The notes under the pieces were generated by a model that had not been told where the DNA came from, did no database searches, and saw nothing but the letters and a program-made list of their open reading frames with translations. A program made the position numbers and the translations under genes. From assembly GCA_003155655.1 (NCBI GenBank), contig PMDS01000077.1, positions 86,877 to 150,876 of the forward strand: a stretch of 64,000 bases of DNA, read 5' to 3'. The number at the start of each line of letters is the position of its first letter. Positions within the stretch are counted from its first letter, which is position 1. Positions 1 to 64,000 of the stretch are shown one piece after another. Source of the stretch: Melioribacter sp. Lineage in GTDB: Bacteria > Bacteroidota > Ignavibacteria > Ignavibacteriales > Melioribacteraceae.

Positions 1-228
1 GATGATGCTGTTGTAGAAACTAATGCAATGGTAGCAGCGGGTGCAGTTGTAAAACCCGGATTTTTAGTGCCATCATATAAACTTGCAGCAGGTGTCCCTG
101 CTAAAGTAGTTCGTTCATTAACTGATAGTGAAGTCATTGAATTTATAAATGCTGCTAATAGATATGTTGAATACACAAAAATTACAATAGACTCTTTAAA
201 AAAGAATAATTTTCAAACTGATTGGTGA
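1..228 (+). CDS. Gamma-carbonic-anhydrase-like hexapeptide-repeat protein, C-terminal part
   Basis: The gene enters from the left edge, open from base 1 in frame 1, so its start is outside the window. The visible 75 residues show the end of a left-handed beta-helix with hexapeptide repeats (AAGAVVKPG, then LAAGVPAKVVRSLTD) followed by an alpha-helical tail. The pattern 'G.PAKVVR.LT..E' is typical of the gamma carbonic anhydrase / YrdA / PaaY family, whose trimers bind a metal between subunits. The metal-binding His residues would lie upstream and cannot be checked. It ends 4 nt before the ybeY start, so it is probably co-transcribed with it. Another hexapeptide acyltransferase remains possible. 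Confidence 0.7.
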   Translation, partial: DDAVVETNAMVAAGAVVKPGFLVPSYKLAAGVPAKVVRSLTDSEVIEFINAANRYVEYTKITIDSLKKNNFQTDW

Positions 229-232
229 TTTT

Positions 233-679
233 GTGAAAGATATTACAATCTTTTCTGAAAAGAGAATTTCTCTTAAAAAGAAAAACATCAGAAAGATTAT
301 CGAGGTATTAATAAAAGAGTTAAGCCTGAAAGTGAATTTTCTTGAATTTAACTTTGTTACTTCAGAAACCATAATATTGATAAATAAAGAGCATTTGGAA
401 CATAATTTCTCAACCGATATAATAACCTTTGATTATTCGTCCGAAAAAAATATTTTAGACGGCGAAATTTTTATCTCTTTGCCGGATGCTGAGGAAAACA
501 GTAAAAAATATAAAGTATCTGTCGATAATGAATTATCGAGATTAATTATTCATGGAATTCTGCATTTAATTGGATACGATGATATTACACCGGCAAAAAG
601 AAAAAAGATGAAACTTGTTGAAGATGAATTTGTAAAAAAACTAGAGAAATACTCTAAAAATTTAATAGTAAGAAAATGA
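233..679 (+). CDS. ybeY: Endoribonuclease YbeY (rRNA maturation factor)
   Basis: 148 residues, usual length for YbeY, the metal-dependent single-strand endoribonuclease of 16S rRNA 3'-end maturation and ribosome quality control. The signature is visible as HGILHLIGYDD (residues 107-117). The first two zinc-ligand His (H107, H111) are present, but the third position, His in most bacteria, is Asp117. I recall the same change from other Bacteroidota/Chlorobi-type YbeY proteins, so it probably does not mean loss of function. The start is GTG at 233, 4 nt after the preceding stop. The stop overlaps the start of the next gene (ATGA), indicating translational coupling. Confidence 0.9.
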   Translation: MKDITIFSEKRISLKKKNIRKIIEVLIKELSLKVNFLEFNFVTSETIILINKEHLEHNFSTDIITFDYSSEKNILDGEIFISLPDAEENSKKYKVSVDNELSRLIIHGILHLIGYDDITPAKRKKMKLVEDEFVKKLEKYSKNLIVRK

Positions 680-1134
680 CATCAAAAATTGTAGAAGTGT
701 TGGCAAAAATTCTTGAAGGATTAAGTAATAACTCTTCAATAGAAGAAGTCAACCGTTCACTTATAAAAAGCCGGAAGTTTGACCGCCAAATTCTTGGTAT
801 TGCTTTCAGTTTGATTTATGATAAAGTACTTGTAAGAAAATCTTCGCATGACGCTGATATTAAATCACCCAGAACAGGAATCCGTGTTTTATCTGAAAAA
901 GAGAAGGATATTCTTGGGGTTGATAACTATAACTATCTTTTACATCTAATCAATGTAGGTCTGCTTGACCCCGAGAATTTGGAATTAATTTTAGATCAAA
1001 TTACAATATTTCCAGAGACAAGGGTTACAAGAAAAGAAATTAATTGGATTATACTTCTTTCGCTGGTGGAATTCGACTCAGAAATCCTGCCGGGAAGCAG
1101 AGTGTTATTATACTCATCCGATACTGTCAATTAA
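676..1134 (+). CDS. DUF494 / Smg family protein
   Basis: 152 residues, all-helical in appearance. The central stretch 'TGIRVLSEKEKDILG...LLHLINVGLLDPENLELILDQI' and the C-terminal 'EINWIILLSLVEF' match the pattern I know from the DUF494/Smg family, proteins of about 150 residues usually found near topA or dprA. The biochemical function is unknown. The ATG overlaps the ybeY stop by 4 nt, and the gene ends 13 nt before topA, so ybeY-smg-topA forms one unit. There is no signal peptide or membrane segment. Confidence 0.75.
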   Translation: MTSKIVEVLAKILEGLSNNSSIEEVNRSLIKSRKFDRQILGIAFSLIYDKVLVRKSSHDADIKSPRTGIRVLSEKEKDILGVDNYNYLLHLINVGLLDPENLELILDQITIFPETRVTRKEINWIILLSLVEFDSEILPGSRVLLYSSDTVN

Positions 1135-1147
1135 AAGGTTATCCTGA

Positions 1148-3379
1148 ATGAACAAAGATCTTATACTTGTGGAGTCTCCCTCCAAAGCAAAGACTATTAA
1201 TAAATATGTTGGCAAGAGTTACATTGTAGAAGCTACTGTTGGACATATAAGAAATTTGCCCAAGACTAAATTAGGTATTGATATAGAGAATGGTTTTGAA
1301 CCAAATCTTGTTAACATACGCGGAAAAGGCGATGTAATTAAGAAAATAAAATCTCTTGCCGGCAAATCAAATAAAATTTTTATTGCGACTGATCCGGACC
1401 GTGAAGGAGAAGCAATTGCTCAGGATGTAGTTGATATTTTAACCGACGCGCAAAAAACAAAGATTGAACGTGTTCTTTTTAACGAGATTACAAAAAAAGC
1501 TGTTAACGAGGCACTTAAGAATACAATTAAGATAGATGAACATCTAGTTACATCCCAGCGTGCAAGAAGAGTAATGGATAGAATTATTGGCTACCAGGTT
1601 AGTCCTTTTCTATGGTATGCTGTTATTGAAGCTTATGGCAGCTCGCTGTCTGCAGGGCGTGTACAATCAGTTGCGTTACGTTTAATTTGCGAACGTGAGG
1701 AAGCCATAGATAGTTTTATACCTACAGAGCATTGGTCTATTGTTGCTGTCTTTACAACAGACAAAGGGCAAGAAATACGGGCAAAGTTTTCGGAAGTTGA
1801 CGGCAAACAAATTAAAATTCCACCTAAGCCTCAAATGTCTGAAACAGACTGGGAAGAATTTTTCAAGACAAATTTTGCAATTACAAGTAAAGATTTAGCA
1901 GATAAAATACTTTCGGCAATAAAGGCTAAACAAGAATTCAAAATCTCAGATCTCACCAAGAAAGAAAGTAAAAGGAATCCATTCCCGCCGTTTATTACAA
2001 GTTCCTTACAAGTTGAAGCTTCTAAAAAATTGAGATTTCGCCCGCGCAGAACGATGATGCTTGCTCAGCAGCTTTATGAGGGAGTTGATCTTGGCGCAGA
2101 AGGAACAACCGGATTAATTTCTTATATGAGAACCGACTCGACTCGCTTGAGTGAAGAAGTAGTTGCTGATGCAAGGACTTATATAAAAGAAAAATATGGC
2201 GATCTGTATTTACCTGATGGTCCAAAAAGTTATGAGCAAAAAAATAAAAAAAATGTTCAAGATGCGCATGAGGCTATCCGCCCTACGTCACTTAAATACA
2301 CACCGGAGTTCGTAAAAGAATTTCTTGATGAAGCACAGTTTAAACTGTATGAGTTAATCTGGAAAAGATTTATTGCGTGCCAGATGGAATCTGCCAGGAT
2401 GGAAACAACAACAGTAACAATTTCTGCTGAAGAGTATATATTTAAGAGTTCCGGTACAACTATGCTTTTTGATGGATTTATGACTATATATGATGAAGAT
2501 ACTGATGATACAAATGATCAGAATGGAAACGGCGGACTAATTCCTGCCGGACTTGAAGTGAATCAAAAGATGAAATTGGAAGAACTTATACCGAACCAAC
2601 ACTTTACTAAACCGCCTCCACGCTTTACGGAAAGCACGTTGATAAAGGAATTAGAAAGTAATGGAATAGGACGCCCAAGTACTTACGCAATGATTATGGG
2701 CACTATTATGGATAGAAAATATGTAGACCAGGTTGAAAGGAAATTAGTTCCTACTGATCTTGGGAAAAAAGTAAATGCAATTCTTGTTAAGAATTTTTCA
2801 AATATATTTAATGTCAATTTTACCGCCCAGATGGAAGAAGAACTGGATTCAATTGCAGAAGGGGAAATAGGTTATCTTAAAGTGCTTAATGATTTTTACA
2901 CACCATTTGCAAAAACCCTTAAAGAGGTTGAAGCCAATCTTGTAAAAATAAAATGTGAGAAATGCGGTTCAGACATGGAAATAAGGATGGGGCGTTTTGG
3001 AAAATTTTTGGCTTGTTCAAATTATCCTGAATGTAAAAACATAAAATCATTAAAAGAATTTAGTGCTAATGGCGGCGCTCCGGAAGAAACCGGTGATATA
3101 TGCCCCAAATGCGGTTCTAAAACTGTTTATCGTGAAGGTAAGTTTGGCAGATTTATTGGATGCGAAAAATATCCTGACTGTGATTTTACTAAAATTGTTA
3201 CTCTTGGGTTAAAATGTCCAAAATGCAACGACGGTGAAGTGATTACACGCAAGACAAAAAGAGGCAGGCTATTTTACGGATGTAACCGCTATCCTGATTG
3301 TGATTTTGCAAGCTGGACTTATCCTAAACCGAAAGAAGAGGAAGAAGAAGCTACAGTAGCTTCCGGAGAAGAATTTTAA
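1148..3379 (+). CDS. topA: DNA topoisomerase I (type IA)
   Basis: 743 residues; relaxes negative supercoils by a transient 5'-phosphotyrosine break. The N-terminal Toprim domain shows VESPSKAKTI (about residue 8) and the metal-binding DPDREGEAIA. The catalytic tyrosine is Tyr326 in the motif SYMRTDSTR. The C-terminus has three four-Cys zinc ribbons (CEKCG...CSNYPEC, CPKCG...CEKYPDC, CPKCN...CNRYPDC), followed by a Glu-rich tail. The length is normal for a bacterial TopA with three Topo_C_Zn repeats. The gene lies between smg and a XerC/D gene, a common neighbourhood (topA-xerC). No Shine-Dalgarno is evident. It looks intact. Confidence 0.97.
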   Translation: MNKDLILVESPSKAKTINKYVGKSYIVEATVGHIRNLPKTKLGIDIENGFEPNLVNIRGKGDVIKKIKSLAGKSNKIFIATDPDREGEAIAQDVVDILTDAQKTKIERVLFNEITKKAVNEALKNTIKIDEHLVTSQRARRVMDRIIGYQVSPFLWYAVIEAYGSSLSAGRVQSVALRLICEREEAIDSFIPTEHWSIVAVFTTDKGQEIRAKFSEVDGKQIKIPPKPQMSETDWEEFFKTNFAITSKDLADKILSAIKAKQEFKISDLTKKESKRNPFPPFITSSLQVEASKKLRFRPRRTMMLAQQLYEGVDLGAEGTTGLISYMRTDSTRLSEEVVADARTYIKEKYGDLYLPDGPKSYEQKNKKNVQDAHEAIRPTSLKYTPEFVKEFLDEAQFKLYELIWKRFIACQMESARMETTTVTISAEEYIFKSSGTTMLFDGFMTIYDEDTDDTNDQNGNGGLIPAGLEVNQKMKLEELIPNQHFTKPPPRFTESTLIKELESNGIGRPSTYAMIMGTIMDRKYVDQVERKLVPTDLGKKVNAILVKNFSNIFNVNFTAQMEEELDSIAEGEIGYLKVLNDFYTPFAKTLKEVEANLVKIKCEKCGSDMEIRMGRFGKFLACSNYPECKNIKSLKEFSANGGAPEETGDICPKCGSKTVYREGKFGRFIGCEKYPDCDFTKIVTLGLKCPKCNDGEVITRKTKRGRLFYGCNRYPDCDFASWTYPKPKEEEEEATVASGEEF

Positions 3380-3408
3380 AAATAATTTTTGAATTACACG
3401 GTAATTGA

Positions 3409-4302
3409 ATGAAACAGCTACATTTGAAAGAAGCTGTTGACAGGATGCTTTCAGAATTATCCGGTATTAATCGTGCATCTCAAAATACTATTGATGCTTA
3501 CAGCCGTGATATGAGTGATTTTATTTACTTCTGTGATAAAAAAGAAATTACTTTAATTTCCAGGGTTACAGAGAAAAATATTCGTCATTTTGTAATCTCT
3601 TTAAGCGAAAAAGGCGTATCTAAAAGCACTATCTCCCGCAAGTTATCAACATTAAGACATTTATTTAATTTTGCCTTAAGAAATGATATAATTGAAAAAA
3701 ATCCTATTTCTAAAATTCCAAATCCAAAAGTCAGAAGAAAATTACCGGAAATTATTAATCTTGATTCTTTTTTGGAAATTTATAGATTGGTAGATGAAAA
3801 GGGAGACAATTCTGCAAATCAGGTTAAAACAATTTTTGAATTACTGTATGGGAGCGCATTACGCGTATCGGAACTTTGTTCGTTAAACATTGAAGATATT
3901 GATTTACATGGTATGAGTGTTAGAGTTTTTGGAAAAGGATCAAAAGTAAGGATAGTACCTATTGGATCAAAATCATTAACTATAATTAAAACGTTTATAG
4001 ATTCAAAAAAAAGAGTTGTACAAAAACAACCGCTTTTTGAAGATGATTCCGGGAACAGAATCACACGTCATAAAGTATATCATATTGTAAAACATTACTT
4101 AGGTAAAGTTACAGACATTGACAAAAAGAGCCCTCATATACTACGCCACAGCGCAGCTACGCATATGTTAGATAGAGATGCAGACATTATGGCTGTTAAA
4201 GAAATTTTAGGCCACGAAAATCTTTCGACCACTCAAATTTACACTCATGTAAGTGTTGAAAGGTTGAAACAATCATACAAGAAAGCACATCCAAAATCTT
4301 AA
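3409..4302 (+). CDS. xerC: Tyrosine recombinase XerC/XerD
   Basis: 297 residues, the standard length for Xer recombinases that resolve chromosome dimers at dif. An N-terminal SAM-like core-binding domain (about 1-105) is followed by the catalytic domain. The catalytic set is visible: Arg152 (ALRVSEL), Lys176 (FGKGSK), His243 and Arg246 (HILRH), His269 (LGHENLSTTQIYTH) and the nucleophile Tyr278. XerC and XerD cannot be separated from sequence alone; the symbol follows the topA neighbourhood, and this lineage may have a single Xer. No dif-like site was recognised nearby. The last base of its stop abuts the leader of hpf. Confidence 0.9.
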   Translation: MKQLHLKEAVDRMLSELSGINRASQNTIDAYSRDMSDFIYFCDKKEITLISRVTEKNIRHFVISLSEKGVSKSTISRKLSTLRHLFNFALRNDIIEKNPISKIPNPKVRRKLPEIINLDSFLEIYRLVDEKGDNSANQVKTIFELLYGSALRVSELCSLNIEDIDLHGMSVRVFGKGSKVRIVPIGSKSLTIIKTFIDSKKRVVQKQPLFEDDSGNRITRHKVYHIVKHYLGKVTDIDKKSPHILRHSAATHMLDRDADIMAVKEILGHENLSTTQIYTHVSVERLKQSYKKAHPKS

Positions 4303-4313
4303 TGGAGTCAGCT

Positions 4314-4637
4314 ATGAATATTAAAATCACATCCCGTAAATTCAAGGCAAAAGATACATTAAAAGATTTTATCCAGAATGAAGTTAAAACCCTGGAAAGA
4401 TTTTTCGACCCAATCCACGATGTTAATGTCGTTTTAAGCTTTACACATACAAAAGACAGCATTAAAACTGCGGAAATAAAAGTAAGTATTCCGGGTAAAA
4501 TTATTTCAGTAGAAACTTCAAGCGAGGAGTTTGAAAAATCAGTTACATCTTCAGTAGAAAAAATTCGTAAACAGCTAACTAAAATAAAAACAAAGGTAAA
4601 AACAAATAGGTTAATCAGGCCAAAAGATGAAGATTGA
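4314..4637 (+). CDS. hpf: Ribosome hibernation-promoting factor, short form
   Basis: 107 residues from the preferred start. It belongs to the HPF/RaiA (sigma-54 modulation protein) family, which binds the decoding region of the small ribosomal subunit and inactivates ribosomes in stationary phase. The 'MNIKITSRKFKAKDTLKDFI...EVKTLERFF' pattern and 'AEIKVSIPGKIISVETSSEEF' are characteristic. It lacks the C-terminal dimerisation domain of long HPF. An upstream in-frame ATG at 4302 would add four residues. I prefer 4314 because GGAG at 4304-4307 sits 6 nt before it and the protein then begins as in homologs. The 3' end overlaps hprK by 11 nt. Confidence 0.9.
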   Translation: MNIKITSRKFKAKDTLKDFIQNEVKTLERFFDPIHDVNVVLSFTHTKDSIKTAEIKVSIPGKIISVETSSEEFEKSVTSSVEKIRKQLTKIKTKVKTNRLIRPKDED

Positions 4638-5637
4638 TGAAAGTCATGTTGCAAAAAAGGACAATATAAGCGTTGAATTTTTTTATAATAACACAAAAGA
4701 AAAATTCAAAATAAAACTTTTAAATGATCGTGTAGGATTTGACAGGTTAATCAAAGATCAAAACCTTCACAGACCAGGGTTGCCGCTTGCCGGATTTCTT
4801 CAGCTATTTTCATTTACACGTATTCAAGTATTCGGCAATACGGAAATGCGTTATTTACACAGCCTATCAAGTGAAGATAGAAAAAAATCATTGGAGAATA
4901 TTTTTAAGTACAATATTCCATGTTTTGTTATTACTAATGATAACGAACCTGTTCCGGAGATGATTGAACTTGCAAATAAATACCAAACTCCTATGTTTTC
5001 ATCAAGCTATTCAACAACAAAGCTTATTTACCTGATAACAGATTTTTTGGATGATCAATTTGCACCGCGTCTTTCTATTCATGGTTCATTTGTTGATGTT
5101 TATGGTGTGGGAATGCTTGTTGTCGGAAAATCCGGTATTGGTAAAAGTGAAGTTGCACTTGATTTAGTTGAGAGGGGTCATCGCTTAGTTGCTGATGATG
5201 TTGTTATTCTGACGAAAAAGGGAGAGGGAATATTGATGGGTTCAGGGACTGATCTTGTCAAACATTTTATGGAATTAAGAGGAATTGGCATAATTGATAT
5301 TAGAAGTATGTTTGGTGTAAGAGCTATCAGATTTCAGAAAAGACTTGAAGTTGTGATAGAATTGGAAATTTGGGATCCCAGTACAGAGTACACACGTACC
5401 GGTCTTGATAATTCTTTTATGACATTAATGGACATTGAAATGCCATACGTTAAACTTCCAATATTGCCTGGTAAAAACGTAACAGTTATTTCAGAAATAA
5501 TTGCTTTAAATTATTTATTGAGGCATTATGGTTATGATGCTGCAAAAGTATTAAATGAAAGATTAACCCATAAAATCAAACTAAAAACAGCAGAATTGAA
5601 TAGAACTATCGACTATTTTGAACACGATTTTGAATAG
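4627..5637 (+). CDS. hprK: HPr kinase/phosphorylase
   Basis: 336 residues. HprK phosphorylates and dephosphorylates a serine of HPr or HPr-like proteins. The N-terminal domain (about 1-140) precedes a PEPCK-like catalytic domain with the P-loop GKSGIGKS (167-174), the VADD motif, and the HprK signature around MELRGIGIIDIRSMFG, plus a basic C-terminal region. No HPr, EI or PTS permease gene lies in this window. In FCB bacteria HprK often occurs with a minimal regulatory PTS, which I infer here. It overlaps hpf by 11 nt, so production is likely coupled. hpf next to PTS regulatory genes is a recurrent arrangement. Confidence 0.92.
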   Translation: MKIDESHVAKKDNISVEFFYNNTKEKFKIKLLNDRVGFDRLIKDQNLHRPGLPLAGFLQLFSFTRIQVFGNTEMRYLHSLSSEDRKKSLENIFKYNIPCFVITNDNEPVPEMIELANKYQTPMFSSSYSTTKLIYLITDFLDDQFAPRLSIHGSFVDVYGVGMLVVGKSGIGKSEVALDLVERGHRLVADDVVILTKKGEGILMGSGTDLVKHFMELRGIGIIDIRSMFGVRAIRFQKRLEVVIELEIWDPSTEYTRTGLDNSFMTLMDIEMPYVKLPILPGKNVTVISEIIALNYLLRHYGYDAAKVLNERLTHKIKLKTAELNRTIDYFEHDFE

Positions 5638-5656
5638 AAATAATAGTTCTGATTGC

Positions 5657-5687
5657 TTGACTGCCCGAGTACGATTTAGTATCTTCG
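5657..5687 (+). promoter_or_regulatory. Candidate Bacteroidota-type promoter upstream of the M23 peptidase gene
   Basis: In the 68-nt gap after hprK, TTGAC (5657-5661) is followed 18 nt later by TATCTTCG (5680-5687). This resembles the Bacteroidota -33/-7 pattern (TTG ... TAnnTTTG) at near-normal spacing. It would give a leader of roughly 10-15 nt before the ATG at 5706, which is short. Identified by eye only. Confidence 0.35.
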
Positions 5688-5705
5688 CACCCTGAAAAAA
5701 ATGAT

Positions 5706-6632
5706 ATGAAAAAATTTTATTATTTCTCGAAATCAAAGCTAAAATTTGTTGAAATTCGCAATTTCTATAAGAAATTCGTATTTCTCATTTTATTTTTTTC
5801 AGTAATTGCTTCTTTTTTTATTTTCGGTACTTTTTTAGTTTTTAATGAATTTATCAATCCAGACTCCGAAGTAAAAGTCCTCCGGAATACTAACACTGTA
5901 CTTAAAGAGAAATTTGAACAACTTTCAAGCCAATACAAGAATCTTGATGAGAGAATTACGCAACTTTCTTCGAAAAGTCATGATTTAAGACTACAGGCAA
6001 ATTTAGAGCCAGAACAAATTGATAAAAATATATTTGGAATAGGCGGAAACGTATTTGAGCCGATAAAAAATTCTACTATTGGTAAAATAAATAATAGGGT
6101 TATAGAACTTGAAAATTTTGTTAACCAGGTTTCTTTAAAGGTTAGCTTGGAAAAAAATAATTATGAAGAAATAGAAAAATCTTTAAAAGAAAATGAGTTG
6201 AAGTACGAATCAATTCCAGCAATTAAGCCATGTGACGGCACATTAGCTGATGATTTTGGTATGAGGATGCATCCCATATTAAAAATTATGAGAATGCACA
6301 ATGGAGATGATATAATTACAGATATTGGTACAAAAGTATATGCCCCGGGAAATGGTAAAGTTGATTTTATTGGCAGAAGAAGCGGATATGGTTTGACTTT
6401 AGAAATTGATCATGGGTTTGGTTATAAAACACAATTTGCTCATTTAGATGAAATAAGTGTAAAAATAGGTCAAAAAATTCAGCGTGGTGATTTAATTGCA
6501 TATTCGGGTAATTCCGGGGAACTATCCACAGGACCTCACCTGCATTACGAAGTATATTACCAAGGTGTAGCAGTGGATCCAATAAATTTTATGTTTGATA
6601 ATGTTAGAATATTTGATGTTGTCAAAAAATAA
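5706..6632 (+). CDS. M23 (LytM-type) cell-wall metallopeptidase, membrane anchored
   Basis: 308 residues. A short cytoplasmic N-terminus and one transmembrane segment (about 24-48) are followed by a coiled-coil stretch (about 55-165) and a C-terminal M23 domain. The LytM zinc and catalytic residues are visible: His and Asp in MRMHNGDD, His in FAHLDE, and HLH in GPHLHYEV. It should therefore be an active peptidoglycan endopeptidase acting in the periplasm, not a degenerate EnvC/NlpD-type activator. Homologs with this coiled-coil layout serve in division or envelope remodelling, which is inference here. It has its own candidate promoter and is followed 23 nt later by the DUF2795 gene. Confidence 0.88.
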   Translation: MKKFYYFSKSKLKFVEIRNFYKKFVFLILFFSVIASFFIFGTFLVFNEFINPDSEVKVLRNTNTVLKEKFEQLSSQYKNLDERITQLSSKSHDLRLQANLEPEQIDKNIFGIGGNVFEPIKNSTIGKINNRVIELENFVNQVSLKVSLEKNNYEEIEKSLKENELKYESIPAIKPCDGTLADDFGMRMHPILKIMRMHNGDDIITDIGTKVYAPGNGKVDFIGRRSGYGLTLEIDHGFGYKTQFAHLDEISVKIGQKIQRGDLIAYSGNSGELSTGPHLHYEVYYQGVAVDPINFMFDNVRIFDVVKK

Positions 6633-6655
6633 CTAACTATTCAGGAGAATTGACA

Positions 6656-6886
6656 ATGATTTGGACCGTCGAATTAGCATCATATTTAGATGACGCTCCG
6701 TGGCCCGCTACAAAAGAAGAATTAATAGATTACGCTGAACGAATTGGTGCTCCTTTGGAAGTTGTAGAAAATCTTCATGAACTCGAGGACTCCGATGAGC
6801 CATATGAATCAATTGAGGACATCTGGCCGGATTACCCCAGCGATGAAGATTTCTTTTATAATGATGATGATGAATTCAAATCCTAA
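6656..6886 (+). CDS. DUF2795 family small acidic protein
   Basis: 76 residues, strongly acidic. The sequence WTVELASYLDDAPWPATKEE, then 'DYAERIGAPLEVVENLHELED' and a C-terminal 'ESIEDIWPDYPSDEDFFYNDDDE' matches the small DUF2795 proteins conserved in Bacteroidota and Chlorobi. Their function is unknown to me. I chose the ATG at 6656 over an upstream TTG at 6650 because AGGAGA (6643-6648) gives ideal spacing. It lies between the M23 peptidase and holB genes in the same direction. Confidence 0.75.
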   Translation: MIWTVELASYLDDAPWPATKEELIDYAERIGAPLEVVENLHELEDSDEPYESIEDIWPDYPSDEDFFYNDDDEFKS

Positions 6887-6894
6887 ATTAAAAT

Positions 6895-8010
6895 ATGAAT
6901 CATTTGTGGGAAGAAATAACTGAACAAGAAAAAGTAAAAAAGATTCTTCAAAATATTTATCAGTCAAGGCGTGTACCCCACGCCTTTCTTTTTTATGGTC
7001 TGGAAGGTGTTGGTAAATTTTTTACAGCGCTTCAATTCGCAAAATTATTAAACACGCAAAACAATGATCTGCACTCTGAAAATATTCAAAAAAAAATTTC
7101 TCAACTGCAAGAGCCTTATTTAAAATTGATACTTCCATTACCCCGCGGGAAAGGGGAGAGCGGGGAAGATACATCAACTGAAAAATTATCTAAAGATGTA
7201 ATTGAAGGAATTCAGCACGAAATTCAGGAAAAAATATCAAATCCTTATTATCAAATTAAAATTGCAGATGCAAATACAATAAAAATCAACAGTATAAGAG
7301 AAATAAAAAAATTTGTAGTAACCAGTACTGACGAAATTCCATTTCGTTTTGTGATCATATCGGATGCTCATCTTATGAATGATCAATCTCAAAACGCACT
7401 CTTGAAAAATCTTGAGGAACCTCCTGAGGATATAATATTTATACTAATAACTTCAAGGAAAACTGATTTACTGCCAACAATTCAATCCCGCTGCTGGGAG
7501 ATTGATTTTGAACCGCTTTCTGAAAAAGCAGTTACAGAAATTCTTATAAAATATTTTAACAATGATAAAGCAACTGCAGAAAAAGTGGCAAATTATTCCG
7601 AAGGATCCATCATAAATGCAATTGAGTTCATACAACAGGATTTTAAATATATCCTTGATAAAACAATTTCAATCTTAAGATATTCTCTAGGCAAGAGATA
7701 TAATTTAGCTTATCAGGAAATACTTAATTTTATAAAAGAGAGTAATGAAAAATCGGTAAAAGTATTAACACAAATGATAAAATATTGGCTTAACGATACA
7801 GTTAGAAATAAAAATTCGATTAATAGCCTCTATTTCAAAGATTATACAGACACAATTGAAAAATTTAATACCCGCTATACCCAGACTGATGTTCTTAAAA
7901 TATTCAAGGTTTTGGATAATCTTGAATCATATCAAAATTTAAACATTAACTTGAATGTAGCCTGTCTTAACCTTATATTTGAAATAGCTTCATTGTCAAT
8001 TAGGACATAA
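6895..8010 (+). CDS. holB: DNA polymerase III delta' subunit (clamp-loader)
   Basis: 371 residues. An AAA+ clamp-loader subunit with HAFLFYGLEGVGKF (about 28-42) and the SRC motif (TIQSRCW). 'LLKNLEEPPEDIIFILITS' is the typical delta'/DnaX Walker-B/sensor region. The four-Cys zinc module usually found after the P-loop in delta' and DnaX is absent: the corresponding stretch (about 52-75) has no Cys. The P-loop ends GKF rather than GKT/S, consistent with delta', which does not hydrolyse ATP. The downstream PSP1-domain gene starts 5 nt later, a widely conserved holB-yaaT pairing. Confidence 0.88.
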   Translation: MNHLWEEITEQEKVKKILQNIYQSRRVPHAFLFYGLEGVGKFFTALQFAKLLNTQNNDLHSENIQKKISQLQEPYLKLILPLPRGKGESGEDTSTEKLSKDVIEGIQHEIQEKISNPYYQIKIADANTIKINSIREIKKFVVTSTDEIPFRFVIISDAHLMNDQSQNALLKNLEEPPEDIIFILITSRKTDLLPTIQSRCWEIDFEPLSEKAVTEILIKYFNNDKATAEKVANYSEGSIINAIEFIQQDFKYILDKTISILRYSLGKRYNLAYQEILNFIKESNEKSVKVLTQMIKYWLNDTVRNKNSINSLYFKDYTDTIEKFNTRYTQTDVLKIFKVLDNLESYQNLNINLNVACLNLIFEIASLSIRT

Positions 8011-8015
8011 TTGTA

Positions 8016-8858
8016 TTGTTTAATATAGATTCCTATACTGTACAGAACCTTGCTGAAACCACTGATGGTCATTCTTCAAAAGGCGTTTCAAATTCCAATC
8101 TATTTGAGTCCATCATTATTAAAAATATTAACTCCCGCCACGTAAATGTAAGCGGATGCTTTGCATGTAATGTTTGTTATAATGATAGATTACCATCAGA
8201 AAAAAGAACTATAGTTGAAGTTTCATGCGATGGATTATTAAACTGCAATTTTTGTGAACTTCCTGAAGATCTTAATTATTCAGTTTTTCCTGAAGATTTT
8301 ATTCTTGTACAAAGTGAGGATAGTGTTGAAGTTGCCCAGGTTAAACTTATAGGCGAGATGGTAAATTTAAAAAGAAACTATTTAGGATTATATGGTGAAA
8401 TTTTACCCAAAATGCTGCGTAAAGTTAGTGTAGAAGATCAGGAACGTATGAGAAAGAATGTTCATGATGAAGAAAAAGCAATTCCGTTTTTCAGAGTTTC
8501 TGTAGAGAAACTTAATTTATGTATGAAGTTGATTGCAGTTCATTATCAATTTGATAGAAAGAAGTTGTTTTTCTTTTACACTGCAGATGGAAGAATTGAT
8601 TTCCGTGAACTTGCAAAAAGTCTTGCCGCTGAATTTAAAACAAGAATAGAACTCAGACAGATAGGAGTACGCGACGAAGCTAAAAAAGTTGGAGGGATGG
8701 GAACCTGTGGACGCGAGTACTGCTGCATTTCATTCTTATCCAGTTTCAAAAGGATCACTACACAATTAGCCACAGAGCAGAATTTGCTTTCAAGTATGGG
8801 CAAATTAAGCGGTCCCTGCGGTAAATTAAAATGCTGCCTATCATTCGAAGTAGATTAA
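8016..8858 (+). CDS. ricT: PSP1-domain protein, RicT/YaaT-like
   Basis: 280 residues. The C-terminal PSP1 domain carries the family signature: KKVGGMGTCGREYCC, then 'SGPCGKLKCCLSFE' at the extreme C-terminus. In Bacillus, RicT (YaaT) forms a complex with RicA/RicF that carries Fe-S clusters and affects RNase Y. A Cys-rich N-terminal segment (GCFACNVC... and CDGLLNCNFC, about 48-86) may add metal ligands; this is inference. The likely start is TTG at 8016. No ATG lies in frame near the N-terminus, so the exact start is uncertain. It is coupled to holB, as in many bacteria. Confidence 0.8.
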   Translation: MFNIDSYTVQNLAETTDGHSSKGVSNSNLFESIIIKNINSRHVNVSGCFACNVCYNDRLPSEKRTIVEVSCDGLLNCNFCELPEDLNYSVFPEDFILVQSEDSVEVAQVKLIGEMVNLKRNYLGLYGEILPKMLRKVSVEDQERMRKNVHDEEKAIPFFRVSVEKLNLCMKLIAVHYQFDRKKLFFFYTADGRIDFRELAKSLAAEFKTRIELRQIGVRDEAKKVGGMGTCGREYCCISFLSSFKRITTQLATEQNLLSSMGKLSGPCGKLKCCLSFEVD

Positions 8859-8956
8859 ACTTTTCTCTTATTCTCATCGTTATTATTTAAGAAATTGTAT
8901 TGTTAATAATTGATTTAATATTTTTTAATATAAAGAGATAAAGTATAGGATTAATA

Positions 8957-9805
8957 ATGAATATTAAAAATATAGCAGTAATTGGCGCAGGGACAATGGG
9001 AAACGGCATTGCACATGCTTTTAGTCAGAAAAATTTTATTGTCTACCTTGTAGACTCGGAGCAAGCATACTTAGATAATGCTATAAAAAATATTAGCTCA
9101 AATATGGACCGCCAAATTAAAAAAGGACTATTTTCAACTGCTCAGAAAGAAATATATTTGCAAAGTATTAAGCCTGTTATGGATGCTCACAATCTACCGG
9201 AAAGTATTGATCTTGTAATAGAAGCTATTATTGAGAATAAAAGCGCTAAGATAGAGTTATTTAATGAATTAGACAAGATAATTAATCCTAATTGTATATT
9301 TACAAGTAATACTTCATCTATATCTATAACGGAACTTGCTAAATCTTCACGTCCGGATAAGTTTTGCGGTATGCATTTTATGAATCCGGTCCCAATTATG
9401 GAGCTGGTTGAAATCATACGTGGATATACAACAAGTCAGGATACATTTAATACTGTTAAGGAGATTTCTATACAGCTAGGTAAAACTCCTGTTGAGGTAT
9501 ATGATTATCCAGGATTTGTTTCAAATAGAATATTGATCCCGATGATCAACGAAGCAATATTTACGCTACACGAAGGCGTAGCAAGCGCCGTAGACATAGA
9601 TACTGTTATGAAGCTGGGAATGAATCATCCAATGGGACCATTAGAACTAGCAGATTTTATAGGCTTGGATGTTTGTTTAGATATTATGAATGTCCTCTAT
9701 GAAGGATTCAAAGATAGTAAGTACAGGCCATGTCCATTGCTTGTAAAGATGATAAATGCAGGAAAACTAGGTAGAAAGTCAAAAGAAGGCTTTTATAAGT
9801 ACTAA
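8957..9805 (+). CDS. 3-hydroxyacyl-CoA (3-hydroxybutyryl-CoA) dehydrogenase
   Basis: 282 residues, the length of stand-alone Hbd/PaaH enzymes that oxidise (S)-3-hydroxyacyl-CoA with NAD(P)+ or run in reverse during fermentation. The N-terminal Rossmann motif is GAGTMGNGIA (about 10-19). The catalytic region is visible: SNTSSISIT, then the His of GMHFMNPVPIMELVEI, and the C-terminal domain motif DYPGFVSNRI. No thiolase, crotonase or acyl-CoA dehydrogenase lies next to it, so beta-oxidation versus butyrate-type fermentation cannot be decided. It ends just before a perfect palindrome and convergently faces ftsY. Confidence 0.92.
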   Translation: MNIKNIAVIGAGTMGNGIAHAFSQKNFIVYLVDSEQAYLDNAIKNISSNMDRQIKKGLFSTAQKEIYLQSIKPVMDAHNLPESIDLVIEAIIENKSAKIELFNELDKIINPNCIFTSNTSSISITELAKSSRPDKFCGMHFMNPVPIMELVEIIRGYTTSQDTFNTVKEISIQLGKTPVEVYDYPGFVSNRILIPMINEAIFTLHEGVASAVDIDTVMKLGMNHPMGPLELADFIGLDVCLDIMNVLYEGFKDSKYRPCPLLVKMINAGKLGRKSKEGFYKY

Positions 9806-9808
9806 TTG

Positions 9809-9846
9809 TACATAATATACATTATGCGCATAATGTATATTATGTA
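9809..9846. terminator. Perfect 38-bp palindrome between convergent genes (candidate bidirectional terminator)
   Basis: The two 19-nt arms, centred between 9827 and 9828, are exact reverse complements with no spacer; the core is CATTATGCGCATAATG. It starts 4 nt after the dehydrogenase stop and lies about 65 nt beyond the ftsY stop. A hairpin here could terminate transcripts from both sides, although there is no long U-tract. A protein-binding site is the alternative. Confidence 0.5.
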
Positions 9847-9910
9847 AACTAACATTTCTTTTTAATTTCATGATAAGGTTTGATCTTTCCATATTTCTTA
9901 TTGCCTTCTT

Positions 9911-10846
9911 CTATGAAAATACAGCGTCTACGAAAGCATCCGGTTCAAAAATCTGAAGGTCATCAATCTTTTCACCAATGCCAATGAAACGAATGGGTAT
10001 TTCTTTTTCGATGCAAATTTGGAAGATAACACCTCCCTTGGCTGTTCCGTCAAGTTTGGTTAAGATTATCCCTGTAATAGGAATGTATTTTTGAAATTCA
10101 TTTGCTTGAACGATTGCATTTTGTCCTGAATTTGCATCAAGTACAATAAGAGATTCATGCGGAGCATTAGGAATAAGGTTTGAAGTAACTTTTTGAATTT
10201 TAGCTAATTCCTGCATAAGGTTTTTATTATTCTGCAGTCGGCCGGCAGTATCAATAAGTACAATATCATATTTCTCTTTAATTGCCTTGTTTAAAGCGTC
10301 ATAAACGACCGCAGAAGCGTCTCCGGAGCGTGTTTCCATTAAATCCACGTTAGCCTTAGTAGTCCATATCTTTAACTGATCATTAGCAGCGGCACGGAAA
10401 GTATCACCGGATGCAATAAGTATCTTAAAACCGTCTGTTTTAAGTTTATAAGCTAGTTTACCTATAGTAGTTGTTTTGCCCGAACCATTAATCCCTGAAA
10501 CTAATATAACATAAGGTTTAGGGAAATCTTTTTCGAAATATGTTTGATTTTTTGAACCGGTTGAACTTAAAATTTTAATCAGTTCATTTTTAAGAATTTT
10601 TTTTACAGTTTCAACTGAACGGTCTTTTTCTTTAAATAATTCTGCTTTAGTGCTTTCAATTACCTTTTCTGATAGATTGCTCCCAAGATCACTGCTGATT
10701 AATATTTCTTCGAGTTCTTCAAGAAAGTCGCTTTCAATTATACCCTTCCTGGTAACTACTTCAGTAATTTTATTAATAATATTTGTGCGGGTTTTTGTTA
10801 AACCTTCTTTGAGGCGTGATAGACTTAATTTAGGAATTATGCTCAT
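9911..10846 (-). CDS. ftsY: Signal recognition particle receptor FtsY
   Basis: 311 residues. This SRP-receptor GTPase docks ribosome-SRP complexes at the membrane. The N domain is followed by the G domain with GINGSGKTTT (P-loop), DTFRAAANDQL, DTAGRLQNN and TKLDGTAKGG, the SRP GTPase motifs. The long acidic A domain of E. coli FtsY is missing; the compact NG form is usual in many phyla. A longer open frame extends upstream to 10903, but its extra residues overlap pgsA. The ATG at 10846 begins a typical 'MSIIPKLSLSRLKEGLTKTR' N-terminus. This start overlaps the pgsA stop by 17 nt. Confidence 0.93.
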   Translation of the reverse strand: MSIIPKLSLSRLKEGLTKTRTNIINKITEVVTRKGIIESDFLEELEEILISSDLGSNLSEKVIESTKAELFKEKDRSVETVKKILKNELIKILSSTGSKNQTYFEKDFPKPYVILVSGINGSGKTTTIGKLAYKLKTDGFKILIASGDTFRAAANDQLKIWTTKANVDLMETRSGDASAVVYDALNKAIKEKYDIVLIDTAGRLQNNKNLMQELAKIQKVTSNLIPNAPHESLIVLDANSGQNAIVQANEFQKYIPITGIILTKLDGTAKGGVIFQICIEKEIPIRFIGIGEKIDDLQIFEPDAFVDAVFS

Positions 10847-11405
10847 TCTTTTTCCATTTAAGCATTTCAAAAGCGCGTAGCAAATAACCAACAAGTGAAG
10901 CAAAGCAGAGGCAAACGCTAATAAATAAAATTAATTTATAATATATAAGAGTTTTATCAACCTGAAATAAAGTTATAATAATAAAAATTCCAATTGAAAA
11001 AACAGTCATCTTACCTAGAAGATTTGACGGAAGAACCTTTCCAAGCTTTCTCGATATAATAATTCCGCCGCTAAATATTAATATATCTCTCAAAATTACT
11101 ATGTAGAAATAATAAGAAGGTATTTCATTCAAAATAAATAAATAAATTACAATCAATGCAACAAGCACTTTGTCGGCAAAAGGATCAATTATTTTGCCAA
11201 ACTCAGAAATAGAATTTGTTTTTCTTGCAGTAAATCCATCCAACAGATCTGAGATAAAAGCAATGAAGATCAAAACCAATATGTAAGTCCTATACCCTTC
11301 TTTATTGATATCAATAAGAAGAAAATAAAAAGGAATACCAAGCAGCAGTCTAAATAGACTGATCAGATTTGGTACAAGAATTATTTCTTTCAAATTAATT
11401 TTCAT
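10830..11405 (-). CDS. pgsA: CDP-alcohol phosphatidyltransferase (PgsA-like)
   Basis: 191 residues with about four to five membrane segments. The CDP-alcohol phosphotransferase signature DG-x2-AR-x8-G-x3-D-x3-D is complete (DGFTARKTNSISEFGKIIDP followed by FADK). The family makes phospholipids by displacing CMP. The length and the N-terminal 'VPNLISLFRLLLGIPFY' best fit CDP-diacylglycerol-glycerol-3-phosphate 3-phosphatidyltransferase, though another head-group acceptor cannot be excluded. It lies 12 nt downstream of purF and overlaps ftsY, so the three are probably co-transcribed. Confidence 0.82.
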   Translation of the reverse strand: MKINLKEIILVPNLISLFRLLLGIPFYFLLIDINKEGYRTYILVLIFIAFISDLLDGFTARKTNSISEFGKIIDPFADKVLVALIVIYLFILNEIPSYYFYIVILRDILIFSGGIIISRKLGKVLPSNLLGKMTVFSIGIFIIITLFQVDKTLIYYKLILFISVCLCFASLVGYLLRAFEMLKWKKNEHNS

Positions 11406-11417
11406 AACGTTTTTATA

Positions 11418-12890
11418 TTAGGGTTCATAAATTTCTTTTGTAACATCCTGGTCAACAGGTATCGGGTAAATTCCAGAAAAACAAGCTGTACAAAAATCAT
11501 CCCTTGAATGGTCTACCATAGCGTCCAGCATTTCATCAATTGTTAAGTATTCCAGGCTGTCTACATCCAGATAATCTCTAATTTCTTCAATGTTACTTCC
11601 AAATTTATAAGCAATCAGTTCTTCCTTTGAAGGGAAATCCATTCCATAATAACATGGACTAACAATTGGAGGAGAAGAAATTCTGAGATGTATTTCTTTT
11701 GGATTAGCTTCTCTTAAAAGTTTAATTAGCTGCTTTGAAGTCGTTCCTCTTACAATTGAGTCGTCAATTAACGCAACAGTTTTGTTTTCAAGCACACCTT
11801 TAACAGTGTTGAATTTAATTTTAACTCCCACTTCCCTTGCCTTTTGACCGGGTAGAATAAAAGTTCTGCCTATGTAGTGACTTCTAATTAATCCAATTTC
11901 CAAGCGTGAATCAATATTCTGTTTTGTCAACTGTCTCTGAAATCCTATTGCAGCAGTGTTAGAACTATCGGGAACACTAATAACAATTACCTTTTCACCA
12001 TCTTTATCTACGACGGGATGTTTTTGAGCAAGTACTTTACCAAGTTTTCTGCGCATTTTATCTACATTATTCCCGAATATTCTGCTGTCGGGTCTTGAAA
12101 AATAAATGTATTCAAAAATACAATGTTTTTTAGAAACAGTTTCATTCGACAGTTTTTCAACTCTGTAAGTTTGATTTACCAAAGAATCATTGTCAATAAT
12201 AACCATAGTACCGGGATCAACTTCCGCTAAAAACTCAGCAGAATTAATATCAAGGGCACATGTTTCGGAAGTTACAATAAAGGACTCATTTAACTTTCCA
12301 ATACAAAGCGGTTTAAACCCGCGTGGATCTTTCGCGCCAATCAACTTATCGTTCGTAAGAATTACTATACTGAATGCGCCTTCAATTTTTTGCAATGCTT
12401 CCTTTATCTGTTCAACCTGGTCGGTTAATTTACTTCGTGCAATTAAATGCAATATTACTTCAGTATCAGTTGTAGTTTGAAAAATTGCTCCTTCATTGAC
12501 AAGTTCTTCCCGTAATTTATGGCCGTTAGTAAGATTACCATTATGTGCAATGGCTAAATTGCCCATTCTATAAGTAACAGTGAATGGCTGAATATTCTTT
12601 GCTGAATCGGAAGCGCCTGTTGTTGAATAACGATTATGACCTATTGCAGCTTCACCAACTAAAAAATTCTCGAAAAGTTTTTCATCGTTAAAAATTTCGG
12701 ATACAAGTCCAAGTTTTTTGTGAATATTAAATATAGGCTTGCCATTTTCATTTTTAGAAAGGGCAACAATTCCGGCAGCTTCCTGTCCGCGGTGTTGTAA
12801 TGCTAATAAGCCATAATATGTAGTGATAGCAGCATCTTTAGCGCCGAAAATTCCAAATACGCCGCAGCTGCATTTTGGTTTGTCATCCAT
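11418..12890 (-). CDS. purF: Amidophosphoribosyltransferase
   Basis: 490 residues. First committed step of purine synthesis: PRPP plus glutamine gives phosphoribosylamine. A short propeptide (MDDKPKCS) precedes the N-terminal nucleophile Cys9 (CGVFGIFG). The glutaminase part shows LQHRGQEAAGI and HNRYSTTG. The PRPP loop is VALIDDSIVRGTTSKQL. Four Cys match the Bacillus-type [4Fe-4S] ligands (KKHCIFEYIYF, SPCYYG, and FCTACF), so it should be a processed, oxygen-sensitive iron-sulfur form. It reads away from tRNA-Pro, behind that tRNA's terminator. Confidence 0.96.
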   Translation of the reverse strand: MDDKPKCSCGVFGIFGAKDAAITTYYGLLALQHRGQEAAGIVALSKNENGKPIFNIHKKLGLVSEIFNDEKLFENFLVGEAAIGHNRYSTTGASDSAKNIQPFTVTYRMGNLAIAHNGNLTNGHKLREELVNEGAIFQTTTDTEVILHLIARSKLTDQVEQIKEALQKIEGAFSIVILTNDKLIGAKDPRGFKPLCIGKLNESFIVTSETCALDINSAEFLAEVDPGTMVIIDNDSLVNQTYRVEKLSNETVSKKHCIFEYIYFSRPDSRIFGNNVDKMRRKLGKVLAQKHPVVDKDGEKVIVISVPDSSNTAAIGFQRQLTKQNIDSRLEIGLIRSHYIGRTFILPGQKAREVGVKIKFNTVKGVLENKTVALIDDSIVRGTTSKQLIKLLREANPKEIHLRISSPPIVSPCYYGMDFPSKEELIAYKFGSNIEEIRDYLDVDSLEYLTIDEMLDAMVDHSRDDFCTACFSGIYPIPVDQDVTKEIYEP

Positions 12891-12921
12891 TATATTAATT
12901 CTATCCTTAAATTTTAATAAG

Positions 12922-12946
12922 AAAAAGGCACATAAATATGTGCCTT
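12922..12946 (-). terminator. Intrinsic terminator downstream of tRNA-Pro
   Basis: Read on the minus strand, a hairpin with 9-bp arms (AAGGCACAT / ATGTGCCTT, 12925-12946) and a 4-nt loop runs directly into a T-run (complement of 12922-12926). It lies about 15 nt past the tRNA 3' end and about 30 nt before the purF ATG. It should end the merR-tRNA transcript. Confidence 0.75.
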
Positions 12947-12961
12947 AATTTAACCAACGAG

Positions 12962-13035
12962 TCGGAACGGCGGGATTTGAACCCGCGACCCCTTGAACCC
13001 CATTCAAGTACGCTACCAGGCTGCGCTACGTTCCG
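12962..13035 (-). tRNA. tRNA-Pro (anticodon GGG)
   Basis: 74 nt. A cloverleaf is readable on the minus strand: acceptor arm CGGAACG/CGTTCCG, D arm with AGCCTGGTA, anticodon stem CTTGA/TCAAG with loop ATGGGGT, T arm GCGGG-TTCAAAT-CCCGC, discriminator A. The anticodon is GGG (proline). CCA is not encoded. The 5' end lies only 3 nt after the MerR stop codon, so processing of a longer transcript by RNase P is expected. An intrinsic terminator follows. Confidence 0.96.
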
Positions 13036-13038
13036 GAT

Positions 13039-13413
13039 TTATATTGATGTTTGCAAATATTGCAAGAAATTTTTTAGTTCTTCTAAGTCTTTTTTCAATG
13101 AACGGGGTGAAGTAATTTTTTGTTTTCCATCGTCAACAGATTCCGGCATAAATGAGACAGTATCAAATACCATTTCTGAAAGAATTTTTTTTGCTCCCTC
13201 AATGGTGTATTTCTCGTCTCTCAATAATCTTTTAATCTGTAATATTAGCTTAATGTCTTTGTTAGTATAAATTCTATTCCCTGCCCGGTTCTTACCGGGT
13301 TTTAACTGTTCAAATTCAGTCTCCCAATAACGCAATATATATTGTTCTAACGATGTAAGCTTGCTTACTTCACTTATTGAATAATATAATTTTTTTAATC
13401 CAAAATCTTTCAT
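13039..13413 (-). CDS. MerR-family transcriptional regulator
   Basis: 124 residues. The N-terminal winged helix-turn-helix is characteristic: YYSISEVSKLTSLEQYILRY, then 'WETEFEQLKPGKNRAGNRIYTNKDIKLILQIKRLL'. A short helical C-terminus lacks Cys or other obvious effector ligands. This small MerR type is conserved in Bacteroidota/Chlorobi; its ligand is unknown. The stop is 3 nt upstream of tRNA-Pro on the same strand, so the two share a transcript unless a promoter sits inside the merR coding region. Confidence 0.85.
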   Translation of the reverse strand: MKDFGLKKLYYSISEVSKLTSLEQYILRYWETEFEQLKPGKNRAGNRIYTNKDIKLILQIKRLLRDEKYTIEGAKKILSEMVFDTVSFMPESVDDGKQKITSPRSLKKDLEELKNFLQYLQTSI

Positions 13414-13493
13414 AAGAGTAATCCCCTAAATGCTATAACTAAAATAGATTAAGAAAAATATATTAGCAACTTCCATCATAAATTTGTAAAAAT

Positions 13494-13934
13494 TTAATTA
13501 ATGTTTTTTTGAGTTATCATTTTAAGAAGCGAATAAATTGCTGCCAGATAACCAATTTCTTTTAATCCGGAAATATATCCATCGGTTTTAGATGTAGTAA
13601 TCATTGTATTTCTAAAATTTTCCCTTGAACTAAGGTTGGATAAGTGCACTTCTAACTTAGGTTTCTTGAATGATTCCAAAGCGTCTCTGATCGCAACAGA
13701 AGTATGAGTAAAAGCGCCCGGATTAATAACTATGCCGTCAAAATTTGCTGCATTTTGAATTTTATTTACTATTTCAAATTCAGAATTTGATTGGAAAAAT
13801 GAAAAACTAACTTCAGGGAATTCATTTTTTAATAATGAATTAATGTCTTCTAATTTTATTTGACCATAATGGGCTTGATCCCGTATGCCAAGCTGATTTA
13901 GATTTACACCGTTTATAACCAATATGCTGCTCAT
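13494..13934 (-). CDS. aroQ: 3-dehydroquinate dehydratase, type II
   Basis: 146 residues, normal for the dodecameric type II dehydroquinase of the shikimate pathway. Motifs: LVINGVNLNQLGIRDQAHYG (usual NGPNLNLLG..R...YG, with the catalytic Tyr of the flexible loop present), FFQSNSEFEI, 'VINPGAFTHTSVAIRDAL' and EVHLSNLSSRENFR with the catalytic His. The C-terminal part departs from consensus (GYISGLKEIGY) but keeps the pattern. Its start overlaps the stop of the upstream small gene by 4 nt, so the two are translationally coupled. Confidence 0.88.
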   Translation of the reverse strand: MSSILVINGVNLNQLGIRDQAHYGQIKLEDINSLLKNEFPEVSFSFFQSNSEFEIVNKIQNAANFDGIVINPGAFTHTSVAIRDALESFKKPKLEVHLSNLSSRENFRNTMITTSKTDGYISGLKEIGYLAAIYSLLKMITQKNIN

Positions 13935-14200
13935 TTCTCAGTAGACTCTTCTATTAGTTCTCTAATCTTTGCCGGAAGATATTTATCTTCTATTCCTAGT
14001 TCCTTTAGCGCTGATGTCAGGATCATAACTTTCTTTTGTAATGTAGATAATTTATTTATAACAATTGTTTTATCTGTTTTGACAATACAATAACCGCCTT
14101 TAAAGTCACCTCTTTCAAACCTAACCTTTGCACCCAGCTCATTGGCTATTTGTTTTAGGTCCTGTAATAATGTCTCAAATTCTTTTTCTTTAATTTTCAT
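13931..14200 (-). CDS. Hypothetical protein, 89 aa
   Basis: A small charged protein with two helical ends around a beta-like centre (GAKVRFERGDFKGGYCIVKT), ending in a Glu-rich helix. There is no signal peptide or membrane segment, and I do not recognise a named family. It overlaps aroQ by 4 nt (ATGA) and the upstream membrane-protein gene by 11 nt, which supports it being a real translated gene. Confidence 0.6.
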   Translation of the reverse strand: MKIKEKEFETLLQDLKQIANELGAKVRFERGDFKGGYCIVKTDKTIVINKLSTLQKKVMILTSALKELGIEDKYLPAKIRELIEESTEK

Positions 14201-14708
14201 TTTTCTTGGTTAGAGGTTGAAACAGTGCCAGAAATATTACTGCTAAGTATGAAAAAACTTCAATTAAAGAAAAACTGCTTAATTTTACCATTCTCTCTCT
14301 TACCATCTCAAGAATTGAATTTACATCATTGATATTGTTAAGAATAGTTTTAATGATTTTATAATCAATTACAGATAAATAAATTTCAAACGGAGCAGTG
14401 ATAAAAACTATTAATACAATTATGAATAACCATCCGTTACTTTTAAGATTCAATTTTGAAGAGAACAGGAATAAAATGAAAGTAATTAAAAAGCATGAAA
14501 ATGAAATCAAATTTAATATTATTAGAGGCAGTAATGTGTAAAATACTGATTCTAAATGACTTACATAAAATGACTTTACAGTCAATTCAATAGGATCAAA
14601 TAATGGATAAACTGCTATTAGCCTGGCAATATATCCGCCCAGCCAAACTGAAAAGAAACAGATTGTTAATAATAGTAAAATTTTAGGGGTAAGAGTAAGC
14701 CTATTCAT
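14190..14708 (-). CDS. Hypothetical membrane protein with four predicted transmembrane segments
   Basis: 172 residues with hydrophobic segments at about 9-30, 57-83, 93-115 and 145-168. Short Lys-rich ends suggest an inner-membrane protein. No conserved motif is recognised. It overlaps the next small gene by 11 nt and sits in a run of genes leading to aroQ. A probable terminator (14739-14776) separates it from the upstream zinc-ribbon membrane protein, so it may have its own promoter. Confidence 0.55.
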   Translation of the reverse strand: MNRLTLTPKILLLLTICFFSVWLGGYIARLIAVYPLFDPIELTVKSFYVSHLESVFYTLLPLIILNLISFSCFLITFILFLFSSKLNLKSNGWLFIIVLIVFITAPFEIYLSVIDYKIIKTILNNINDVNSILEMVRERMVKLSSFSLIEVFSYLAVIFLALFQPLTKKNEN

Positions 14709-14738
14709 ATTTGTGATTTTTTTTGTGTTAAGATATAT

Positions 14739-14776
14739 AAAAAAACAGATTTCTGCTTTCTTTTAAGCAAATACTG
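14739..14776 (-). terminator. Candidate intrinsic terminator after the zinc-ribbon membrane protein gene
   Basis: On the minus strand an imperfect hairpin (outer CAG/CTG, inner GCTT/AAGC, with an internal loop) spans 14746-14776. It is followed by seven T (complement of 14739-14745). It begins about 5 nt after the stop of the 14782-15483 gene. Confidence 0.45.
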
Positions 14777-14781
14777 GTAAC

Positions 14782-15483
14782 TTATTTAACTAAAGTAGTT
14801 AGGTATAATGCAAAAGAAATTATTATTGCTAAGGAAATGCCTGTTATGATAGAGTAATTTTTATTCTTTGTTTGAGAATAAGCAGCAGTAATAAATAATA
14901 CTGTGCTCCACAAGAACAATAATCCTTCAATGATAAATAAGAATACGGAAACCATGGGTTTAATTATCATAGGCGAAGGATTAAATAAAAACCAGTACTC
15001 ACCAAATAATGCATATTGGATCGGTGTTAGTATTACCAAACCAAATATTTGAGGTATAAATGAATAAGTGTAAAGGGAAAAATTATCTTTGAACCTACTT
15101 TTAATTCCGAACAATTTATTAATCAGGGTAATTATTAAAGAAAAAAAGATTAATATTACTACAATAGGCAGGCTGCCGTAAATAATTCCCCGGGATGTAA
15201 ACGAAAAAGGAATGCTATTTTCATTAAATGCATTGTGAATAATGGTGGCATTTAACGAATATTTAACGCATACAAAAAATAAAATAGTTAAAAGAAAATT
15301 CTTTGTATCAGAATGAATAATTTTTTCGGCAGCTTTTATGGGTGCATCGAATAAACGCCAGGTAGTTTCCCAAAGATCAATATTTGAAACCTTGCTCCTT
15401 AAAAATGAATTGCATTTCGTACAGTTTAAAGAGTAATAAGGATTTTCATTTCCACAATTAGAGCAGACCATCACATTTTTCAT
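14782..15483 (-). CDS. Zinc-ribbon membrane protein, Yip1-like
   Basis: 233 residues. The N-terminus is a small four-Cys zinc ribbon (CSNCGNENPYYSLNCTKC, about 7-24). About five hydrophobic segments follow, in the layout of Yip1-domain proteins of bacteria. The function is unknown; such proteins are usually inner-membrane. It lies 13 nt downstream of the DUF5683-like gene and ends at a probable terminator. The Yip1 label rests on general topology, not on a decisive motif. Confidence 0.5.
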   Translation of the reverse strand: MKNVMVCSNCGNENPYYSLNCTKCNSFLRSKVSNIDLWETTWRLFDAPIKAAEKIIHSDTKNFLLTILFFVCVKYSLNATIIHNAFNENSIPFSFTSRGIIYGSLPIVVILIFFSLIITLINKLFGIKSRFKDNFSLYTYSFIPQIFGLVILTPIQYALFGEYWFLFNPSPMIIKPMVSVFLFIIEGLLFLWSTVLFITAAYSQTKNKNYSIITGISLAIIISFALYLTTLVK

Positions 15484-15496
15484 TACATACCCGGAT

Positions 15497-16045
15497 TCAA
15501 AATTTTATTTTGACAGAAAAATTATAAACATTTACAGAATTTATTTTAGACACATCAAAATCAAAAAGCTGGGCATCTACATAAGCATCAACCAGGCTAA
15601 GAAAATAAGTAAGTGCAATGTATACTGCAAATTGATCTCTTTGATCTTTGTAAAAATCTCTTATTCTAAGATTTATGGGAGCATTTGGGTCATTAGCTAA
15701 AATACTTTTACTATATATATCTCTATACTGTTTGTATGAATTATTGTTGCTGATCCAAACATAGCCAAAATATCCTAAAAATCCCCAAATGATGGGAATT
15801 TTCCAATAAGACTGGTTATAAAATTGACCGAATCCCGGAATAACAGCACTGCGTAATACCGCGCCCCACGCAGATTTTTGCATTACAAATTTACTAGTAT
15901 CTATTTTGACGATATTGGAGTCAATTGGTTGCATCTGCGCGCTTACATTTTGAGCGGCAAATAATAGTGCTAATAAAAATGCACTAATTCTAATTGTAGT
16001 TTTTATTGATGATCTCAAATAATTCAAATAGTCTCTCAAGTTCAA
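15497..16045 (-). CDS. DUF5683-like secreted/membrane protein
   Basis: 182 residues. A cleavable signal peptide is likely (hydrophobic ISAFLLALLFAAQNVSA then Q). The next part, 'SAWGAVLRSAVIPGFGQFYNQSYWK', resembles the 'PG.GQ.YN..YWK.P' motif of the DUF5683 family seen in Bacteroidota, with two further hydrophobic segments. The ATG at 16045 lies 56 nt inside parB. A TTG at about 16018 would shorten the overlap and still leave a full signal peptide. Function unknown; it follows parA-parB. Confidence 0.6.
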   Translation of the reverse strand: MNLRDYLNYLRSSIKTTIRISAFLLALLFAAQNVSAQMQPIDSNIVKIDTSKFVMQKSAWGAVLRSAVIPGFGQFYNQSYWKIPIIWGFLGYFGYVWISNNNSYKQYRDIYSKSILANDPNAPINLRIRDFYKDQRDQFAVYIALTYFLSLVDAYVDAQLFDFDVSKINSVNVYNFSVKIKF

Positions 16046-16928
16046 CTAACGAATAAAATTCAATTACTAATTCCCCTGCACCATTTTTCTTGTATTTACA
16101 AATTACTTTAGTACCAAGAATGCCCTGTAGTTTTTCTTCCAGATCTTTTTGAGACAGGCTGCTTAAACTTTTTGTATGGATAGAAATTTTCTTTTTAGCA
16201 TCACTTTTTGATTTTATATATTTTCTTACCAGATCTTCAACTTTTCTCACCGAGAGATTATGTTTGATAATCTTATCACAAATTTCAAGCTGAATAACTT
16301 CGTTTGGCAGATTGATTAATGCACGTGCATGTCCTGCAGAAATTTCATCCTTTATTAAACTGCTTTGAATTTTTAATGGCAATTTTAGTAATCTGATGGA
16401 ATTAGTGATTGTTGTCCGGTCCTTTCCAACTCTTTCAGCAATGTCTTCTTGTGAAAGATTGCATTCATCCATCAATCGTTTATATGCATTTGCAATTTCA
16501 ATAGAATTAAGCTTTTCTCTCTGGATGTTTTCAATTAAAGAAAGAGCAAGCATCATCTCTTTGGATTCAACCTTAATAATGTAGGCCGGAATTTCTTTAA
16601 TACCTATATCTTTTGATGCTCTTAGCCTTCGTTCCCCTGAAATAAGCTGGTAATGGTCTTTTTGAACTCTTCTTACTGTAATTGGCTGAATCAAGCCATT
16701 TTCCAAAATGGATTTTCTTAATTCCTGAAGCGCTTCCGGATCAAATTCTGTTCTAGGCTGGTAAGGATTTGGAGAAATGAAATTAATTGGAATTTTTGCC
16801 AGTACGTCATAAGAAGTACCATCATCTCTTTGCAGATCTTTATTAGAGACCGTTACAGGAGAATCAATTTTATCTTTTGCATGAGGATTGATTAATGCAT
16901 CCAATCCCCTTCCTAATCCTGGTTTCAT
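15990..16928 (-). CDS. parB: Chromosome partitioning protein ParB
   Basis: 312 residues. The N-terminal 'KPGLGRGLDALI' is the usual ParA-interacting tail. The ParB/Srx CTP-binding domain shows SPNPYQPR and LISGERRLRASK. The central helix-turn-helix for parS is 'LSQEDIAERVGKDRTTITNSIRLLKL', followed by a C-terminal dimerisation segment. This is the chromosomal Spo0J type. The stop of parA lies 6 nt upstream. I did not find a parS-like TGTTTCACGTGAAACA site in this window. Confidence 0.94.
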   Translation of the reverse strand: MKPGLGRGLDALINPHAKDKIDSPVTVSNKDLQRDDGTSYDVLAKIPINFISPNPYQPRTEFDPEALQELRKSILENGLIQPITVRRVQKDHYQLISGERRLRASKDIGIKEIPAYIIKVESKEMMLALSLIENIQREKLNSIEIANAYKRLMDECNLSQEDIAERVGKDRTTITNSIRLLKLPLKIQSSLIKDEISAGHARALINLPNEVIQLEICDKIIKHNLSVRKVEDLVRKYIKSKSDAKKKISIHTKSLSSLSQKDLEEKLQGILGTKVICKYKKNGAGELVIEFYSLVELERLFELFEIINKNYN

Positions 16929-16934
16929 TTTATA

Positions 16935-17705
16935 TTACTTTTTTTCAGGTTCATTTCTTTGAATTAATTCTGAAGCAAGGGATATATAATTTTGTGCACC
17001 AATTGAGGTTGCGTCGTAAAGAATTACAGGTTTTGAGTGACTTGGCGCTTCTGTTAACCTGATATTTCTGTTTATTATAGTATCAAAAACTTTTGCACCA
17101 AAATATTTTTTAACTTCTTCAACAACCTGATGTGAAAGTCTCAACCTTGTATCAAACATTGTAAGAACAACACCTTCAATTGCAAGATCATTATTAAGAT
17201 TTTTTTTCACAATATTAATTGTATTCAATAACTGTCCTAATCCTTCAAGAGCAAAATATTCACATTGTACAGGTATTAAAACCGAATCGGCACATGTCAA
17301 AGCATTTAATGTTAACAATCCCAAGGACGGCGGGCAGTCTATAAAAATATAATCATACATTGAAACAATACTCTTAAGGGCATGCTTTAATAAATATTCG
17401 CGATTCTCCATAGAGACCATCTCAACTTCAGCGCCGACTAAATCAATTGTTGATGGAAGAATATCAAGGTGAGGCATATAAGTGTTAATTATGCAATTTT
17501 CAACGTTTTCAATTCCTATTAATGCCTGATAAACAGAAAGACTTTGATTTTCAATTCCAATTCCCGAAGTAGAATTTGCCTGCGGATCAATATCAATAAG
17601 CAGGGTTTTAAATTCAGCAGCAGCAACAGAAGCAGAAAGATTAATGGCAGTAGTTGTTTTGCCAACACCTCCCTTCTGATTCGCTATAACAATTATTTTT
17701 GACAT
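16935..17705 (-). CDS. parA: Chromosome partitioning ATPase ParA (Soj)
   Basis: 256 residues. A deviant Walker A ATPase: KGGVGKTTTAINLSAS at about 10-25. Walker B is in 'YDYIFIDCPPSLGLLTLNAL', and 'VLTMFDTRLRLSHQVVEEV' is typical of Soj. The length and lack of an N-terminal HTH indicate the chromosomal type. It works with ParB on origin segregation. It lies directly upstream of parB, with a 25-nt gap from the UPF0173 hydrolase gene. Confidence 0.95.
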   Translation of the reverse strand: MSKIIVIANQKGGVGKTTTAINLSASVAAAEFKTLLIDIDPQANSTSGIGIENQSLSVYQALIGIENVENCIINTYMPHLDILPSTIDLVGAEVEMVSMENREYLLKHALKSIVSMYDYIFIDCPPSLGLLTLNALTCADSVLIPVQCEYFALEGLGQLLNTINIVKKNLNNDLAIEGVVLTMFDTRLRLSHQVVEEVKKYFGAKVFDTIINRNIRLTEAPSHSKPVILYDATSIGAQNYISLASELIQRNEPEKK

Positions 17706-17730
17706 AAAAAGAATAAATTATTTGTGAACA

Positions 17731-18411
17731 CTATGATAAGACAATTTCCTGTCCATAATCCATAACAATAGATTTCTTTCCTAAAGTTTCAACCTTTTTC
17801 TTAAATTCATATGGATCTGCAGCAATAATTGGAAACGTGTTGTAGTGCATAGGAATCGCAATTTTTGGGTTAACAAATTCCACTGCTTTTACAGCATCAT
17901 CAATTCCCATAGTAAAGTTATCGCCAATTGGCAGAAGCATATAATCAATTGGGGTCATCTCACCAATTAGTTTCATATCTAAAAATAGCCCGGTATCCCC
18001 GGTATGATAAAGATTTATCCCGTCAATTGATAATACAACACCTGCTGGCTGCCCCCCGTAATGGTTATCAGGGGTTAATGAGCCATGATGGGCTATGGTG
18101 AATTTAAGTCTGCCAAAATCAAAATTATATCCGCCGCCAATATGCATGTTATGTGCTTGATACCCTTTTGATTTACAATAATTAGCCAGCTCGTCAACAC
18201 AAATAAACAGAGAGTTGCATCTTTTAGCTATATTAAATGCGTCGCCAATATGATCTCCATGAGCATGTGTTAATACAATAAAATCTGCATTTACATCTTT
18301 TTCTTTAACCGGTGAAGTCGGGTTTCCATTAAGAAATGGATCTATTAATATTTTTTTATTATCAGCAGTAGTAATTTGAAATGCAGAATGAGAAAAATAT
18401 TTTAATTTCAT
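17731..18411 (-). CDS. UPF0173 metal-dependent hydrolase (metallo-beta-lactamase fold)
   Basis: 226 residues. The metallo-beta-lactamase motif is THAHGDHIGD (about 50-59), followed by AHHGSL, YHTGDTGLF and MHYNTFP as further metal ligands. This is the short YtkL/UPF0173 type without substrate-specific insertions. The natural substrate is unknown; the fold predicts a dinuclear-metal hydrolase. It sits between cdaA and parA in the same orientation, with 66 nt to cdaA. Confidence 0.88.
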   Translation of the reverse strand: MKLKYFSHSAFQITTADNKKILIDPFLNGNPTSPVKEKDVNADFIVLTHAHGDHIGDAFNIAKRCNSLFICVDELANYCKSKGYQAHNMHIGGGYNFDFGRLKFTIAHHGSLTPDNHYGGQPAGVVLSIDGINLYHTGDTGLFLDMKLIGEMTPIDYMLLPIGDNFTMGIDDAVKAVEFVNPKIAIPMHYNTFPIIAADPYEFKKKVETLGKKSIVMDYGQEIVLS

Positions 18412-18477
18412 TTTTGTCTCATTAATTTTTTCAAATAATTGTTATTCTTTCAAGCAATAAAATTAATCAATTCTATC

Positions 18478-19302
18478 TTAATTATTCCTTTTCTTTTTAA
18501 ACAAATTGGCAAAGCCTTTTAATCTTTTTTGCTTTGAAACATTCAGCGCTGATGTTAAATAATTCCGTACGCCCTCTTTTGATAAGCCGGTTTTTAATTC
18601 ACCATTCTCCGCAATTGAAATTGCTCCGGTTTCCTCGGAAACTATAACGCTGATTACATCAGCTTGTTCAGATATCCCTAGTCCTGCACGATGTCTCATT
18701 CCTAATGCTACCCCATTTTTTTTTGTTTCACTGGAAAGCGGTAATGTACACCGCGCCGCTTCAATTGCTTCATTCATAATTATTACTGCGCCATCATGAA
18801 GTGGAGAATTGGGGAAAAAAATCGAGCGGAGTAAATTTTTTGTCGCTTTTGCATTAACAGGTTCGCCTGTTTCAGTGATTGTTCTTATACCAACTGATTT
18901 TACAATAACAATTAAAGCGCCGTGCTGGTGCTGAGAGAGTTCAAAAGCCGTTTCAGCAATTACATCAGCAATATTAGATTCAACATTTCTAATAAAAAAA
19001 CGTATTACAGGGTTTCTTCCAACAAGCACAAGAATTCTTCTAATTTCTGGCTGGAATAAAATTACAAACGCAATTACCCATATATCAGTAAGCAGTTTAA
19101 GAAGCCATCCAAGCGCTTTAAAATTTGCTGCCTGGGTTAAAAATGAAAGGAAAAGTACTATTAACAATCCATAAAAAATTTGAGCTGTAATCGTTCCCTG
19201 AATAACTGAATATATTTTATAAAAAATAAACGTAACTAAGAATATATCAACTATATCTAGAAATGAGACTGAAAGAAATCCTATTTTAAACAGTTCAAAC
19301 AT
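18478..19302 (-). CDS. cdaA: Diadenylate cyclase CdaA
   Basis: 274 residues. Three N-terminal membrane segments (about 10-85) precede the DAC domain. The catalytic motifs are visible: DGA at 170-172 (LHDGAVII) and RHR at 203-205 (GMRHRAGLG). It should condense two ATP to c-di-AMP at the membrane. The start overlaps folP by 8 nt; a folP-cdaA pair recurs in FCB bacteria. No CdaR or phosphodiesterase gene lies in the window. Confidence 0.93.
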   Translation of the reverse strand: MFELFKIGFLSVSFLDIVDIFLVTFIFYKIYSVIQGTITAQIFYGLLIVLFLSFLTQAANFKALGWLLKLLTDIWVIAFVILFQPEIRRILVLVGRNPVIRFFIRNVESNIADVIAETAFELSQHQHGALIVIVKSVGIRTITETGEPVNAKATKNLLRSIFFPNSPLHDGAVIIMNEAIEAARCTLPLSSETKKNGVALGMRHRAGLGISEQADVISVIVSEETGAISIAENGELKTGLSKEGVRNYLTSALNVSKQKRLKGFANLFKKKRNN

Positions 19303-20488
19303 TTTGCAGCAATTCCGGATTATCTAAAAATGCATTGAGTTTAACTGCTGTTACAGCATTTTTTACGTTATGTGTTCTTATGAAACGGGCGCCATTTTTT
19401 ATTGCTAAAGTTTCTGCAATTAAAGTATGATTTTCTCTCTCATCAATTTTTAAGTCGAATGCTTTTCCCAAAAAAGATTTTTTAGAAAGACCCACTAAAA
19501 TTGGCAAGCCTATTCCCTTGAATTCATTTAAACGTTTTAACAATTCATAATTATCCATTACTCTTTTACCAAATCCTATTCCCGGATCAATAATAATATT
19601 ATTTATACCGGATTTTTTTGCATACTCAACCTTTGCTGTTAGATAATCATAAACTTCAGTAACAACATCTTCATAAGATGGATCAATTTGCATTGTTTTA
19701 GGTTCACCTTTCATGTGCATTAAAATTATAAATGCATTGAACTTTTTGACTACATCCAGAACATTTTTATCATTGTCAAATGAACTTATATCATTGACTA
19801 TTTTTGCCCCAACTGAAAGAGCCTCGTAAGCAACTTTTGATTTAGTTGTATCAACTGAAATTATAGCATCCGGTCTTTTATTCAATATTTCTTTAATAAC
19901 CGGAATTACTCTTCCAATCTCCTCTTCTTCACTAATTGGATCAGAACCCGGTCTGCTCGATTCGCCGCCAACATCAAGTATATCAGCTCCATCGTTTAAT
20001 AATTCAATTCCATGCCGGACAGCATTATCATGATTAATATATTTGCCGCCGTCGGAAAAGGAATCCGTTGTAATATTAAGTATTCCAATTGTATAAGCCT
20101 GCTCAAGAGAAAACTTTTTGTTACCGATTACAATAATTTGCTTGTCATAACCAATTATATTTTTAATTGTATGAGAAACCTTTATACCAAGATCTTCGTT
20201 GCCCATAGCAATTATTTCTTTTGCTAATTCCTTGAAAACTCCAATCGTACCAAGTACAAGCAGATCGGAAAAAGCATCTCCTTTTTTGCCTGTATTATAA
20301 CATATTTCTTTATTATTGAGAATTATACCTTTGATCTTTTGAGCAAGTTTAAAATCAATTCCTCTTATTTCAATTCCAGCTAAATCATTTTCATATAAAT
20401 CGCGGAAAATATTGAATTTAGAACTATATCTTTTGAAGACATTCGGATAATAAATATCAACAAATTGGATTGTCAAATTTTTCCTCAA
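19295..20488 (-). CDS. folP: Dihydropteroate synthase with N-terminal extension
   Basis: 397 residues, about 120 longer than classic DHPS. The C-terminal 270 residues are a standard TIM barrel: GILNITTDSFSDGG (PPi/pterin loop), DILDVGGESSRPGS, ISVDTTK, VNDISSF, MHMKG and 'IIDPGIGFGK'. It joins p-aminobenzoate to the pterin in folate synthesis. The first 120 residues contain no motif I recognise beyond a mixed alpha/beta pattern; similar extensions occur in some archaeal-like and Chlorobi DHPS, as far as I recall. It overlaps cdaA by 8 nt. Confidence 0.9.
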   Translation of the reverse strand: MRKNLTIQFVDIYYPNVFKRYSSKFNIFRDLYENDLAGIEIRGIDFKLAQKIKGIILNNKEICYNTGKKGDAFSDLLVLGTIGVFKELAKEIIAMGNEDLGIKVSHTIKNIIGYDKQIIVIGNKKFSLEQAYTIGILNITTDSFSDGGKYINHDNAVRHGIELLNDGADILDVGGESSRPGSDPISEEEEIGRVIPVIKEILNKRPDAIISVDTTKSKVAYEALSVGAKIVNDISSFDNDKNVLDVVKKFNAFIILMHMKGEPKTMQIDPSYEDVVTEVYDYLTAKVEYAKKSGINNIIIDPGIGFGKRVMDNYELLKRLNEFKGIGLPILVGLSKKSFLGKAFDLKIDERENHTLIAETLAIKNGARFIRTHNVKNAVTAVKLNAFLDNPELLQNV

Positions 20489-20570
20489 AATTGAATTTAT
20501 TAAAGCAAAAAAACTTGGTTTAAAATACTAAAAAAATATTGAATGGATTTCAGAAAAGAGAAAGCAGCTA

Positions 20571-21233
20571 TTAAGAAATAATATTTTTCAACTCTACTGT
20601 TGCCGCAGTCATATTATCTTTAGAAAAAATTGAACTCCCTATAACAAAAGCATTGCACCCGGCATCAGATAGCTGTTTAATATTCCCGGTTCCTACACCT
20701 CCATCCACTTCAATTAAAAAGTCAGCTGAGAATTTTTCTCTCATCTCATTTAGCTCAGAAATTTTTCGTATGGAGCCCGGAATAAATTTCTGTGCGCCAA
20801 ACCCGGGATTAACAGACATCACTAAAATCAAGTCAGTTATTTCAATAATTTCTCTTAATGTCGACGTTGGAGTTGACGGATTTATTGCTACTCCTGCTTT
20901 TGCACCAAGCTCACGAATTCTTGTTAGAGTGCGATTTAAATGAATAACCTCTTCCTGGTGAACTGTAACCCGGTTAGCGCCGGATTCAATAAAATTTTCA
21001 ATAAGTGAATCCGGATTTTCAATCATTAAATGCACATCAATTGGAAGTTTTGTAGTTCTTTTAACTGCCTGGACGACTACTGGTCCAAATGTTAAATTAG
21101 GAACAAACTTTCCATCCATAATATCACAATGAATCCAGTCAGCGCCGCCAAGTTCTACCAAACGGATTTGTTGAGATAAATTGGCAAAATCAGCATTAAG
21201 AATTGAAGGAGCAATAATTTTTTCATTTTTCAT
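20571..21233 (-). CDS. rpe: Ribulose-phosphate 3-epimerase
   Basis: 220 residues, normal length. A TIM-barrel enzyme of the pentose phosphate pathway interconverting ribulose-5-P and xylulose-5-P. Motifs: APSILNADFANL, 'DWIHCDIMDGKFVPNLTFGP', 'DVHLMIENPD', VMSVNPGFGAQKF and EVDGGVG, carrying the metal-binding His/Asp residues. It overlaps the upstream PASTA-protein gene by 4 nt and ends 82 nt before folP. Confidence 0.95.
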   Translation of the reverse strand: MKNEKIIAPSILNADFANLSQQIRLVELGGADWIHCDIMDGKFVPNLTFGPVVVQAVKRTTKLPIDVHLMIENPDSLIENFIESGANRVTVHQEEVIHLNRTLTRIRELGAKAGVAINPSTPTSTLREIIEITDLILVMSVNPGFGAQKFIPGSIRKISELNEMREKFSADFLIEVDGGVGTGNIKQLSDAGCNAFVIGSSIFSKDNMTAATVELKNIIS

Positions 21234-22030
21234 TTTTTATCGCCCGGCTTGCTCTGAGTTAATACAACATTCACGCTGTCACCCAATTTTAATAGTGTAC
21301 CTTCACCCGGCTGCTGATCAACAATTGTATTTGGCAGCATAGAAGGTGAATGAATATAAGTCTTGAAACCAATTTTCAAATTATTGCTTTTTAAAAGTTT
21401 ATCGGCTTCGGACAAAGATTTTGCCAGAATATTAGGCACACGTATCATTCCAGACTGAGGTCCAATGCTTATCTTAACATTTACACTTGTTCCCTTTGCA
21501 ACTTCACGTCCTTCCACATATTGTTGTTCAACAATAACATCCGCAGGAAACTCAGAAACTGTAGAGTCAATTTTTCCTAAAGTAAATCCTAAACGTTCAA
21601 GAGACACCTTTGCATCCCTAATTGTTTTGCCAATGAGAGATGTCATTTTTTCGAGCTGATCCCCACTACTGATTATTATATATATTCGCCGATTTGACTT
21701 AACAATTGAATTTGCGGCCGGTTTTTGGAAAATAACATGATCCTTCTGATATTTTCGATCAAAACGTGATGTCTGAACAACTGTAAGACCTGCGTCTTGT
21801 AATATTTTGATTGCTTCATCTTTTTGCTTACCAACTACATATGGAACTTGATGTTCACTGCCGCTTACATATAAGGGTAAAAGAATATAGTCAATGATCA
21901 ACAAAAAGAAGAAAACAGTACCTGCAACGTAAATAAGGTACCTGAGGTATTTATTTTTCGGCATTTTCAAGTATTTATTTTCCGGCATTTTCATGTATGC
22001 AATATAATTAAAGTAGTAACTTTCATACAA
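21230..22030 (-). CDS. Membrane-anchored protein with three PASTA domains
   Basis: 266 residues from the longest start. A cytoplasmic N-terminus and one transmembrane segment (about 30-55) are followed by three PASTA repeats (about 63-130, 133-195 and 197-262), each with the 'VP...G....A...L...G' and 'G..V..G..V.V..S' pattern. There is no kinase or transpeptidase domain, unlike PknB or PBP2x. PASTA domains bind peptidoglycan, so a wall-sensing or scaffold role is inferred. The N-terminus holds a 24-bp tandem duplication (MPENKYLK / MPKNKYLR). Starts at 21994 or 21988 are also possible. It overlaps rpe by 4 nt. Confidence 0.78.
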   Translation of the reverse strand: MYESYYFNYIAYMKMPENKYLKMPKNKYLRYLIYVAGTVFFFLLIIDYILLPLYVSGSEHQVPYVVGKQKDEAIKILQDAGLTVVQTSRFDRKYQKDHVIFQKPAANSIVKSNRRIYIIISSGDQLEKMTSLIGKTIRDAKVSLERLGFTLGKIDSTVSEFPADVIVEQQYVEGREVAKGTSVNVKISIGPQSGMIRVPNILAKSLSEADKLLKSNNLKIGFKTYIHSPSMLPNTIVDQQPGEGTLLKLGDSVNVVLTQSKPGDKK

Positions 22031-22177
22031 TGATTGAATTAAAAATTTCTAAGCTATTTTGAAAATAGAATAATTCATTTTATTACGATCAATCTTCCAG
22101 ACACTTTGCATCTGGTTATAATTTTTGATTAATTTCTAAAGGAAATCATAACTTATCCAAATATATGCCGGGCTTAT

Positions 22178-23437
22178 ATGAAAAAAACTATCTGTATTTT
22201 TGAAGATGAAGAATTCAATAATTTGCTTCCCCTTGTTTACACCAGACCTGTTTATGATTTAAGGTGCGGTATATTAACAGTACGCGACAAGATCGCCCGC
22301 TATTTTAATAACTCAAAAATTATTTTGCATACCCGTAGATATCTTAATGATGCAGTAAAAGAACGTGAGCCAAAATACATTATTAATCATTTAAGTAATG
22401 AAAATATTCTATTTATTAATGGAAGACTGCTGATTAACAAAAATATTGTTAGTCAATTAAATAAACTAAAGGTAAATAGTATAATGTATAGCATTACCGG
22501 CAGTGTTGCGGCTGCAAATATTTCTGCTGATAATGTCAGTAATCTTTTACATCCTGATAATGATTTTCTTCAATTCAACGGGTTAAAAGAACTATCGAAA
22601 ATTGAATGCGGTGTTGATTTAATAAAGTATCCATGGGATCTAGTGAATGCAAACGGCAGTGAAATAGAAAATGATTTTGATCTTCTATTAAAGAAAACTC
22701 CTCCCATCAATCTTAAAAAATATCCGGGTGTTCAATTCAAGAACAAGAAAAATATTTTCCTATCCAAAGATGTTATTATTGACCCGTTTGTTTTTATAGA
22801 TGCATCAAATGGATCTGTATATATTGGTAAAAATGCACATATAATGTCTCACTCTTTTATTCAAGGATCCGTTTTCATTGGTGAGGAATCTATTATAAAG
22901 TCACATGCTGCAATTTACCATAACACAAGCATTGGAGAATTGTGCAAGGTTGGAGGTGAAGTAGAAGCTTCAATAATTCATTCTTATTCGAACAAACAGC
23001 ATGAAGGGTTTTTAGGGCATTCATACCTTGGCTGCTGGGTTAATATTGGAGCCAGCACAAATACTAGTGATCTAAAAAATAATTATGGAAATATTTCTGT
23101 ATTGTTGAATGGGAAACCTGTAGAGACCAACTCCAAATTTGTTGGCTTGGTTATGGGAGATCACTCAAAAACTGCAATTAATACAATGTTTAATACGGGT
23201 ACAATTGCAGGGGTTTCATGCAATATTTTCGGCGCCGGCTTCCCTGCCAGGTATATACCTTCATTCAGCTGGGGCGGATCTGACTTTCTAAAAACTTATG
23301 ACATTAATAAATGTATTGATGTTGCAAGGATTGTAATGAGAAGAAGAAAAGTTGAATTGTCTGCTGCAGAAGAAAATCTCATTAGAGCAATTTTTGAGCT
23401 AACTGCCCATGAAAGATCTCTTAAAGTTAAATCATGA
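22178..23437 (+). CDS. GlmU-like sugar-1-phosphate nucleotidylyltransferase / acetyltransferase
   Basis: 419 residues. The N-terminal half (LPLVYTRPVYDLRCGILTVR) resembles a divergent nucleotidyltransferase. The C-terminal half is a left-handed beta-helix (about 200-380) with hexapeptide repeats and 'GSVFIGEESIIKSHAAIYHNTSIGELCKVGGEVEASIIH'. This is the layout of the alternative bacterial GlmU family found in Bacteroidota, which supplies UDP-GlcNAc. Exact substrate specificity is inference. It is divergent from the PASTA gene; TTCCAG (22095-22100) and TATAAT (22117-22122), 16 nt apart, are a weak promoter candidate. The NFACT gene follows 14 nt later. Confidence 0.8.
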   Translation: MKKTICIFEDEEFNNLLPLVYTRPVYDLRCGILTVRDKIARYFNNSKIILHTRRYLNDAVKEREPKYIINHLSNENILFINGRLLINKNIVSQLNKLKVNSIMYSITGSVAAANISADNVSNLLHPDNDFLQFNGLKELSKIECGVDLIKYPWDLVNANGSEIENDFDLLLKKTPPINLKKYPGVQFKNKKNIFLSKDVIIDPFVFIDASNGSVYIGKNAHIMSHSFIQGSVFIGEESIIKSHAAIYHNTSIGELCKVGGEVEASIIHSYSNKQHEGFLGHSYLGCWVNIGASTNTSDLKNNYGNISVLLNGKPVETNSKFVGLVMGDHSKTAINTMFNTGTIAGVSCNIFGAGFPARYIPSFSWGGSDFLKTYDINKCIDVARIVMRRRKVELSAAEENLIRAIFELTAHERSLKVKS

Positions 23438-23451
23438 TTTGTATTTAATTT

Positions 23452-25062
23452 ATGTATAGAAATTATTTTTTCCTTTTCAGATCAATACTGGAATTATCAG
23501 AACTAATTCAGGGTAAAAAAATAGTTGAAGCCTTTACACAGGAAAAAGACAAGCTTTTTTTGCGTATCCCTGTCAAGGATAATCTTGATTTCCACTTAAT
23601 CATTTCTGTTAATCCGCAGCAGACATTTATTAATTATAAGGATGTTCATCATAAGGCTAAAAAGAATACTATAAATTTTTTTGATGAATGGTTCCCCTCT
23701 ACAATTACAAATATCCAGATAGCACTTAAAGACAGAATTATTCGAATTGAACTTACTGATTCGGCACTAATTATATTTTTCAGGGGTAGTTTAAGCAATG
23801 TTTTTCTATTCGATTCAAATAATGAATTACATTCGTTTAAAAAAATTGAAAAGGATGATAAGGATAAACTGACCGAAGAAATAAATGGCATGACATTTAC
23901 TAATTCAGCTTCAACAATTTTCAAATTTTTAGAAAATATTAATGATGTATCTGAATTAAAAAGAATGCCTTCTATAGGAAAGGATATTTTGCACGAAGTT
24001 GAATCAAGAGGAAAGAGCTTTAATAATGACCTTTTAGATGTAATTAATGAAATTCTTTGCAGCAAAATTTCAGTTTTTTTTAATGAAGGACTGAATAGAC
24101 CCTGCTTTTACCCCTTAAGTTTCAAATCTGTTAAACTGCCCGAAGAACATCAGGAATTTGAAGATTACTTCCCAGCTCTGAATAAATATTTCTCAATTTC
24201 TTTTTCTAAAATAAGAGGAAGGGATATAAAAAAGGAAATTGAAAAGCATCTAACTTCCGAACTTGAAAAACTCTCATCAAAGCTGAACAGGTTAAAAATG
24301 AGAATTGACTCCGGAACTAAAGAGATAATCTATCACAAATATGGTGATTTACTCCTTGCCAATATCAATTTGCTCAAAAAAGGGATGAAAGAGATTACTC
24401 TTAATGATTATAACACAAATGAACTGAATAAAATACCTCTTGATGAGAAACTTTCTCCTCATTTGAACATTCAGCGTTATTATGAAAAAGCAAGAAGTGA
24501 AAAAATTGAATTTGATAAATCAAAAAAAATATTTGAGATTTCCTCGAAAGAATTCAGCAGACTGACGTCAATAAGGGATAAATTTGAAAAAACGGATGAT
24601 AATGAACAGTTTTATCAAATTAAAAAAGAATTAAAAATGAAAACACAACAGGTTACTACAGGTGAAAAACAAGAAACGTTTTCTTTCCGTCATTATCTTA
24701 TAGACAACAAATATCATGTTTATGTCGGAAAGGACAGTAGGAATAATGATCAGCTAACTGTAAAATTTGCAAAGCAAAATGATTTTTGGTTCCATGCCCG
24801 CTCAGTTTCAGGTTCTCACGTTGTACTAAGAGTTGAGAATACAAAGGAAGTTGTACCAAAAAATGTTTTAAAAAAAACTGCTTCTCTTGCTGCATTTTAC
24901 AGCAAAGCTAAAACTTCAGGCCTTGTACCTGTTACTTACACGTTTAAAAAATATGTAGTAAAAAATAAAAATCATGAACCCGGGCAGGTAACGGTTACAA
25001 AAGAAAATGTATTTTTAGTTAAGCCGGAAATACCTTTAAACTGTGAAGCTATTACCGACTAA
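23452..25062 (+). CDS. rqcH: NFACT-family protein (RqcH/Rqc2 homolog)
   Basis: 536 residues. The NFACT-N domain (about 1-200) is followed by a helical middle with a coiled coil (about 255-400). A C-terminal NFACT-R domain (about 405-520) carries FWFHARSVSGSHVVLR, the family hallmark. Family members rescue stalled 50S subunits by adding C-terminal alanine tails. The Asp-Arg pair needed for tRNA recruitment in Bacillus RqcH seems present as D94-R95 (LKDRII). Older annotation calls such proteins fibronectin-binding. It converges on the SDR gene with only 6 nt between stops. Confidence 0.85.
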   Translation: MYRNYFFLFRSILELSELIQGKKIVEAFTQEKDKLFLRIPVKDNLDFHLIISVNPQQTFINYKDVHHKAKKNTINFFDEWFPSTITNIQIALKDRIIRIELTDSALIIFFRGSLSNVFLFDSNNELHSFKKIEKDDKDKLTEEINGMTFTNSASTIFKFLENINDVSELKRMPSIGKDILHEVESRGKSFNNDLLDVINEILCSKISVFFNEGLNRPCFYPLSFKSVKLPEEHQEFEDYFPALNKYFSISFSKIRGRDIKKEIEKHLTSELEKLSSKLNRLKMRIDSGTKEIIYHKYGDLLLANINLLKKGMKEITLNDYNTNELNKIPLDEKLSPHLNIQRYYEKARSEKIEFDKSKKIFEISSKEFSRLTSIRDKFEKTDDNEQFYQIKKELKMKTQQVTTGEKQETFSFRHYLIDNKYHVYVGKDSRNNDQLTVKFAKQNDFWFHARSVSGSHVVLRVENTKEVVPKNVLKKTASLAAFYSKAKTSGLVPVTYTFKKYVVKNKNHEPGQVTVTKENVFLVKPEIPLNCEAITD

Positions 25063-25068
25063 AAGCAA

Positions 25069-25893
25069 TCATTTTCTACCTTGCCAGGTTTCCATACTCT
25101 TATGTACACCAAGCAGAATCATTAATTTTTGGAAAATCAAATCAGGTAAGATTCCTCTTAGCAAAATACTTAATCTTAGGCTTCTAGGACGGCGAACGGA
25201 GTATTTTCCTTTTATAAGCGCACCATAAACAATTGCTTTTGCAATTACATCGTGGCTCTTAACAAGAGGCACAATTAAATTTCCTAAAAACCCAAGCTTT
25301 GCACCTTCAAACATGCCATGTGCAAGATAACTTGGATGAATTGATGTCCACTTAACTCCCTTTTTCCCTTTATTCCATGATTCAAAGCGTAATGATTCTG
25401 TTAATCCTAATACAGCCCATTTTGTTGCAGCATACATGGAAAGACCGGCAACACCAAGCAGACCTGCTGCAGATGAAATGTTTACTATATGCCCTGAATT
25501 TCTTTCATACATACCAGGAAGGACCGCTTTAATTGTGTATATCATTGAAGTGAGATTAACTTGAATTGTTTTTTCCCAGACTTCATCATCATGGTCAAGA
25601 AATTCTCCACCTTTAACATACCCTGCATTATTAACAAGAATATCAATATGCCCCATTTCTTTTTTTGCTTTTAATGCTAATGAATAAACGCGTTTTTTAT
25701 CAGTTACATCACATTGATAAGTAAATACTTTACCTCCAAGGCTTTCAAGATCCTTTTTAGCTTTCTGCATTTCAACTTTATTAATATCCCATATTGTTAT
25801 AATGCAGCCTTCCTTCACGAGTAATTTTGAAGTAGCTAATCCAATACCCATTGCCCCGCCGGTTACAATTGCAGTTTTACCATTTAACTTCAT
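25069..25893 (-). CDS. Short-chain dehydrogenase/reductase
   Basis: 274 residues. Classical SDR fold: TGGAMGIGLATS cofactor loop (about 11-22), NNAG (about 90), catalytic Ser in VNISSAAG and YAATK (Tyr-x3-Lys). The Asp after beta-2 (TIWDINK) suggests NAD(H) preference. The substrate is unknown; the C-terminal 'RSLRLSILLRGILPDLIFQKLMILLG' resembles SDRs acting on fatty-acid-like or large lipophilic substrates (inference). It is transcribed alone, convergent with the NFACT gene. Confidence 0.85.
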   Translation of the reverse strand: MKLNGKTAIVTGGAMGIGLATSKLLVKEGCIITIWDINKVEMQKAKKDLESLGGKVFTYQCDVTDKKRVYSLALKAKKEMGHIDILVNNAGYVKGGEFLDHDDEVWEKTIQVNLTSMIYTIKAVLPGMYERNSGHIVNISSAAGLLGVAGLSMYAATKWAVLGLTESLRFESWNKGKKGVKWTSIHPSYLAHGMFEGAKLGFLGNLIVPLVKSHDVIAKAIVYGALIKGKYSVRRPRSLRLSILLRGILPDLIFQKLMILLGVHKSMETWQGRK

Positions 25894-25994
25894 TTTTCAA
25901 CCTCATTTATTGTTGTAATTGTTCCTTTCGTTTAATTGATGGGAAAATTGATTCTTCGTAAATTGAAAATGAAAAAAATGATTGATTTCTTAGT

Positions 25995-27098
25995 TTGGTT
26001 AATAATAACATTGATCACCATAATTTCAATTTCAAATTCGGGTATAAATTGATAAAACTCAATAAAGAAATAATTGAGAGAATTTTAATTATCAAATTAC
26101 GGGGTATTGGCGATGTTGTACACTCAACAATTGTAATTGATAATTTGAAAAAGGATTTTCCGAATGCTCATATTGATTATCTTGTTGATCCACAATCTCA
26201 ACCCGGGCTTGATGGTCTTAAAAATATTAACCGGGTTTTAATTTTTGATAGAAAAAATTTTTGGAAAAGAATTCTTCTAATATTAAAAATTAGAAGAATT
26301 AAGTATGACGTTATTTTTGACTTTTTTAGTAATCCGTCTACAGCATTAATTACCTTTCTAAGCGGTTCAAAATTTCGTGTAGGTTACCCATACCGTGGAC
26401 GAAAATATGCTTATAACCTTTTTGGTCCTGCGGATAGAGGAAAATTCCATTCAGCACAGCTTCATTTAGAGACACTTAAATCAATTGGTCTTACATATTC
26501 TTGCAAGAATCTTTATTATAATATAAATGATGCGGCAAAAAGATTTGCTAATGAGTATTTTGAAAAAACATTTTTGAAAAATGATTTTGTAGTTGGTATA
26601 TGTCCTACAGGCGGTTGGGAATCAAAAAAGTGTGCCCCTGAAAAATTTGCAGAAATTGCTTCCGGCGTAATTCAAAAATATAATGCCAGGATATTAATCC
26701 TATGGGGCAAATCGGACGAAAATGATGCTACAATGATCCATTCCTTATTAGGAGCCAAATCGGTGCTTGCTCCCGTAACTTCTATACAAGAGCTATCCGC
26801 ATTGATCTCAAAATGTAATTTGTTGATTGCCAACGATAGCGGGCCAATGCACATCGCTACTGCATTAGAAACCCCGGTATTAGGCTTATTTGGTCCAACT
26901 AATCCAATTAATCATGGACCTTACGGAGAGAAAAATGATTTTATACAATTAACTGAACTAGATTGCATAACCTGTAATTTACTTATTTGTCCAAAGAATC
27001 ATGAATGCTTCAACAATTTACCAATCAATTTAATATTAAATAAAATAGATAATCTAATATCAATAAATAACATAAAGCGTTTATTTGAAGAAAATTGA
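25995..27098 (+). CDS. Glycosyltransferase family 9 (heptosyltransferase-like), first of three
   Basis: Up to 367 residues. GT9 enzymes transfer heptose or related sugars onto LPS core. The N-terminal 'RILIIKLRGIGDVVHSTIVI' and the C-terminal 'NLLIANDSGPMHIATALETPVLGLFGPTNP' are the family signatures. The open frame allows TTG at 25995, but TTG at 26049 puts the RILIIKLRGIGD motif near the N-terminus, as in homologs, and is equally likely. A Cys cluster near the C-terminus (CITCNLLICPKNHEC) is typical of this family. It overlaps the second GT9 gene by 14 nt. Confidence 0.85.
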   Translation: MVNNNIDHHNFNFKFGYKLIKLNKEIIERILIIKLRGIGDVVHSTIVIDNLKKDFPNAHIDYLVDPQSQPGLDGLKNINRVLIFDRKNFWKRILLILKIRRIKYDVIFDFFSNPSTALITFLSGSKFRVGYPYRGRKYAYNLFGPADRGKFHSAQLHLETLKSIGLTYSCKNLYYNINDAAKRFANEYFEKTFLKNDFVVGICPTGGWESKKCAPEKFAEIASGVIQKYNARILILWGKSDENDATMIHSLLGAKSVLAPVTSIQELSALISKCNLLIANDSGPMHIATALETPVLGLFGPTNPINHGPYGEKNDFIQLTELDCITCNLLICPKNHECFNNLPINLILNKIDNLISINNIKRLFEEN

Positions 27099-28164
27099 AA
27101 TATATATTCGTCATTTTCTACTTCAACTTTTACTCTTTTTTAAGAAGAAGAAAAGTAAATCTCCAATACCCGGATTTGGCAAAAATTCTAAAATATTATT
27201 CATCCGGTTAAACAGAATTGGTGATGCACTTGTAACTACTCCCCTATTAAGTGAAATAAAACAACAAACCGGGAGCAAGATTTATGTTTTAGCCGGCTCT
27301 AAGAACTATTTTATCTTCGAAAACCCTGATATATGTGATAAAATAATAATTCATAAAAAAGTTTTAGGCAGCCAAATTGAGCTTATAAGATCACTTAATA
27401 AAATTGGATTTGATGCAGTTGTTGATCTTCATGACGATATTTCTACTACAGTTAGTTACATAACTGCTTTTGTAAAATGCAGTTATAAGTTTGGCTTATC
27501 AAAGGGAATTGATAAACTATTCACACATACAGTTCAAAGACTTGATCCTGAAAAATACCACGTAGTAGACCGAATGCTGGAATTTGGGAAACTATTTGGC
27601 ATAAAATATAATACTGATAAAATTAATATTGTATTTTCAACTACTGTTGAAGATGAACAATATGCCAACAAATTTCTGCAAAATGAATTTACGCAGGAAA
27701 GATTTTTGGCTGGGATCAATATTTCAGCCGGTCATGATGCAAGATTTTGGGGTATCGAAAATTTTAAGCAGCTCATTTCGATATTAAATAATTATGATAT
27801 AAATTTAGTATTGTTGTGTGATAAAAAGGATTTACAAAGCGCAAATGAAATAGCATGTAACTCTGTTCCGGTATTTCAGAGGGATAATTTTAATGAATTC
27901 AGTGCGATTATTAAAAAGCTGGATTTTTTATTTACACCGGATACTTCAATTATACACATTGCTTCTGCTTTCATGAAGCCGGTATTTGGAATTTATGTTA
28001 AGTATAATACAAATAACATGATTTGGTCGCCATATAAGTCTCCCTTTGAATGTGTAATAACGGAAGAACCAAATCTGAACAATGTTTCATTCAAGTTAGT
28101 GAAAGAAAAATTTGTTCCATTCTTTGAAAAATTCTACTATGGATCCAAAATTAAAAACATGTAA
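27085..28164 (+). CDS. Glycosyltransferase family 9, second of three
   Basis: 359 residues. It starts at TTG 27085, overlapping the previous gene. A basic, hydrophobic N-terminus (LLQLLLFFKKKK, about 12-25) may associate with the membrane. The GT9 pattern follows: 'KILFIRLNRIGDALVTTPLL' and the C-terminal 'LFTPDTSIIHIASAFMKPVFGIY'. The second signature is more divergent than in the first copy, and the C-terminal Cys cluster is missing. Likely LPS-core or cell-surface glycan assembly. It overlaps the third GT9 gene by 26 nt. Confidence 0.8.
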   Translation: MKKIEIYIRHFLLQLLLFFKKKKSKSPIPGFGKNSKILFIRLNRIGDALVTTPLLSEIKQQTGSKIYVLAGSKNYFIFENPDICDKIIIHKKVLGSQIELIRSLNKIGFDAVVDLHDDISTTVSYITAFVKCSYKFGLSKGIDKLFTHTVQRLDPEKYHVVDRMLEFGKLFGIKYNTDKINIVFSTTVEDEQYANKFLQNEFTQERFLAGINISAGHDARFWGIENFKQLISILNNYDINLVLLCDKKDLQSANEIACNSVPVFQRDNFNEFSAIIKKLDFLFTPDTSIIHIASAFMKPVFGIYVKYNTNNMIWSPYKSPFECVITEEPNLNNVSFKLVKEKFVPFFEKFYYGSKIKNM

Positions 28165-29275
28165 AAATTTTAGTGGTTACAAACCCTGCTTTCCAGGTCA
28201 CGATTGCATAAAAGACGGCTGCAAGGAATATAATCCGATGGGTACAAGAATTCTAATAATTAATCTTGATGCCATGGGAGATATCTTAATGACCACGGCT
28301 CAGCTGCCATCAATCAAGAGAAAATACCCGGAATCAACAATTTACTGGGTTACGCTTAAGAATACAGTTGGTTTGCTTGAAAATAATCCATTCCTGGATA
28401 AAGTAATGCCTTATGAATTTGAAACTCTTTCTATCTTGCAATCTACAGAGTTTGATGTTGTAATGAATGTTGATAAATCAATACGTTCCGGGGCATTAAC
28501 AATGCAGGTTAAAGCAAAAGAAAAGCTAGGTTTTGGAATTAATGAAAATGGTAAGATAATCCCGCTAAATAAAGGCGCCGATTATAATTATCAATTGGGT
28601 ATGGATGATGATCTTAAGTTTAGAACTAATAAGCGTGCGGGACAGGATTATCTTGCAGAAACATTTAATCTTGAGTACAAGCGTGATGATTATATTTTCA
28701 ATTTCTCAGATAGAGAGAACGAGTTTATTGAAAATTACAGAAAAGAAATAGGTATTTTGGAGAAAGACGAAGTAATCGGATTTAATACAGGCTGCTCCCT
28801 CCTCTTTCCAAACAAAAAAATGACAATTGAACAGCATGTTGAGTTAATTAATACCTTTCTTTCTTTTAACCGCTTTAAGATAATGCTCCTGGGAGGTCCG
28901 GAAGATAAGGATAGAAATAATTTTTTAGCTGAAGAATTTAAAGGCAAAGTTATTAATACGCCCATAAACGATGGAGTACGTAAAGGCGCCTGCTTTGAAA
29001 GTATTCCGCAGCTAATAATTACGGGTGATTCATTTGGAATGCATCTTGCTATCGCACTTAAAAAATATGTAATAGCATGGTTTGGATTGAGCTGCTGGAC
29101 TGAAATTGATTTATATGACTGGGGTATTAAGTTGTTTCCTGAAGGGCTGTTTTGCGCGCCTTGCTGGAAAAAAGTTTGTCCTTATAATCTGGAATGTGTA
29201 CAAATGGTTGACCTTGAAAGAATTGTCAAAGAAACAATCAACTTTTTTGATAGAAGAAAGAGTGGGAAGGAATAA
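28139..29275 (+). CDS. Glycosyltransferase family 9-like protein with Cys-rich N-terminus, third of three
   Basis: 378 residues from ATG 28139, preferred over 28112 because it shortens the overlap with the previous gene. Before the GT9 fold lies a Cys-rich segment with four Cys (KTCKNFSGYKPCFPG, then HDCIKDGCKEY, about 5-29). The GT9 N-terminal motif (RILIINLDAMGDILMTTAQL) follows. The C-terminal part shows 'LIITGDSFGMHLAIALKKYVIAWFG' and another Cys group (CAPCWKKVCPYNLEC). The paired Cys groups could bind zinc or form disulfides; this is inference. It overlaps the next gene by 14 nt. Confidence 0.75.
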   Translation: MDPKLKTCKNFSGYKPCFPGHDCIKDGCKEYNPMGTRILIINLDAMGDILMTTAQLPSIKRKYPESTIYWVTLKNTVGLLENNPFLDKVMPYEFETLSILQSTEFDVVMNVDKSIRSGALTMQVKAKEKLGFGINENGKIIPLNKGADYNYQLGMDDDLKFRTNKRAGQDYLAETFNLEYKRDDYIFNFSDRENEFIENYRKEIGILEKDEVIGFNTGCSLLFPNKKMTIEQHVELINTFLSFNRFKIMLLGGPEDKDRNNFLAEEFKGKVINTPINDGVRKGACFESIPQLIITGDSFGMHLAIALKKYVIAWFGLSCWTEIDLYDWGIKLFPEGLFCAPCWKKVCPYNLECVQMVDLERIVKETINFFDRRKSGKE

Positions 29276-30149
29276 ATTAAATCTGATCGAGAAGTATAAT
29301 TCTCTTAAACGTCCATTAATTCTTGATGGAGCAATGGGCAGTTTATTACAGCAAAGAAATGTTCCTCTAGATAAAAATCTTTGGTCTTCACTTGCAAATA
29401 TTACTAATTCAAAAGAAGTGTCTAAAATATATAGTGAATACATAAATGCAGGTGCTGAAATAATTACTACAAATACATTTAGAACTAATCCATACGCTTT
29501 CAGACATTCTAATCTGAATATTACACATGAAGAATTTGTGCATCATAGTGTTAAATTATTGCTGGATATAATTGGCGAGAAGGATATTATTGCAGCCGGT
29601 TCTAATGCTCCGGCTGAAGATTGTTATCAAAAGGAAAGAACTTTATCATTGCAGGAACTCGAATACAATCATAAGATACATATTGAATTATTATGGGAAA
29701 ATGATTGTGATGTTATTTGGAACGAAACACAAAGCCATTGGGATGAGCTGGAAATTATCTGCAAATTTTGTAATGAGAATTCTATACCATATATCGTAAG
29801 TCTTTATTTTAACGATGATTTAAAGCTTCTCAGTGGAGAAGATTTATATGAAGCAGTTCAATTTGCAGCGGATTTCTCCCCCATTGCTATTGGATTCAAT
29901 TGTATTAAACCACAGGTTCTTAAAAATTATATAAATCAAAGTGTTCTTCCTAAAACATGGGGTTTTTATTTCAATTGCGGCCCGGGTAAAGTTAACGATG
30001 AAATAATTTACTGCGGAGTTGAACCTCAAAACTATATTGAAGATATAAAACCATTGCTTGAGTTAAATCCACTTTTCGCAGGCTCTTGCTGCGGTTCTAC
30101 ACCTTCCCATACAAGAGCAATTAAGGATTTATTTGATGAACTATATTGA
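29262..30149 (+). CDS. Homocysteine S-methyltransferase family protein
   Basis: 295 residues from GTG 29262. A longer frame to 29106 exists only inside the previous gene. A zinc-dependent TIM-barrel methyltransferase: LDGAMGSLLQQ near the N-terminus, 'GAEIITTNTFRTN', the first zinc Cys in GFNCIKP, and the CC pair in GSCCGSTPSHTRAIK. It may use S-methylmethionine or another methyl donor, like MmuM or the N-terminal module of MetH. No cobalamin domain is attached. It is placed between glycosyltransferases and ispE by tight overlaps, so it is co-transcribed with them. Confidence 0.85.
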   Translation: MGRNKLNLIEKYNSLKRPLILDGAMGSLLQQRNVPLDKNLWSSLANITNSKEVSKIYSEYINAGAEIITTNTFRTNPYAFRHSNLNITHEEFVHHSVKLLLDIIGEKDIIAAGSNAPAEDCYQKERTLSLQELEYNHKIHIELLWENDCDVIWNETQSHWDELEIICKFCNENSIPYIVSLYFNDDLKLLSGEDLYEAVQFAADFSPIAIGFNCIKPQVLKNYINQSVLPKTWGFYFNCGPGKVNDEIIYCGVEPQNYIEDIKPLLELNPLFAGSCCGSTPSHTRAIKDLFDELY

Positions 30150-30975
30150 AATTAAAGCTCCTGCAAAAATTAACATTGGCTTGAACATTTTGTCTAAACG
30201 CGAAGATGGTTATCATAATCTATCTACCCTCTTTTATCCCATCAATGATTTGCATGATATTTTAACATTTGAACGTTCGGACAAATTTGAATTTTATTGT
30301 GATAGCGAATCAATCCCATCAGATAGTTCAAATCTAGTAGTTAAAGCAAAAAATCTATTGGAACAGGTTACAAAAAGAAAAATAGATGTCAAAATATCGT
30401 TAAGTAAAAATATTCCTTCGCAGGCAGGGTTAGGCGGAGGCAGTTCAGATGCGGCAGCAACATTATTATCATTGAATGAAATGTTTAATCTTGGATTAGA
30501 ATATGTGCAGTTAATTGATCTTGCTTTGCAGCTTGGTTCTGATGTTCCATTTTTTATCAAAGCCAAACCTGCAATTGGTACTTCCAGAGGAGAAATATTA
30601 AAGCATATTAAACTGGAAATCTCCGGACTAATTCTTATTATTAATCCACATATAAATATTTCAACTAAAGAAGCTTTTAATAACATCTCCCCTTCTAATC
30701 AGAAATTTAATTATGAAACGGCAATTAAAAATTCGGAACTCAACTATTTTGATTTACGGCTTAATCTCAAGAATGATTTTGAAAAATATGTATTTGAGAA
30801 ATATCCTGAAATTGCAGCAATTAAAACTTTACTATATAGAGAAGGAGCATTATTGTCGTTAATGTCCGGCAGCGGTTCTACTGTGTTCGGCATATTCCCC
30901 GACCTTGTAACTGCTGAGTCAGCAATAAAGAGTTTACCAAACGAATATTTTATATTTATTAGTCATCCTAACTGA
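30136..30975 (+). CDS. ispE: 4-diphosphocytidyl-2-C-methyl-D-erythritol kinase
   Basis: 279 residues. A GHMP kinase of the MEP isoprenoid pathway. The N-terminal 'KAPAKINIGLNILSKREDGYHNL' is diagnostic, the ATP loop is PSQAGLGGGSSDAAATL, and 'GSDVPFF' and 'LMSGSGSTVFGIF' complete the set. I prefer ATG 30136 over TTG 30133. It overlaps the methyltransferase gene by 14 nt. Its 3' end overlaps the convergent histidine kinase gene by 8 nt, so the two operons meet here without a visible terminator. Confidence 0.95.
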   Translation: MNYIEIKAPAKINIGLNILSKREDGYHNLSTLFYPINDLHDILTFERSDKFEFYCDSESIPSDSSNLVVKAKNLLEQVTKRKIDVKISLSKNIPSQAGLGGGSSDAAATLLSLNEMFNLGLEYVQLIDLALQLGSDVPFFIKAKPAIGTSRGEILKHIKLEISGLILIINPHINISTKEAFNNISPSNQKFNYETAIKNSELNYFDLRLNLKNDFEKYVFEKYPEIAAIKTLLYREGALLSLMSGSGSTVFGIFPDLVTAESAIKSLPNEYFIFISHPN

Positions 30976-32377
30976 CGTTTGCATTAGGTGGATTAAAATC
31001 ACGTGGAAGTAATATCTCAAAACAGGCACCAGGTTTCTCATTTGTCCCGAGCACTGAAGGGCTCTTGACATTAATTGTTCCTCCTAGTCTTTCTACAACT
31101 TCTTTTACAACAGCAAGACCAAGCCCACTTCCTTCATGAACAGCTTTGTTAATATTCGAAGCTCTAAAAAATTGATCAAATATTTTTTGTATTTCATTGG
31201 CAGGAATACCAATTCCATTATCACAAACTGTTATTAAGAATTTATCTCCATCCGGCTTGAAACTTAATATCACTACTACTTTGCCGTTTACGTCTACATA
31301 TTTTATTGCGTTTGAAATGATATTTGACAATGATAGTTCAAATAATATTTTATCTGAAATTAATATTTTATTTTTTAATAGTTTATCTATAAAAGTTAAC
31401 TCAACCAGTTTAACTTTAGCAGACTCTTGAAAATTATCTATCATTCTTGCAATAAATTCGCTGATATTAATTTCTTCATTGACATGAGAATCAAGCAATT
31501 TTAATTTAGAAATTCTCAAAATATTATTTATAAGGTCAAGCGCTTCTTCGGTCCGTAATTTTGCCCGCAGTATTTTTTGATCAACTTTCTTACTTACAGG
31601 TCCCACATACTTCTCATGGATCAATTCAAGTATCGATTCCACTGCAGTAATAGGCGTTTTAATTTCATGAACAATTCCAAGTGTGTATCTCTGTTTTGCT
31701 TTTTCCGCCTCATTTAATTTTTCTAATGATTGCCTTAATTGTTGTTCACGTTGATAAAGTTCGCGTGATATTTTATTTGCAAAATATACACTTACAAATA
31801 ATACGAACGAAAAAACTACAATGAAAAGAATACTATAAGTTAGAGTGTGCTGATAAGGCAGACCTACCAATCCAATTATATCATAAGTGGGAATTAGCTT
31901 AAAGTGTTCTAAAAAAGTTAATACTGCAAAAATTACACTGACTAATCCAGCGCTCAAATAAACAATATAACCCGGCAAAATCATGCTTCCAATTATCATA
32001 TGGAAAATAAAAAACATATACAGTGGAGAATCTAACAATCCTGTATAGTAAACCAGGAGCATTAGCGCTGCTAAATCAAGCATCATTTGAATAAGAGAAA
32101 TATGCAGGCAGTTGAATTTACCAGGTAATATTCCAACATATTTTCTAATAGTGTGAATTGTAACGTTATAAAGGAAAATCATCAATGAAATTGAAGAAAT
32201 GGCAATTGCTTGAGTGGGGGTTAGATTGAAATGAAACCAGGTCTCACCTAAGAAAATAAATCCTATTAATATTATTACTGCAACGTATCGTAAACGTATA
32301 AACCATAAATTTCTTAATCTTATAGCTTTCCAAAACTCTTCATAGTTATTTGCCCATTCAGGTATCAGTGCTAACAT
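30968..32377 (-). CDS. Membrane histidine kinase, copy 2 of a twin pair
   Basis: 469 residues. The N-terminus (about 25-205) has about six hydrophobic segments and no extracytoplasmic domain, which suggests ligand or membrane-state sensing within the bilayer. A short coiled linker precedes HisKA with the phospho-acceptor His in GIVHEIKTPITAVES. The ATPase domain shows LSNIISNAIKYV, DNGIGIP and GSGLGLAVVKEV. It is very similar in layout to the upstream kinase (32449-33807): both begin with an E-[EW]-[FY]-W-K-[AS]-I segment. No response regulator adjoins it directly; candidates lie upstream in the hydrogenase array. Confidence 0.85.
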   Translation of the reverse strand: MLALIPEWANNYEEFWKAIRLRNLWFIRLRYVAVIILIGFIFLGETWFHFNLTPTQAIAISSISLMIFLYNVTIHTIRKYVGILPGKFNCLHISLIQMMLDLAALMLLVYYTGLLDSPLYMFFIFHMIIGSMILPGYIVYLSAGLVSVIFAVLTFLEHFKLIPTYDIIGLVGLPYQHTLTYSILFIVVFSFVLFVSVYFANKISRELYQREQQLRQSLEKLNEAEKAKQRYTLGIVHEIKTPITAVESILELIHEKYVGPVSKKVDQKILRAKLRTEEALDLINNILRISKLKLLDSHVNEEINISEFIARMIDNFQESAKVKLVELTFIDKLLKNKILISDKILFELSLSNIISNAIKYVDVNGKVVVILSFKPDGDKFLITVCDNGIGIPANEIQKIFDQFFRASNINKAVHEGSGLGLAVVKEVVERLGGTINVKSPSVLGTNEKPGACFEILLPRDFNPPNANVS

Positions 32378-32448
32378 AATTTATGTTAGATTAATTAGTA
32401 AATAACCGCTTCAAATGAAATATATGCAGATGATTTTTTAAAGTAAAC

Positions 32449-33807
32449 TTATTTGATAGGCAGGCTTATTAAAAATTCTGTTCCCGGCCTGCCATGAGTA
32501 CCAATTTGAGAAGGACTTTTTATTTTTATTGCCCCATTATGAATGTTTATGATATCTTTTACCAAGGATAAGCCAGTCCCCGTCCCTTCAATTTTCTTTA
32601 CGTTAGTTGCCCGGTAATACTCTTCAAATATTCTTCCAATTTCATCTTCAGGAATACCAATACCATTATCAAGAATACTAACATGACGTATTCCATTATC
32701 ATCATTAACAGAAATTTCAATTTTGCCGTTATCTTCAGTATACTTAATTGCATTATTGATCAGGTTGGAAAGTGCAATTTCAATTAAAACTTTATCCGCA
32801 TTGATTGGAACATTCTCGTTGTCATCAAATTTAGCATTAATTTGTTTTTTGGTCAGCAGAGATGATGAGCTTTCAAGAAGTTCACTGATAATTCCGGAAA
32901 GACGTATTTCTTCAAGATGAAGCTGATTAAGTAATCTAAATTGTGAAACATGCAGAATTCTATTAATCATCTTTGTGGATTCACTCAAACGAAAGCGTGC
33001 GCGGGATGCTTTTTCTCTAATTCTTTCGTTCATTTCTCCAAGAATATTACTCAGAATAAGATCCAAATTTGCAGAAGCCGCTGCAATTGGACTTTTTAAC
33101 TCATGTACAACAGCCATTATAAATTTTTGTTTGGATTCTTCTGCAGAGTGAACATCATTAAGCGCGCGTTTTAGTTGAGATTCTCTCATATATAATTCGA
33201 CTGCAATTTTATTGGTAAGCAAAATACTTACTATCAGAACAAATGCATTCGTTAAAAGCGCTGTGATAATGAATAATATATCTTTATAAAATGAGTAGGT
33301 GTACAAATAAATATTCTTTTGATGGGGTATATATCCTATAAACTCCATATATGAAAGAGCTGATAAAGCAGATATTAGTACAAAAGCCATGGAATACATA
33401 ATTCCTGCCGGTAACAGCAAGCTGCCAAGAATCATATGAAAAATAAAAAATAAAACTAAAGGTGATTCAATTCCACCGGTGAAATAAATTAGAACACTTA
33501 AGCTTATTAAATCAAGTATCATCTGAAATAATGAATAACCCAAAGCGCTTTGAACTTTTTGTTCAACTTCGTTTGGGTTTATTTTATAAAAAAGAAAATT
33601 GTAAAGCGCTATAAATATATCTACAGCAAGAAATGCAAAATATTGAAGTTTGGTAATTTGAATACCCTGGATGAAACGTAATGCAATAGTTAATACGAGT
33701 AAACCAACTACAGCGAACCATCTTAATTTAATAAACCACGTATTATAGCGCTGTATTGATTTCCAGTATTCCCCGTAGTCGTAAACAAATGTTGGAAGAA
33801 TTTTCAT
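32449..33807 (-). CDS. Membrane histidine kinase, copy 1 of a twin pair
   Basis: 452 residues. The topology matches the downstream twin: an N-terminal 'YGEYWKSIQRYNTWFIKLRW' segment, about six membrane helices (about 28-205), then HisKA with the His in AVVHELKSPIAAASA. The HATPase domain shows LSNLINNAIKYT, DNGIGIP and GTGTGLSLVKDI. The start lies 54 nt after the HydA1 stop, separated by a GC-rich hairpin. Same orientation suggests membership in the hydrogenase operon, possibly at reduced expression because of the hairpin. Confidence 0.85.
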   Translation of the reverse strand: MKILPTFVYDYGEYWKSIQRYNTWFIKLRWFAVVGLLVLTIALRFIQGIQITKLQYFAFLAVDIFIALYNFLFYKINPNEVEQKVQSALGYSLFQMILDLISLSVLIYFTGGIESPLVLFFIFHMILGSLLLPAGIMYSMAFVLISALSALSYMEFIGYIPHQKNIYLYTYSFYKDILFIITALLTNAFVLIVSILLTNKIAVELYMRESQLKRALNDVHSAEESKQKFIMAVVHELKSPIAAASANLDLILSNILGEMNERIREKASRARFRLSESTKMINRILHVSQFRLLNQLHLEEIRLSGIISELLESSSSLLTKKQINAKFDDNENVPINADKVLIEIALSNLINNAIKYTEDNGKIEISVNDDNGIRHVSILDNGIGIPEDEIGRIFEEYYRATNVKKIEGTGTGLSLVKDIINIHNGAIKIKSPSQIGTHGRPGTEFLISLPIK

Positions 33808-33824
33808 AAGGATAAATTAAGAAA

Positions 33825-33854
33825 TGCAGGGGCGAATTACTATCCGCCCCTGCA
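33825..33854. repeat. GC-rich 10-bp-stem hairpin between hydA1 and the twin kinases (REP-like)
   Basis: Perfect 10-bp arms (TGCAGGGGCG 33825-33834 and CGCCCCTGCA 33845-33854) with a 10-nt loop. It is strongly GC-rich compared with its surroundings and resembles intergenic REP-type hairpins of the form AGGGGCGAATT...CGCCCCT. On the minus strand it is followed by TTTCTTAATTT, so partial termination or mRNA stabilisation after hydA1 is possible. Confidence 0.6.
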
Positions 33855-33861
33855 AAATAAT

Positions 33862-35778
33862 TTATGCTATATATCTGCCACGTTTTGTATAGTGTGTGTG
33901 AAGTAGTTTATGTGAGAGATGACCGCAAGGACCCTCAGTTAAGAATTCCTCGTAAATCTGAACAACATGAGGGTTCTCGTGAGATTTTCTAAGCGTAAGA
34001 GATTCATCTTCTGCATAAATAGCTTCAGCGCGTTTCTTTCTGATTTCAGGTGTAGTTGGAATTGGCTGGCCTCCGCCTCCAATACATCCGCCAGGACAAG
34101 CCATGAGTTCGACGAAATGACATTCAGAGAATTTTCCGCCTGCTTTTATGTTATCCATAACTTTCTTTGCATTTGCTGTTCCATGAGCAACAGCAACTTT
34201 AAGTGTTACACCTTTCAACCAGTCCCAATTAGGAACAAGATGTTTAAGGATATCGGGAACCGGACCCATCTTTTCTCCAAGAGGAATTTCCACATATTTT
34301 ACTCCTTCAAAACCGCGCAAAGGAATTATGTTTGCATTTGCAAAAACATCCTCCACCTTTACACCAAGAACAAACTCAACAACTGAACGTAATGCTGCTT
34401 CCATTACACCGCCTGTAGCGCCAAATATTAAACCGGCGCCGGATGCTTCACCAAATGGATTATCAAAATCACCTTTTGGCATTTCAGGTAAATTAATTCC
34501 GGCTTCTTTAATCATCCTTGCCATTTCACGCGTTGTTAAGCCATAATCAACATCTTTATAGCCGCTTGAATTCATCTCCGGTCTGTTGCATTCGAACTTC
34601 TTTGCAGAACACGGCATTAAGGCTACGGAAACAACATCCTTAGGATCTATACCTGCTTTCTTTGCATAAAAAGTTTTAATTAATGCACCAAACATCTGTT
34701 GCGGCGATTTTGCAGAACTTAAATTGTCAATATATTCGGGATAATAATGCTCAAGGAATTTAACCCATCCCGGAGAACATGAAGTAAGCTGCGGTAATGC
34801 AATTGATTCTTTTTTAACAAGAGCTTTATAAAGGCGCAGAATTAATTCTGTTCCCTCTTCAATAATTGTCAAATCTGCAGTAAAGTTTGTATCAAACACT
34901 TTATCAAAACCAATTCTTTTTAACGCAGTATTTAATTCACGTGTCATTGAATGACCTGCTCCCAATCCAAACTCTTCTCCAATTGCAGCACGTGGTGATG
35001 GTGCTGTTTGAATTACCACATGTTTTGTCGGATCATCAATTGCAGCCCAGATTTCATCAGAAGGATCATTAGCACGTAAAGCTGCTGTTGGACAACGGTT
35101 AATACATTGGCCGCAATTAATGCAAATAACATCAGCTAATGGTTTATCGAGGAATGTACTGATATGAGTTTTATCTCCACGGTCAATAGCTTCTAAAACT
35201 CCAACTTCCTGTAAATCAATACAAGTTCTTACGCATCGTTTGCATAAAATGCATTTGCTCATATCCCGAATAACGGAATATGAAGAATTATCAACTTCAT
35301 ATTTAGGTTTATCAACATGACCATATGGGTAGCTATCCACACCATATTCTTTTGCAAGCGCCTGCAATTCGCATTTTCCATTTCTGAAGCAAGAATAACA
35401 TTCGCCATAATGCTCGCTCAATAAAAGATCGATAATGTTGCGGCGGGCTTTACGAACCATCGGCGTTGAAGTTTTAATTTTCATTGGTGCAGTAATTGGA
35501 TATGCGCAAGAAGCCTGCAAAGTTCTCATTCCTTCAACTTCAACAACACAAATTCTACAAACACCGGCAACACACAAATCTTCATGATTGCACAATGTAG
35601 GTATACTAATACCTGCTATTTTGCATGCTTCTAAAATTGTTGTTCCCAGTGGAACAGAGACTTTCTTTTCATTTATTTCAACAGTTATTGTACCGCCAAT
35701 AGTAGTTAAATCAGTGGGCTTTTCAACAGTCAACGATTTCTGGCTAACCGGCGCTCTTAAATTATCTTTATTTTCCAT
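33862..35778 (-). CDS. [FeFe]-hydrogenase catalytic subunit, set 1 (HydA1/HndD type)
   Basis: 638 residues. Order: an N-terminal extension (1-30), a [2Fe-2S] domain (about 30-110; CNHEDLCVAGVCRIC), a His-Cys3 [4Fe-4S] site (HYGECYSCFRNGKC), a 2x[4Fe-4S] ferredoxin (CILCKRC..., CINCGQC...), then the H-cluster domain and small-subunit-like tail. H-cluster loops: L1 reads TSCSPGW with Cys334-Ser335 in place of the usual Cys-Cys; L2 MPCSAKKFE and L3 ELMACPGGCIGGGGQP are canonical, as are proton-path residues (EEGTE, SAKSP). It overlaps hydB1 by 11 nt. Predicted to be NAD(P)H-linked through HydB1/HydC1. The maturases HydEFG are not in this window. Confidence 0.93.
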   Translation of the reverse strand: MENKDNLRAPVSQKSLTVEKPTDLTTIGGTITVEINEKKVSVPLGTTILEACKIAGISIPTLCNHEDLCVAGVCRICVVEVEGMRTLQASCAYPITAPMKIKTSTPMVRKARRNIIDLLLSEHYGECYSCFRNGKCELQALAKEYGVDSYPYGHVDKPKYEVDNSSYSVIRDMSKCILCKRCVRTCIDLQEVGVLEAIDRGDKTHISTFLDKPLADVICINCGQCINRCPTAALRANDPSDEIWAAIDDPTKHVVIQTAPSPRAAIGEEFGLGAGHSMTRELNTALKRIGFDKVFDTNFTADLTIIEEGTELILRLYKALVKKESIALPQLTSCSPGWVKFLEHYYPEYIDNLSSAKSPQQMFGALIKTFYAKKAGIDPKDVVSVALMPCSAKKFECNRPEMNSSGYKDVDYGLTTREMARMIKEAGINLPEMPKGDFDNPFGEASGAGLIFGATGGVMEAALRSVVEFVLGVKVEDVFANANIIPLRGFEGVKYVEIPLGEKMGPVPDILKHLVPNWDWLKGVTLKVAVAHGTANAKKVMDNIKAGGKFSECHFVELMACPGGCIGGGGQPIPTTPEIRKKRAEAIYAEDESLTLRKSHENPHVVQIYEEFLTEGPCGHLSHKLLHTHYTKRGRYIA

Positions 35779-36967
35779 TGTGTCCTCCGTTACCGTTGAA
35801 GATTTCTTCTTTGAAATTTTCTAAAATAGAAATGAATGAATTTGGACTTGATTGACCCAATCCACATTTTGAAGCTACTTGCATTGTATCTCCTAAATCT
35901 TTTAACTGGTTCATATAAGCAAATGTATATTCTCCTTTTTCGATCATCTCAACGCCTTCAAGAAGTTTAACATTTCCAATTCTGCAAGGAGTACATTGAC
36001 CGCAAGATTCTTCAACAAAGAATTCCATAAAGTTTTTAAGTACATGAAGCATATTTCTGCTTTCGTTAAAAATCATTATTGAACCGCCAGTTGCAGCATC
36101 TTCATAAGCGAGGGTTCTATCAAATTGAGATTTTGGAATACATGTTCCGGAAGCGCCGCCAACTTGTACTGCTTTAGTATTTTTAGCGCCGACTAATTCC
36201 AACAGTTCACTGATTTTTGTACCCCAGGGCAATTCATAAACACCAGGTTTTTCGCAATCACCGGAGACAGAAAATAATTTTGATCCGGTAGATTTATCAG
36301 TACCGTGTTTTCTGAACCACTCTCCGCCTTTTATTGTAATATGTGATATTGCTGCAAGTGTTTCAACATTATTAACAGTTGTAGGTTTACCCATAAACCC
36401 TGTGTTGACAGGGAATGGCGGCCGGTTGCGCGCTTCACCGCGGTTTCCTTCCAAAGATTCAATCAACGCGGTTTCTTCACCGCAAACGTAGGCACCGCTT
36501 CCCATTCTGATTGTAATATCAAAATTGAATCCTTTCTTCCCTAATATATCATTCCCAAGAAGATTATCTTTTCTCATAGCTTCAAGATAGTCTTCTAATG
36601 ATTTTTTCATATACTCATATTCACCACGCAAATAAACTATTCCATATTTTGCGCCAATAGTATACCCGCCAACAACCATACCATCAAATACTAATTGCGG
36701 ATATTCAAGAAGAAGAACTCTGTCCTTAAATGTTCCGGGTTCACCTTCATCAGCATTGCAAATAATATATTTTTCGTCGGATGAGGCAGCAGCAACAATC
36801 ATCCATTTTGTAGCAGTTGGAAAACCTGCACCGCCGCGTCCTTTTAATTTGGATTCGCGCAATTCGTATAAAACGTCTTCACGAGTCTTTGAAATTGCTT
36901 TCTTAATAGCTTCACCTCGTGTGTACTTGGAAAAAAGTACTGCACCTTTTCTTTCTTTCGTTTCCAT
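35768..36967 (-). CDS. NuoF-like hydrogenase subunit, minimal form (HydB1)
   Basis: 399 residues. The flavin/NADH core is present: KGRGGAGFPTATKW (NAD loop), CNADEGEPGTFKDR (FMN) and GSGAYVCGEETALIESLEG. The [4Fe-4S] site is SCGQCTPCR with a distal Cys in CGLGQSSPN. Unlike HydB2 upstream, it lacks both the N-terminal thioredoxin-like [2Fe-2S] domain and the C-terminal 2x[4Fe-4S] ferredoxin. It would pass electrons between NAD(P)H and HydA1; the missing clusters argue against the fully equipped bifurcating type (inference). It starts 2 nt after hydC1 and overlaps hydA1. Confidence 0.92.
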   Translation of the reverse strand: METKERKGAVLFSKYTRGEAIKKAISKTREDVLYELRESKLKGRGGAGFPTATKWMIVAAASSDEKYIICNADEGEPGTFKDRVLLLEYPQLVFDGMVVGGYTIGAKYGIVYLRGEYEYMKKSLEDYLEAMRKDNLLGNDILGKKGFNFDITIRMGSGAYVCGEETALIESLEGNRGEARNRPPFPVNTGFMGKPTTVNNVETLAAISHITIKGGEWFRKHGTDKSTGSKLFSVSGDCEKPGVYELPWGTKISELLELVGAKNTKAVQVGGASGTCIPKSQFDRTLAYEDAATGGSIMIFNESRNMLHVLKNFMEFFVEESCGQCTPCRIGNVKLLEGVEMIEKGEYTFAYMNQLKDLGDTMQVASKCGLGQSSPNSFISILENFKEEIFNGNGGHNGK

Positions 36968-36969
36968 AA

Positions 36970-37443
36970 TTATTTCACCTCACTCAAAATTTGAACAGCT
37001 TTTTCCGGGGTTACTTTTGGAAATACTCTTTCATTAATCAGCAAAGCGGGACCCTGATCGCACATACCAAGACAATTAACATATTCAAGCGTAAACTTGT
37101 TGTCTTTAGTAGTTTCGCCAAATTTAATACCAAGTTCTCTTTCAATAGCTTTTGCAACATTTTCCTTACCTGCCATATCGCAAGTAATTGTTTGGCATAA
37201 TCTTACAATGTTCCTTCCTTTTGCATTAGAATTTAAAAAAGAGTAAAAAGAAATCACGCTGTAAACTTCAACCGGATGAATATCAAGCAGACGAGCAACT
37301 TCCTGCTGAGCAAAATCCGGAATATGTTTGTGACTTCTTTGAATATCCTGAAGTATAGGCAAAAGAGATGAACGGCTCTTGCCGAACTTAACAACGAGAA
37401 GTTCGATCTCTTCAGTCATTGCATTTTTTTCGAGAACTAGCAT
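36970..37443 (-). CDS. NuoE-like [2Fe-2S] hydrogenase subunit (HydC1)
   Basis: 157 residues from the ATG at 37443 (a second ATG at 37419 is possible). Thioredoxin-like [2Fe-2S] protein. The helical N-terminus includes LLPILQDIQRSHKHIP. The cluster ligands are CQTITC (C-x4-C) and CLGMC (C-x3-C), as in NuoE. It feeds electrons between HydB1 and HydA1. The start overlaps the stop of the upstream response regulator by 1 nt (TAATG), tying the signalling block and set 1 hydrogenase into one transcript. Confidence 0.9.
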   Translation of the reverse strand: MLVLEKNAMTEEIELLVVKFGKSRSSLLPILQDIQRSHKHIPDFAQQEVARLLDIHPVEVYSVISFYSFLNSNAKGRNIVRLCQTITCDMAGKENVAKAIERELGIKFGETTKDNKFTLEYVNCLGMCDQGPALLINERVFPKVTPEKAVQILSEVK

Positions 37444-37826
37444 TAGCGTTTCTCCTCAAATTTGTGCAATAAATTTTCAACTTTGTGAACGAGTTCATCC
37501 GGTGAGATTGGCTTTTCGACAAAATCATCAACGGGAACCATTTCACTTTTTCCGAAATCCAGACCAATTGCTTTTGATACTGAAGTATACATCAAAATTG
37601 GAGTCATAATTTTTTCTTTGCGGAATTTTTGCGCCAAGAAAAATCCGTCATCAGGTTCATCCATCATGACGTCAAGAATTATAAGGTCTGGCTTTTTCTC
37701 TTTAACTATCTTGTAACCGTCATTTGGGTTGTTTGCAGTTATAACACTATAGCCCTTCGATTTTAAGACCAAACTGCTCGCATCGAGAATATCTGGATCG
37801 TCATCAATTATGGCGATGAGCTTCAT
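37443..37826 (-). CDS. Single-domain response regulator (second REC of the hydrogenase array)
   Basis: 127 residues, a stand-alone receiver domain. Acidic pocket IIDDDPD, phospho-acceptor Asp in LIILDVMMDEPDDGFF, Thr/Ser in LMYTSVS and Lys in FVEKP. No output domain is attached, so it acts by protein contact or as a phosphate relay or sink. The segment after the acceptor Asp (DEPDDGFFLA) is longer than in CheY and is shared in pattern with the other REC protein at 39358-39759 (EQMDSGFVL). It starts 18 nt after the REC-PAS kinase gene. Confidence 0.9.
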   Translation of the reverse strand: MKLIAIIDDDPDILDASSLVLKSKGYSVITANNPNDGYKIVKEKKPDLIILDVMMDEPDDGFFLAQKFRKEKIMTPILMYTSVSKAIGLDFGKSEMVPVDDFVEKPISPDELVHKVENLLHKFEEKR

Positions 37827-37844
37827 AGCTTTCTCCTTTGATTA

Positions 37845-39326
37845 TTAGTTTGTATTTATAGGTAAAGTGATTGTGAAAGTCGTTCCCATACCGTATTCAG
37901 AATCAACGTCAATTTTGCCGTGATAGGAATCCACAATACGTTTTACTATTGTTAATCCAAGTCCTGTACCGCTAATACCGCGTGTTTTTTCATTCTTAGC
38001 CCGGTAAAACTCGTTGAAAAGTTTTGCTTTTTCTTCCGGTTTCATTCCAACGCCAGTATCTTTTATTTTTATTGATAAATAATTTTTACCGACAGATGCA
38101 TCAATATAAATTTTTCCATTTTCCTTATTGTATTTAATTGCATTGCTTAACAGATTTGTAATCAAGCGTGTAATTTCATTCAAATCAGCTTTTATAGTCG
38201 GCAGGTTTTCTTCTGTATTGATCTCACAGGAGATTTCTTTTTTCTTTAATTCAATTTCGAGAAATTGCGAAGTATTCTGTATAACTTTTCTAATATCGAT
38301 ATCTTCAATTTCTCTTTGTTTTGTTTGAAGCTCCATGCGGGAAATATCTAAAAGGTCATTAACTAAGTCTGTCAATCCTTTTAATCTGGCTACCGAGCGG
38401 CTTAAATAATCTTTTTCCTTTTCTTTATCTATCCGGATACTCGGGTCGAGCATAATGTTAATAAAGCCCTGAACGGCAGCAAGCGGGGTTTTCAATTCAT
38501 GAGCAACCATAGAAACAAACTGGGATTTAATCTGCTCAATTTTTTTAAATTGGGTTATGTTACTTAGTACAATTACAACACCAGCAAGACTTCCATCAAC
38601 ATGCGGCACCGGAGTACATGCAGCTTCAATAACAAGTTCCTGTACGGGCTGAAAATCTATTTGTGTTGAAAATGTTTTTAAAAGTATTTTCTCAGACTCG
38701 AGTATCTTATTAACAAGGTCAACAATTTTTTTAGGCAGTGAATTAAGAATTTCGTCACCGATTTTTAATTCAGGAATGTTTAAATATTTTAATGCGGCAT
38801 AATTGAAATAGGCAACTTCACCAACTTTATTTACAACAAGAACACCATCACTAATAGATTTGATTATTGTATTAAGTCGTGATTTTTCATTTGCAATTTC
38901 TAAAAGGCTTTCTTCACGTTCGCGCTTTAATCTCTGGGTATCAAGAATCAATTCCCTTTGTTTAACACCAAGTTCAACTTGATAAATAAATTCTTCGGGG
39001 GAAAACGGTTTGGGTATATAACCAAACGCGCCAAGCCTTGTAGACTGGATTGCAGTATCATAGCTTGCATAAGCAGTAGCTATAAAACAAACTGTATTGG
39101 GGTGAGAAGATTTTATCTCTTTAAGCACATCCAGGCCGTCAATATCAGGCATCTTCAAATCAATTACAGCTACATCAAAATCATTAGATGTGCCTAATTT
39201 GATTCCTTGCTCTCCGTTCTCAGCAGTTTCTACATCGTATCCTTCATCTTCAAGCAGACGCTGAGTACCGAAGCGCAATCCCTTTTCGTCGTCTACGATC
39301 AGGATTTTTGCTTTTTTTGTTTCCAC
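37845..39326 (-). CDS. REC-PAS histidine kinase
   Basis: 493 residues. Domains in order: N-terminal receiver (about 5-120; Asp in VAVIDLKMPDIDG, Lys in YIPKPFSPEEF), linker, PAS (about 150-265), HisKA with His in MVAHELKTPLAAVQGF, HATPase with LLSNAIKYN, DTGVGM and GTGLGLTIVKRI. There is no membrane segment, so it is cytoplasmic. The N-terminal REC suggests it receives a phosphate or signal from another kinase, for example the hydrogenase-like sensor kinase, and relays it on. It lies in the middle of the hydrogenase array. Confidence 0.9.
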   Translation of the reverse strand: METKKAKILIVDDEKGLRFGTQRLLEDEGYDVETAENGEQGIKLGTSNDFDVAVIDLKMPDIDGLDVLKEIKSSHPNTVCFIATAYASYDTAIQSTRLGAFGYIPKPFSPEEFIYQVELGVKQRELILDTQRLKREREESLLEIANEKSRLNTIIKSISDGVLVVNKVGEVAYFNYAALKYLNIPELKIGDEILNSLPKKIVDLVNKILESEKILLKTFSTQIDFQPVQELVIEAACTPVPHVDGSLAGVVIVLSNITQFKKIEQIKSQFVSMVAHELKTPLAAVQGFINIMLDPSIRIDKEKEKDYLSRSVARLKGLTDLVNDLLDISRMELQTKQREIEDIDIRKVIQNTSQFLEIELKKKEISCEINTEENLPTIKADLNEITRLITNLLSNAIKYNKENGKIYIDASVGKNYLSIKIKDTGVGMKPEEKAKLFNEFYRAKNEKTRGISGTGLGLTIVKRIVDSYHGKIDVDSEYGMGTTFTITLPINTN

Positions 39327-39357
39327 TTTTTTTTATCTGAAAGTAACTTTATACTTT

Positions 39358-39759
39358 CTAAGGATTAAAATTCTCCAGTTTGGAGATTAATTCTTCAACA
39401 ACGACAGGCTTGTTTATAATGCCGTCGCACTTAATCCATTCCTTTTCTTCTACCGTTGATGCACTAAATTTAAATCCTGTTTCATAAGTTGCAGAAGTTA
39501 ATATAAAAACAGGAATCTTTTTACCCAATTCTGTTTTTTTGATTTTATGACAAAGCACAAATCCAGAATCCATTTGTTCCATAATAAGATCGATAATTGC
39601 GGCGTCCGGTTTTTCCTTTTGAAAAAGTTTCCAGCCGTCTTCTCCACTTTCTGCCGATACAACATTAAAACCTTTTGATTCCAACAAAAGTTTGTTCTGT
39701 TCGAGTAGATCAATATCATCGTCGACTAAAAGTATTTTCTTGTAGTTCTCTGCGTTCAT
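39358..39759 (-). CDS. Single-domain response regulator (first REC of the hydrogenase array)
   Basis: 133 residues, receiver only. Pocket LLVDDDIDLL, acceptor Asp in AAIIDLIMEQMDSGF, Thr/Ser in ILTSATY, Lys in IINKPV. It contains an insertion before the last helix (SASTVEEKEWIKCDG), longer than in CheY. It starts 9 nt after the sensory hydrogenase-kinase stop, making it the most likely direct partner of that kinase. Confidence 0.9.
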   Translation of the reverse strand: MNAENYKKILLVDDDIDLLEQNKLLLESKGFNVVSAESGEDGWKLFQKEKPDAAIIDLIMEQMDSGFVLCHKIKKTELGKKIPVFILTSATYETGFKFSASTVEEKEWIKCDGIINKPVVVEELISKLENFNP

Positions 39760-39768
39760 CTTTTCCTC

Positions 39769-41766
39769 TTAATTCAAAATCATATTTGATGTTTGTAATT
39801 TTAATGGAAGTTTTATAATAAAATTAGTTCCTTTCCCTTGAGTACTTTTAACTTTTATATCTCCTTTGTGCATTTTTATTATGCCATAGGAAATTGCCAA
39901 TCCCAAGCCGGTACCTTTACCCATTTTTTTTGTAGTAAAGAACGGCGTAAATATTTTATTTAAATTCTCATCCGGAATTCCAGCGCCTGAATCAATAACC
40001 TCTATAATTAAATTCTCATGATCTTCTTTTTTCAGATTAACAGTAACAAATTTTTCATAGCTGAACTCAAGAGCCTCACAGGCGTTAACGATAAGATTAA
40101 TAAAAACCTGCTTAAGCTGGTCATTATCGCCCTGAATAATTGTCTCATCCGTTTGAAGATTAGTTGAGAAAAGAATATCAGCAAACTGTGGATTCAATTT
40201 CATTGTTTTAATTATACTGCCAACCAATTCAGAAATATCAATATTTGCAATTTTCAGTTTTCCTTGCCTTGCAAAATTAAGAAGATTTGCAACAATGTTC
40301 TTACACCGATTTGCTTCTTCTATAATTAATTTTAGATCCTCGCTGCTTTGGGATGCGGGGTCTAATTTCTCCATTTTCCTTTTAAGCATGGAAGCATAAA
40401 GCATAATGGAAGCAAGCGGGTTGTTTATTTCATGCGCAACACCTGCTGCCAGCTGTCCTATTGATGCAAGTTTTTCCGCGCTATGAAGCTGTTCCTGTGT
40501 GTCTTTCAATTCCTTATAAGAACGCTCTGTTTTTTCAATCAAGTAAGGAAGGCACATATCATCTTCTGCCAGCCCTTTTGCAATATGGACTGCATAATCC
40601 CTGCAACTAGTATACCCGCAAGAACCGCAATTCAATTCATCAGTCTTCTTAAATTTATTCGTCCTTGCAAGAATTGACTTAATTTCCTCTTCTTCAGGCA
40701 TCGGTCTGCGCTGGGTTTTTGATGAAAAGTTTCTTGTTAAATCAAGATCCCTGCTGTTGTACAAATTACTCTGCCATACTCTTTTATCAAAGCTGTTAAT
40801 TTTATCATGCACGTAATTAATTACTTTCTCCCTCTTTGAATAATAATTCAAATCAGAATCAATGCCAGGCCCGCTAATACAGCCCTCACAAAAAAGAATA
40901 TCAACAAATTTTGATTTTATATTTCCGCTTTTGATCTCATCAATTATTTCAGCAACACGGCTTTTCCCTTCAACAACTATGGTTTCCTGTTCAAGAATAT
41001 CTCCTGAAATGCTAGATGTTTTTAACAACCCGCCGGTTAATGGATACGTTTTTCCCATATAAGCGTGGGGCGGATCAAGTTCTGAATCTTCCAGCTGTGA
41101 TAAATCAATTTGCAATTCTTTGAAGACCTCTTTCAATTCCTTGAAAGTTAAAACAGCATCAATAGCACCTTTTACTTCGTCATCAACATATTCACTCTTT
41201 TTAGCAATGCAAGGGCCAATGAAAACTATTTTATATTGATCTCCAAAATTCTTTTTAAGATACCTTCCCATAGCAATCATTGGAGAGACAACCTTTGCCA
41301 AATTAGGCACAACTTCTTCATGATACTTTTCAATAAGATTATAAACTGCAGGACAAGGAGAACTTATAATAGTTGTATCATCGTTCCGTTCAAAATAATC
41401 TGAATATATTTTGCTAACCAGGTCAGCTCCAAATGCCGCTTCGGTTACATAATTAAATCCAATTTTTTTTAACGCAGTAGCCAGCTTGGAATAATCTTCC
41501 GGAAAAGAAGCAGGAAAAGACGGCGCCAGCATAGCAATTGAATTCCCGTGAGGAATTATTTGGGAAAGAACAAGATCTGTATCACCTAAAATCTTTTTTG
41601 CATTTTGAGAACAAACCTTGACACAATGACCGCAACTAATGCACCTATCTTCCATTACAACAGCCTGCCCGTTAAATACAAGAATAGCTCTTGCAGGACA
41701 TTCGCGTATGCATGAATAACATCTTTTGCACCGCTGGCTTATTGTACTGATTATTCCAAGTGACAT
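39769..41766 (-). CDS. [FeFe]-hydrogenase-like sensory histidine kinase
   Basis: 665 residues, soluble. Order: 2x[4Fe-4S] ferredoxin ([11 protein letters not shown] at 13-23; [11 protein letters not shown] at 42-52), [FeFe]-hydrogenase-like domain (about 60-330), an Fe-S motif CGSCGYTSC with a distal Cys (C380, C383, C388, C405), then HisKA with H445 ([13 protein letters not shown]) and HATPase. The H-cluster loops are altered: L1 is SSPCPA (proton-shuttle Cys replaced by Pro137, ligand Cys138 kept), L2 GPCIAKKSE, and L3 CEGCISGPG has C-x2-C (C293, C296) instead of C-x3-C. This fits a hydrogen or redox sensor rather than an enzyme. The stop of hydA2 directly abuts its ATG. Confidence 0.88.
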
Positions 41767-43494
41767 TTACTTGCCTAATAATAACTTTTTTCTATCGATA
41801 TAAGTTGTATGCAGAAGTTCATGGGCTTTATGACCATTAGGTTCGCCCAGAAATTCCTTGTAAAGTTTCTTTAGCGATTCATTTTCATGAGAACGCCGGT
41901 TTTTCATTTTTAAGTCAATATCATATAATGCCTGAACTCTCTTACGAAGTTTTTCAGGTTTGGAATGTATTGGCTGTCCTCCGCCGTTAATACAACCACT
42001 GGGACAAGCCATCACTTCAATGAAATGATATTTAGATTCACCGCGCTCAATTTCATCCAATATTGGTTTAACATTACCTATACCATTTACAACAGCAACA
42101 TTGATAGTAGTTCCATTAATTGGAATTGATGCTGATTTTACTCCATCATTACCACGAACATCCTGTAGATCAAGATTTTCCAGTTCTTTACCTGCAAGTT
42201 TTGCATAAGCTGTTCTTAATGCTGCTTCCATAACCCCTCCGCTAGTTCCAAAAATTGCAGCAGCGCCGGTTGATTCACCTAATGGATTATCAAATTCTTC
42301 TTCGGGTAAATCGTTAAAATCAATTCCGGCAACATGAAACATTCTAACAAGTTCTCTTGTAGTCAATACAGCGTCAACATCTGCCTGATGTTCTTCAGTA
42401 AGTTCCGGGCGGCTTGATTCAAATTTTTTAACAGTGCAAGGCATAATTGAGACAACAAAAATATCTTTTGGATCAATACCCATTTTCTTAGCATAATAAG
42501 TTTTTAGAATAGCACCTTCCATTTCATGCGGTGATTTGCAAGTCGAAACATGATCTAATAACTGAGGCCTGTTTTGTTCAATGTATTTAACCCATCCCGG
42601 GCAGCAGCTTGTAAACATCGGCAGAGTTTTATTATTTGTTACCCTGTTAATTAATTCAGTAGCTTCTTCCAGGATTGTTAAATCAGCAGCGAAATTTGTA
42701 TCAAATACCTTTTTAAATCCGAGCCTTCTTAATCCTGTAACAAGCTGACCGGTAACGTTCGAACCAAGCGGAAGATTGTATTCTTCTCCAAACGTAGCTC
42801 TAACAGCAGGAGCAATTTGGGCTATAGTAAATTTCTTTTTATTAATTGCATTCATCACGTCTTTTGAATTGCTCTTTTCACGAAGCGCAGCAGTTGGGCA
42901 GACCAATATGCACTGTCCGCATAAAATACAATCACTAACATTCAGACCTTTATTGAAAGGTGTAGTTACAGTACTATGGAATCCCCGGTTAGTAAAATCA
43001 ATTGCTCCAATTTTCTGAACTTCGTGACAGGCACGTACACATCTTCCGCATAAAATACATTTTGCGGGGTCTCTTTCCATAGATGCACTTGAAATATCAA
43101 TTGCATGGTCTTTCTTTTCACCAACATAACGGTGTTCCCTAATGCTGTACTTTTCAGATAAATCCTGAAGTTCACAATTCTTATTTCTTACACATACTAA
43201 ACAGTCTTGCGGGTGATTTTCAATAAGTAATTCTATAATAGTTTTTCTTGCAACTCTTACGCGTGCAGAATTTGTATCTACCTTCATACCCGGCATAACC
43301 GGGTAAGCGCATGATGGTGTTAATCCTCTCATTCCTTCAACTTCACAAACACAAATTCTGCATGCACCTGTTGGGAATAAATCTTTCATATGGCAAAGTG
43401 TTGGTATATGTATTCCAACAGATTTAGCCGCATCTAAGATTGTCATTCCCTGCTCTGCTTTAACCTTAATATTATTTATAGTAAGTTCAATCAT
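41767..43494 (-). CDS. [FeFe]-hydrogenase catalytic subunit, set 2 (HydA2)
   Basis: 575 residues. N-terminal [2Fe-2S] domain (CHMKDLFPTGACRIC), His-Cys3 site (HPQDCLVCVRNKNC), 2x[4Fe-4S] (CILCGRC, CILCGQC), then the H-cluster domain. All three loops are canonical: TSCCPGW, MPCTVKKFE and EVMACPSGCINGGGQP. It should be catalytically competent once matured. With HydB2/HydC2 it makes the same layout as Thermotoga-type trimeric, electron-bifurcating hydrogenases, which couple NADH and ferredoxin oxidation to H2 production or the reverse. It starts 20 nt after hydB2. Confidence 0.95.
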   Translation of the reverse strand: MIELTINNIKVKAEQGMTILDAAKSVGIHIPTLCHMKDLFPTGACRICVCEVEGMRGLTPSCAYPVMPGMKVDTNSARVRVARKTIIELLIENHPQDCLVCVRNKNCELQDLSEKYSIREHRYVGEKKDHAIDISSASMERDPAKCILCGRCVRACHEVQKIGAIDFTNRGFHSTVTTPFNKGLNVSDCILCGQCILVCPTAALREKSNSKDVMNAINKKKFTIAQIAPAVRATFGEEYNLPLGSNVTGQLVTGLRRLGFKKVFDTNFAADLTILEEATELINRVTNNKTLPMFTSCCPGWVKYIEQNRPQLLDHVSTCKSPHEMEGAILKTYYAKKMGIDPKDIFVVSIMPCTVKKFESSRPELTEEHQADVDAVLTTRELVRMFHVAGIDFNDLPEEEFDNPLGESTGAAAIFGTSGGVMEAALRTAYAKLAGKELENLDLQDVRGNDGVKSASIPINGTTINVAVVNGIGNVKPILDEIERGESKYHFIEVMACPSGCINGGGQPIHSKPEKLRKRVQALYDIDLKMKNRRSHENESLKKLYKEFLGEPNGHKAHELLHTTYIDRKKLLLGK

Positions 43495-43514
43495 CTTAAT
43501 CTCCTAATCTCAAT

Positions 43515-45500
43515 TTAATTAACGTTAATTGCGCCAAGGCGGCAAGTTTCAAAGCACATTCCGCACTTTGCACAATTAACTTCAATGATCTGGTGAGGCT
43601 GCTTCTTTTCTCCAATAATTGCATCAGCCGGACATTTTTTAACACATAAACCGCAACCACTGCAAAGTTCGGGATCAATCTCGAATGTGAGTATATCCTT
43701 ACATACTTTCGATTTACATTTTCTCTCAAAAAGATGCTCCTCATATTCTTCACGGAAATAGCGCAATCCTGATAATATTGGGTTTGGAGCACTCTGACCT
43801 AATCCGCACAAAGATGTGTCCTGAATAACCTGCGCAAGACGCTGCAGATGGATAATACCTTTATATCTCTGCAATTGATCTGTCTTATTTGTTGTATGGC
43901 CATAATTTACAGGAATCCGCTCAATTATTTCCAACATTCGTTTTGTCCCTTCCCTGCAAGGCACGCATTTACCGCAAGATTCGTTCGTAATAAACGTCAA
44001 GAAGTACTTTGCTATATCAACCATACAAGTATCTTCATCCATAACAACAAACCCGCCGGAGCCCATCATAGCGCCGACTTTCTTTAATGATTCATAATCC
44101 ACGTCAATATCAATTACAGATTCGGGTAAACACCCGCCTGAAGGACCGCCAATTTGAAGGGCTTTGAATTTTTTTCCATTTGGAATTCCCCCGCCAATAT
44201 CGAAAATAATTTCTCGTAATTTCGTTCCCATAGGTACTTCAACCAAACCGCTATAAGTTACTTTGCCGCTTAATGCAAATACCTTTGTTCCTTTACTTTT
44301 TTCTGTACCAATTGATGAAAACCAATGGGAGCCTCTATTAATTATATTAGCTACGTTAGCAAAAGTTTCTACGTTATTAATACAGGAAGGTTTTCCAAAT
44401 AAACCTTTATCAGTTGGATATGGCGGACGTGGTTTTGGCATTCCTCTTTTACCTTCAATGGAAGCAATAAGAGCTGTTTCTTCACCGCAAACAAATGCTC
44501 CCGCACCTTTCTTAATTTTAATTTCAAAATCAAAATCGCTATCTAAAATGTTTTTTCCAAGTAATCCGTATTTTTTGCAATTGTCAATTGCGTTATGCAG
44601 TCTTTCAATAGCAAGCGGATATTCGGCCCTGCAATAAATATAACCGGTTGAGGCGCCAATTGCGTAAGCGCCAATGATCAACCCTTCTATAACCCTGTAA
44701 GGATCGCTTTCAAGAACAGAACGATCCATAAAAGCTCCGGGATCTCCTTCATCAGCATTGCATATAATATATTTTTGTTCAGATTCACTCTTATAAGCAA
44801 GTTCCCATTTTAAACCTGTTAAAAAGCCGGCACCACCTCTTCCTTTCAAGCCGCTTTCTTTAACTTCCTGTATTACTTGTTCAGAAGTCATTAACCTTAA
44901 TGTTTTATCAAGACCTTTAAATCCGCCATGAGCAATATATTCATCAATAGAGTTTGGATTTATTATACCGCAGTATTCAAGAACAATTTTCATTTGCCGC
45001 TTAAAGAACGGATCATCAGAAACTTTCTTAATTCCACTTTCGCCTTTACCAAGACTGCCTAATAATTTTTTCTCGTAAATGTTTCCTTTAACAATAGCAG
45101 TCTCTATAAGCTGAGGAATATCCTTAGGAGTAACTTCACAATAAGAAATTCTATCTTTACCCGGCATTTTGATATCTACAATAGGTTCTTTAGCACAATA
45201 ACCAATACATCCGGTTGGTACAATCTGAACGTTTAAATTTTGTTTGGATAATTCAGCTTCAATTGCTTCTTTAACCTTATCTGCACCTGATGCCAAACCG
45301 CATGTTCCCATACCGATGAATATTACCGGCAGATCATGACTGATATATTTTAATTCATCTGATACTGCTTTGTAATGTTCCTTGCAGCTTGCACTTTGGT
45401 GGCATAACGGACCTTCAGTACAACAAGCTACAAATAATTCGCATGGATTTTCATTAGAATGCCAGCATTGATCACAACATTTATCAATAAAACTTTTCAT
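43515..45500 (-). CDS. NuoF-like hydrogenase subunit, full-length (HydB2)
   Basis: 661 residues. Domains in order: a Cys-rich N-terminus (about 8-40, eight Cys), a thioredoxin-like [2Fe-2S] domain (about 55-150), the NuoF core (KGRGGAGFLTGLKW, CNADEGDPGAFMDR, GAGAFVCGEETALIASIEG), the [4Fe-4S] site (SCGKCVPCREG), and a C-terminal 2x[4Fe-4S] ferredoxin (CSGCGLCVKKC, CAKCGMCFETC). The extra clusters are those expected of electron-bifurcating HydB. It overlaps hydC2 by 4 nt. Compared with HydB1, it has about 260 more residues. Confidence 0.94.
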   Translation of the reverse strand: MKSFIDKCCDQCWHSNENPCELFVACCTEGPLCHQSASCKEHYKAVSDELKYISHDLPVIFIGMGTCGLASGADKVKEAIEAELSKQNLNVQIVPTGCIGYCAKEPIVDIKMPGKDRISYCEVTPKDIPQLIETAIVKGNIYEKKLLGSLGKGESGIKKVSDDPFFKRQMKIVLEYCGIINPNSIDEYIAHGGFKGLDKTLRLMTSEQVIQEVKESGLKGRGGAGFLTGLKWELAYKSESEQKYIICNADEGDPGAFMDRSVLESDPYRVIEGLIIGAYAIGASTGYIYCRAEYPLAIERLHNAIDNCKKYGLLGKNILDSDFDFEIKIKKGAGAFVCGEETALIASIEGKRGMPKPRPPYPTDKGLFGKPSCINNVETFANVANIINRGSHWFSSIGTEKSKGTKVFALSGKVTYSGLVEVPMGTKLREIIFDIGGGIPNGKKFKALQIGGPSGGCLPESVIDIDVDYESLKKVGAMMGSGGFVVMDEDTCMVDIAKYFLTFITNESCGKCVPCREGTKRMLEIIERIPVNYGHTTNKTDQLQRYKGIIHLQRLAQVIQDTSLCGLGQSAPNPILSGLRYFREEYEEHLFERKCKSKVCKDILTFEIDPELCSGCGLCVKKCPADAIIGEKKQPHQIIEVNCAKCGMCFETCRLGAINVN

Positions 45501-45988
45501 TGCACACTCTCAGGTTGTTCAATTTTATTTTTTGGTGTATCTTCTTTTTTATACTTGTTAAGTATCTTCGGAATTTCTTTAATAACCACTCTTCCATAAT
45601 AATCTTCATTGATATTAATAACCGGCGCTAAACTGCAAGCTCCAATACAGGCGACAGTTTCAAGCGTAAAAAGTTTATCGCGCGTAGTTTGTCCGGCTTT
45701 TATTCCTAATTCAGTTTCCATAGCAACAAGTATGTTAGCAGAATTTTTAACGTGACATGCAGTACCCCTGCAAACACGGATTATATTTTTGCCAAGCGGT
45801 TTTAATCTGAATTGATTATAAAATGTTGCTACCCCGTAGACTGTGCTGAACGGCAGATTGACGTATTCTGCTACCGTTCTTAAGTCATTTTCCGGCAGAT
45901 AACCATAAGCAGTCTGAACATCCTGAAGAAGAGCAATCAGATTGCTCCTATCGTCTTTAGGATACTTTTCGATAATCTTGTTAATCAT
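45497..45988 (-). CDS. NuoE-like [2Fe-2S] hydrogenase subunit (HydC2)
   Basis: 163 residues. First gene of the hydrogenase array. Helical N-terminus, then ligands CRGTAC (C-x4-C) and CIGAC (C-x3-C), the normal NuoE/HydC set. A Lys/Glu-rich C-terminal tail follows (about 145-163). AUG at 45988 is preceded by GAGGA at good spacing. A sigma-54-like promoter lies about 40-55 nt upstream. It overlaps hydB2 by 4 nt. Confidence 0.92.
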   Translation of the reverse strand: MINKIIEKYPKDDRSNLIALLQDVQTAYGYLPENDLRTVAEYVNLPFSTVYGVATFYNQFRLKPLGKNIIRVCRGTACHVKNSANILVAMETELGIKAGQTTRDKLFTLETVACIGACSLAPVININEDYYGRVVIKEIPKILNKYKKEDTPKNKIEQPESVQ

Positions 45989-46026
45989 CTTTTTTCCTCA
46001 ATTTGTCAATTATTTGCTCTAGAACG

Positions 46027-46042
46027 TGCATATTATATGCCA
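46027..46042 (-). promoter_or_regulatory. Candidate sigma-54 (-24/-12) promoter of the hydrogenase array
   Basis: Minus-strand TGGCATATAATATGCA matches the sigma-54 pattern TGGCAc-N5-tTGCa, with GG and GC at the required spacing. Transcription would begin near 46016, giving a leader of about 28 nt with a Shine-Dalgarno before HydC2. The site is also nearly palindromic (GCATAT-T-ATATGC), so an operator is the alternative. No NtrC-type activator is encoded in the window. Confidence 0.4.
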
Positions 46043-46259
46043 ATTGAAATTTGAATAGATATTGCGAAAATGATTAAAAATGGAAGGTTTTAAGTGGTAT
46101 TTTAATCGTTTTTCCTATGTGTGAGAATATTATTCTAAGTGCTTGACGATGTAATTAATGGAGCAATTGTCTTTTAATCTCTGAATTGGAGCGATGATCT
46201 GGTTAGGATATAGCAGTTTGATGGCTTTGAGGTGAACCTGCCAATGTTATCAGGTTAAC

Positions 46260-46316
46260 AACTCATCCCCTAAGTCCCCTTCTCTTAGTAAGAGAAGGGG
46301 AAACAGGAGTTGAGTT
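46260..46316. repeat. Long nested hairpin in the purE-hydC2 intergenic region
   Basis: The core is a perfect 25-nt odd palindrome with 12-nt arms (CCCCTTCTCTTA / TAAGAGAAGGGG, 46276-46300). It sits in an imperfect outer inverted repeat (AACTCA 46260-46265, TGAGTT 46311-46316). It lies 50 nt past the purE stop, in a 376-bp gap (45989-46364). On the plus strand it is followed by a T-run. The rest of the gap shows one small hairpin (AACCTG/CAGGTT) and the promoter candidate. It looks like an interspersed palindromic element that could double as the purE terminator. Confidence 0.6.
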
Positions 46317-46364
46317 ATTTTTTTAAGCTGTCATCATTAGAACAAAAAAAATAAATTTTTAATT

Positions 46365-46865
46365 TTAGGTATTCCTGCTCTTAGATAGTGTTTTGTTCTT
46401 AGCTAAGACTTCATTCTCCATCTGCTTTTTGAATTGCTGGAGTTTCTTTTGAATTCCTGCATCACTTGTCCCTATTATCTGGACAGCTAGCAAAGCTGCA
46501 TTCCTGGAACCGTCAATTGCAACTGTTGCTACAGGCACTCCGGAAGGCATTTGAACTATGGAGAGTAATGAATCTAACCCGTTTAACGATTTACCCATAA
46601 TAGGAACACCAATAACCGGCAAGGTTGTATGAGCTGCAACAATCCCCGGCAGATGTGCTGCGCCGCCTGCACCTGCTATAAAAACTTTAGCACCGCTTTT
46701 TTGTGCGCTCTTTATAAATGAAACTGTCTGCTTTGGAGTTCTGTGCGCTGAAAGAATACGTGTTTCGTAGCATAATCCGAATTCATCCAATGCTTTTTCA
46801 GCTTTTTGCATAACCGGGTAATCTGAATCACTCCCCATTAAAATTGCTACGTCAATTTTTTCCAT
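46365..46865 (-). CDS. purE: N5-carboxyaminoimidazole ribonucleotide mutase
   Basis: 166 residues from ATG 46865. Class I PurE converts N5-CAIR to CAIR in purine synthesis. Motifs: LMGSDSDYPVM near the N-terminus, SAHRTP with the catalytic His, and AGAGGAAHLPGIVA. AGGA 7-8 nt upstream supports this start over longer ATGs at 46886 and 46937, which add non-conserved residues. purK is not adjacent. The region upstream is the disrupted transposase and REP cluster, so purE is probably transcribed from a promoter within that debris. Confidence 0.93.
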   Translation of the reverse strand: MEKIDVAILMGSDSDYPVMQKAEKALDEFGLCYETRILSAHRTPKQTVSFIKSAQKSGAKVFIAGAGGAAHLPGIVAAHTTLPVIGVPIMGKSLNGLDSLLSIVQMPSGVPVATVAIDGSRNAALLAVQIIGTSDAGIQKKLQQFKKQMENEVLAKNKTLSKSRNT

Positions 46866-46975
46866 AATTAGATTCCTTGCAGACATTGTTGGATTATTTT
46901 TGTATGTAAAGATAAAGGGTGGGGTGGATTTGTACAATGATAAATATCGTTATAATATTTATTCTTTCCACGTAA

Positions 46976-47042
46976 AGACGAATCTTGCTTTCCGAGATCG
47001 TCTCATTTTTGTTTAAGTTCTTTGAGATGATCGACCCGGTCG
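46976..47042. repeat. REP-like hairpin pair downstream of the RAYT remnant
   Basis: Two overlapping inverted repeats: AGACGA (46976-46981) with TCGTCT (46998-47003), and GATCGTCTCA (46997-47006) with TGAGATGATC (47033-47042, one mismatch). The GAGACGATC / GATCGTCTC arms recur at 47446-47468 and 48763-48802, so these belong to one local repeat family. Confidence 0.55.
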
Positions 47043-47265
47043 GCAGGCAGGTTTTCAGATCTAAATTTTCTGGTGTATTTTTTTCTAATTCCCATCGCAA
47101 TGGGTTCTGTTCAGTGTATTTACGAATTTTGTATAATTCTTTTTCGTTTCGGATGATTCTATCGTAGAACCTTGGCTGGCAGGCAAAATCTATTAAACCA
47201 TTTTTGTTGGCATATTTTGAAACAGCAGATTTGAAAGAGCCAACTATGTTTGACAATGTTGGTAT

Positions 47266-47305
47266 AGACGAGGCCACGTCATAGCCGGGCAAGCATGCCT
47301 CGTCT
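47266..47305. repeat. REP-like hairpin in the RAYT linker (GACGAGGC type)
   Basis: Perfect 9-bp arms AGACGAGGC (47266-47274) and GCCTCGTCT (47297-47305) with a 22-nt loop. It sits directly at the 5' edge of the 3' RAYT half. The form (GTA)AAGACGAGGC...GCCTCGTCTATAC is typical of REP elements mobilised by RAYTs. Confidence 0.65.
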
Positions 47306-47445
47306 TTACGTTTCACCAAACGACAGTGTCTGAGCCGGACAAGCCGAACCGGTTGTCTTTACAACTCCAATTATTCTGGTTTATCTTTTTCTAATTCTAT
47401 CGCAAAGATGATGCGGTGCATCGTTTCATTTTGATCTCGCAATAT

Positions 47446-47468
47446 GAGACGATCGAACCGATCGTCTC
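47446..47468. repeat. REP-like hairpin in the RAYT linker (GAGACGATCG type)
   Basis: Perfect 10-bp arms GAGACGATCG (47446-47455) and CGATCGTCTC (47459-47468) with a 3-nt loop. It interrupts the RAYT reading frame just after the conserved IIIIEK end of the 5' half. A smaller hairpin, GATGC-GGT-GCATC, follows nearby at about 47410-47422. Confidence 0.65.
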
Positions 47469-47744
47469 TACAACTTTTTCAATGATAATAATTCCATGTA
47501 TGTGGTTTGGCATGATTACATAATAATCTAATTCAACATTTTCCCTTAATTCCATAGTGCGCAACCATTCATTATCAACAATTTTCCCTAATTCGTTTAG
47601 AACCATTTTCTCGTGAATGACTTTACCAAAGAAATGAATATGATTTTTTGTATTTATTGTTACATAATAATACCATGGATTAGAATAATCCCATTCTTTT
47701 AATCTAATTGATTCTATGCGGTATTTATTTTGATATAGTGACAT

Positions 47745-47935
47745 TCATTAATCGAACCCCAATGCAATGAATAATGTAAATAGGAATGGAAATAATTTCA
47801 GATACAACTTGTTAAAACCATGCAACAAAATCCACAAGATAATTTTGTTGAGACAAGGCCACGCCAACCAAAGGCTGGTAAACCGCGCCTACGATAAATC
47901 TTCGGTGGGCAGCCTTAAAAAGAGATACCATGCTT
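47745..47935. other. Gene-free stretch with degenerate inverted repeats
   Basis: No credible gene. It holds an inverted repeat CAACAAAAT (47823-47831) / ATTTTGTTG (47842-47850), then a GC-richer patch (about 47851-47896; GAGACAAGGCC..., CCAACC/GGCTGG) that looks like another decayed REP-like hairpin. Together with the next entries this makes a gene-free region running to 48841. Confidence 0.45.
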
Positions 47936-48425
47936 ACAATACCCTGATATGAAAACGCACACATTTTGCTAAGGTGAAATTTACATGCTTTGAGTAAAAA
48001 TAATTTGATTTGAGATAGAGAAATTTTTTAGAGCAAATCACAGCAAGCGAAGTAAGATTAAGAGTAAGATTATGATTAAGAGTAAGTTGGTTTTAATATT
48101 GTCAAAGAAACTTTTGAAAGCCTTACCTATTCAAATTTGAATGAACTTAAGAGGACAAACAAATTACTAATTTAACTTATACAATACACTGATATGAAAA
48201 CGCACACATTTTGTTAAGGTGAATTTTACATGCTTTAAGTAAAAAAAAATTTGATCTGAGATAGAGAAATTTTTGAGAGCAAATCACAACAAGCGAAGTA
48301 AGATTAAGAGTAAGATTATGATTAAGAGTAAGTTGGTTTTAATATTGTTAAAGAAACTTTTGAATGCCTTACCTATTCAAATTTGAATAAACTGAAGAGG
48401 ACAAACAAAATACTAATATAACCTA
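47936..48425. repeat. Tandem direct repeat, two copies of about 245 bp
   Basis: Copy 1 (47936-48180) and copy 2 (48181-48425) begin with ACAATAC(C/A)CTGATATG and run in the same order, with scattered substitutions, to GAGGACAAACAAA. Each copy contains the smaller repeat GATTAAGAGTAAG twice. There is no open reading frame of note in either copy, and the most conserved part is the centre (AGCGAAGTAAGATTAAGAG). The divergence implies an old duplication or a maintained element. Function unknown; it could be a non-coding element or a decayed mobile unit. Confidence 0.8.
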
Positions 48426-48497
48426 CATATGATTTTTGAAAGGTTCAGAATAATATGAGAAAAAAGTTTTACATATTTGGTGCGGACCTCACCCCAA

Positions 48498-48545
48498 CCC
48501 TCTCCCCCGCAAAAAGCACGGGACAAGCTTAAAAAAAGGAGAGGG
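48498..48545. repeat. Inverted repeat CCCTCTCC / GGAGAGGG
   Basis: Perfect 8-bp arms at 48498-48505 and 48538-48545, with a 32-nt centre containing GCACGGGACAAGCTT. In composition it resembles the C/T-rich hairpin at 46260-46316, and its loop resembles the hairpin at 48625-48643 (both contain GGGACAAGC). Probably another interspersed palindromic element. Confidence 0.45.
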
Positions 48546-48620
48546 GAACAATGTAAAAATATTTTACATTGAAAAGTTCTTTGACATACTGACTTTACCA
48601 TAGATCCATAATGGTAATAA

Positions 48621-48643
48621 AAACCCCGACAAAAAACGTCGGG
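48621..48643 (-). terminator. Terminator-like hairpin
   Basis: On the minus strand, CCCGAC-(7-nt loop)-GTCGGG (48643-48625) is followed by GTTTTTATT. It could end transcripts from the DUF2807 gene, whose stop lies about 200 nt upstream, although this distance is long. It may instead be a repeat-derived hairpin. Confidence 0.4.
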
Positions 48644-48650
48644 ACAAGCG

Positions 48651-48763
48651 GGATATAAATGGGATAATAATGGGCCAAAAATGGATAAAAAGTGGGATAA
48701 AAATGGACTATAAATGGAGTAAAAATGGGATAGAAACGGTACAGAAATGGGATAAAAAAAATG
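48651..48763. repeat. Array of ten degenerate 11-bp tandem repeats
   Basis: Units of the form GGATAAAAATG repeat head to tail from 48651, nine of exactly 11 bp and a last one of 14 bp (extra A residues), with two to four changes per unit. The array abuts a REP-like hairpin (48763-48802). The minus-strand frame across it reads a periodic FLSHF-type peptide, but this follows from the repeat and has no other support as a gene. Confidence 0.8.
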
Positions 48764-48802
48764 AGACGATCCCCTAGCCATCATAACACATCGGACCGTC
48801 TC
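48763..48802. repeat. REP-like hairpin (GAGACGATCC type)
   Basis: Arms GAGACGATCC (48763-48772) and GGACCGTCTC (48793-48802) pair with one mismatch around a 20-nt loop. The left arm matches the hairpin inside the RAYT remnant (47446-47468). It lies between the 11-bp array and the DUF2807 lipoprotein gene. Confidence 0.55.
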
Positions 48803-48841
48803 TATATCTACTAATTAAAGAGTCTGTTTTATATTATTGTA

Positions 48842-49492
48842 CTAATCTTTCCTACTTATTGAACCAACACCTGAAACATTTGTCTTAGTGCTTTCAGGAT
48901 TGCCGTAATAATTAATTGAACCTACACCTGAAACAGAAGCTTCAAGAAATTTTGTAGCATAAACTTCCGCACTTGCTGCACCGCTAACCGATACATGAAC
49001 ATCTTGTGCTTTTAAATACCGTGCATCAATACTGCCCGCGCCGGAAATGCCGGCTCTCATTTTTTCAACTTCGCCTTTTAATTTTATATTACCAGCACCG
49101 CTCAATTCAACATTAAAACTGTCGCCGTTAATTCCTTCAACAACAACATTGTTTGCGCCTGATACATCTACAGACCTTAGATCTGGTGTAGTAATTGTGA
49201 TCAAAATTTCCTTGCGCGGTGATATGCTTTTGCGCGTATCAATTTCAAGTGTATTCCCCTTAACATTTGTCCTGATGTAGCTTAAAAGGTTTTCCTCAGC
49301 AGATATTTTTAATGAAGTAGGAGAACCAACATAAACACGAATAGAAAACGCACCACCGGCATCAATTTTCTGAAAATCCATTACATCCCTGGTTTCCTCT
49401 TTAACATGTCCATTTCCCCTAACGCCCCAAAAACCGCATCCGCTCAGACCAATACCTAATAGGACAATCAGTGAGATTATTTTAGATTTCAT
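48842..49492 (-). CDS. DUF2807 (GIN-domain) lipoprotein
   Basis: 216 residues from ATG 49492, chosen because GGAG lies 7 nt upstream and the protein then begins with a lipoprotein signal (MKSKIISLIVLLGIGLSGC, lipobox LSGC). The mature part is a beta-strand-rich GIN/DUF2807 domain with repeats such as 'VDVSGANNVVVEGI', 'VELSGAGNIKLKG', 'AGISGAGSIDARY' and 'ASVSGVGSINYYG'. Such proteins are common in Bacteroidota; a head-like adhesin role has been proposed, and function is otherwise unknown. It is divergent from the AAA+ gene; the 163-nt gap should hold both promoters. Confidence 0.85.
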   Translation of the reverse strand: MKSKIISLIVLLGIGLSGCGFWGVRGNGHVKEETRDVMDFQKIDAGGAFSIRVYVGSPTSLKISAEENLLSYIRTNVKGNTLEIDTRKSISPRKEILITITTPDLRSVDVSGANNVVVEGINGDSFNVELSGAGNIKLKGEVEKMRAGISGAGSIDARYLKAQDVHVSVSGAASAEVYATKFLEASVSGVGSINYYGNPESTKTNVSGVGSISRKD

Positions 49493-49655
49493 GGTATTCT
49501 CCATTATTTGTTCTATTAGACGTTTAAAAATGACAATAGTTTTGCAGGTTTTCATAATTGTTTCCTTTCGTGAAAATACTTTAGTTAATCCTCTTAACTT
49601 CTTATATTCCTTCACGAGAATAATAGACACATTACAAATTATAATCTGGTAATAA

Positions 49656-52600
49656 TTGTTTCATGAAGATTTAAATACACTGCAGGCAGAAGCCTATGAC
49701 CATTTATGGAATGGAAGATTCCGTCTTGCTTTAAATGCTGCCGAAAAGGTTTATCAATCACGTCCTGATGACAGTGAAGCGGCTATATGTTATGCCTGGG
49801 CTTTATTAGAAAACGGAAGTCCAATTAAGGCTATGGAATATGCAAACCTTGCTGTTGAACTTAAAGGGGAATCGATTAGATCCAGGATTTATAGGGCTTA
49901 TCTCCTTTCAAGGATGAGCATTTTTGAGGGAGCAATTGCAGATTTTGACCTATCGATTGAAAATCAAAAAGATATTTTAGCCTGGACGTATTTAAATAAA
50001 TCGAGATCATTAGCGGGTCTGCAAAAATTTGAAGAAGCAAACAATGCACTTGACCTTGCGCTGATAATTGATGACAATAAAAATCCATCCTGGAAAGAAA
50101 TGAGGGACTGGATTATTAAAGCTTTGCAAATAAGCCGTAAGGACCCGGATTATTACGGAGATACAGCAAAGGTACTGGAAGATGCTGAACGGGCAATTAA
50201 AGTTAAGGAGTATTGGTTTGCGCTTTTAGCATCAAGAGCAGTATTAGAAAATAAAAAAAATGAAGAAGCGGAAATTTATGAACTGGAAGCTATGCTCTAT
50301 CTTTTCCAGTTAAAGCCTGCACTTAAAAAGGCAAATTCAATGGCTAGCCGTTTTAAGAAGAACGAAAAATTTGCCGGCATTTTTGCAGCAATAAAAAAAT
50401 TCTCCCAGCTGGAACAAGAATCTGAAGTAACTTTTGAACAAAGGAAAAAATTAACTCAAGAAAATTTAGACCGGCTTACTAAAACACTCACTACGGCTTC
50501 TTTATCAACAAACTATAAGACAGATTTTTTCCCTTACCCGAATGATGATATAAAAATAATTTCACTTAAATTATTTGATGATCAGGAGGAATTAAAACCT
50601 AACTCAAGGAATTTTTATAAAGTATTTAATCAATCTGTCAAGTCAATTTCAGCAGAAATAATATTTGAAAATCCATTTTATGATAAAGAAGATAAACTAT
50701 TTGAGTGCACTGCTGTCTGGTACTTAAATGATTTTGAAATAAGCAGGAACAATTTCAATTTAAGCGTTAAAAAAGATTTGGAATCAGGTGTAATTACTCA
50801 GCAATGCGGAACAGAAAAATCAAATGGTTGGAAGATTGGGCAGGCTCGTGTAGAAATATATATAAATAATTTCAAGGTATGTGCTAAAAATTTCGGAATT
50901 GGCAATGCAAAAATTCCTGAAGAGGAAAAACAAATACCTTCAAAAACTAAAACCGAATCTAAAGCCAGTGAGATTTCTTCAACAACAATTAGGCAGCCGA
51001 GAACAACAAAATCTCTTGATGAGCTGATGGCTGAATTTGAATTATTGACAGGATTATCAAGCATCAAGGAAGCAATTAAAAGTTTTATTGCATATCTGGA
51101 ATTTTTGAAAGAACGTAAACGTTTTGGTCTAAAAGCCGATGACAGGATTTCTATAAATGCTGTTTTTCTTGGTAATCCCGGAACCGGCAAAACTACTATT
51201 GCACGAATGCTGGGTGAAATTTTTTATGCTATGGGAATTCTTCCTAACGGGCATGTAGTTGAAGTTGACCGTTCAGCAATAGTTGGGCAATATGTTGGAG
51301 AGACCGCACAGAAAACAGAAAAAGTTATTAATGATGCTATGGGCGGTATCTTATTCATAGATGAAGCATACACCCTGATCAAGAAAGGTGGAGCGCAGGA
51401 TTTTGGTCAGGAAGCAATAGACATTATCCTTAAGCGTATGGAAGATAGAAAAGGTGAATTTGTTGTTATTGCTGCCGGGTATCCCGCTGAAATGGAATCT
51501 TTTTTAAATTCTAACCCGGGACTTAAATCCCGTTTTACTCACACTTTTGTTTTTGAAGATTATACACCTGACGAACTTTTAACAATATTCCAGCAGTTGT
51601 TAAAGAAAGAAGATTATAAACTTACACATGGTGCGGAAGAAATTTTAAAGAAAGAACTCATAGCATTATACAGAAACAGGGATAAATCATTTGGCAATGC
51701 CAGACTTGTAAAAAAACTTTTTGAAGAAGCAAAACTTAATCTAAGCAGATATTATCAGAAGATCCCTTACGATAAAAGAGATGAATCAGTTATAACAACT
51801 TTTTCAGAAGATGTTATTAAATCGATATTTGCAAAAAAATCATCCACAGAAGTTAAACTGCCTATTAACGAAGAAGCATTAGCTGAATCTCTAAACGAAC
51901 TAAATAATTTAGTCGGTCTTAATCTACTCAAAAAAGAAGTTGATGAGATGATTAAACTTGCTCGTTTCTTTAACGAGCAAGGTGATGATATAAGAAAGAT
52001 TTTTAATCAGCATATTTCATTTTTAGGTAATCCAGGCACTGGTAAAACAACAGTTGCAAGAATTCTGGGACGCATTTACTCGGCTCTTGGAATTTTACAC
52101 AAAGGACATATTATTGAGACTGACCGTCAGGGATTAGTTGCAGGATATGTAGGGCAGACCGCGGAAAAAACAACTGCAATGATTGATAGAGCAATTGGAG
52201 GAATGTTATTTATTGATGAAGCCTATTCTTTGATTAAACCGAATGATTCAGGAAACGATTTCGGGAAGGAAGCAATTGATATTCTCTTGAAACGCATGGA
52301 AGATGACCGCGGAAGATTTCTTGTAATTGCCGCCGGGTATACAAATGAAATGCTGAATTTTATTGCCAGCAATCCAGGAATGCAATCGCGTTTCAGCAAA
52401 TCATTCACTTTTGAAGATTATACTCCAAAAGAGTTAATGGAAATTGTAAAGCGTTCATTAGAAAAAGACAAGAAATTAATTACAAAAGAAGCGCAGGAAC
52501 GGTTAGAAAAATACTTTGAAGAACTTTATAAGGGACGGGATAAGAAATTTGGGAACGCCAGAATAGTACGTAATATTTTAGAATCGGTTAAACATAAAAT

Positions 52601-53546
52601 GCTGCTGCGGCTGTCGGGAATCCCATCGGAAAGCAGAACAGAAGAAAGTACAAATACTATTGAACTTGTAGACATTAATGAAGTATTGGACCGTGACGTT
52701 GAAGCAAAGCAATTTGAAGTTAAAGGTGACCCTCTGAGACTTCAAGAACACATTAACGAACTTAATCAGCTTATTAATCTTGAAAACGTTAAAAAGGATA
52801 TTTATAAGCTGATTAGCTTCTCAAAAATTTCTCAACTAAAAAAAGAACGCGGGCTGCAATCCCCTGATAGAAATTTACACTCAATATTCATTGGAAATCC
52901 CGGAACCGGTAAACGTACTGTAACAAGATTAATCGGCAAGATTTACAAAGAATTGGGAATACTTAGTAATGGTCATGTTGTTGAAGTTGAGCGGGCTGAT
53001 TTAGTTGCTAGTTATCAGGATGAATCAGCGCTTAAAACTGATAAAATTATTCAGCAGGCTATTGGCGGCATATTATACATTAAAGAGGTACATTCATTAT
53101 TTTCTGATGAAGACCCTTATGGTCATGAATCAATTGAAATAATCCTAAGGCGTCTTAATGACTATAAAGGTAAATTAGTTGTTGTTCTTTCCACCACAAA
53201 CTTCGAGATTAATAAAATATTAAAAGCTAATCCCGGGTTGTCTTCTTATTTCCCTAATAAATTTTTCTTTGAAGACTACACTCCACGCCAGCTGCTTGCC
53301 ATAGCCGCAATGGTTGCGGAAAAGAACGGATATACTCTTGATGAAGGGGCTTTACAGGAGATACTTGATCTATTTGACAAACTTTGCGCTCGAGACAATA
53401 GATCATTTCAAAATGGAATTACAGCAAAAAATATTTTGTATTCTGCAATTACAAATCAGGAAGAAAGGATTTTTGGTATTTATGATCAAAAAGATGTTGA
53501 CCTTACTACTATTACATTAGATGATGTACAAAAGATAAAAATCTGA
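49656..53546 (+). CDS. TPR protein with three CbxX/CfxQ-type AAA+ modules
   Basis: 1296 residues. The N-terminal TPR-like region (about 1-250) and a beta-rich linker domain (about 290-420) precede three tandem AAA+ modules, with GNPGTGK at about 505, 790 and 1079. Modules 1 and 2 look active (GNPGTGKTT, LFIDEAY, NPGL/M-x-SRF). Module 3 is altered: GNPGTGKRT in Walker A, LYIKEVH where LFIDEAY is expected, and NPGLSSYF in place of the arginine-finger NPG..SRF. The family includes Rubisco activase CbbX and SpoVK; the client here is unknown. The start is TTG 49656. ABC-exporter genes follow 45 nt later. Confidence 0.88.
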   Translation: MFHEDLNTLQAEAYDHLWNGRFRLALNAAEKVYQSRPDDSEAAICYAWALLENGSPIKAMEYANLAVELKGESIRSRIYRAYLLSRMSIFEGAIADFDLSIENQKDILAWTYLNKSRSLAGLQKFEEANNALDLALIIDDNKNPSWKEMRDWIIKALQISRKDPDYYGDTAKVLEDAERAIKVKEYWFALLASRAVLENKKNEEAEIYELEAMLYLFQLKPALKKANSMASRFKKNEKFAGIFAAIKKFSQLEQESEVTFEQRKKLTQENLDRLTKTLTTASLSTNYKTDFFPYPNDDIKIISLKLFDDQEELKPNSRNFYKVFNQSVKSISAEIIFENPFYDKEDKLFECTAVWYLNDFEISRNNFNLSVKKDLESGVITQQCGTEKSNGWKIGQARVEIYINNFKVCAKNFGIGNAKIPEEEKQIPSKTKTESKASEISSTTIRQPRTTKSLDELMAEFELLTGLSSIKEAIKSFIAYLEFLKERKRFGLKADDRISINAVFLGNPGTGKTTIARMLGEIFYAMGILPNGHVVEVDRSAIVGQYVGETAQKTEKVINDAMGGILFIDEAYTLIKKGGAQDFGQEAIDIILKRMEDRKGEFVVIAAGYPAEMESFLNSNPGLKSRFTHTFVFEDYTPDELLTIFQQLLKKEDYKLTHGAEEILKKELIALYRNRDKSFGNARLVKKLFEEAKLNLSRYYQKIPYDKRDESVITTFSEDVIKSIFAKKSSTEVKLPINEEALAESLNELNNLVGLNLLKKEVDEMIKLARFFNEQGDDIRKIFNQHISFLGNPGTGKTTVARILGRIYSALGILHKGHIIETDRQGLVAGYVGQTAEKTTAMIDRAIGGMLFIDEAYSLIKPNDSGNDFGKEAIDILLKRMEDDRGRFLVIAAGYTNEMLNFIASNPGMQSRFSKSFTFEDYTPKELMEIVKRSLEKDKKLITKEAQERLEKYFEELYKGRDKKFGNARIVRNILESVKHKMLLRLSGIPSESRTEESTNTIELVDINEVLDRDVEAKQFEVKGDPLRLQEHINELNQLINLENVKKDIYKLISFSKISQLKKERGLQSPDRNLHSIFIGNPGTGKRTVTRLIGKIYKELGILSNGHVVEVERADLVASYQDESALKTDKIIQQAIGGILYIKEVHSLFSDEDPYGHESIEIILRRLNDYKGKLVVVLSTTNFEINKILKANPGLSSYFPNKFFFEDYTPRQLLAIAAMVAEKNGYTLDEGALQEILDLFDKLCARDNRSFQNGITAKNILYSAITNQEERIFGIYDQKDVDLTTITLDDVQKIKI

Positions 53547-53591
53547 TCTTCAATTTCACGTACGTTCGTTTAAAACATTTCTTTTAATAAT

Positions 53592-54320
53592 ATGCTCGAA
53601 TTAAAAAATCTTATAAAAAAATTTGGTGCATTCACTGCGGTTAATAAAATCGATTTAGAAATAAACAGCGGTCAATTGTTCGGATTTCTTGGACCTAATG
53701 GCGCCGGCAAAACAACAACAATTAAAATGATTGTTGGTCTGCTTGAACCTTCAGAAGGAAATATATTTTTAGACGGGGTTGATATTTGGAAAGAACAGAT
53801 CAAATGCAAAATGAAAATAGGGTATATACCCGACCAGCCTTTCTTGTATGATAAACTTACAGGGCGGGAATATCTTTATTTTAGCGGAGGATTATTTAAC
53901 CTGCAAAAAGATTTTTTAAAAGATAAAATTGAGCAATTAGCTGAGACACTAAAAATTGGCAACTGGATAGATAAACGATGCGAAGAATATTCTCAGGGAA
54001 TGCGGCAAAGAATTGTAATTGCATCAGCATTTCTTCACGATCCTGAATTGATTATTATTGATGAACCTATGATTGGTTTAGACCCACAGAGCGCTTTTCT
54101 TGTTAAAAAATTGTTTGTTGAAAAAATAATGAATGGTTCAATTATTTTTATGTCAACTCATTCATTAAATGTTGTTGAGGATATTTGTACTCATGTAGGA
54201 ATAATTAATAGGGGCAATATTATTTTTAACGATACTATTGATGCTTTACGCGCACTTAAACTGCAGAATAAACATAATCTTGAAGAACTTTTTATACAGC
54301 TTACAAATGAAGAAGAATAA
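53592..54320 (+). CDS. ABC transporter ATP-binding protein
   Basis: 242 residues. GFLGPNGAGKTTTIKM (Walker A, about 34-49), signature YSQGMRQR, Walker B LIIIDEPMIGLDP and H-loop STHS. This is the ABC-2 type exporter or drug/antibiotic type family. The partner permease starts 10 nt downstream. The substrate is unknown. It lies 45 nt after the AAA+ gene, so co-transcription is likely. Confidence 0.92.
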   Translation: MLELKNLIKKFGAFTAVNKIDLEINSGQLFGFLGPNGAGKTTTIKMIVGLLEPSEGNIFLDGVDIWKEQIKCKMKIGYIPDQPFLYDKLTGREYLYFSGGLFNLQKDFLKDKIEQLAETLKIGNWIDKRCEEYSQGMRQRIVIASAFLHDPELIIIDEPMIGLDPQSAFLVKKLFVEKIMNGSIIFMSTHSLNVVEDICTHVGIINRGNIIFNDTIDALRALKLQNKHNLEELFIQLTNEEE

Positions 54321-54330
54321 TTAGTTCATA

Positions 54331-56019
54331 ATGAACCAAATCATCCACATACTTAAATTCAAATTTCTGCTTTTTATACGTCCGGATGCAATGTTATCAT
54401 TCCGTATACTATTTAAAAATATTGGCAGCGGTTTAACTTATACAGGTTTTGCAATAGGAGCTTATTTTTTTTCACAAACAATAATACATTTTTTACTTAA
54501 TGATTTAAAAATAGGACTTTTTCTCCTGCATCAATTAATCTCAATAATACTTTTTATTTTCTTTATCTCGGTAAATGTTGGCAATATTATAGTCTCGTAT
54601 GCAACTCTTTATAAATCAAACGAAATTCATTATTTATTTACAAAACCAATAGAACCGACAAAAATATTTTTCATAAAATTTCTTGATAATTTCTTCTACA
54701 GTTCTTCAACATTATTAATGATTTTATTCTCTTTTCTTGCAGGTTACATTGTTGACTTTAAATTAAGCATTGCAGTATTATTTCTTCTTGTCTTTAATTT
54801 TATCCCTTTCATGTTAAGTGCAGGATCACTTGGTGTTATAATTCTATTAGTTATAATTAGACTTGGAAATCGATTCGGATTAAGAAAAGTAATTGCTGTT
54901 CTGGCGTTTTTTTACATTTTATCAATCATATTATTTTTCGAAAAAAGCTCCCCTAAGACAATTGTAGATTCAATGCTTAAATACAATCAAATTTCCGTCA
55001 GAGATTTACATCTTGTTCAGCTGCTTCCTTTAAAAATTAAAATAATGCCAAATAACTGGCTCGCAGAAACAGCTTATTGGCTTGTAAGGGGTAATTTATC
55101 TTATGCCCTTTCTTTCACATATCTGCAAGTTGTACTATCATTTGTTTTATTTGTTGCAGCAATTTTACTTGGCCGTAAATGGTATCTTAAGACCTGGCTG
55201 CTTAATTTGGATCATTCTGATATAAATCCGTCAGGTCAAAGCGCTGTTAAATCATTTGTTTCATTCAATAAAAAATCTTTTTTGAAAAGCCAATGGGAAG
55301 CAATTATTAAGCGTGATTTAATTCTTTTTATTCGGGAACCAAGCCAGGTCATTCATTTTCTTGTTCTTTTGTTTTTAATCATTGTTTTCATCATCAGTGC
55401 TTCAGGTATTAAATTTGTGGGTATTGGTAATTTCTATTTGCAGACAATGATCTACTTATCTTTATTTCTTTTTGATTTACTGTTTATAACAACCTTATCA
55501 TTAAGATTTATTTTCCCGCTGATAAGTTTGGAAGGTGAAACATTTTGGAAAGTAAAATCATCACCAATCTCATTCAATACACTATTAATTTGTAAAACCT
55601 CCGTTATTTCCACAATAATTTTGCTAATAAGTTTGAGTTTAAGTTATTTTTCAAATGTCAGGCTTGGTTATTTTATGACAATTTACTCAGTCATTATTAC
55701 ACTCTTTGCAGCTTTAACAATTATGTCTGTAAATTTTGGTTTGGGAGGTATTTTTAAAAACTATAAAGAAAAAAATGCAATCAGGTTGTCGTCTTCACAA
55801 GGTGCAACAATTACTTTTTTGATTAATATTATTTATATGCTTTTTTTAATAGCTCTTCTTTTCAAACCGTTAAGCCAAATGTTTTTATCATTTTCACTCA
55901 CAAGAGAATTTCAATATGGCGTGTTTATTCTTCCCATACTGCTTATAACATTAATTTCAATAGTAATGATTGTAATCTTTTTACGATTCGCAAGCAGCTC
56001 AATAAAAGAGGATATCTGA
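54331..56019 (+). CDS. ABC-2-like transporter permease
   Basis: 562 residues with roughly 12 hydrophobic segments spread over the whole length, as in large ABC-2 type export permeases. An intracellular loop (about 275-330) separates two membrane halves. No family motif beyond topology is evident. It forms a transporter with the preceding ATPase. The stop (56017-56019) directly abuts the convergent SDR stop at 56020, with no spacer and no room for a separate terminator. Confidence 0.82.
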   Translation: MNQIIHILKFKFLLFIRPDAMLSFRILFKNIGSGLTYTGFAIGAYFFSQTIIHFLLNDLKIGLFLLHQLISIILFIFFISVNVGNIIVSYATLYKSNEIHYLFTKPIEPTKIFFIKFLDNFFYSSSTLLMILFSFLAGYIVDFKLSIAVLFLLVFNFIPFMLSAGSLGVIILLVIIRLGNRFGLRKVIAVLAFFYILSIILFFEKSSPKTIVDSMLKYNQISVRDLHLVQLLPLKIKIMPNNWLAETAYWLVRGNLSYALSFTYLQVVLSFVLFVAAILLGRKWYLKTWLLNLDHSDINPSGQSAVKSFVSFNKKSFLKSQWEAIIKRDLILFIREPSQVIHFLVLLFLIIVFIISASGIKFVGIGNFYLQTMIYLSLFLFDLLFITTLSLRFIFPLISLEGETFWKVKSSPISFNTLLICKTSVISTIILLISLSLSYFSNVRLGYFMTIYSVIITLFAALTIMSVNFGLGGIFKNYKEKNAIRLSSSQGATITFLINIIYMLFLIALLFKPLSQMFLSFSLTREFQYGVFILPILLITLISIVMIVIFLRFASSSIKEDI

Positions 56020-56817
56020 TCAGCTCGATTGATTTTTCCCTGAATATAATTTCTTGGTTATCCACCCGGAAATTGTTACAACATTTTTTCTAGAACAAAA
56101 ATGTGATGATACTCCAAGCAGTTTATTCATAAATCCATCTATTACACTAGGCTTTTTTCCAAGAGATTTCATTGCAGTAATTACAACTTGTTTTGCAGTA
56201 CGAAGTGAAGGACCAGTTGCCGCATTAGCGATTTTATGAAACTCTGTTGATGTACTTCCCGGATTTAATGTCAGTACGTCAATATTATATTTCTTCAACT
56301 CGTACCAAAGCGCATCACCCATATAAGCATTAAAAACTTTAGTGGCAGAATAAGTGGTCATAAAAGGTGTCGGTTGACATGCCAGGATACTTCCAAGAAA
56401 AATAATTGCGCCTTTTTTTCTTTGAATCATTGGTCTCACAAAGTGATGTGTTAAAATTGTTGGCGCTATACAATTAACCTTTACCATATCAACGTCCTGT
56501 AATGAATCAAAATCAGCAAACTCCCCCTTCGATCCAAAACCTGCATTGTTAATCAGCATCCCTACTTCCTTATCACCAGTAAGTTCTTTTAGTTTATTAA
56601 TAAAATTTTCATTCTTAAGATCAACCGGAGCTATTACAATTTCGATTCTATTTTTCTTTTTTAATTCATGAGAAAGTTTTTCAAGCCTCTCCTTCCTGCG
56701 TGAAACTAAAATTAAGTTTAATCCTTGAGCAGCCAGAAAACATGCAAACTCCTCACCAATTCCCGAAGATGCACCTGTAATCAATGCCCATTCACCATAT
56801 TTTTCTTTAAGTGTCAT
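56020..56817 (-). CDS. Short-chain dehydrogenase/reductase
   Basis: 265 residues. TGASSGIGEEFA (about 14-25), an Arg pair after beta-2 (VSRRKERL) suggesting NADP(H), NNAGFG, Ser in FLGSILA and YSATK with catalytic Tyr and Lys. It resembles DltE/YqjQ-type SDRs. The substrate is unknown. It is convergent with the ABC permease and lies 29 nt downstream of the phosphatase gene. Confidence 0.88.
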   Translation of the reverse strand: MTLKEKYGEWALITGASSGIGEEFACFLAAQGLNLILVSRRKERLEKLSHELKKKNRIEIVIAPVDLKNENFINKLKELTGDKEVGMLINNAGFGSKGEFADFDSLQDVDMVKVNCIAPTILTHHFVRPMIQRKKGAIIFLGSILACQPTPFMTTYSATKVFNAYMGDALWYELKKYNIDVLTLNPGSTSTEFHKIANAATGPSLRTAKQVVITAMKSLGKKPSVIDGFMNKLLGVSSHFCSRKNVVTISGWITKKLYSGKNQSS

Positions 56818-56846
56818 AATAATTCCTATGAACTTTTATTTAAGCA

Positions 56847-58490
56847 TTATTTTTTTACAGATTCTTTAATAAGAGGTATTCCAATACATGCACTTGGCTC
56901 TTGAATCTTCAATAGATTTGCAATTGTTGCTGCAATATCAATAGTATAAACCGGTGTATTGATTGTCTGCTTAGGAATATTCCATCCATAAAAAATCATT
57001 GGAACATGTGTATCATAAGGATAAGCCGTTGAATGAGTTGTTCCTTTTTCCAAGAAATTTGGCAAATAGCCTGGCAGCAAGTTCACCACAATATCTCCCG
57101 CTAAAAAAGGATTGTACCCATTTAGAATGGGGTTCGCATTGTCCCGCGAAGCAGTTTGTTTCTCTAGATTATCACGTTTATATATTGATGTTATAACCGG
57201 GAAATTATCTCTTAAATAATCTTCTATTTTTTGCTCAATTTCATGTATGTTCAAATACCTTTTTTTAATCACTTCCCTGTTTAAATAAATTTGTCTGCTT
57301 GAAATATTTTCAACTAGATTCTTATCACCATAAACATTTCCACAGAATGCTTTTAGCGAATCAGTAAATCTTTTAATGTTTAATTCGCCGGTAGGCAATC
57401 TGTTATCTTTTAAGTATCCGGGTGTCTCAAGTGCCGCATGATCAGCAGTTAAAAACAAAAGGTAATTTCCTCTACCGGTCTGCTTATCAAGGGTTTTTAA
57501 TAAATCTTGCAGCAACATATCTAGCCTTAAGTAAGTATCTTCAATTTCATAAGAATATGTGCCATAATCATGCCCCACATGATCTGTTGAGGAGAAACTT
57601 ACAGTTAAAAAATCGGTAACATTTCCTTTCCCTAAATTCTCATTTTCCAGAGCAGATTTTACAAATTCTTCAACTATCTCATTTCCGAAAGGAGTGGTCT
57701 CGAATACTTCATATTTTTCATTATCCTTTAATTTATTAAAAGTATGCGGAAAGGAAGTTTTACCTTCTTTGAATTCATCCACTTCATATTTTGATTCATC
57801 AGGGTCGTTAATTGAATAATCTGATCTTTGATGAGACAAATTCCATCCTTCAGATAAATATTTATCTGCTAATTTTCTCTTATTAAAATCATCGACCCAT
57901 TTGGGAAGCAACTGTAAATAATATGAGGAAGAAATAAAGTCTCCAGTTTTATTGTCGTACCAATAAGCTGCATTAGCAAAATGTCCTCCCGGCAAAATTG
58001 CAGAACGGTCTTTCAACGAAATAGCAAGTACCTTCGACTGCCCTTTTGTTGATAATTTTAGTTGATCAGTTATTGTTGATGCTAAAAGATTTTTGGGAGA
58101 CATTTCCCCTTCAGAATCATTACTACCAATACTTTTTATTAATGTGTCTCTAACGCAATAAATCATTTTCCTTTTTTGTTTATCGTACCAATCATTTGCA
58201 ATAATTCCATGAAAGTACGGCGTGGTCCCGGTGAAAATTGATGCGTGTCCGGGTCCGGTTGTTGTTGGAGAATAATTGTAATGAGCAAATGTAAAATTAC
58301 TGCCGTTGTTCATCAAACGTTGAAACCCGCTTGAAACATAATATTTTTGAAATCTATACAGGTAATCAAATCTCATTTGATCAATAACAATTCCTACAAC
58401 CAGTTTAGGCTGATTAATATATTGAGGAAATATTCTGCCTGAAATTAGAATTATTGATATGGTCAATAGTAAAAATATTTTTGTTTTCAT
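56847..58490 (-). CDS. pafA: PafA-type alkaline phosphatase
   Basis: 547 residues from ATG 58490, which gives a clean signal peptide (MKTKIFLLLTISIILISG). Superfamily motifs fit the zinc-dependent monoesterase PafA of Bacteroidota: Asp37 (VIDQMRFDY), nucleophile Thr78 (TTTGPGHASI), Asn99 (HGIIANDWY), Lys-x-Arg (SLKDRSA), then 'SFSSTDHVGHDYG', TADHAALETP and a C-terminal HSTAYPYDTHVP. It would release phosphate from many monoesters in the periplasm. No Pho-box was recognised. An upstream in-frame ATG at 58517 adds nine residues and is less likely. Confidence 0.9.
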   Translation of the reverse strand: MKTKIFLLLTISIILISGRIFPQYINQPKLVVGIVIDQMRFDYLYRFQKYYVSSGFQRLMNNGSNFTFAHYNYSPTTTGPGHASIFTGTTPYFHGIIANDWYDKQKRKMIYCVRDTLIKSIGSNDSEGEMSPKNLLASTITDQLKLSTKGQSKVLAISLKDRSAILPGGHFANAAYWYDNKTGDFISSSYYLQLLPKWVDDFNKRKLADKYLSEGWNLSHQRSDYSINDPDESKYEVDEFKEGKTSFPHTFNKLKDNEKYEVFETTPFGNEIVEEFVKSALENENLGKGNVTDFLTVSFSSTDHVGHDYGTYSYEIEDTYLRLDMLLQDLLKTLDKQTGRGNYLLFLTADHAALETPGYLKDNRLPTGELNIKRFTDSLKAFCGNVYGDKNLVENISSRQIYLNREVIKKRYLNIHEIEQKIEDYLRDNFPVITSIYKRDNLEKQTASRDNANPILNGYNPFLAGDIVVNLLPGYLPNFLEKGTTHSTAYPYDTHVPMIFYGWNIPKQTINTPVYTIDIAATIANLLKIQEPSACIGIPLIKESVKK

Positions 58491-58597
58491 ATTAATAGAA
58501 ATATTTGGAATGAACATTAGCCATAAAATACATGATGGTCTTAATAGGATATGTGAATGTATTTGAAAAGGGTTTTCATTTACAAATTAAATAATTA

Positions 58598-59149
58598 TTA
58601 AATCATTTCGCTTAGCAATTCCGGTCTGGGTTTTGGAATAACAATTTTATTAACAAGCAGTCCCCGGTCGGCAATTACTTTAGCGCCTGCTTCAACAGCG
58701 CTTGTAACCGCAGCAACTTCTCCGGTTAATGTACAAAACGCTTTTCCTCCAAGAGCCATTGCCAGGCGAATTTCGATTAAACGCACATTTGCAGCTTTGA
58801 CAGCAGCATCGGCACCTTCAATAAGTGACGCAACTGAAAAAGATTCAATAATGCCCAAGGCTTCAAGCGAACTAACATCCGAATGACCTGAAAGCGCCGG
58901 GAATATATCCTTATGAACATTAGGAATTACAAATGTATCTATAACCGCAAAATCAATTTGCTGAGTAGCTGCATCTACAGCCGACTGAACTTCTGCAACG
59001 TCTCCACCTATTAATACAATAAATTTGCCGGAACATATTGTTCTAGATAAAATCAATTCAACCTGGGATGTTTTCAACATAATATCAGCAGCTTGCATTC
59101 CGGCTGCAATACTTGTCATTTCAATCAAGCCGATTGAGTTCATTTCCAT
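58598..59149 (-). CDS. Bacterial-microcompartment tandem-domain shell protein, PduT-like
   Basis: 183 residues, two BMC domains (about 4-87 and 95-180; 'SIGLIEMTSIAAGMQAADIMLK', 'ALGIIESFSVASLIEGADAAVK'). This is a BMC-T trimer type. Cys39 in TICSGKF falls where PduT has the Cys that places a [4Fe-4S] cluster in the central pore, so I infer an electron-conducting shell protein. It follows the PduS-like gene by 22 nt, the usual partner. No BMC-H or BMC-P shell gene and no signature enzyme lie in this window. Confidence 0.88.
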   Translation of the reverse strand: MEMNSIGLIEMTSIAAGMQAADIMLKTSQVELILSRTICSGKFIVLIGGDVAEVQSAVDAATQQIDFAVIDTFVIPNVHKDIFPALSGHSDVSSLEALGIIESFSVASLIEGADAAVKAANVRLIEIRLAMALGGKAFCTLTGEVAAVTSAVEAGAKVIADRGLLVNKIVIPKPRPELLSEMI

Positions 59150-59171
59150 TCCTTAATCCTTCCTTAAAATA

Positions 59172-60485
59172 TTATTGAGCAATACGAATAAATTCATCAG
59201 AGACATGTGTTACTTTTCCGGAAATTGACGCATGTACTTTTGCACCAAGCATCCCTTCATCAATTTCACCGATTAGCATTCCTTCATGCACAAAGTTTCC
59301 AAGTTTAACAACCGCTTTTGCCGGGGTTCCAACATGCTGCTTTAAGAGAATTTTAACTTGTGAAACATTTGGAGATAGTTTAATAAAAGGTGTATGTGTA
59401 TCATACTTTAGAATATCCATCCTTTTCATAAGCTGTTTAAGAGGCACTCTTCTTCCCTCTTTTATCGGATGAACTTTAACTTCTTTTTGCTGAATATACC
59501 TGGTTCCCATTTTTTTGTTTTCCGCTTTTCCCTGGTCGCAGGCTTCGCGGGGATATAAATCTTCCGGACACGCATATAAAGAACATAATCCACAAGAGCA
59601 GCACAAATCTGCATATTGGTTCCATACGTTTTGACCGGTCGTAGAAAAAACAAGAGAACGCATTACCTTATGCGGCTGAACATCATACCCAAGAAGATAC
59701 CGGGGACAGAATTCCGTACAATAGCTGCATTGATCACAGGCAGATTTTCCAATCCTGTTTTTATCCTGTATAGGCCTTTCCATTCTGTTGACCAGGTAAT
59801 GATCTGCAGGAAGAATGATAATGCCGGCAATAGTTTTTGTAACAACATCAGTTACGTCAAAAGATAAACGTCCCATTAAGATCCCGCTTACAAAAATTCC
59901 AAAATCTTTAACTGTAGCTCCTCCCGCATGTTCTAAAAGATCTTTAAAGCTTGTTCCTACCGGGACAAAAAAAGATGAAGGATTTTTAACACACCCGGCA
60001 ACGCTAACAAATTTTTGAGTAACCGGTTTGTCTTCTGCAGCATGAGAAATATTATAAAATGTCTCAACATTATTTACTATGCATCCTACATCTATAGGCA
60101 ATCCATAAGGAGGAATCAATCTTTTTATTGCAGCATAAACCAGTTCATATTCATCACCGCTGGGATAAAAATCTCCAAGCTGGCATGTTTCTATTTTTTT
60201 ATCAGTATAACACTTTTCAACGGCGGTTATTGCATCTGCATTTTTTGCTTTTATACCAAAATAAGATTTTTTTGCTGATGTTTGCTTTATCATTAAATCA
60301 ACTGCATTAACAATCTCAGGAGCAAAATTTTTCATCAGTTCAAAGTCTTTATGAATGAGAGGTTCGCACTCAGCCCCATTTATAAGCACAAATTCAACCT
60401 GTGATTTTGCTTTCACATGCGTTGGAAAACCGGCACCCCCCGCGCCAACCACACCTGCATCAAATATTTTTTTTACGAGATCCAT
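59172..60485 (-). CDS. PduS-like / RnfC-like flavoprotein with two [4Fe-4S] sites
   Basis: 437 residues. N-terminal 'DAGVVGAGGAGFPTHVK' (NADH/FMN loop of the Nqo1/RnfC fold), INGAECEPL, an SLBB-like segment, then two Cys sets: CDQCSYCTEFCPRY and CCSCGLCSLYACP. A C-terminal barrel-sandwich hybrid (GMLIGEIDEGMLGAKVHASI) follows. PduS reduces cobalamin or passes electrons from NADH across microcompartment shells with PduT. ATG 60485 is preferred; a longer frame to 60509 overlaps the phosphatase gene. It starts 1 nt after that gene's stop. Confidence 0.9.
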   Translation of the reverse strand: MDLVKKIFDAGVVGAGGAGFPTHVKAKSQVEFVLINGAECEPLIHKDFELMKNFAPEIVNAVDLMIKQTSAKKSYFGIKAKNADAITAVEKCYTDKKIETCQLGDFYPSGDEYELVYAAIKRLIPPYGLPIDVGCIVNNVETFYNISHAAEDKPVTQKFVSVAGCVKNPSSFFVPVGTSFKDLLEHAGGATVKDFGIFVSGILMGRLSFDVTDVVTKTIAGIIILPADHYLVNRMERPIQDKNRIGKSACDQCSYCTEFCPRYLLGYDVQPHKVMRSLVFSTTGQNVWNQYADLCCSCGLCSLYACPEDLYPREACDQGKAENKKMGTRYIQQKEVKVHPIKEGRRVPLKQLMKRMDILKYDTHTPFIKLSPNVSQVKILLKQHVGTPAKAVVKLGNFVHEGMLIGEIDEGMLGAKVHASISGKVTHVSDEFIRIAQ

Positions 60486-60486
60486 T

Positions 60487-61722
60487 TTACCTGTTTTTTT
60501 TAATAACAACTATTGTTTTATCATCCTGATACTGGCTGTCGTTTGTGCTGAATTTTAATACATCATCCAAGATTGAAGCAGCAATTTCTTTAGGTGTTCC
60601 ATTTACATTTTTCAATATCATTTTTTGAAGTCTTTCTTCACCATAAAATTCGTATTTATCATTTGCAGATTCTACTATACCATCAGAATAAATCACAAGC
60701 ACATCACCTTTATGGAAATTAATGCTGTCAGTTTCATATTTTGAATGAGGCGCCGGTCCAAGCAAAGGTCCAGTTGGTCCTAGTGTTGTGAAATTGTTAA
60801 ACTTTTTATTATAGAATAACGGCGGATTTTGTCCTGCATTTGCATATAAAAACAATCCCTTCTTATCATTTGATATTTCACCATAAAAAAGTGTAATAAA
60901 TTTATCGTCACTGAATATTTTACTTACCAATTGATTAAGTCTAAGAAGCATCGGTGAAATTTTGATTTGGAAAGTGCTTGCCATTCTTAAAGCGCCGGAA
61001 ATGTACATTGCTTCGGCAGCTGCGCCTAAACCTTTTGATGCCGCATCACCAACAACAATACCCATTCTTTCTTCATCGTCACCAATTTTAAGATAGTCAT
61101 AAAAATCACCTGCAACATTATCTGCAGGAATTGTAATGCCAAAAATGTCATAAGCAAAAAATTTTAGTTCGTGTTCCGGTAAAATGCTCCTTTGAAGCGC
61201 GCGGGCTTTATCAATATCTTCTATTAAATTTTTTCTTGATATACTTAAGTATCTTTCATTCAGCTTTGATGTAAGAACTGTTGCAACAACATTCAAAGTA
61301 TAACTTAAATCATCACCCAGCATTTTGGAGTTGACAGCCAGTAAATATTCATAATATTTTTTTTCGCCTAAACGTATTTTTCTTCCCACACCCGCTGCAG
61401 AGTATTTAAATATTCCCTTGCTAAGCAATACTTTGTCTGTTTCATCTGCAAGTACGGTTCTTTCAACTGAAATTCTATCAACAATAGGATAATCTTTTAT
61501 GTGTATTGCAAGTTCATCCGGTATTTTTTCAACTTTCCCGGTCTGGAATAATAATTTGTATGATTTTTTCTTTGCATCGAACTGCCAGACTCTGCCTCCC
61601 AGCAGTTGGATTGATTCATTCTTTACAATTTGCTGAACAACATCAACCAGTAGTTCCTTATCGCTTGGAAAATTTTTTGAAGCGACTGTTTCAATTGTTC
61701 TATATAGTTTTTTCTGATCCAT
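60487..61722 (-). CDS. SpoIIE/PP2C-type serine/threonine phosphatase with N-terminal GAF-like domain
   Basis: 411 residues. The first 160 residues resemble a GAF-type sensory domain; the remainder is a PP2C-SpoIIE phosphatase with the metal Asp residues in VAGDFYDY, VGDAASKGLGAA and YSDGIVES. Such proteins usually dephosphorylate anti-sigma-factor antagonists (STAS proteins). No STAS or anti-sigma kinase gene is in the window. It starts 5 nt after the M64 stop and abuts the PduS-like gene, so it may control or share the fate of the PduS/PduT pair. Confidence 0.85.
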   Translation of the reverse strand: MDQKKLYRTIETVASKNFPSDKELLVDVVQQIVKNESIQLLGGRVWQFDAKKKSYKLLFQTGKVEKIPDELAIHIKDYPIVDRISVERTVLADETDKVLLSKGIFKYSAAGVGRKIRLGEKKYYEYLLAVNSKMLGDDLSYTLNVVATVLTSKLNERYLSISRKNLIEDIDKARALQRSILPEHELKFFAYDIFGITIPADNVAGDFYDYLKIGDDEERMGIVVGDAASKGLGAAAEAMYISGALRMASTFQIKISPMLLRLNQLVSKIFSDDKFITLFYGEISNDKKGLFLYANAGQNPPLFYNKKFNNFTTLGPTGPLLGPAPHSKYETDSINFHKGDVLVIYSDGIVESANDKYEFYGEERLQKMILKNVNGTPKEIAASILDDVLKFSTNDSQYQDDKTIVVIKKNR

Positions 61723-61727
61723 TAATC

Positions 61728-62996
61728 CTATTCTGAATAATAATTAATGATTTTTTGAATTACGTCTTTACATACCTGGTTAAATTCATTTGATGAAAAT
61801 GAATTCATTATACTGTTAAATGTAGGGCGGAAAACCCCTTTTGCTACATAGCCGCCACCTTCAAACACGCCTATTTTATTTTTGTATTTATCTTCAGGGG
61901 GTGTTGGTATTGGTGTGCCAGGTTCTATTAAATATTTCCATTTGCTTTCAAAGTTAACCATAGTTGTTAAATTTGGTTCCCATGGTTCAACATCAGTCGG
62001 ATACATATCCTGGTAAGTATTGTCATTTCCATATTCATCGGCAAGTCCTGCAATCCCATGAGCAAACTCATGTACAAACACTTGTTTTGAAACCTTATTG
62101 TCCACACACGTCATTGAATAAAAATTGTAAATTGCGCCGCCTCCATACTTGGAAGTATTAACCATAATAAATATTTGATCATAAGGGGCATTAGCAGCAA
62201 TATCCTTTACAGTAAAATAGTCGGTAGTCATTAAATATCTTTCACTATCAAAAGTATAAAAGCTGGAATTAACCAAAGTTTGCTGCCATATGCCATTTGC
62301 AGGAATATCCGTTCCGGATTCATTAGACGGTGCTTCGATTCCCCAAATGTTAATCTTGTCTTTATTTTCTTTGTAAGGAGAATATTCAAACAAATAACCG
62401 GCGAAACGTTCGCAGTCTTTGTGGAATTTTTCAATTTCAGTTTTGGAATATCCTTCTGGAATGAATACAATATCAAGTTTCGTTGAAGGATCACCGGAAT
62501 AATGTACTTTAAAATTTGTATAAGGTTTTATCTTTTCTTTCACAATAAAATAACTGGAAGGATTAGCTGTATACTCAAATTTTTTCTCAAAGTTATTTCT
62601 TCTATCCCTTCTATAAATCTCAATCTTAATTTCTTTTTTAGGAAAAGGCATAACAACCGATCCCGAAAAAGTCCGGGTAATGGTTTTTGCTTCTTCAGTA
62701 GTCTGCCACTCCTGGAACAATGCAGAAAATCCTCTTGAGTAGATTAATTGATTTGAAGCTCTGTCAAAAACCTTTAAGAAGTAATTACCATAGCCAAGAT
62801 TATCAATTAAATTTTTCTTTGAACCGCTCCACGGTCCCTCCTCTACCAATTTACCAAAAGAAATCATTTCCGATTGCTTATTGCCTGTATGATAAAAATC
62901 CATTCTTAGAGTTTTATCAGCAAAAAAATCGTCGTATTTAATTTGGGCATGAACGGTAATGAATAGAAAACAAATAAGTATTATTATTTTTTTCAT
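61728..62996 (-). CDS. Secreted M64-family zinc peptidase
   Basis: 422 residues. Signal peptide MKKIIILICFLFITVHAQ, an N-terminal beta domain (about 25-140), then the catalytic domain with the zinc motif VFVHEFAHGIAGLADEYG (HExxH plus a downstream Glu/Asp region). 'LDIVFIPEGYSKTE' upstream is typical of the M64 (IgA-peptidase-like) family in Bacteroidota. The name reflects the founding member; the target here is unknown. It lies 19 nt after pyrE. Confidence 0.85.
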   Translation of the reverse strand: MKKIIILICFLFITVHAQIKYDDFFADKTLRMDFYHTGNKQSEMISFGKLVEEGPWSGSKKNLIDNLGYGNYFLKVFDRASNQLIYSRGFSALFQEWQTTEEAKTITRTFSGSVVMPFPKKEIKIEIYRRDRRNNFEKKFEYTANPSSYFIVKEKIKPYTNFKVHYSGDPSTKLDIVFIPEGYSKTEIEKFHKDCERFAGYLFEYSPYKENKDKINIWGIEAPSNESGTDIPANGIWQQTLVNSSFYTFDSERYLMTTDYFTVKDIAANAPYDQIFIMVNTSKYGGGAIYNFYSMTCVDNKVSKQVFVHEFAHGIAGLADEYGNDNTYQDMYPTDVEPWEPNLTTMVNFESKWKYLIEPGTPIPTPPEDKYKNKIGVFEGGGYVAKGVFRPTFNSIMNSFSSNEFNQVCKDVIQKIINYYSE

Positions 62997-63015
62997 CTCT
63001 ACACCAATAAGTTAT

Positions 63016-63594
63016 TTATTTATTTACTTTTCTAGAGCCTGGTTTTACAGCCGGAATATTTTGTTTACATAAAGGACAATCTTCCGGATTATATGAAACA
63101 ACTTCTAATTGTAATGTACTAAATTGAGGTACTCCGAATTGAACTTTATTATTACTTCTATCTACAATGTATCCAACCTCTGATATAATTCCGCCGTTAT
63201 TTTTAACAATGTCCATTACTTCAAAAACAGAACCACCCGTAGTAACTACATCTTCACAGACCAGATATTTTTTTCCTTCTTCTATTTGGAAGCCTCTTCT
63301 TAGAGAAAGTATTTTATCTTCACGTTCTGCAAAAATTGACTTTTTGCCCAGAAGTCTTGCCACTTCCTGCCCAACAATAATTCCGCCAATTGCAGGTGAA
63401 ATAACAACATCAATTTCACTATCCTTAAAATGGTTTGCAATCATAGAGCAAATTATTTCATTATATTCGGGGTATTGAAGTACAAGGGCACATTGAAAAT
63501 ATTGGTTACTATGTCTGCCGGATGTCAATAAAAAATGCCCATTCAACAGGGCATTTGTTTTAAGAAAAATTTCCAGGATATTTTGATTTGTCAT
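63016..63594 (-). CDS. pyrE: Orotate phosphoribosyltransferase
   Basis: 192 residues. Joins orotate to PRPP in pyrimidine synthesis. '[20 protein letters not shown]', '[18 protein letters not shown]', the Lys/Arg loop '[18 protein letters not shown]' and the PRPP loop VVTTGGSV are in place. The C-terminus has two Cys pairs (CPLC) and 'KPGSRK', as in many FCB PyrE enzymes. It overlaps the dehydratase gene upstream by 4 nt. Confidence 0.93.
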
Positions 63595-63875
63595 TTTCTA
63601 ATAGAATTTATTTTGTGAGCAAGTTTAAAATCATTTTCTGTAACTCCACCTTCACTATGAGTGGAAAGAGTAATTTTTACTTTATTCCATGAATGAAGGA
63701 GCAAATCCGGATGATGATCTAATTTTTCAGCCTCAAAACCAATTTCAACTATAAGAGCTACTGCATCGGCGAAATTTTTTAATACAAATTCTTTATGTAT
63801 TGATTTCTTTGAATATGACCAGCTATCTAACCTATCTATTTTTTTCTTGATCTCATCAGGATTAAGTAATTTCAT
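63591..63875 (-). CDS. 4a-hydroxytetrahydrobiopterin (pterin-4a-carbinolamine) dehydratase
   Basis: 94 residues, the full family length. Active-site motif [17 protein letters not shown] with the His residues, then '[18 protein letters not shown]'. It recycles the pterin cofactor of aromatic amino acid hydroxylases, although the family is also found without them; no hydroxylase lies in this window. The stop overlaps pyrE by 4 nt. AAAGGA lies about 13 nt upstream. Confidence 0.9.
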
Positions 63876-63896
63876 TTTAATACGTTATATCCTTTC

Positions 63897-64000
63897 TCAG
63901 AGAATTTTTTTCTCTTGACTATCCTGTTCTTCAGTTTCTGCAGCTTTTGCAGGCAAAAAGTATAATTCATCTCCGCTTTTCTTGTGTTTAACAACAATTT
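63897..64000 (-). CDS. C-terminal end of an unidentified gene entering from the right edge
   Basis: A minus-strand frame open from the window edge (first full codon at 63998) ends with TGA at 63897-63899. The 33 visible residues include KHKKSGDELYFLPAK and a Glu/Gln/Lys-rich tail ending EKKIL. It lies 21 nt upstream of the dehydratase start, in the expected orientation for an operon partner. Too short to identify; it may be a chance open frame. Confidence 0.35.
   Translation of the reverse strand, partial: IVVKHKKSGDELYFLPAKAAETEEQDSQEKKIL

Follow-up and report, generated by a model that had tools for sequence, protein, structure and literature searches.

The gene at positions 49,656 to 53,546 of the window (the whole 64,000-nucleotide stretch of Melioribacter sp. 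DNA that was analysed) specifies a protein with a helical-repeat front, a beta-sandwich and three AAA+ modules, which is conserved in Ignavibacteriales and not peculiar to one strain. Its third module is catalytically degenerate, a state shared with further lineages, and this dead module is maintained under purifying selection that is somewhat relaxed relative to that on modules 1 and 2. The gene and its parts are as follows:

49,656–53,546, + strand: gene for the TPR–beta-sandwich–triple AAA+ protein (1296 aa, TTG start)
49,662–50,342, + strand: TPR-like helical repeats, residues ∼3–229 (AlphaFold2 superhelix, pLDDT mostly >90; structural matches to TPR proteins)
50,364–50,480, + strand: long helix linker, residues 237–275 (AlphaFold2 model)
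50,526–50,903, + strand: beta-sandwich domain, residues ∼291–416 (separate, confident AlphaFold2 prediction)
51,006–51,836, + strand: AAA+ module 1, residues 451–727, catalytic motifs intact, pore loop YVG
51,861–52,691, + strand: AAA+ module 2, residues 736–1012, catalytic motifs intact, pore loop YVG
52,731–53,543, + strand: AAA+ module 3, residues 1026–1296, degenerate
52,893–52,919, + strand: module 3 P-loop GNPGTGKRT, with Arg after the Lys
53,082–53,084, + strand: module 3 Walker B Asp position, occupied by Lys (residue 1143)
53,247–53,249, + strand: module 3 arginine-finger position, occupied by Tyr (residue 1198)

The alignment of homologues starts at the same point as the window open reading frame (consensus MxxEELN). 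When the protein was compared with Pfam, AAA (PF00004) was found in three stretches and AAA_lid_6 (PF17866) in three stretches, which places the three modules far beyond chance and gives them the CbxX-type AAA+ core with its lid. The TPR front claimed in an earlier, sequence-only reading was borne out by the superhelix modelled for residues ∼3–229; both AlphaFold2 input alignments consisted of Ignavibacteriales relatives only. The beta-sandwich is a domain that had been overlooked. The window copy gave no Pfam match for it, the beta-sandwiches of 35 members hit 11 Pfam families, each in one member of the 35, and a profile search of the PDB returned no E value better than 0.1. Foldseek yielded weak matches to UNC119 chains (TM-score 0.17–0.20 by query, 0.37–0.46 by target) and to one Wzt transporter chain (0.20 by query, 0.25 by target), while the 50 rows of VIA-align all matched the TPR part. 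The domain is assigned to no family.

Complete Walker A, Walker B and arginine-finger motifs were read in module 1 (GNPGTGKTT / ILFIDEAY / NPGLKSRF / FGNAR) and module 2 (GNPGTGKTT / MLFIDEAY / NPGMQSRF / FGNAR), as had been proposed. We take the Arg of 'SRF' to be the arginine finger (R194 of CbbX); the Asn of NPG lies six residues ahead of this position in all three modules. The corresponding motifs of module 3 are GNPGTGKRT / ILYIKEVH / NPGLSSYF / FQNGI, so that the three changes reported earlier (Arg after the P-loop Lys, Lys for the Walker B Asp and Tyr for the finger) are all present. Sensor-1 GY (AAGY to LSTT) and the sensor-2 Arg (FQNGI) have also gone from module 3, while modules 1 and 2 have both (AAGY, FGNAR). 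In PMC10659427, these two features define the SpoVK/CbbX/EccA higher-order AAA+ clade, and a bihelical hairpin just ahead of Walker A is named as a further clade feature.

The 77 distinct full-length three-module homologues collected included 47 that were wholly intact and 28 with module 3 alone degenerate; of the remaining two, one had only module 1 and the other modules 2 and 3 degenerate, which leaves module 3 intact in 48 and degenerate in 29. This set was defined by exactly three module hits, a length of 1200–1400 aa and non-identical cores (near-copies remain), contains a paralogous clade (L058, L059 and L060), and excludes contig-end fragments, two-module and four-to-six-module proteins, exact duplicates, two metagenome-assembled copies with in-frame stops (L016, inside module 3; L105, ahead of it) and the later loci L157–L193. 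Further full-length copies exist among these later loci. When module 3 was left out of the tree-building, its state was found to change at least six times along the tree (quick search, LG+G4, SH-aLRT support only, with a long-branch warning for L052, L053 and L054 and with the grouping of L053 and L145 in doubt). Module 3 was degenerate in all 11 full-length orthologues of the window organism's genus in the set (its own and 10 others, L016 being left out), in five from the related Stygiobacter group and in further lineages; it was intact in L059, a paralogue in one congener (G004). The order of modules was fixed among the homologues. Module 2 was absent from L056, L057 and L066, which retain module 3, degenerate in L057 and free of the lid signature described below in L066. 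A plasmid collection gave 302 matching records, none covering 80% of the query. The sequence-only reading had proposed a search for proteins of the same plan with conserved module 3 changes, and had counted intact homologues with decay in this strain only as evidence against itself; the decay turned out to extend to other lineages, but homologues with an intact module 3 do exist (48/77). All 77 homologues had the pore loop [YF][IV]G in module 1, and in 76/77 the loop of module 2 combined Y, F or H with a G at its end, while that of module 3 was YQG in 39/48 intact copies, indicating that module 3 was already different before its death.

For the degenerate module 3, dN/dS was 0.04–0.15 in eight pairs (NG86, custom script; dS near saturation in several pairs). 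The value exceeded those of modules 1 and 2 in 6/8 pairs, hence the somewhat relaxed constraint, and equalled that of module 2 in the other two. Among the 29 degenerate copies the P-loop Lys was kept in 27, and lid residues D1229, E1230, G1231, Q1234, Q1268, E1269 and R1271 were identical in all, forming the following feature:

53,328–53,471, + strand: module-3-specific lid signature (GYxLDEGALQ ... NQEERI)

In these same copies the Walker B Asp position held K, N, D, R, E, S or P, and the finger position Y, K, L, H, I, N or F. The predicted fold of module 3 is CbbX-like (AlphaFold2; Z 27.0 in the CbbX alignment). The earlier description of module 3 as degenerate yet retained thus agrees with the low dN/dS, the invariant lid residues and the full length kept in 29 proteins.

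On balance, the protein is probably an AAA+ chaperone of the SpoVK/CbbX/EccA clade that remodels specific clients, with module 3 turned into a scaffold or nucleotide sensor. To the observed domain plan, motif states, recurrence of decay and selection on the dead module, this reading adds client capture, pulling and a role for module 3, which we infer. The TPR and beta-sandwich front would recruit one client or a small set of them, and modules 1 and 2, which carry canonical aromatic-hydrophobic-Gly pore loops, would hydrolyse ATP and pull the client. Module 3 of the window lineage would, judging from its motifs, have lost ATP hydrolysis; it probably still binds nucleotide, or rests in an apo-like state, and may serve as a structural or regulatory element whose conserved lid surface holds the assembly or a partner. 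By analogy, a CbxX-type chaperone with a client-recruiting TPR front, as suggested earlier, would fit the clade, the characterised members of which are described in PMC10659427 as chaperones of narrow scope whose N-terminal recruiting domains vary. Among the literature matches listed, in which 'CbxX' papers were judged by titles and abstract openings, none concerned this protein.

As the sequence-only reading proposed, two chains might form one mixed hexamer of fixed order (1-2-3-1-2-3) on which the dead module 3 imposes asymmetry, as in dynein, an arrangement we regard as possible but doubtful. The six positions of a CbbX-like hexamer would be filled exactly by two sets of three modules, the order of modules is fixed, and PMC5385338 describes a 1:1 CbbX hetero-hexamer in a red alga. 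In a mixed ring, however, the ATP site of another module would depend on module 3 for its finger, yet modules 1 and 2 are complete in 28/29 proteins with a degenerate module 3; 30/31 degenerate modules lost their own ATP site jointly with their own arginine finger, proteins without module 2 exist, and the AlphaFold2 inter-module arrangement is not confident (pTM 0.39). Two-module alignments to Cdc48, p97, NSF, Rix7 and NVL gave rmsd values of 12–29 only. Dynein keeps dead positions within a mixed ring, so the motif losses are not decisive; as a pattern in the sequences, the joint loss of site and finger would mildly favour stacked rings, each of the same module. A rather speculative, quite unlikely elaboration is a three-tier chaperone with one ring per module type, the third ring having repeatedly and independently been made non-hydrolysing. 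Basic residues have taken the place of the two Mg2+ ligands, P-loop Thr/Ser and Walker B Asp, in the lineage of the window and, by convergence, in L151; such residues could retain a nucleotide in the absence of Mg2+ and so make a permanent structural latch.

A partner of the chaperone was sought among its neighbours, which in the window are:

48,842–49,630, − strand: divergent DUF2807 (head GIN domain) neighbour
53,592–54,320, + strand: ABC transporter ATPase, recurrent downstream neighbour (45 bases between genes here)
54,331–56,019, + strand: ABC_tran_2 (PF16949) membrane component, recurrent downstream neighbour

The neighbourhood set comprised 84 loci, one per distinct protein, two-module and paralogous ones included. 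The protein could be an accessory devoted to the ABC exporter encoded downstream, acting in its assembly or in substrate delivery with other contexts secondary, but we consider this unlikely. Among the 68 loci with 2.6 kb or more of sequence downstream, 31 had an ABC ATPase or a PF16949 permease on the same strand at most three genes downstream, and this neighbour recurred in two of three coded families (f1 and f3); the permease adjoined the AAA gene by coordinates in 22/29 permease-bearing genomes, and no terminator-like site was found between the AAA and ABC genes in the window. Against this, 22/57 genomes had the AAA protein with no permease match at E ≤ 1e-20 (among them G006, whose contig ends inside the ABC pair, and G032, whose AAA gene is cut by a contig end), and two genomes had the permease without the AAA protein. 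The exporter, earlier named as the only obvious partner, is therefore a recurrent neighbour but not an obligate partner. An ABC neighbour accompanied 15/23 loci with a degenerate module 3 and 15/42 with an intact one, a contrast that is uncorrected for relatedness and was given no weight. In 14 of the 70 loci whose upstream sequence reached 2.6 kb or more, groEL lay on the same strand at most three genes upstream, and all 14 had a CIRCE-like element with at most two mismatches; none was found in the window at up to four. Where groEL was directly upstream, 12/12 intergenic stretches had a terminator-like hairpin with a T-run after it (folds judged by eye, without a shuffle control). The case for a proteostasis operon is weakened by this, and the chaperonin operon was dropped as evidence of co-expression. 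Since neighbours differ between families (ABC pair, groESL or GIN/purE), none fixes the function.

Nor do the names of characterised relatives apply. CbbX/CfxQ, the red-type RuBisCO activase, shares the module fold (Z 27.3 for module 1 and 27.0 for module 3) and the aromatic-hydrophobic-Gly pore loop of modules 1 and 2, but has one module and no TPR front; a RuBisCO large subunit was not matched in any of 57 genomes, the protein's own included, by a search positive in 5/14 controls. SpoVK, the Firmicutes sporulation chaperone, shares the higher-order clade and was the best NCBIfam match of every module, whereas PMC10659427 gives it a short N-terminal domain and confines it to sporulating Firmicutes. 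Single modules scored below the NCBIfam equivalog cut-offs of CbbX (157–224 bits versus 459), SpoVK (214–275 versus 423) and EccA (185–228 versus 467), and all three labels were rejected; the whole-protein SpoVK score of 707.7 bits is a sum over three stretches that passes the cut-off only jointly. The window protein is neither CbbX nor SpoVK. That it is an EccA-like (type VII) secretion chaperone is very improbable: the TPR front with CbxX-type AAA+, the EccA model among the three best NCBIfam matches and the match of EccA1 structure 9lur_A to module 2 speak for it, but every module falls far under the EccA cut-off. EccA has one AAA+ module, and the EccB model found no match in the protein's own genome or in any of 14 control genomes, which gives the negative little weight. 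Of six two-module CbxX-type proteins from other Bacteroidota classes (L174–L179), four match from query residue 295–301 on, which covers the middle domain and modules 1 and 2; the TPR front of the query has no match in these proteins, and module 3 is absent.

That module 3 is decaying neutrally in a single strain was ruled out by the 77-homologue survey, the state changes and dN/dS, and a general neutral decay towards loss with no function remaining, which the scatter at catalytic positions and the stops in L016 and L105 would fit, is hardly credible given the low dN/dS, the seven invariant lid residues, the full length kept in groups needing at least six state changes, and the fact that L105 is the only orthologue seen to end between modules 2 and 3 among the collected loci, contig-end fragments apart. 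Dynein and Pex1/6 are AAA+ proteins that likewise keep inactive modules alongside active ones; they belong to other AAA+ clades, whereas here the inactivation recurs inside one orthologous family. The protein would be an uncharacterised chaperone common in Ignavibacteriales, which its NCBIfam whole-protein score would label SpoVK. Within this single family, some species have a living version of one AAA+ module and others a dead one. The changes of state, at least six in number, and the purifying selection on the dead version make the role of inactive AAA+ modules testable by comparing or swapping versions.

The AAA+ protein of the window belongs to the SpoVK/CbbX/EccA clade; it has several AAA+ modules and is conserved and uncharacterised. 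Its front was modelled with AlphaFold2 over residues 1-450 (53 homologues aligned; mean pLDDT 86.7), which delimited the parts preceding the AAA+ modules:

49656-53546, + strand: ORF of the AAA+ protein, 1296 aa, TTG start
residues 3-229: helical repeats (AlphaFold2 front model)
residues 237-275: long helix (AlphaFold2 front model)
residues 291-416: beta-sandwich (AlphaFold2 front model), unnoticed in the sequence-only reading

The TTG start matches the homologue alignment, the consensus of which opens MxxEELN, and Pfam recognised three AAA and three AAA_lid_6 stretches. The best 50 VIA-align rows for the front were TPR-type proteins. For the beta-sandwich of the window copy, a Pfam search gave no match and a PDB search for sequence relatives nothing better than E 0.1, while the TM-scores were low for the UNC119-type sandwiches and the single Wzt transporter chain that Foldseek listed. 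The AAA+ part was predicted with a mean pLDDT of 84.3 but a pTM of 0.39, indicating that the modules are confidently folded while their mutual arrangement is not fixed by the model. Module 1 was aligned to CbbX 3syl_B (Z 27.3, 272 residues, rmsd 4.3) and module 3 to 3syk_A (Z 27.0, 269 residues, rmsd 4.1). The third module had been read as degenerate from the sequence alone, and the motif table bore out every change named: the GKTT, IDE and SRF of modules 1 and 2 are replaced there by GKRT, IKE and SYF. Module 3 also lacks the sensor-1 GY and the sensor-2 Arg.

The characterised members of the clade are chaperones of narrow scope whose N-terminal recruiting domains vary (PMC10659427). CbbX pulls the RuBisCO tail with Tyr/Ile/Gly pore loops and in a red alga forms a 1:1 hetero-hexamer (PMC5385338). 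The CbbX, SpoVK and EccA identities were each rejected for the window protein, every single module falling under all three NCBIfam cut-offs; the whole protein clears them only when its three stretches are summed. A search of 57 genomes for the RuBisCO large subunit gave a match in none.

In 31 of the 68 loci whose downstream sequence extends to 2.6 kb or more, the AAA gene is followed on the same strand, at most three genes away, by an ABC ATPase or the corresponding permease (PF16949); this neighbour occurs in two of the three coded neighbourhood families (f1 and f3). By coordinates, the permease stands beside the AAA gene in 22 of 29 permease-bearing genomes; two genomes have the permease without the AAA protein, and in 22/57 the AAA protein is present but no permease matches at E ≤ 1e-20 (two of the genomes, G006 and G032, being limited by contig ends). 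A divergent GIN-domain gene was present in 38/70 loci and groEL upstream in 14/70. Since a terminator-like hairpin with a T-run occupies all 12 direct groEL-AAA intergenic stretches, the groEL link is at best positional. In a paralogous clade (loci L058, L059, L060 and L066), the AAA+ gene comes immediately after a SiaC-like gene and one encoding 77-85 aa; in L058:7769-13932, SiaC, a DUF6272 protein and a response regulator-SpoIIE protein (Pfam) precede the paralogous TPR-AAA+ protein. These neighbours suggest that this clade is tied to SiaABC-type signalling.

Two further products are encoded elsewhere in the window, at 58598-60509 (- strand): a BMC (microcompartment shell) protein with two domains, and a PduS-like Complex1_51K/RnfC_N protein; copies of the BMC protein lie at most eight genes from the AAA gene in 16/84 loci, its own included. 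Between purE and the GIN gene (46894-48784) are short ORFs without a Pfam match, one of which looks REP-associated transposase-like by eye; purE directly adjoins the GIN gene in many relatives.

A full-length copy was found in 46 of 57 relatives (own genome counted), some copies being reported as at least two pieces and that of genome G003 carrying an in-frame stop. In a phylum-wide sample of 395 genomes, 49 matched at E ≤ 1e-30, 36 from the same order and 13 from outside it; none of the 13 out-of-order matches listed covered the TPR front, and six were two-module proteins of 870-897 aa. The 64 named loci carry the titles Ignavibacteria, Ignavibacteriales, Ignavibacteriaceae, Melioribacter(aceae), Stygiobacter or unspecific Bacteroidetes/bacterium MAGs. 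On the module tree, modules 1, 2 and 3 cluster by position in the protein, which argues that the three-module plan probably predates the radiation of the order. Loci L061-L065 encode four to six CbxX-type modules, of which the first has diverged (Walker B IDNAQ or IDNVQ) and the later ones keep the catalytic motifs.

Among 77 distinct full-length three-module proteins, all modules were intact in 47 and module 3 alone was degenerate in 28. Modules 2 and 3 were degenerate in one (L054) and module 1 alone in another (L040:2524-6378, where it reads IDDAN and SIF and modules 2 and 3 are intact), the sole such protein in the set. On a tree built without the module 3 columns, the state of module 3 needed six changes, all six forced by starred branches, the tree being a quick search with long-branch warnings for L052, L053 and L054. 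Intact copies being many, the direction of change was probably loss from an intact ancestor. Of the largest degenerate groups, one has 16 members, 11 from the window's genus plus five from the Stygiobacter group, and the other consists of six relatives; as both join three intact proteins at an unresolved fork, they may represent one loss or two. Within the genus, each of the 11 full-length orthologues in the set (the window's own and 10 others) is degenerate, with differing substitutions, and the paralogue L059, in the genome of one degenerate genus member, is intact. Among the 16 proteins of the larger group, 14 have Lys or Arg in place of the Walker B Asp and 12 have Arg or Lys in place of the P-loop Thr; L151, from a separate lineage, shows the same pairing of Arg and Lys.

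Of 31 degenerate modules, 30 have lost both their own ATP site and their own arginine finger, one the finger alone and none the site alone. The arginine finger of an AAA+ module acts on the adjacent subunit. As it thus serves a neighbour, the joint loss of site and finger while neighbouring modules remain intact would be fitted most easily, if not decisively, by stacked rings in which like modules touch like modules; a mixed ring, as in dynein, can also carry dead positions.

The dN/dS of degenerate module 3 was 0.04-0.15 (8 pairs), compared with 0.02-0.06 for intact module 3 (5 measurable of 8 pairs) and 0.02-0.08 for modules 1 and 2 in the degenerate pairs. These values indicate a somewhat looser constraint on the dead module, which is nevertheless clearly under selection. 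Of the 29 degenerate copies, 27 retain the P-loop Lys and all are identical at seven lid residues. Loci L056, L057 and L066 keep module 3 and lack module 2; the module is degenerate in L057, and in L066, of the paralogous clade, it has no lid signature. Contrary cases are in-frame stops inside module 3 (L016) and ahead of it (L105), which may be assembly errors, since both come from MAGs, or real decay. Judged from sequence comparison, the C-terminal module appears to have been converted repeatedly into a maintained pseudo-ATPase, and the interest of the family lies in this inactivation recurring under selection.
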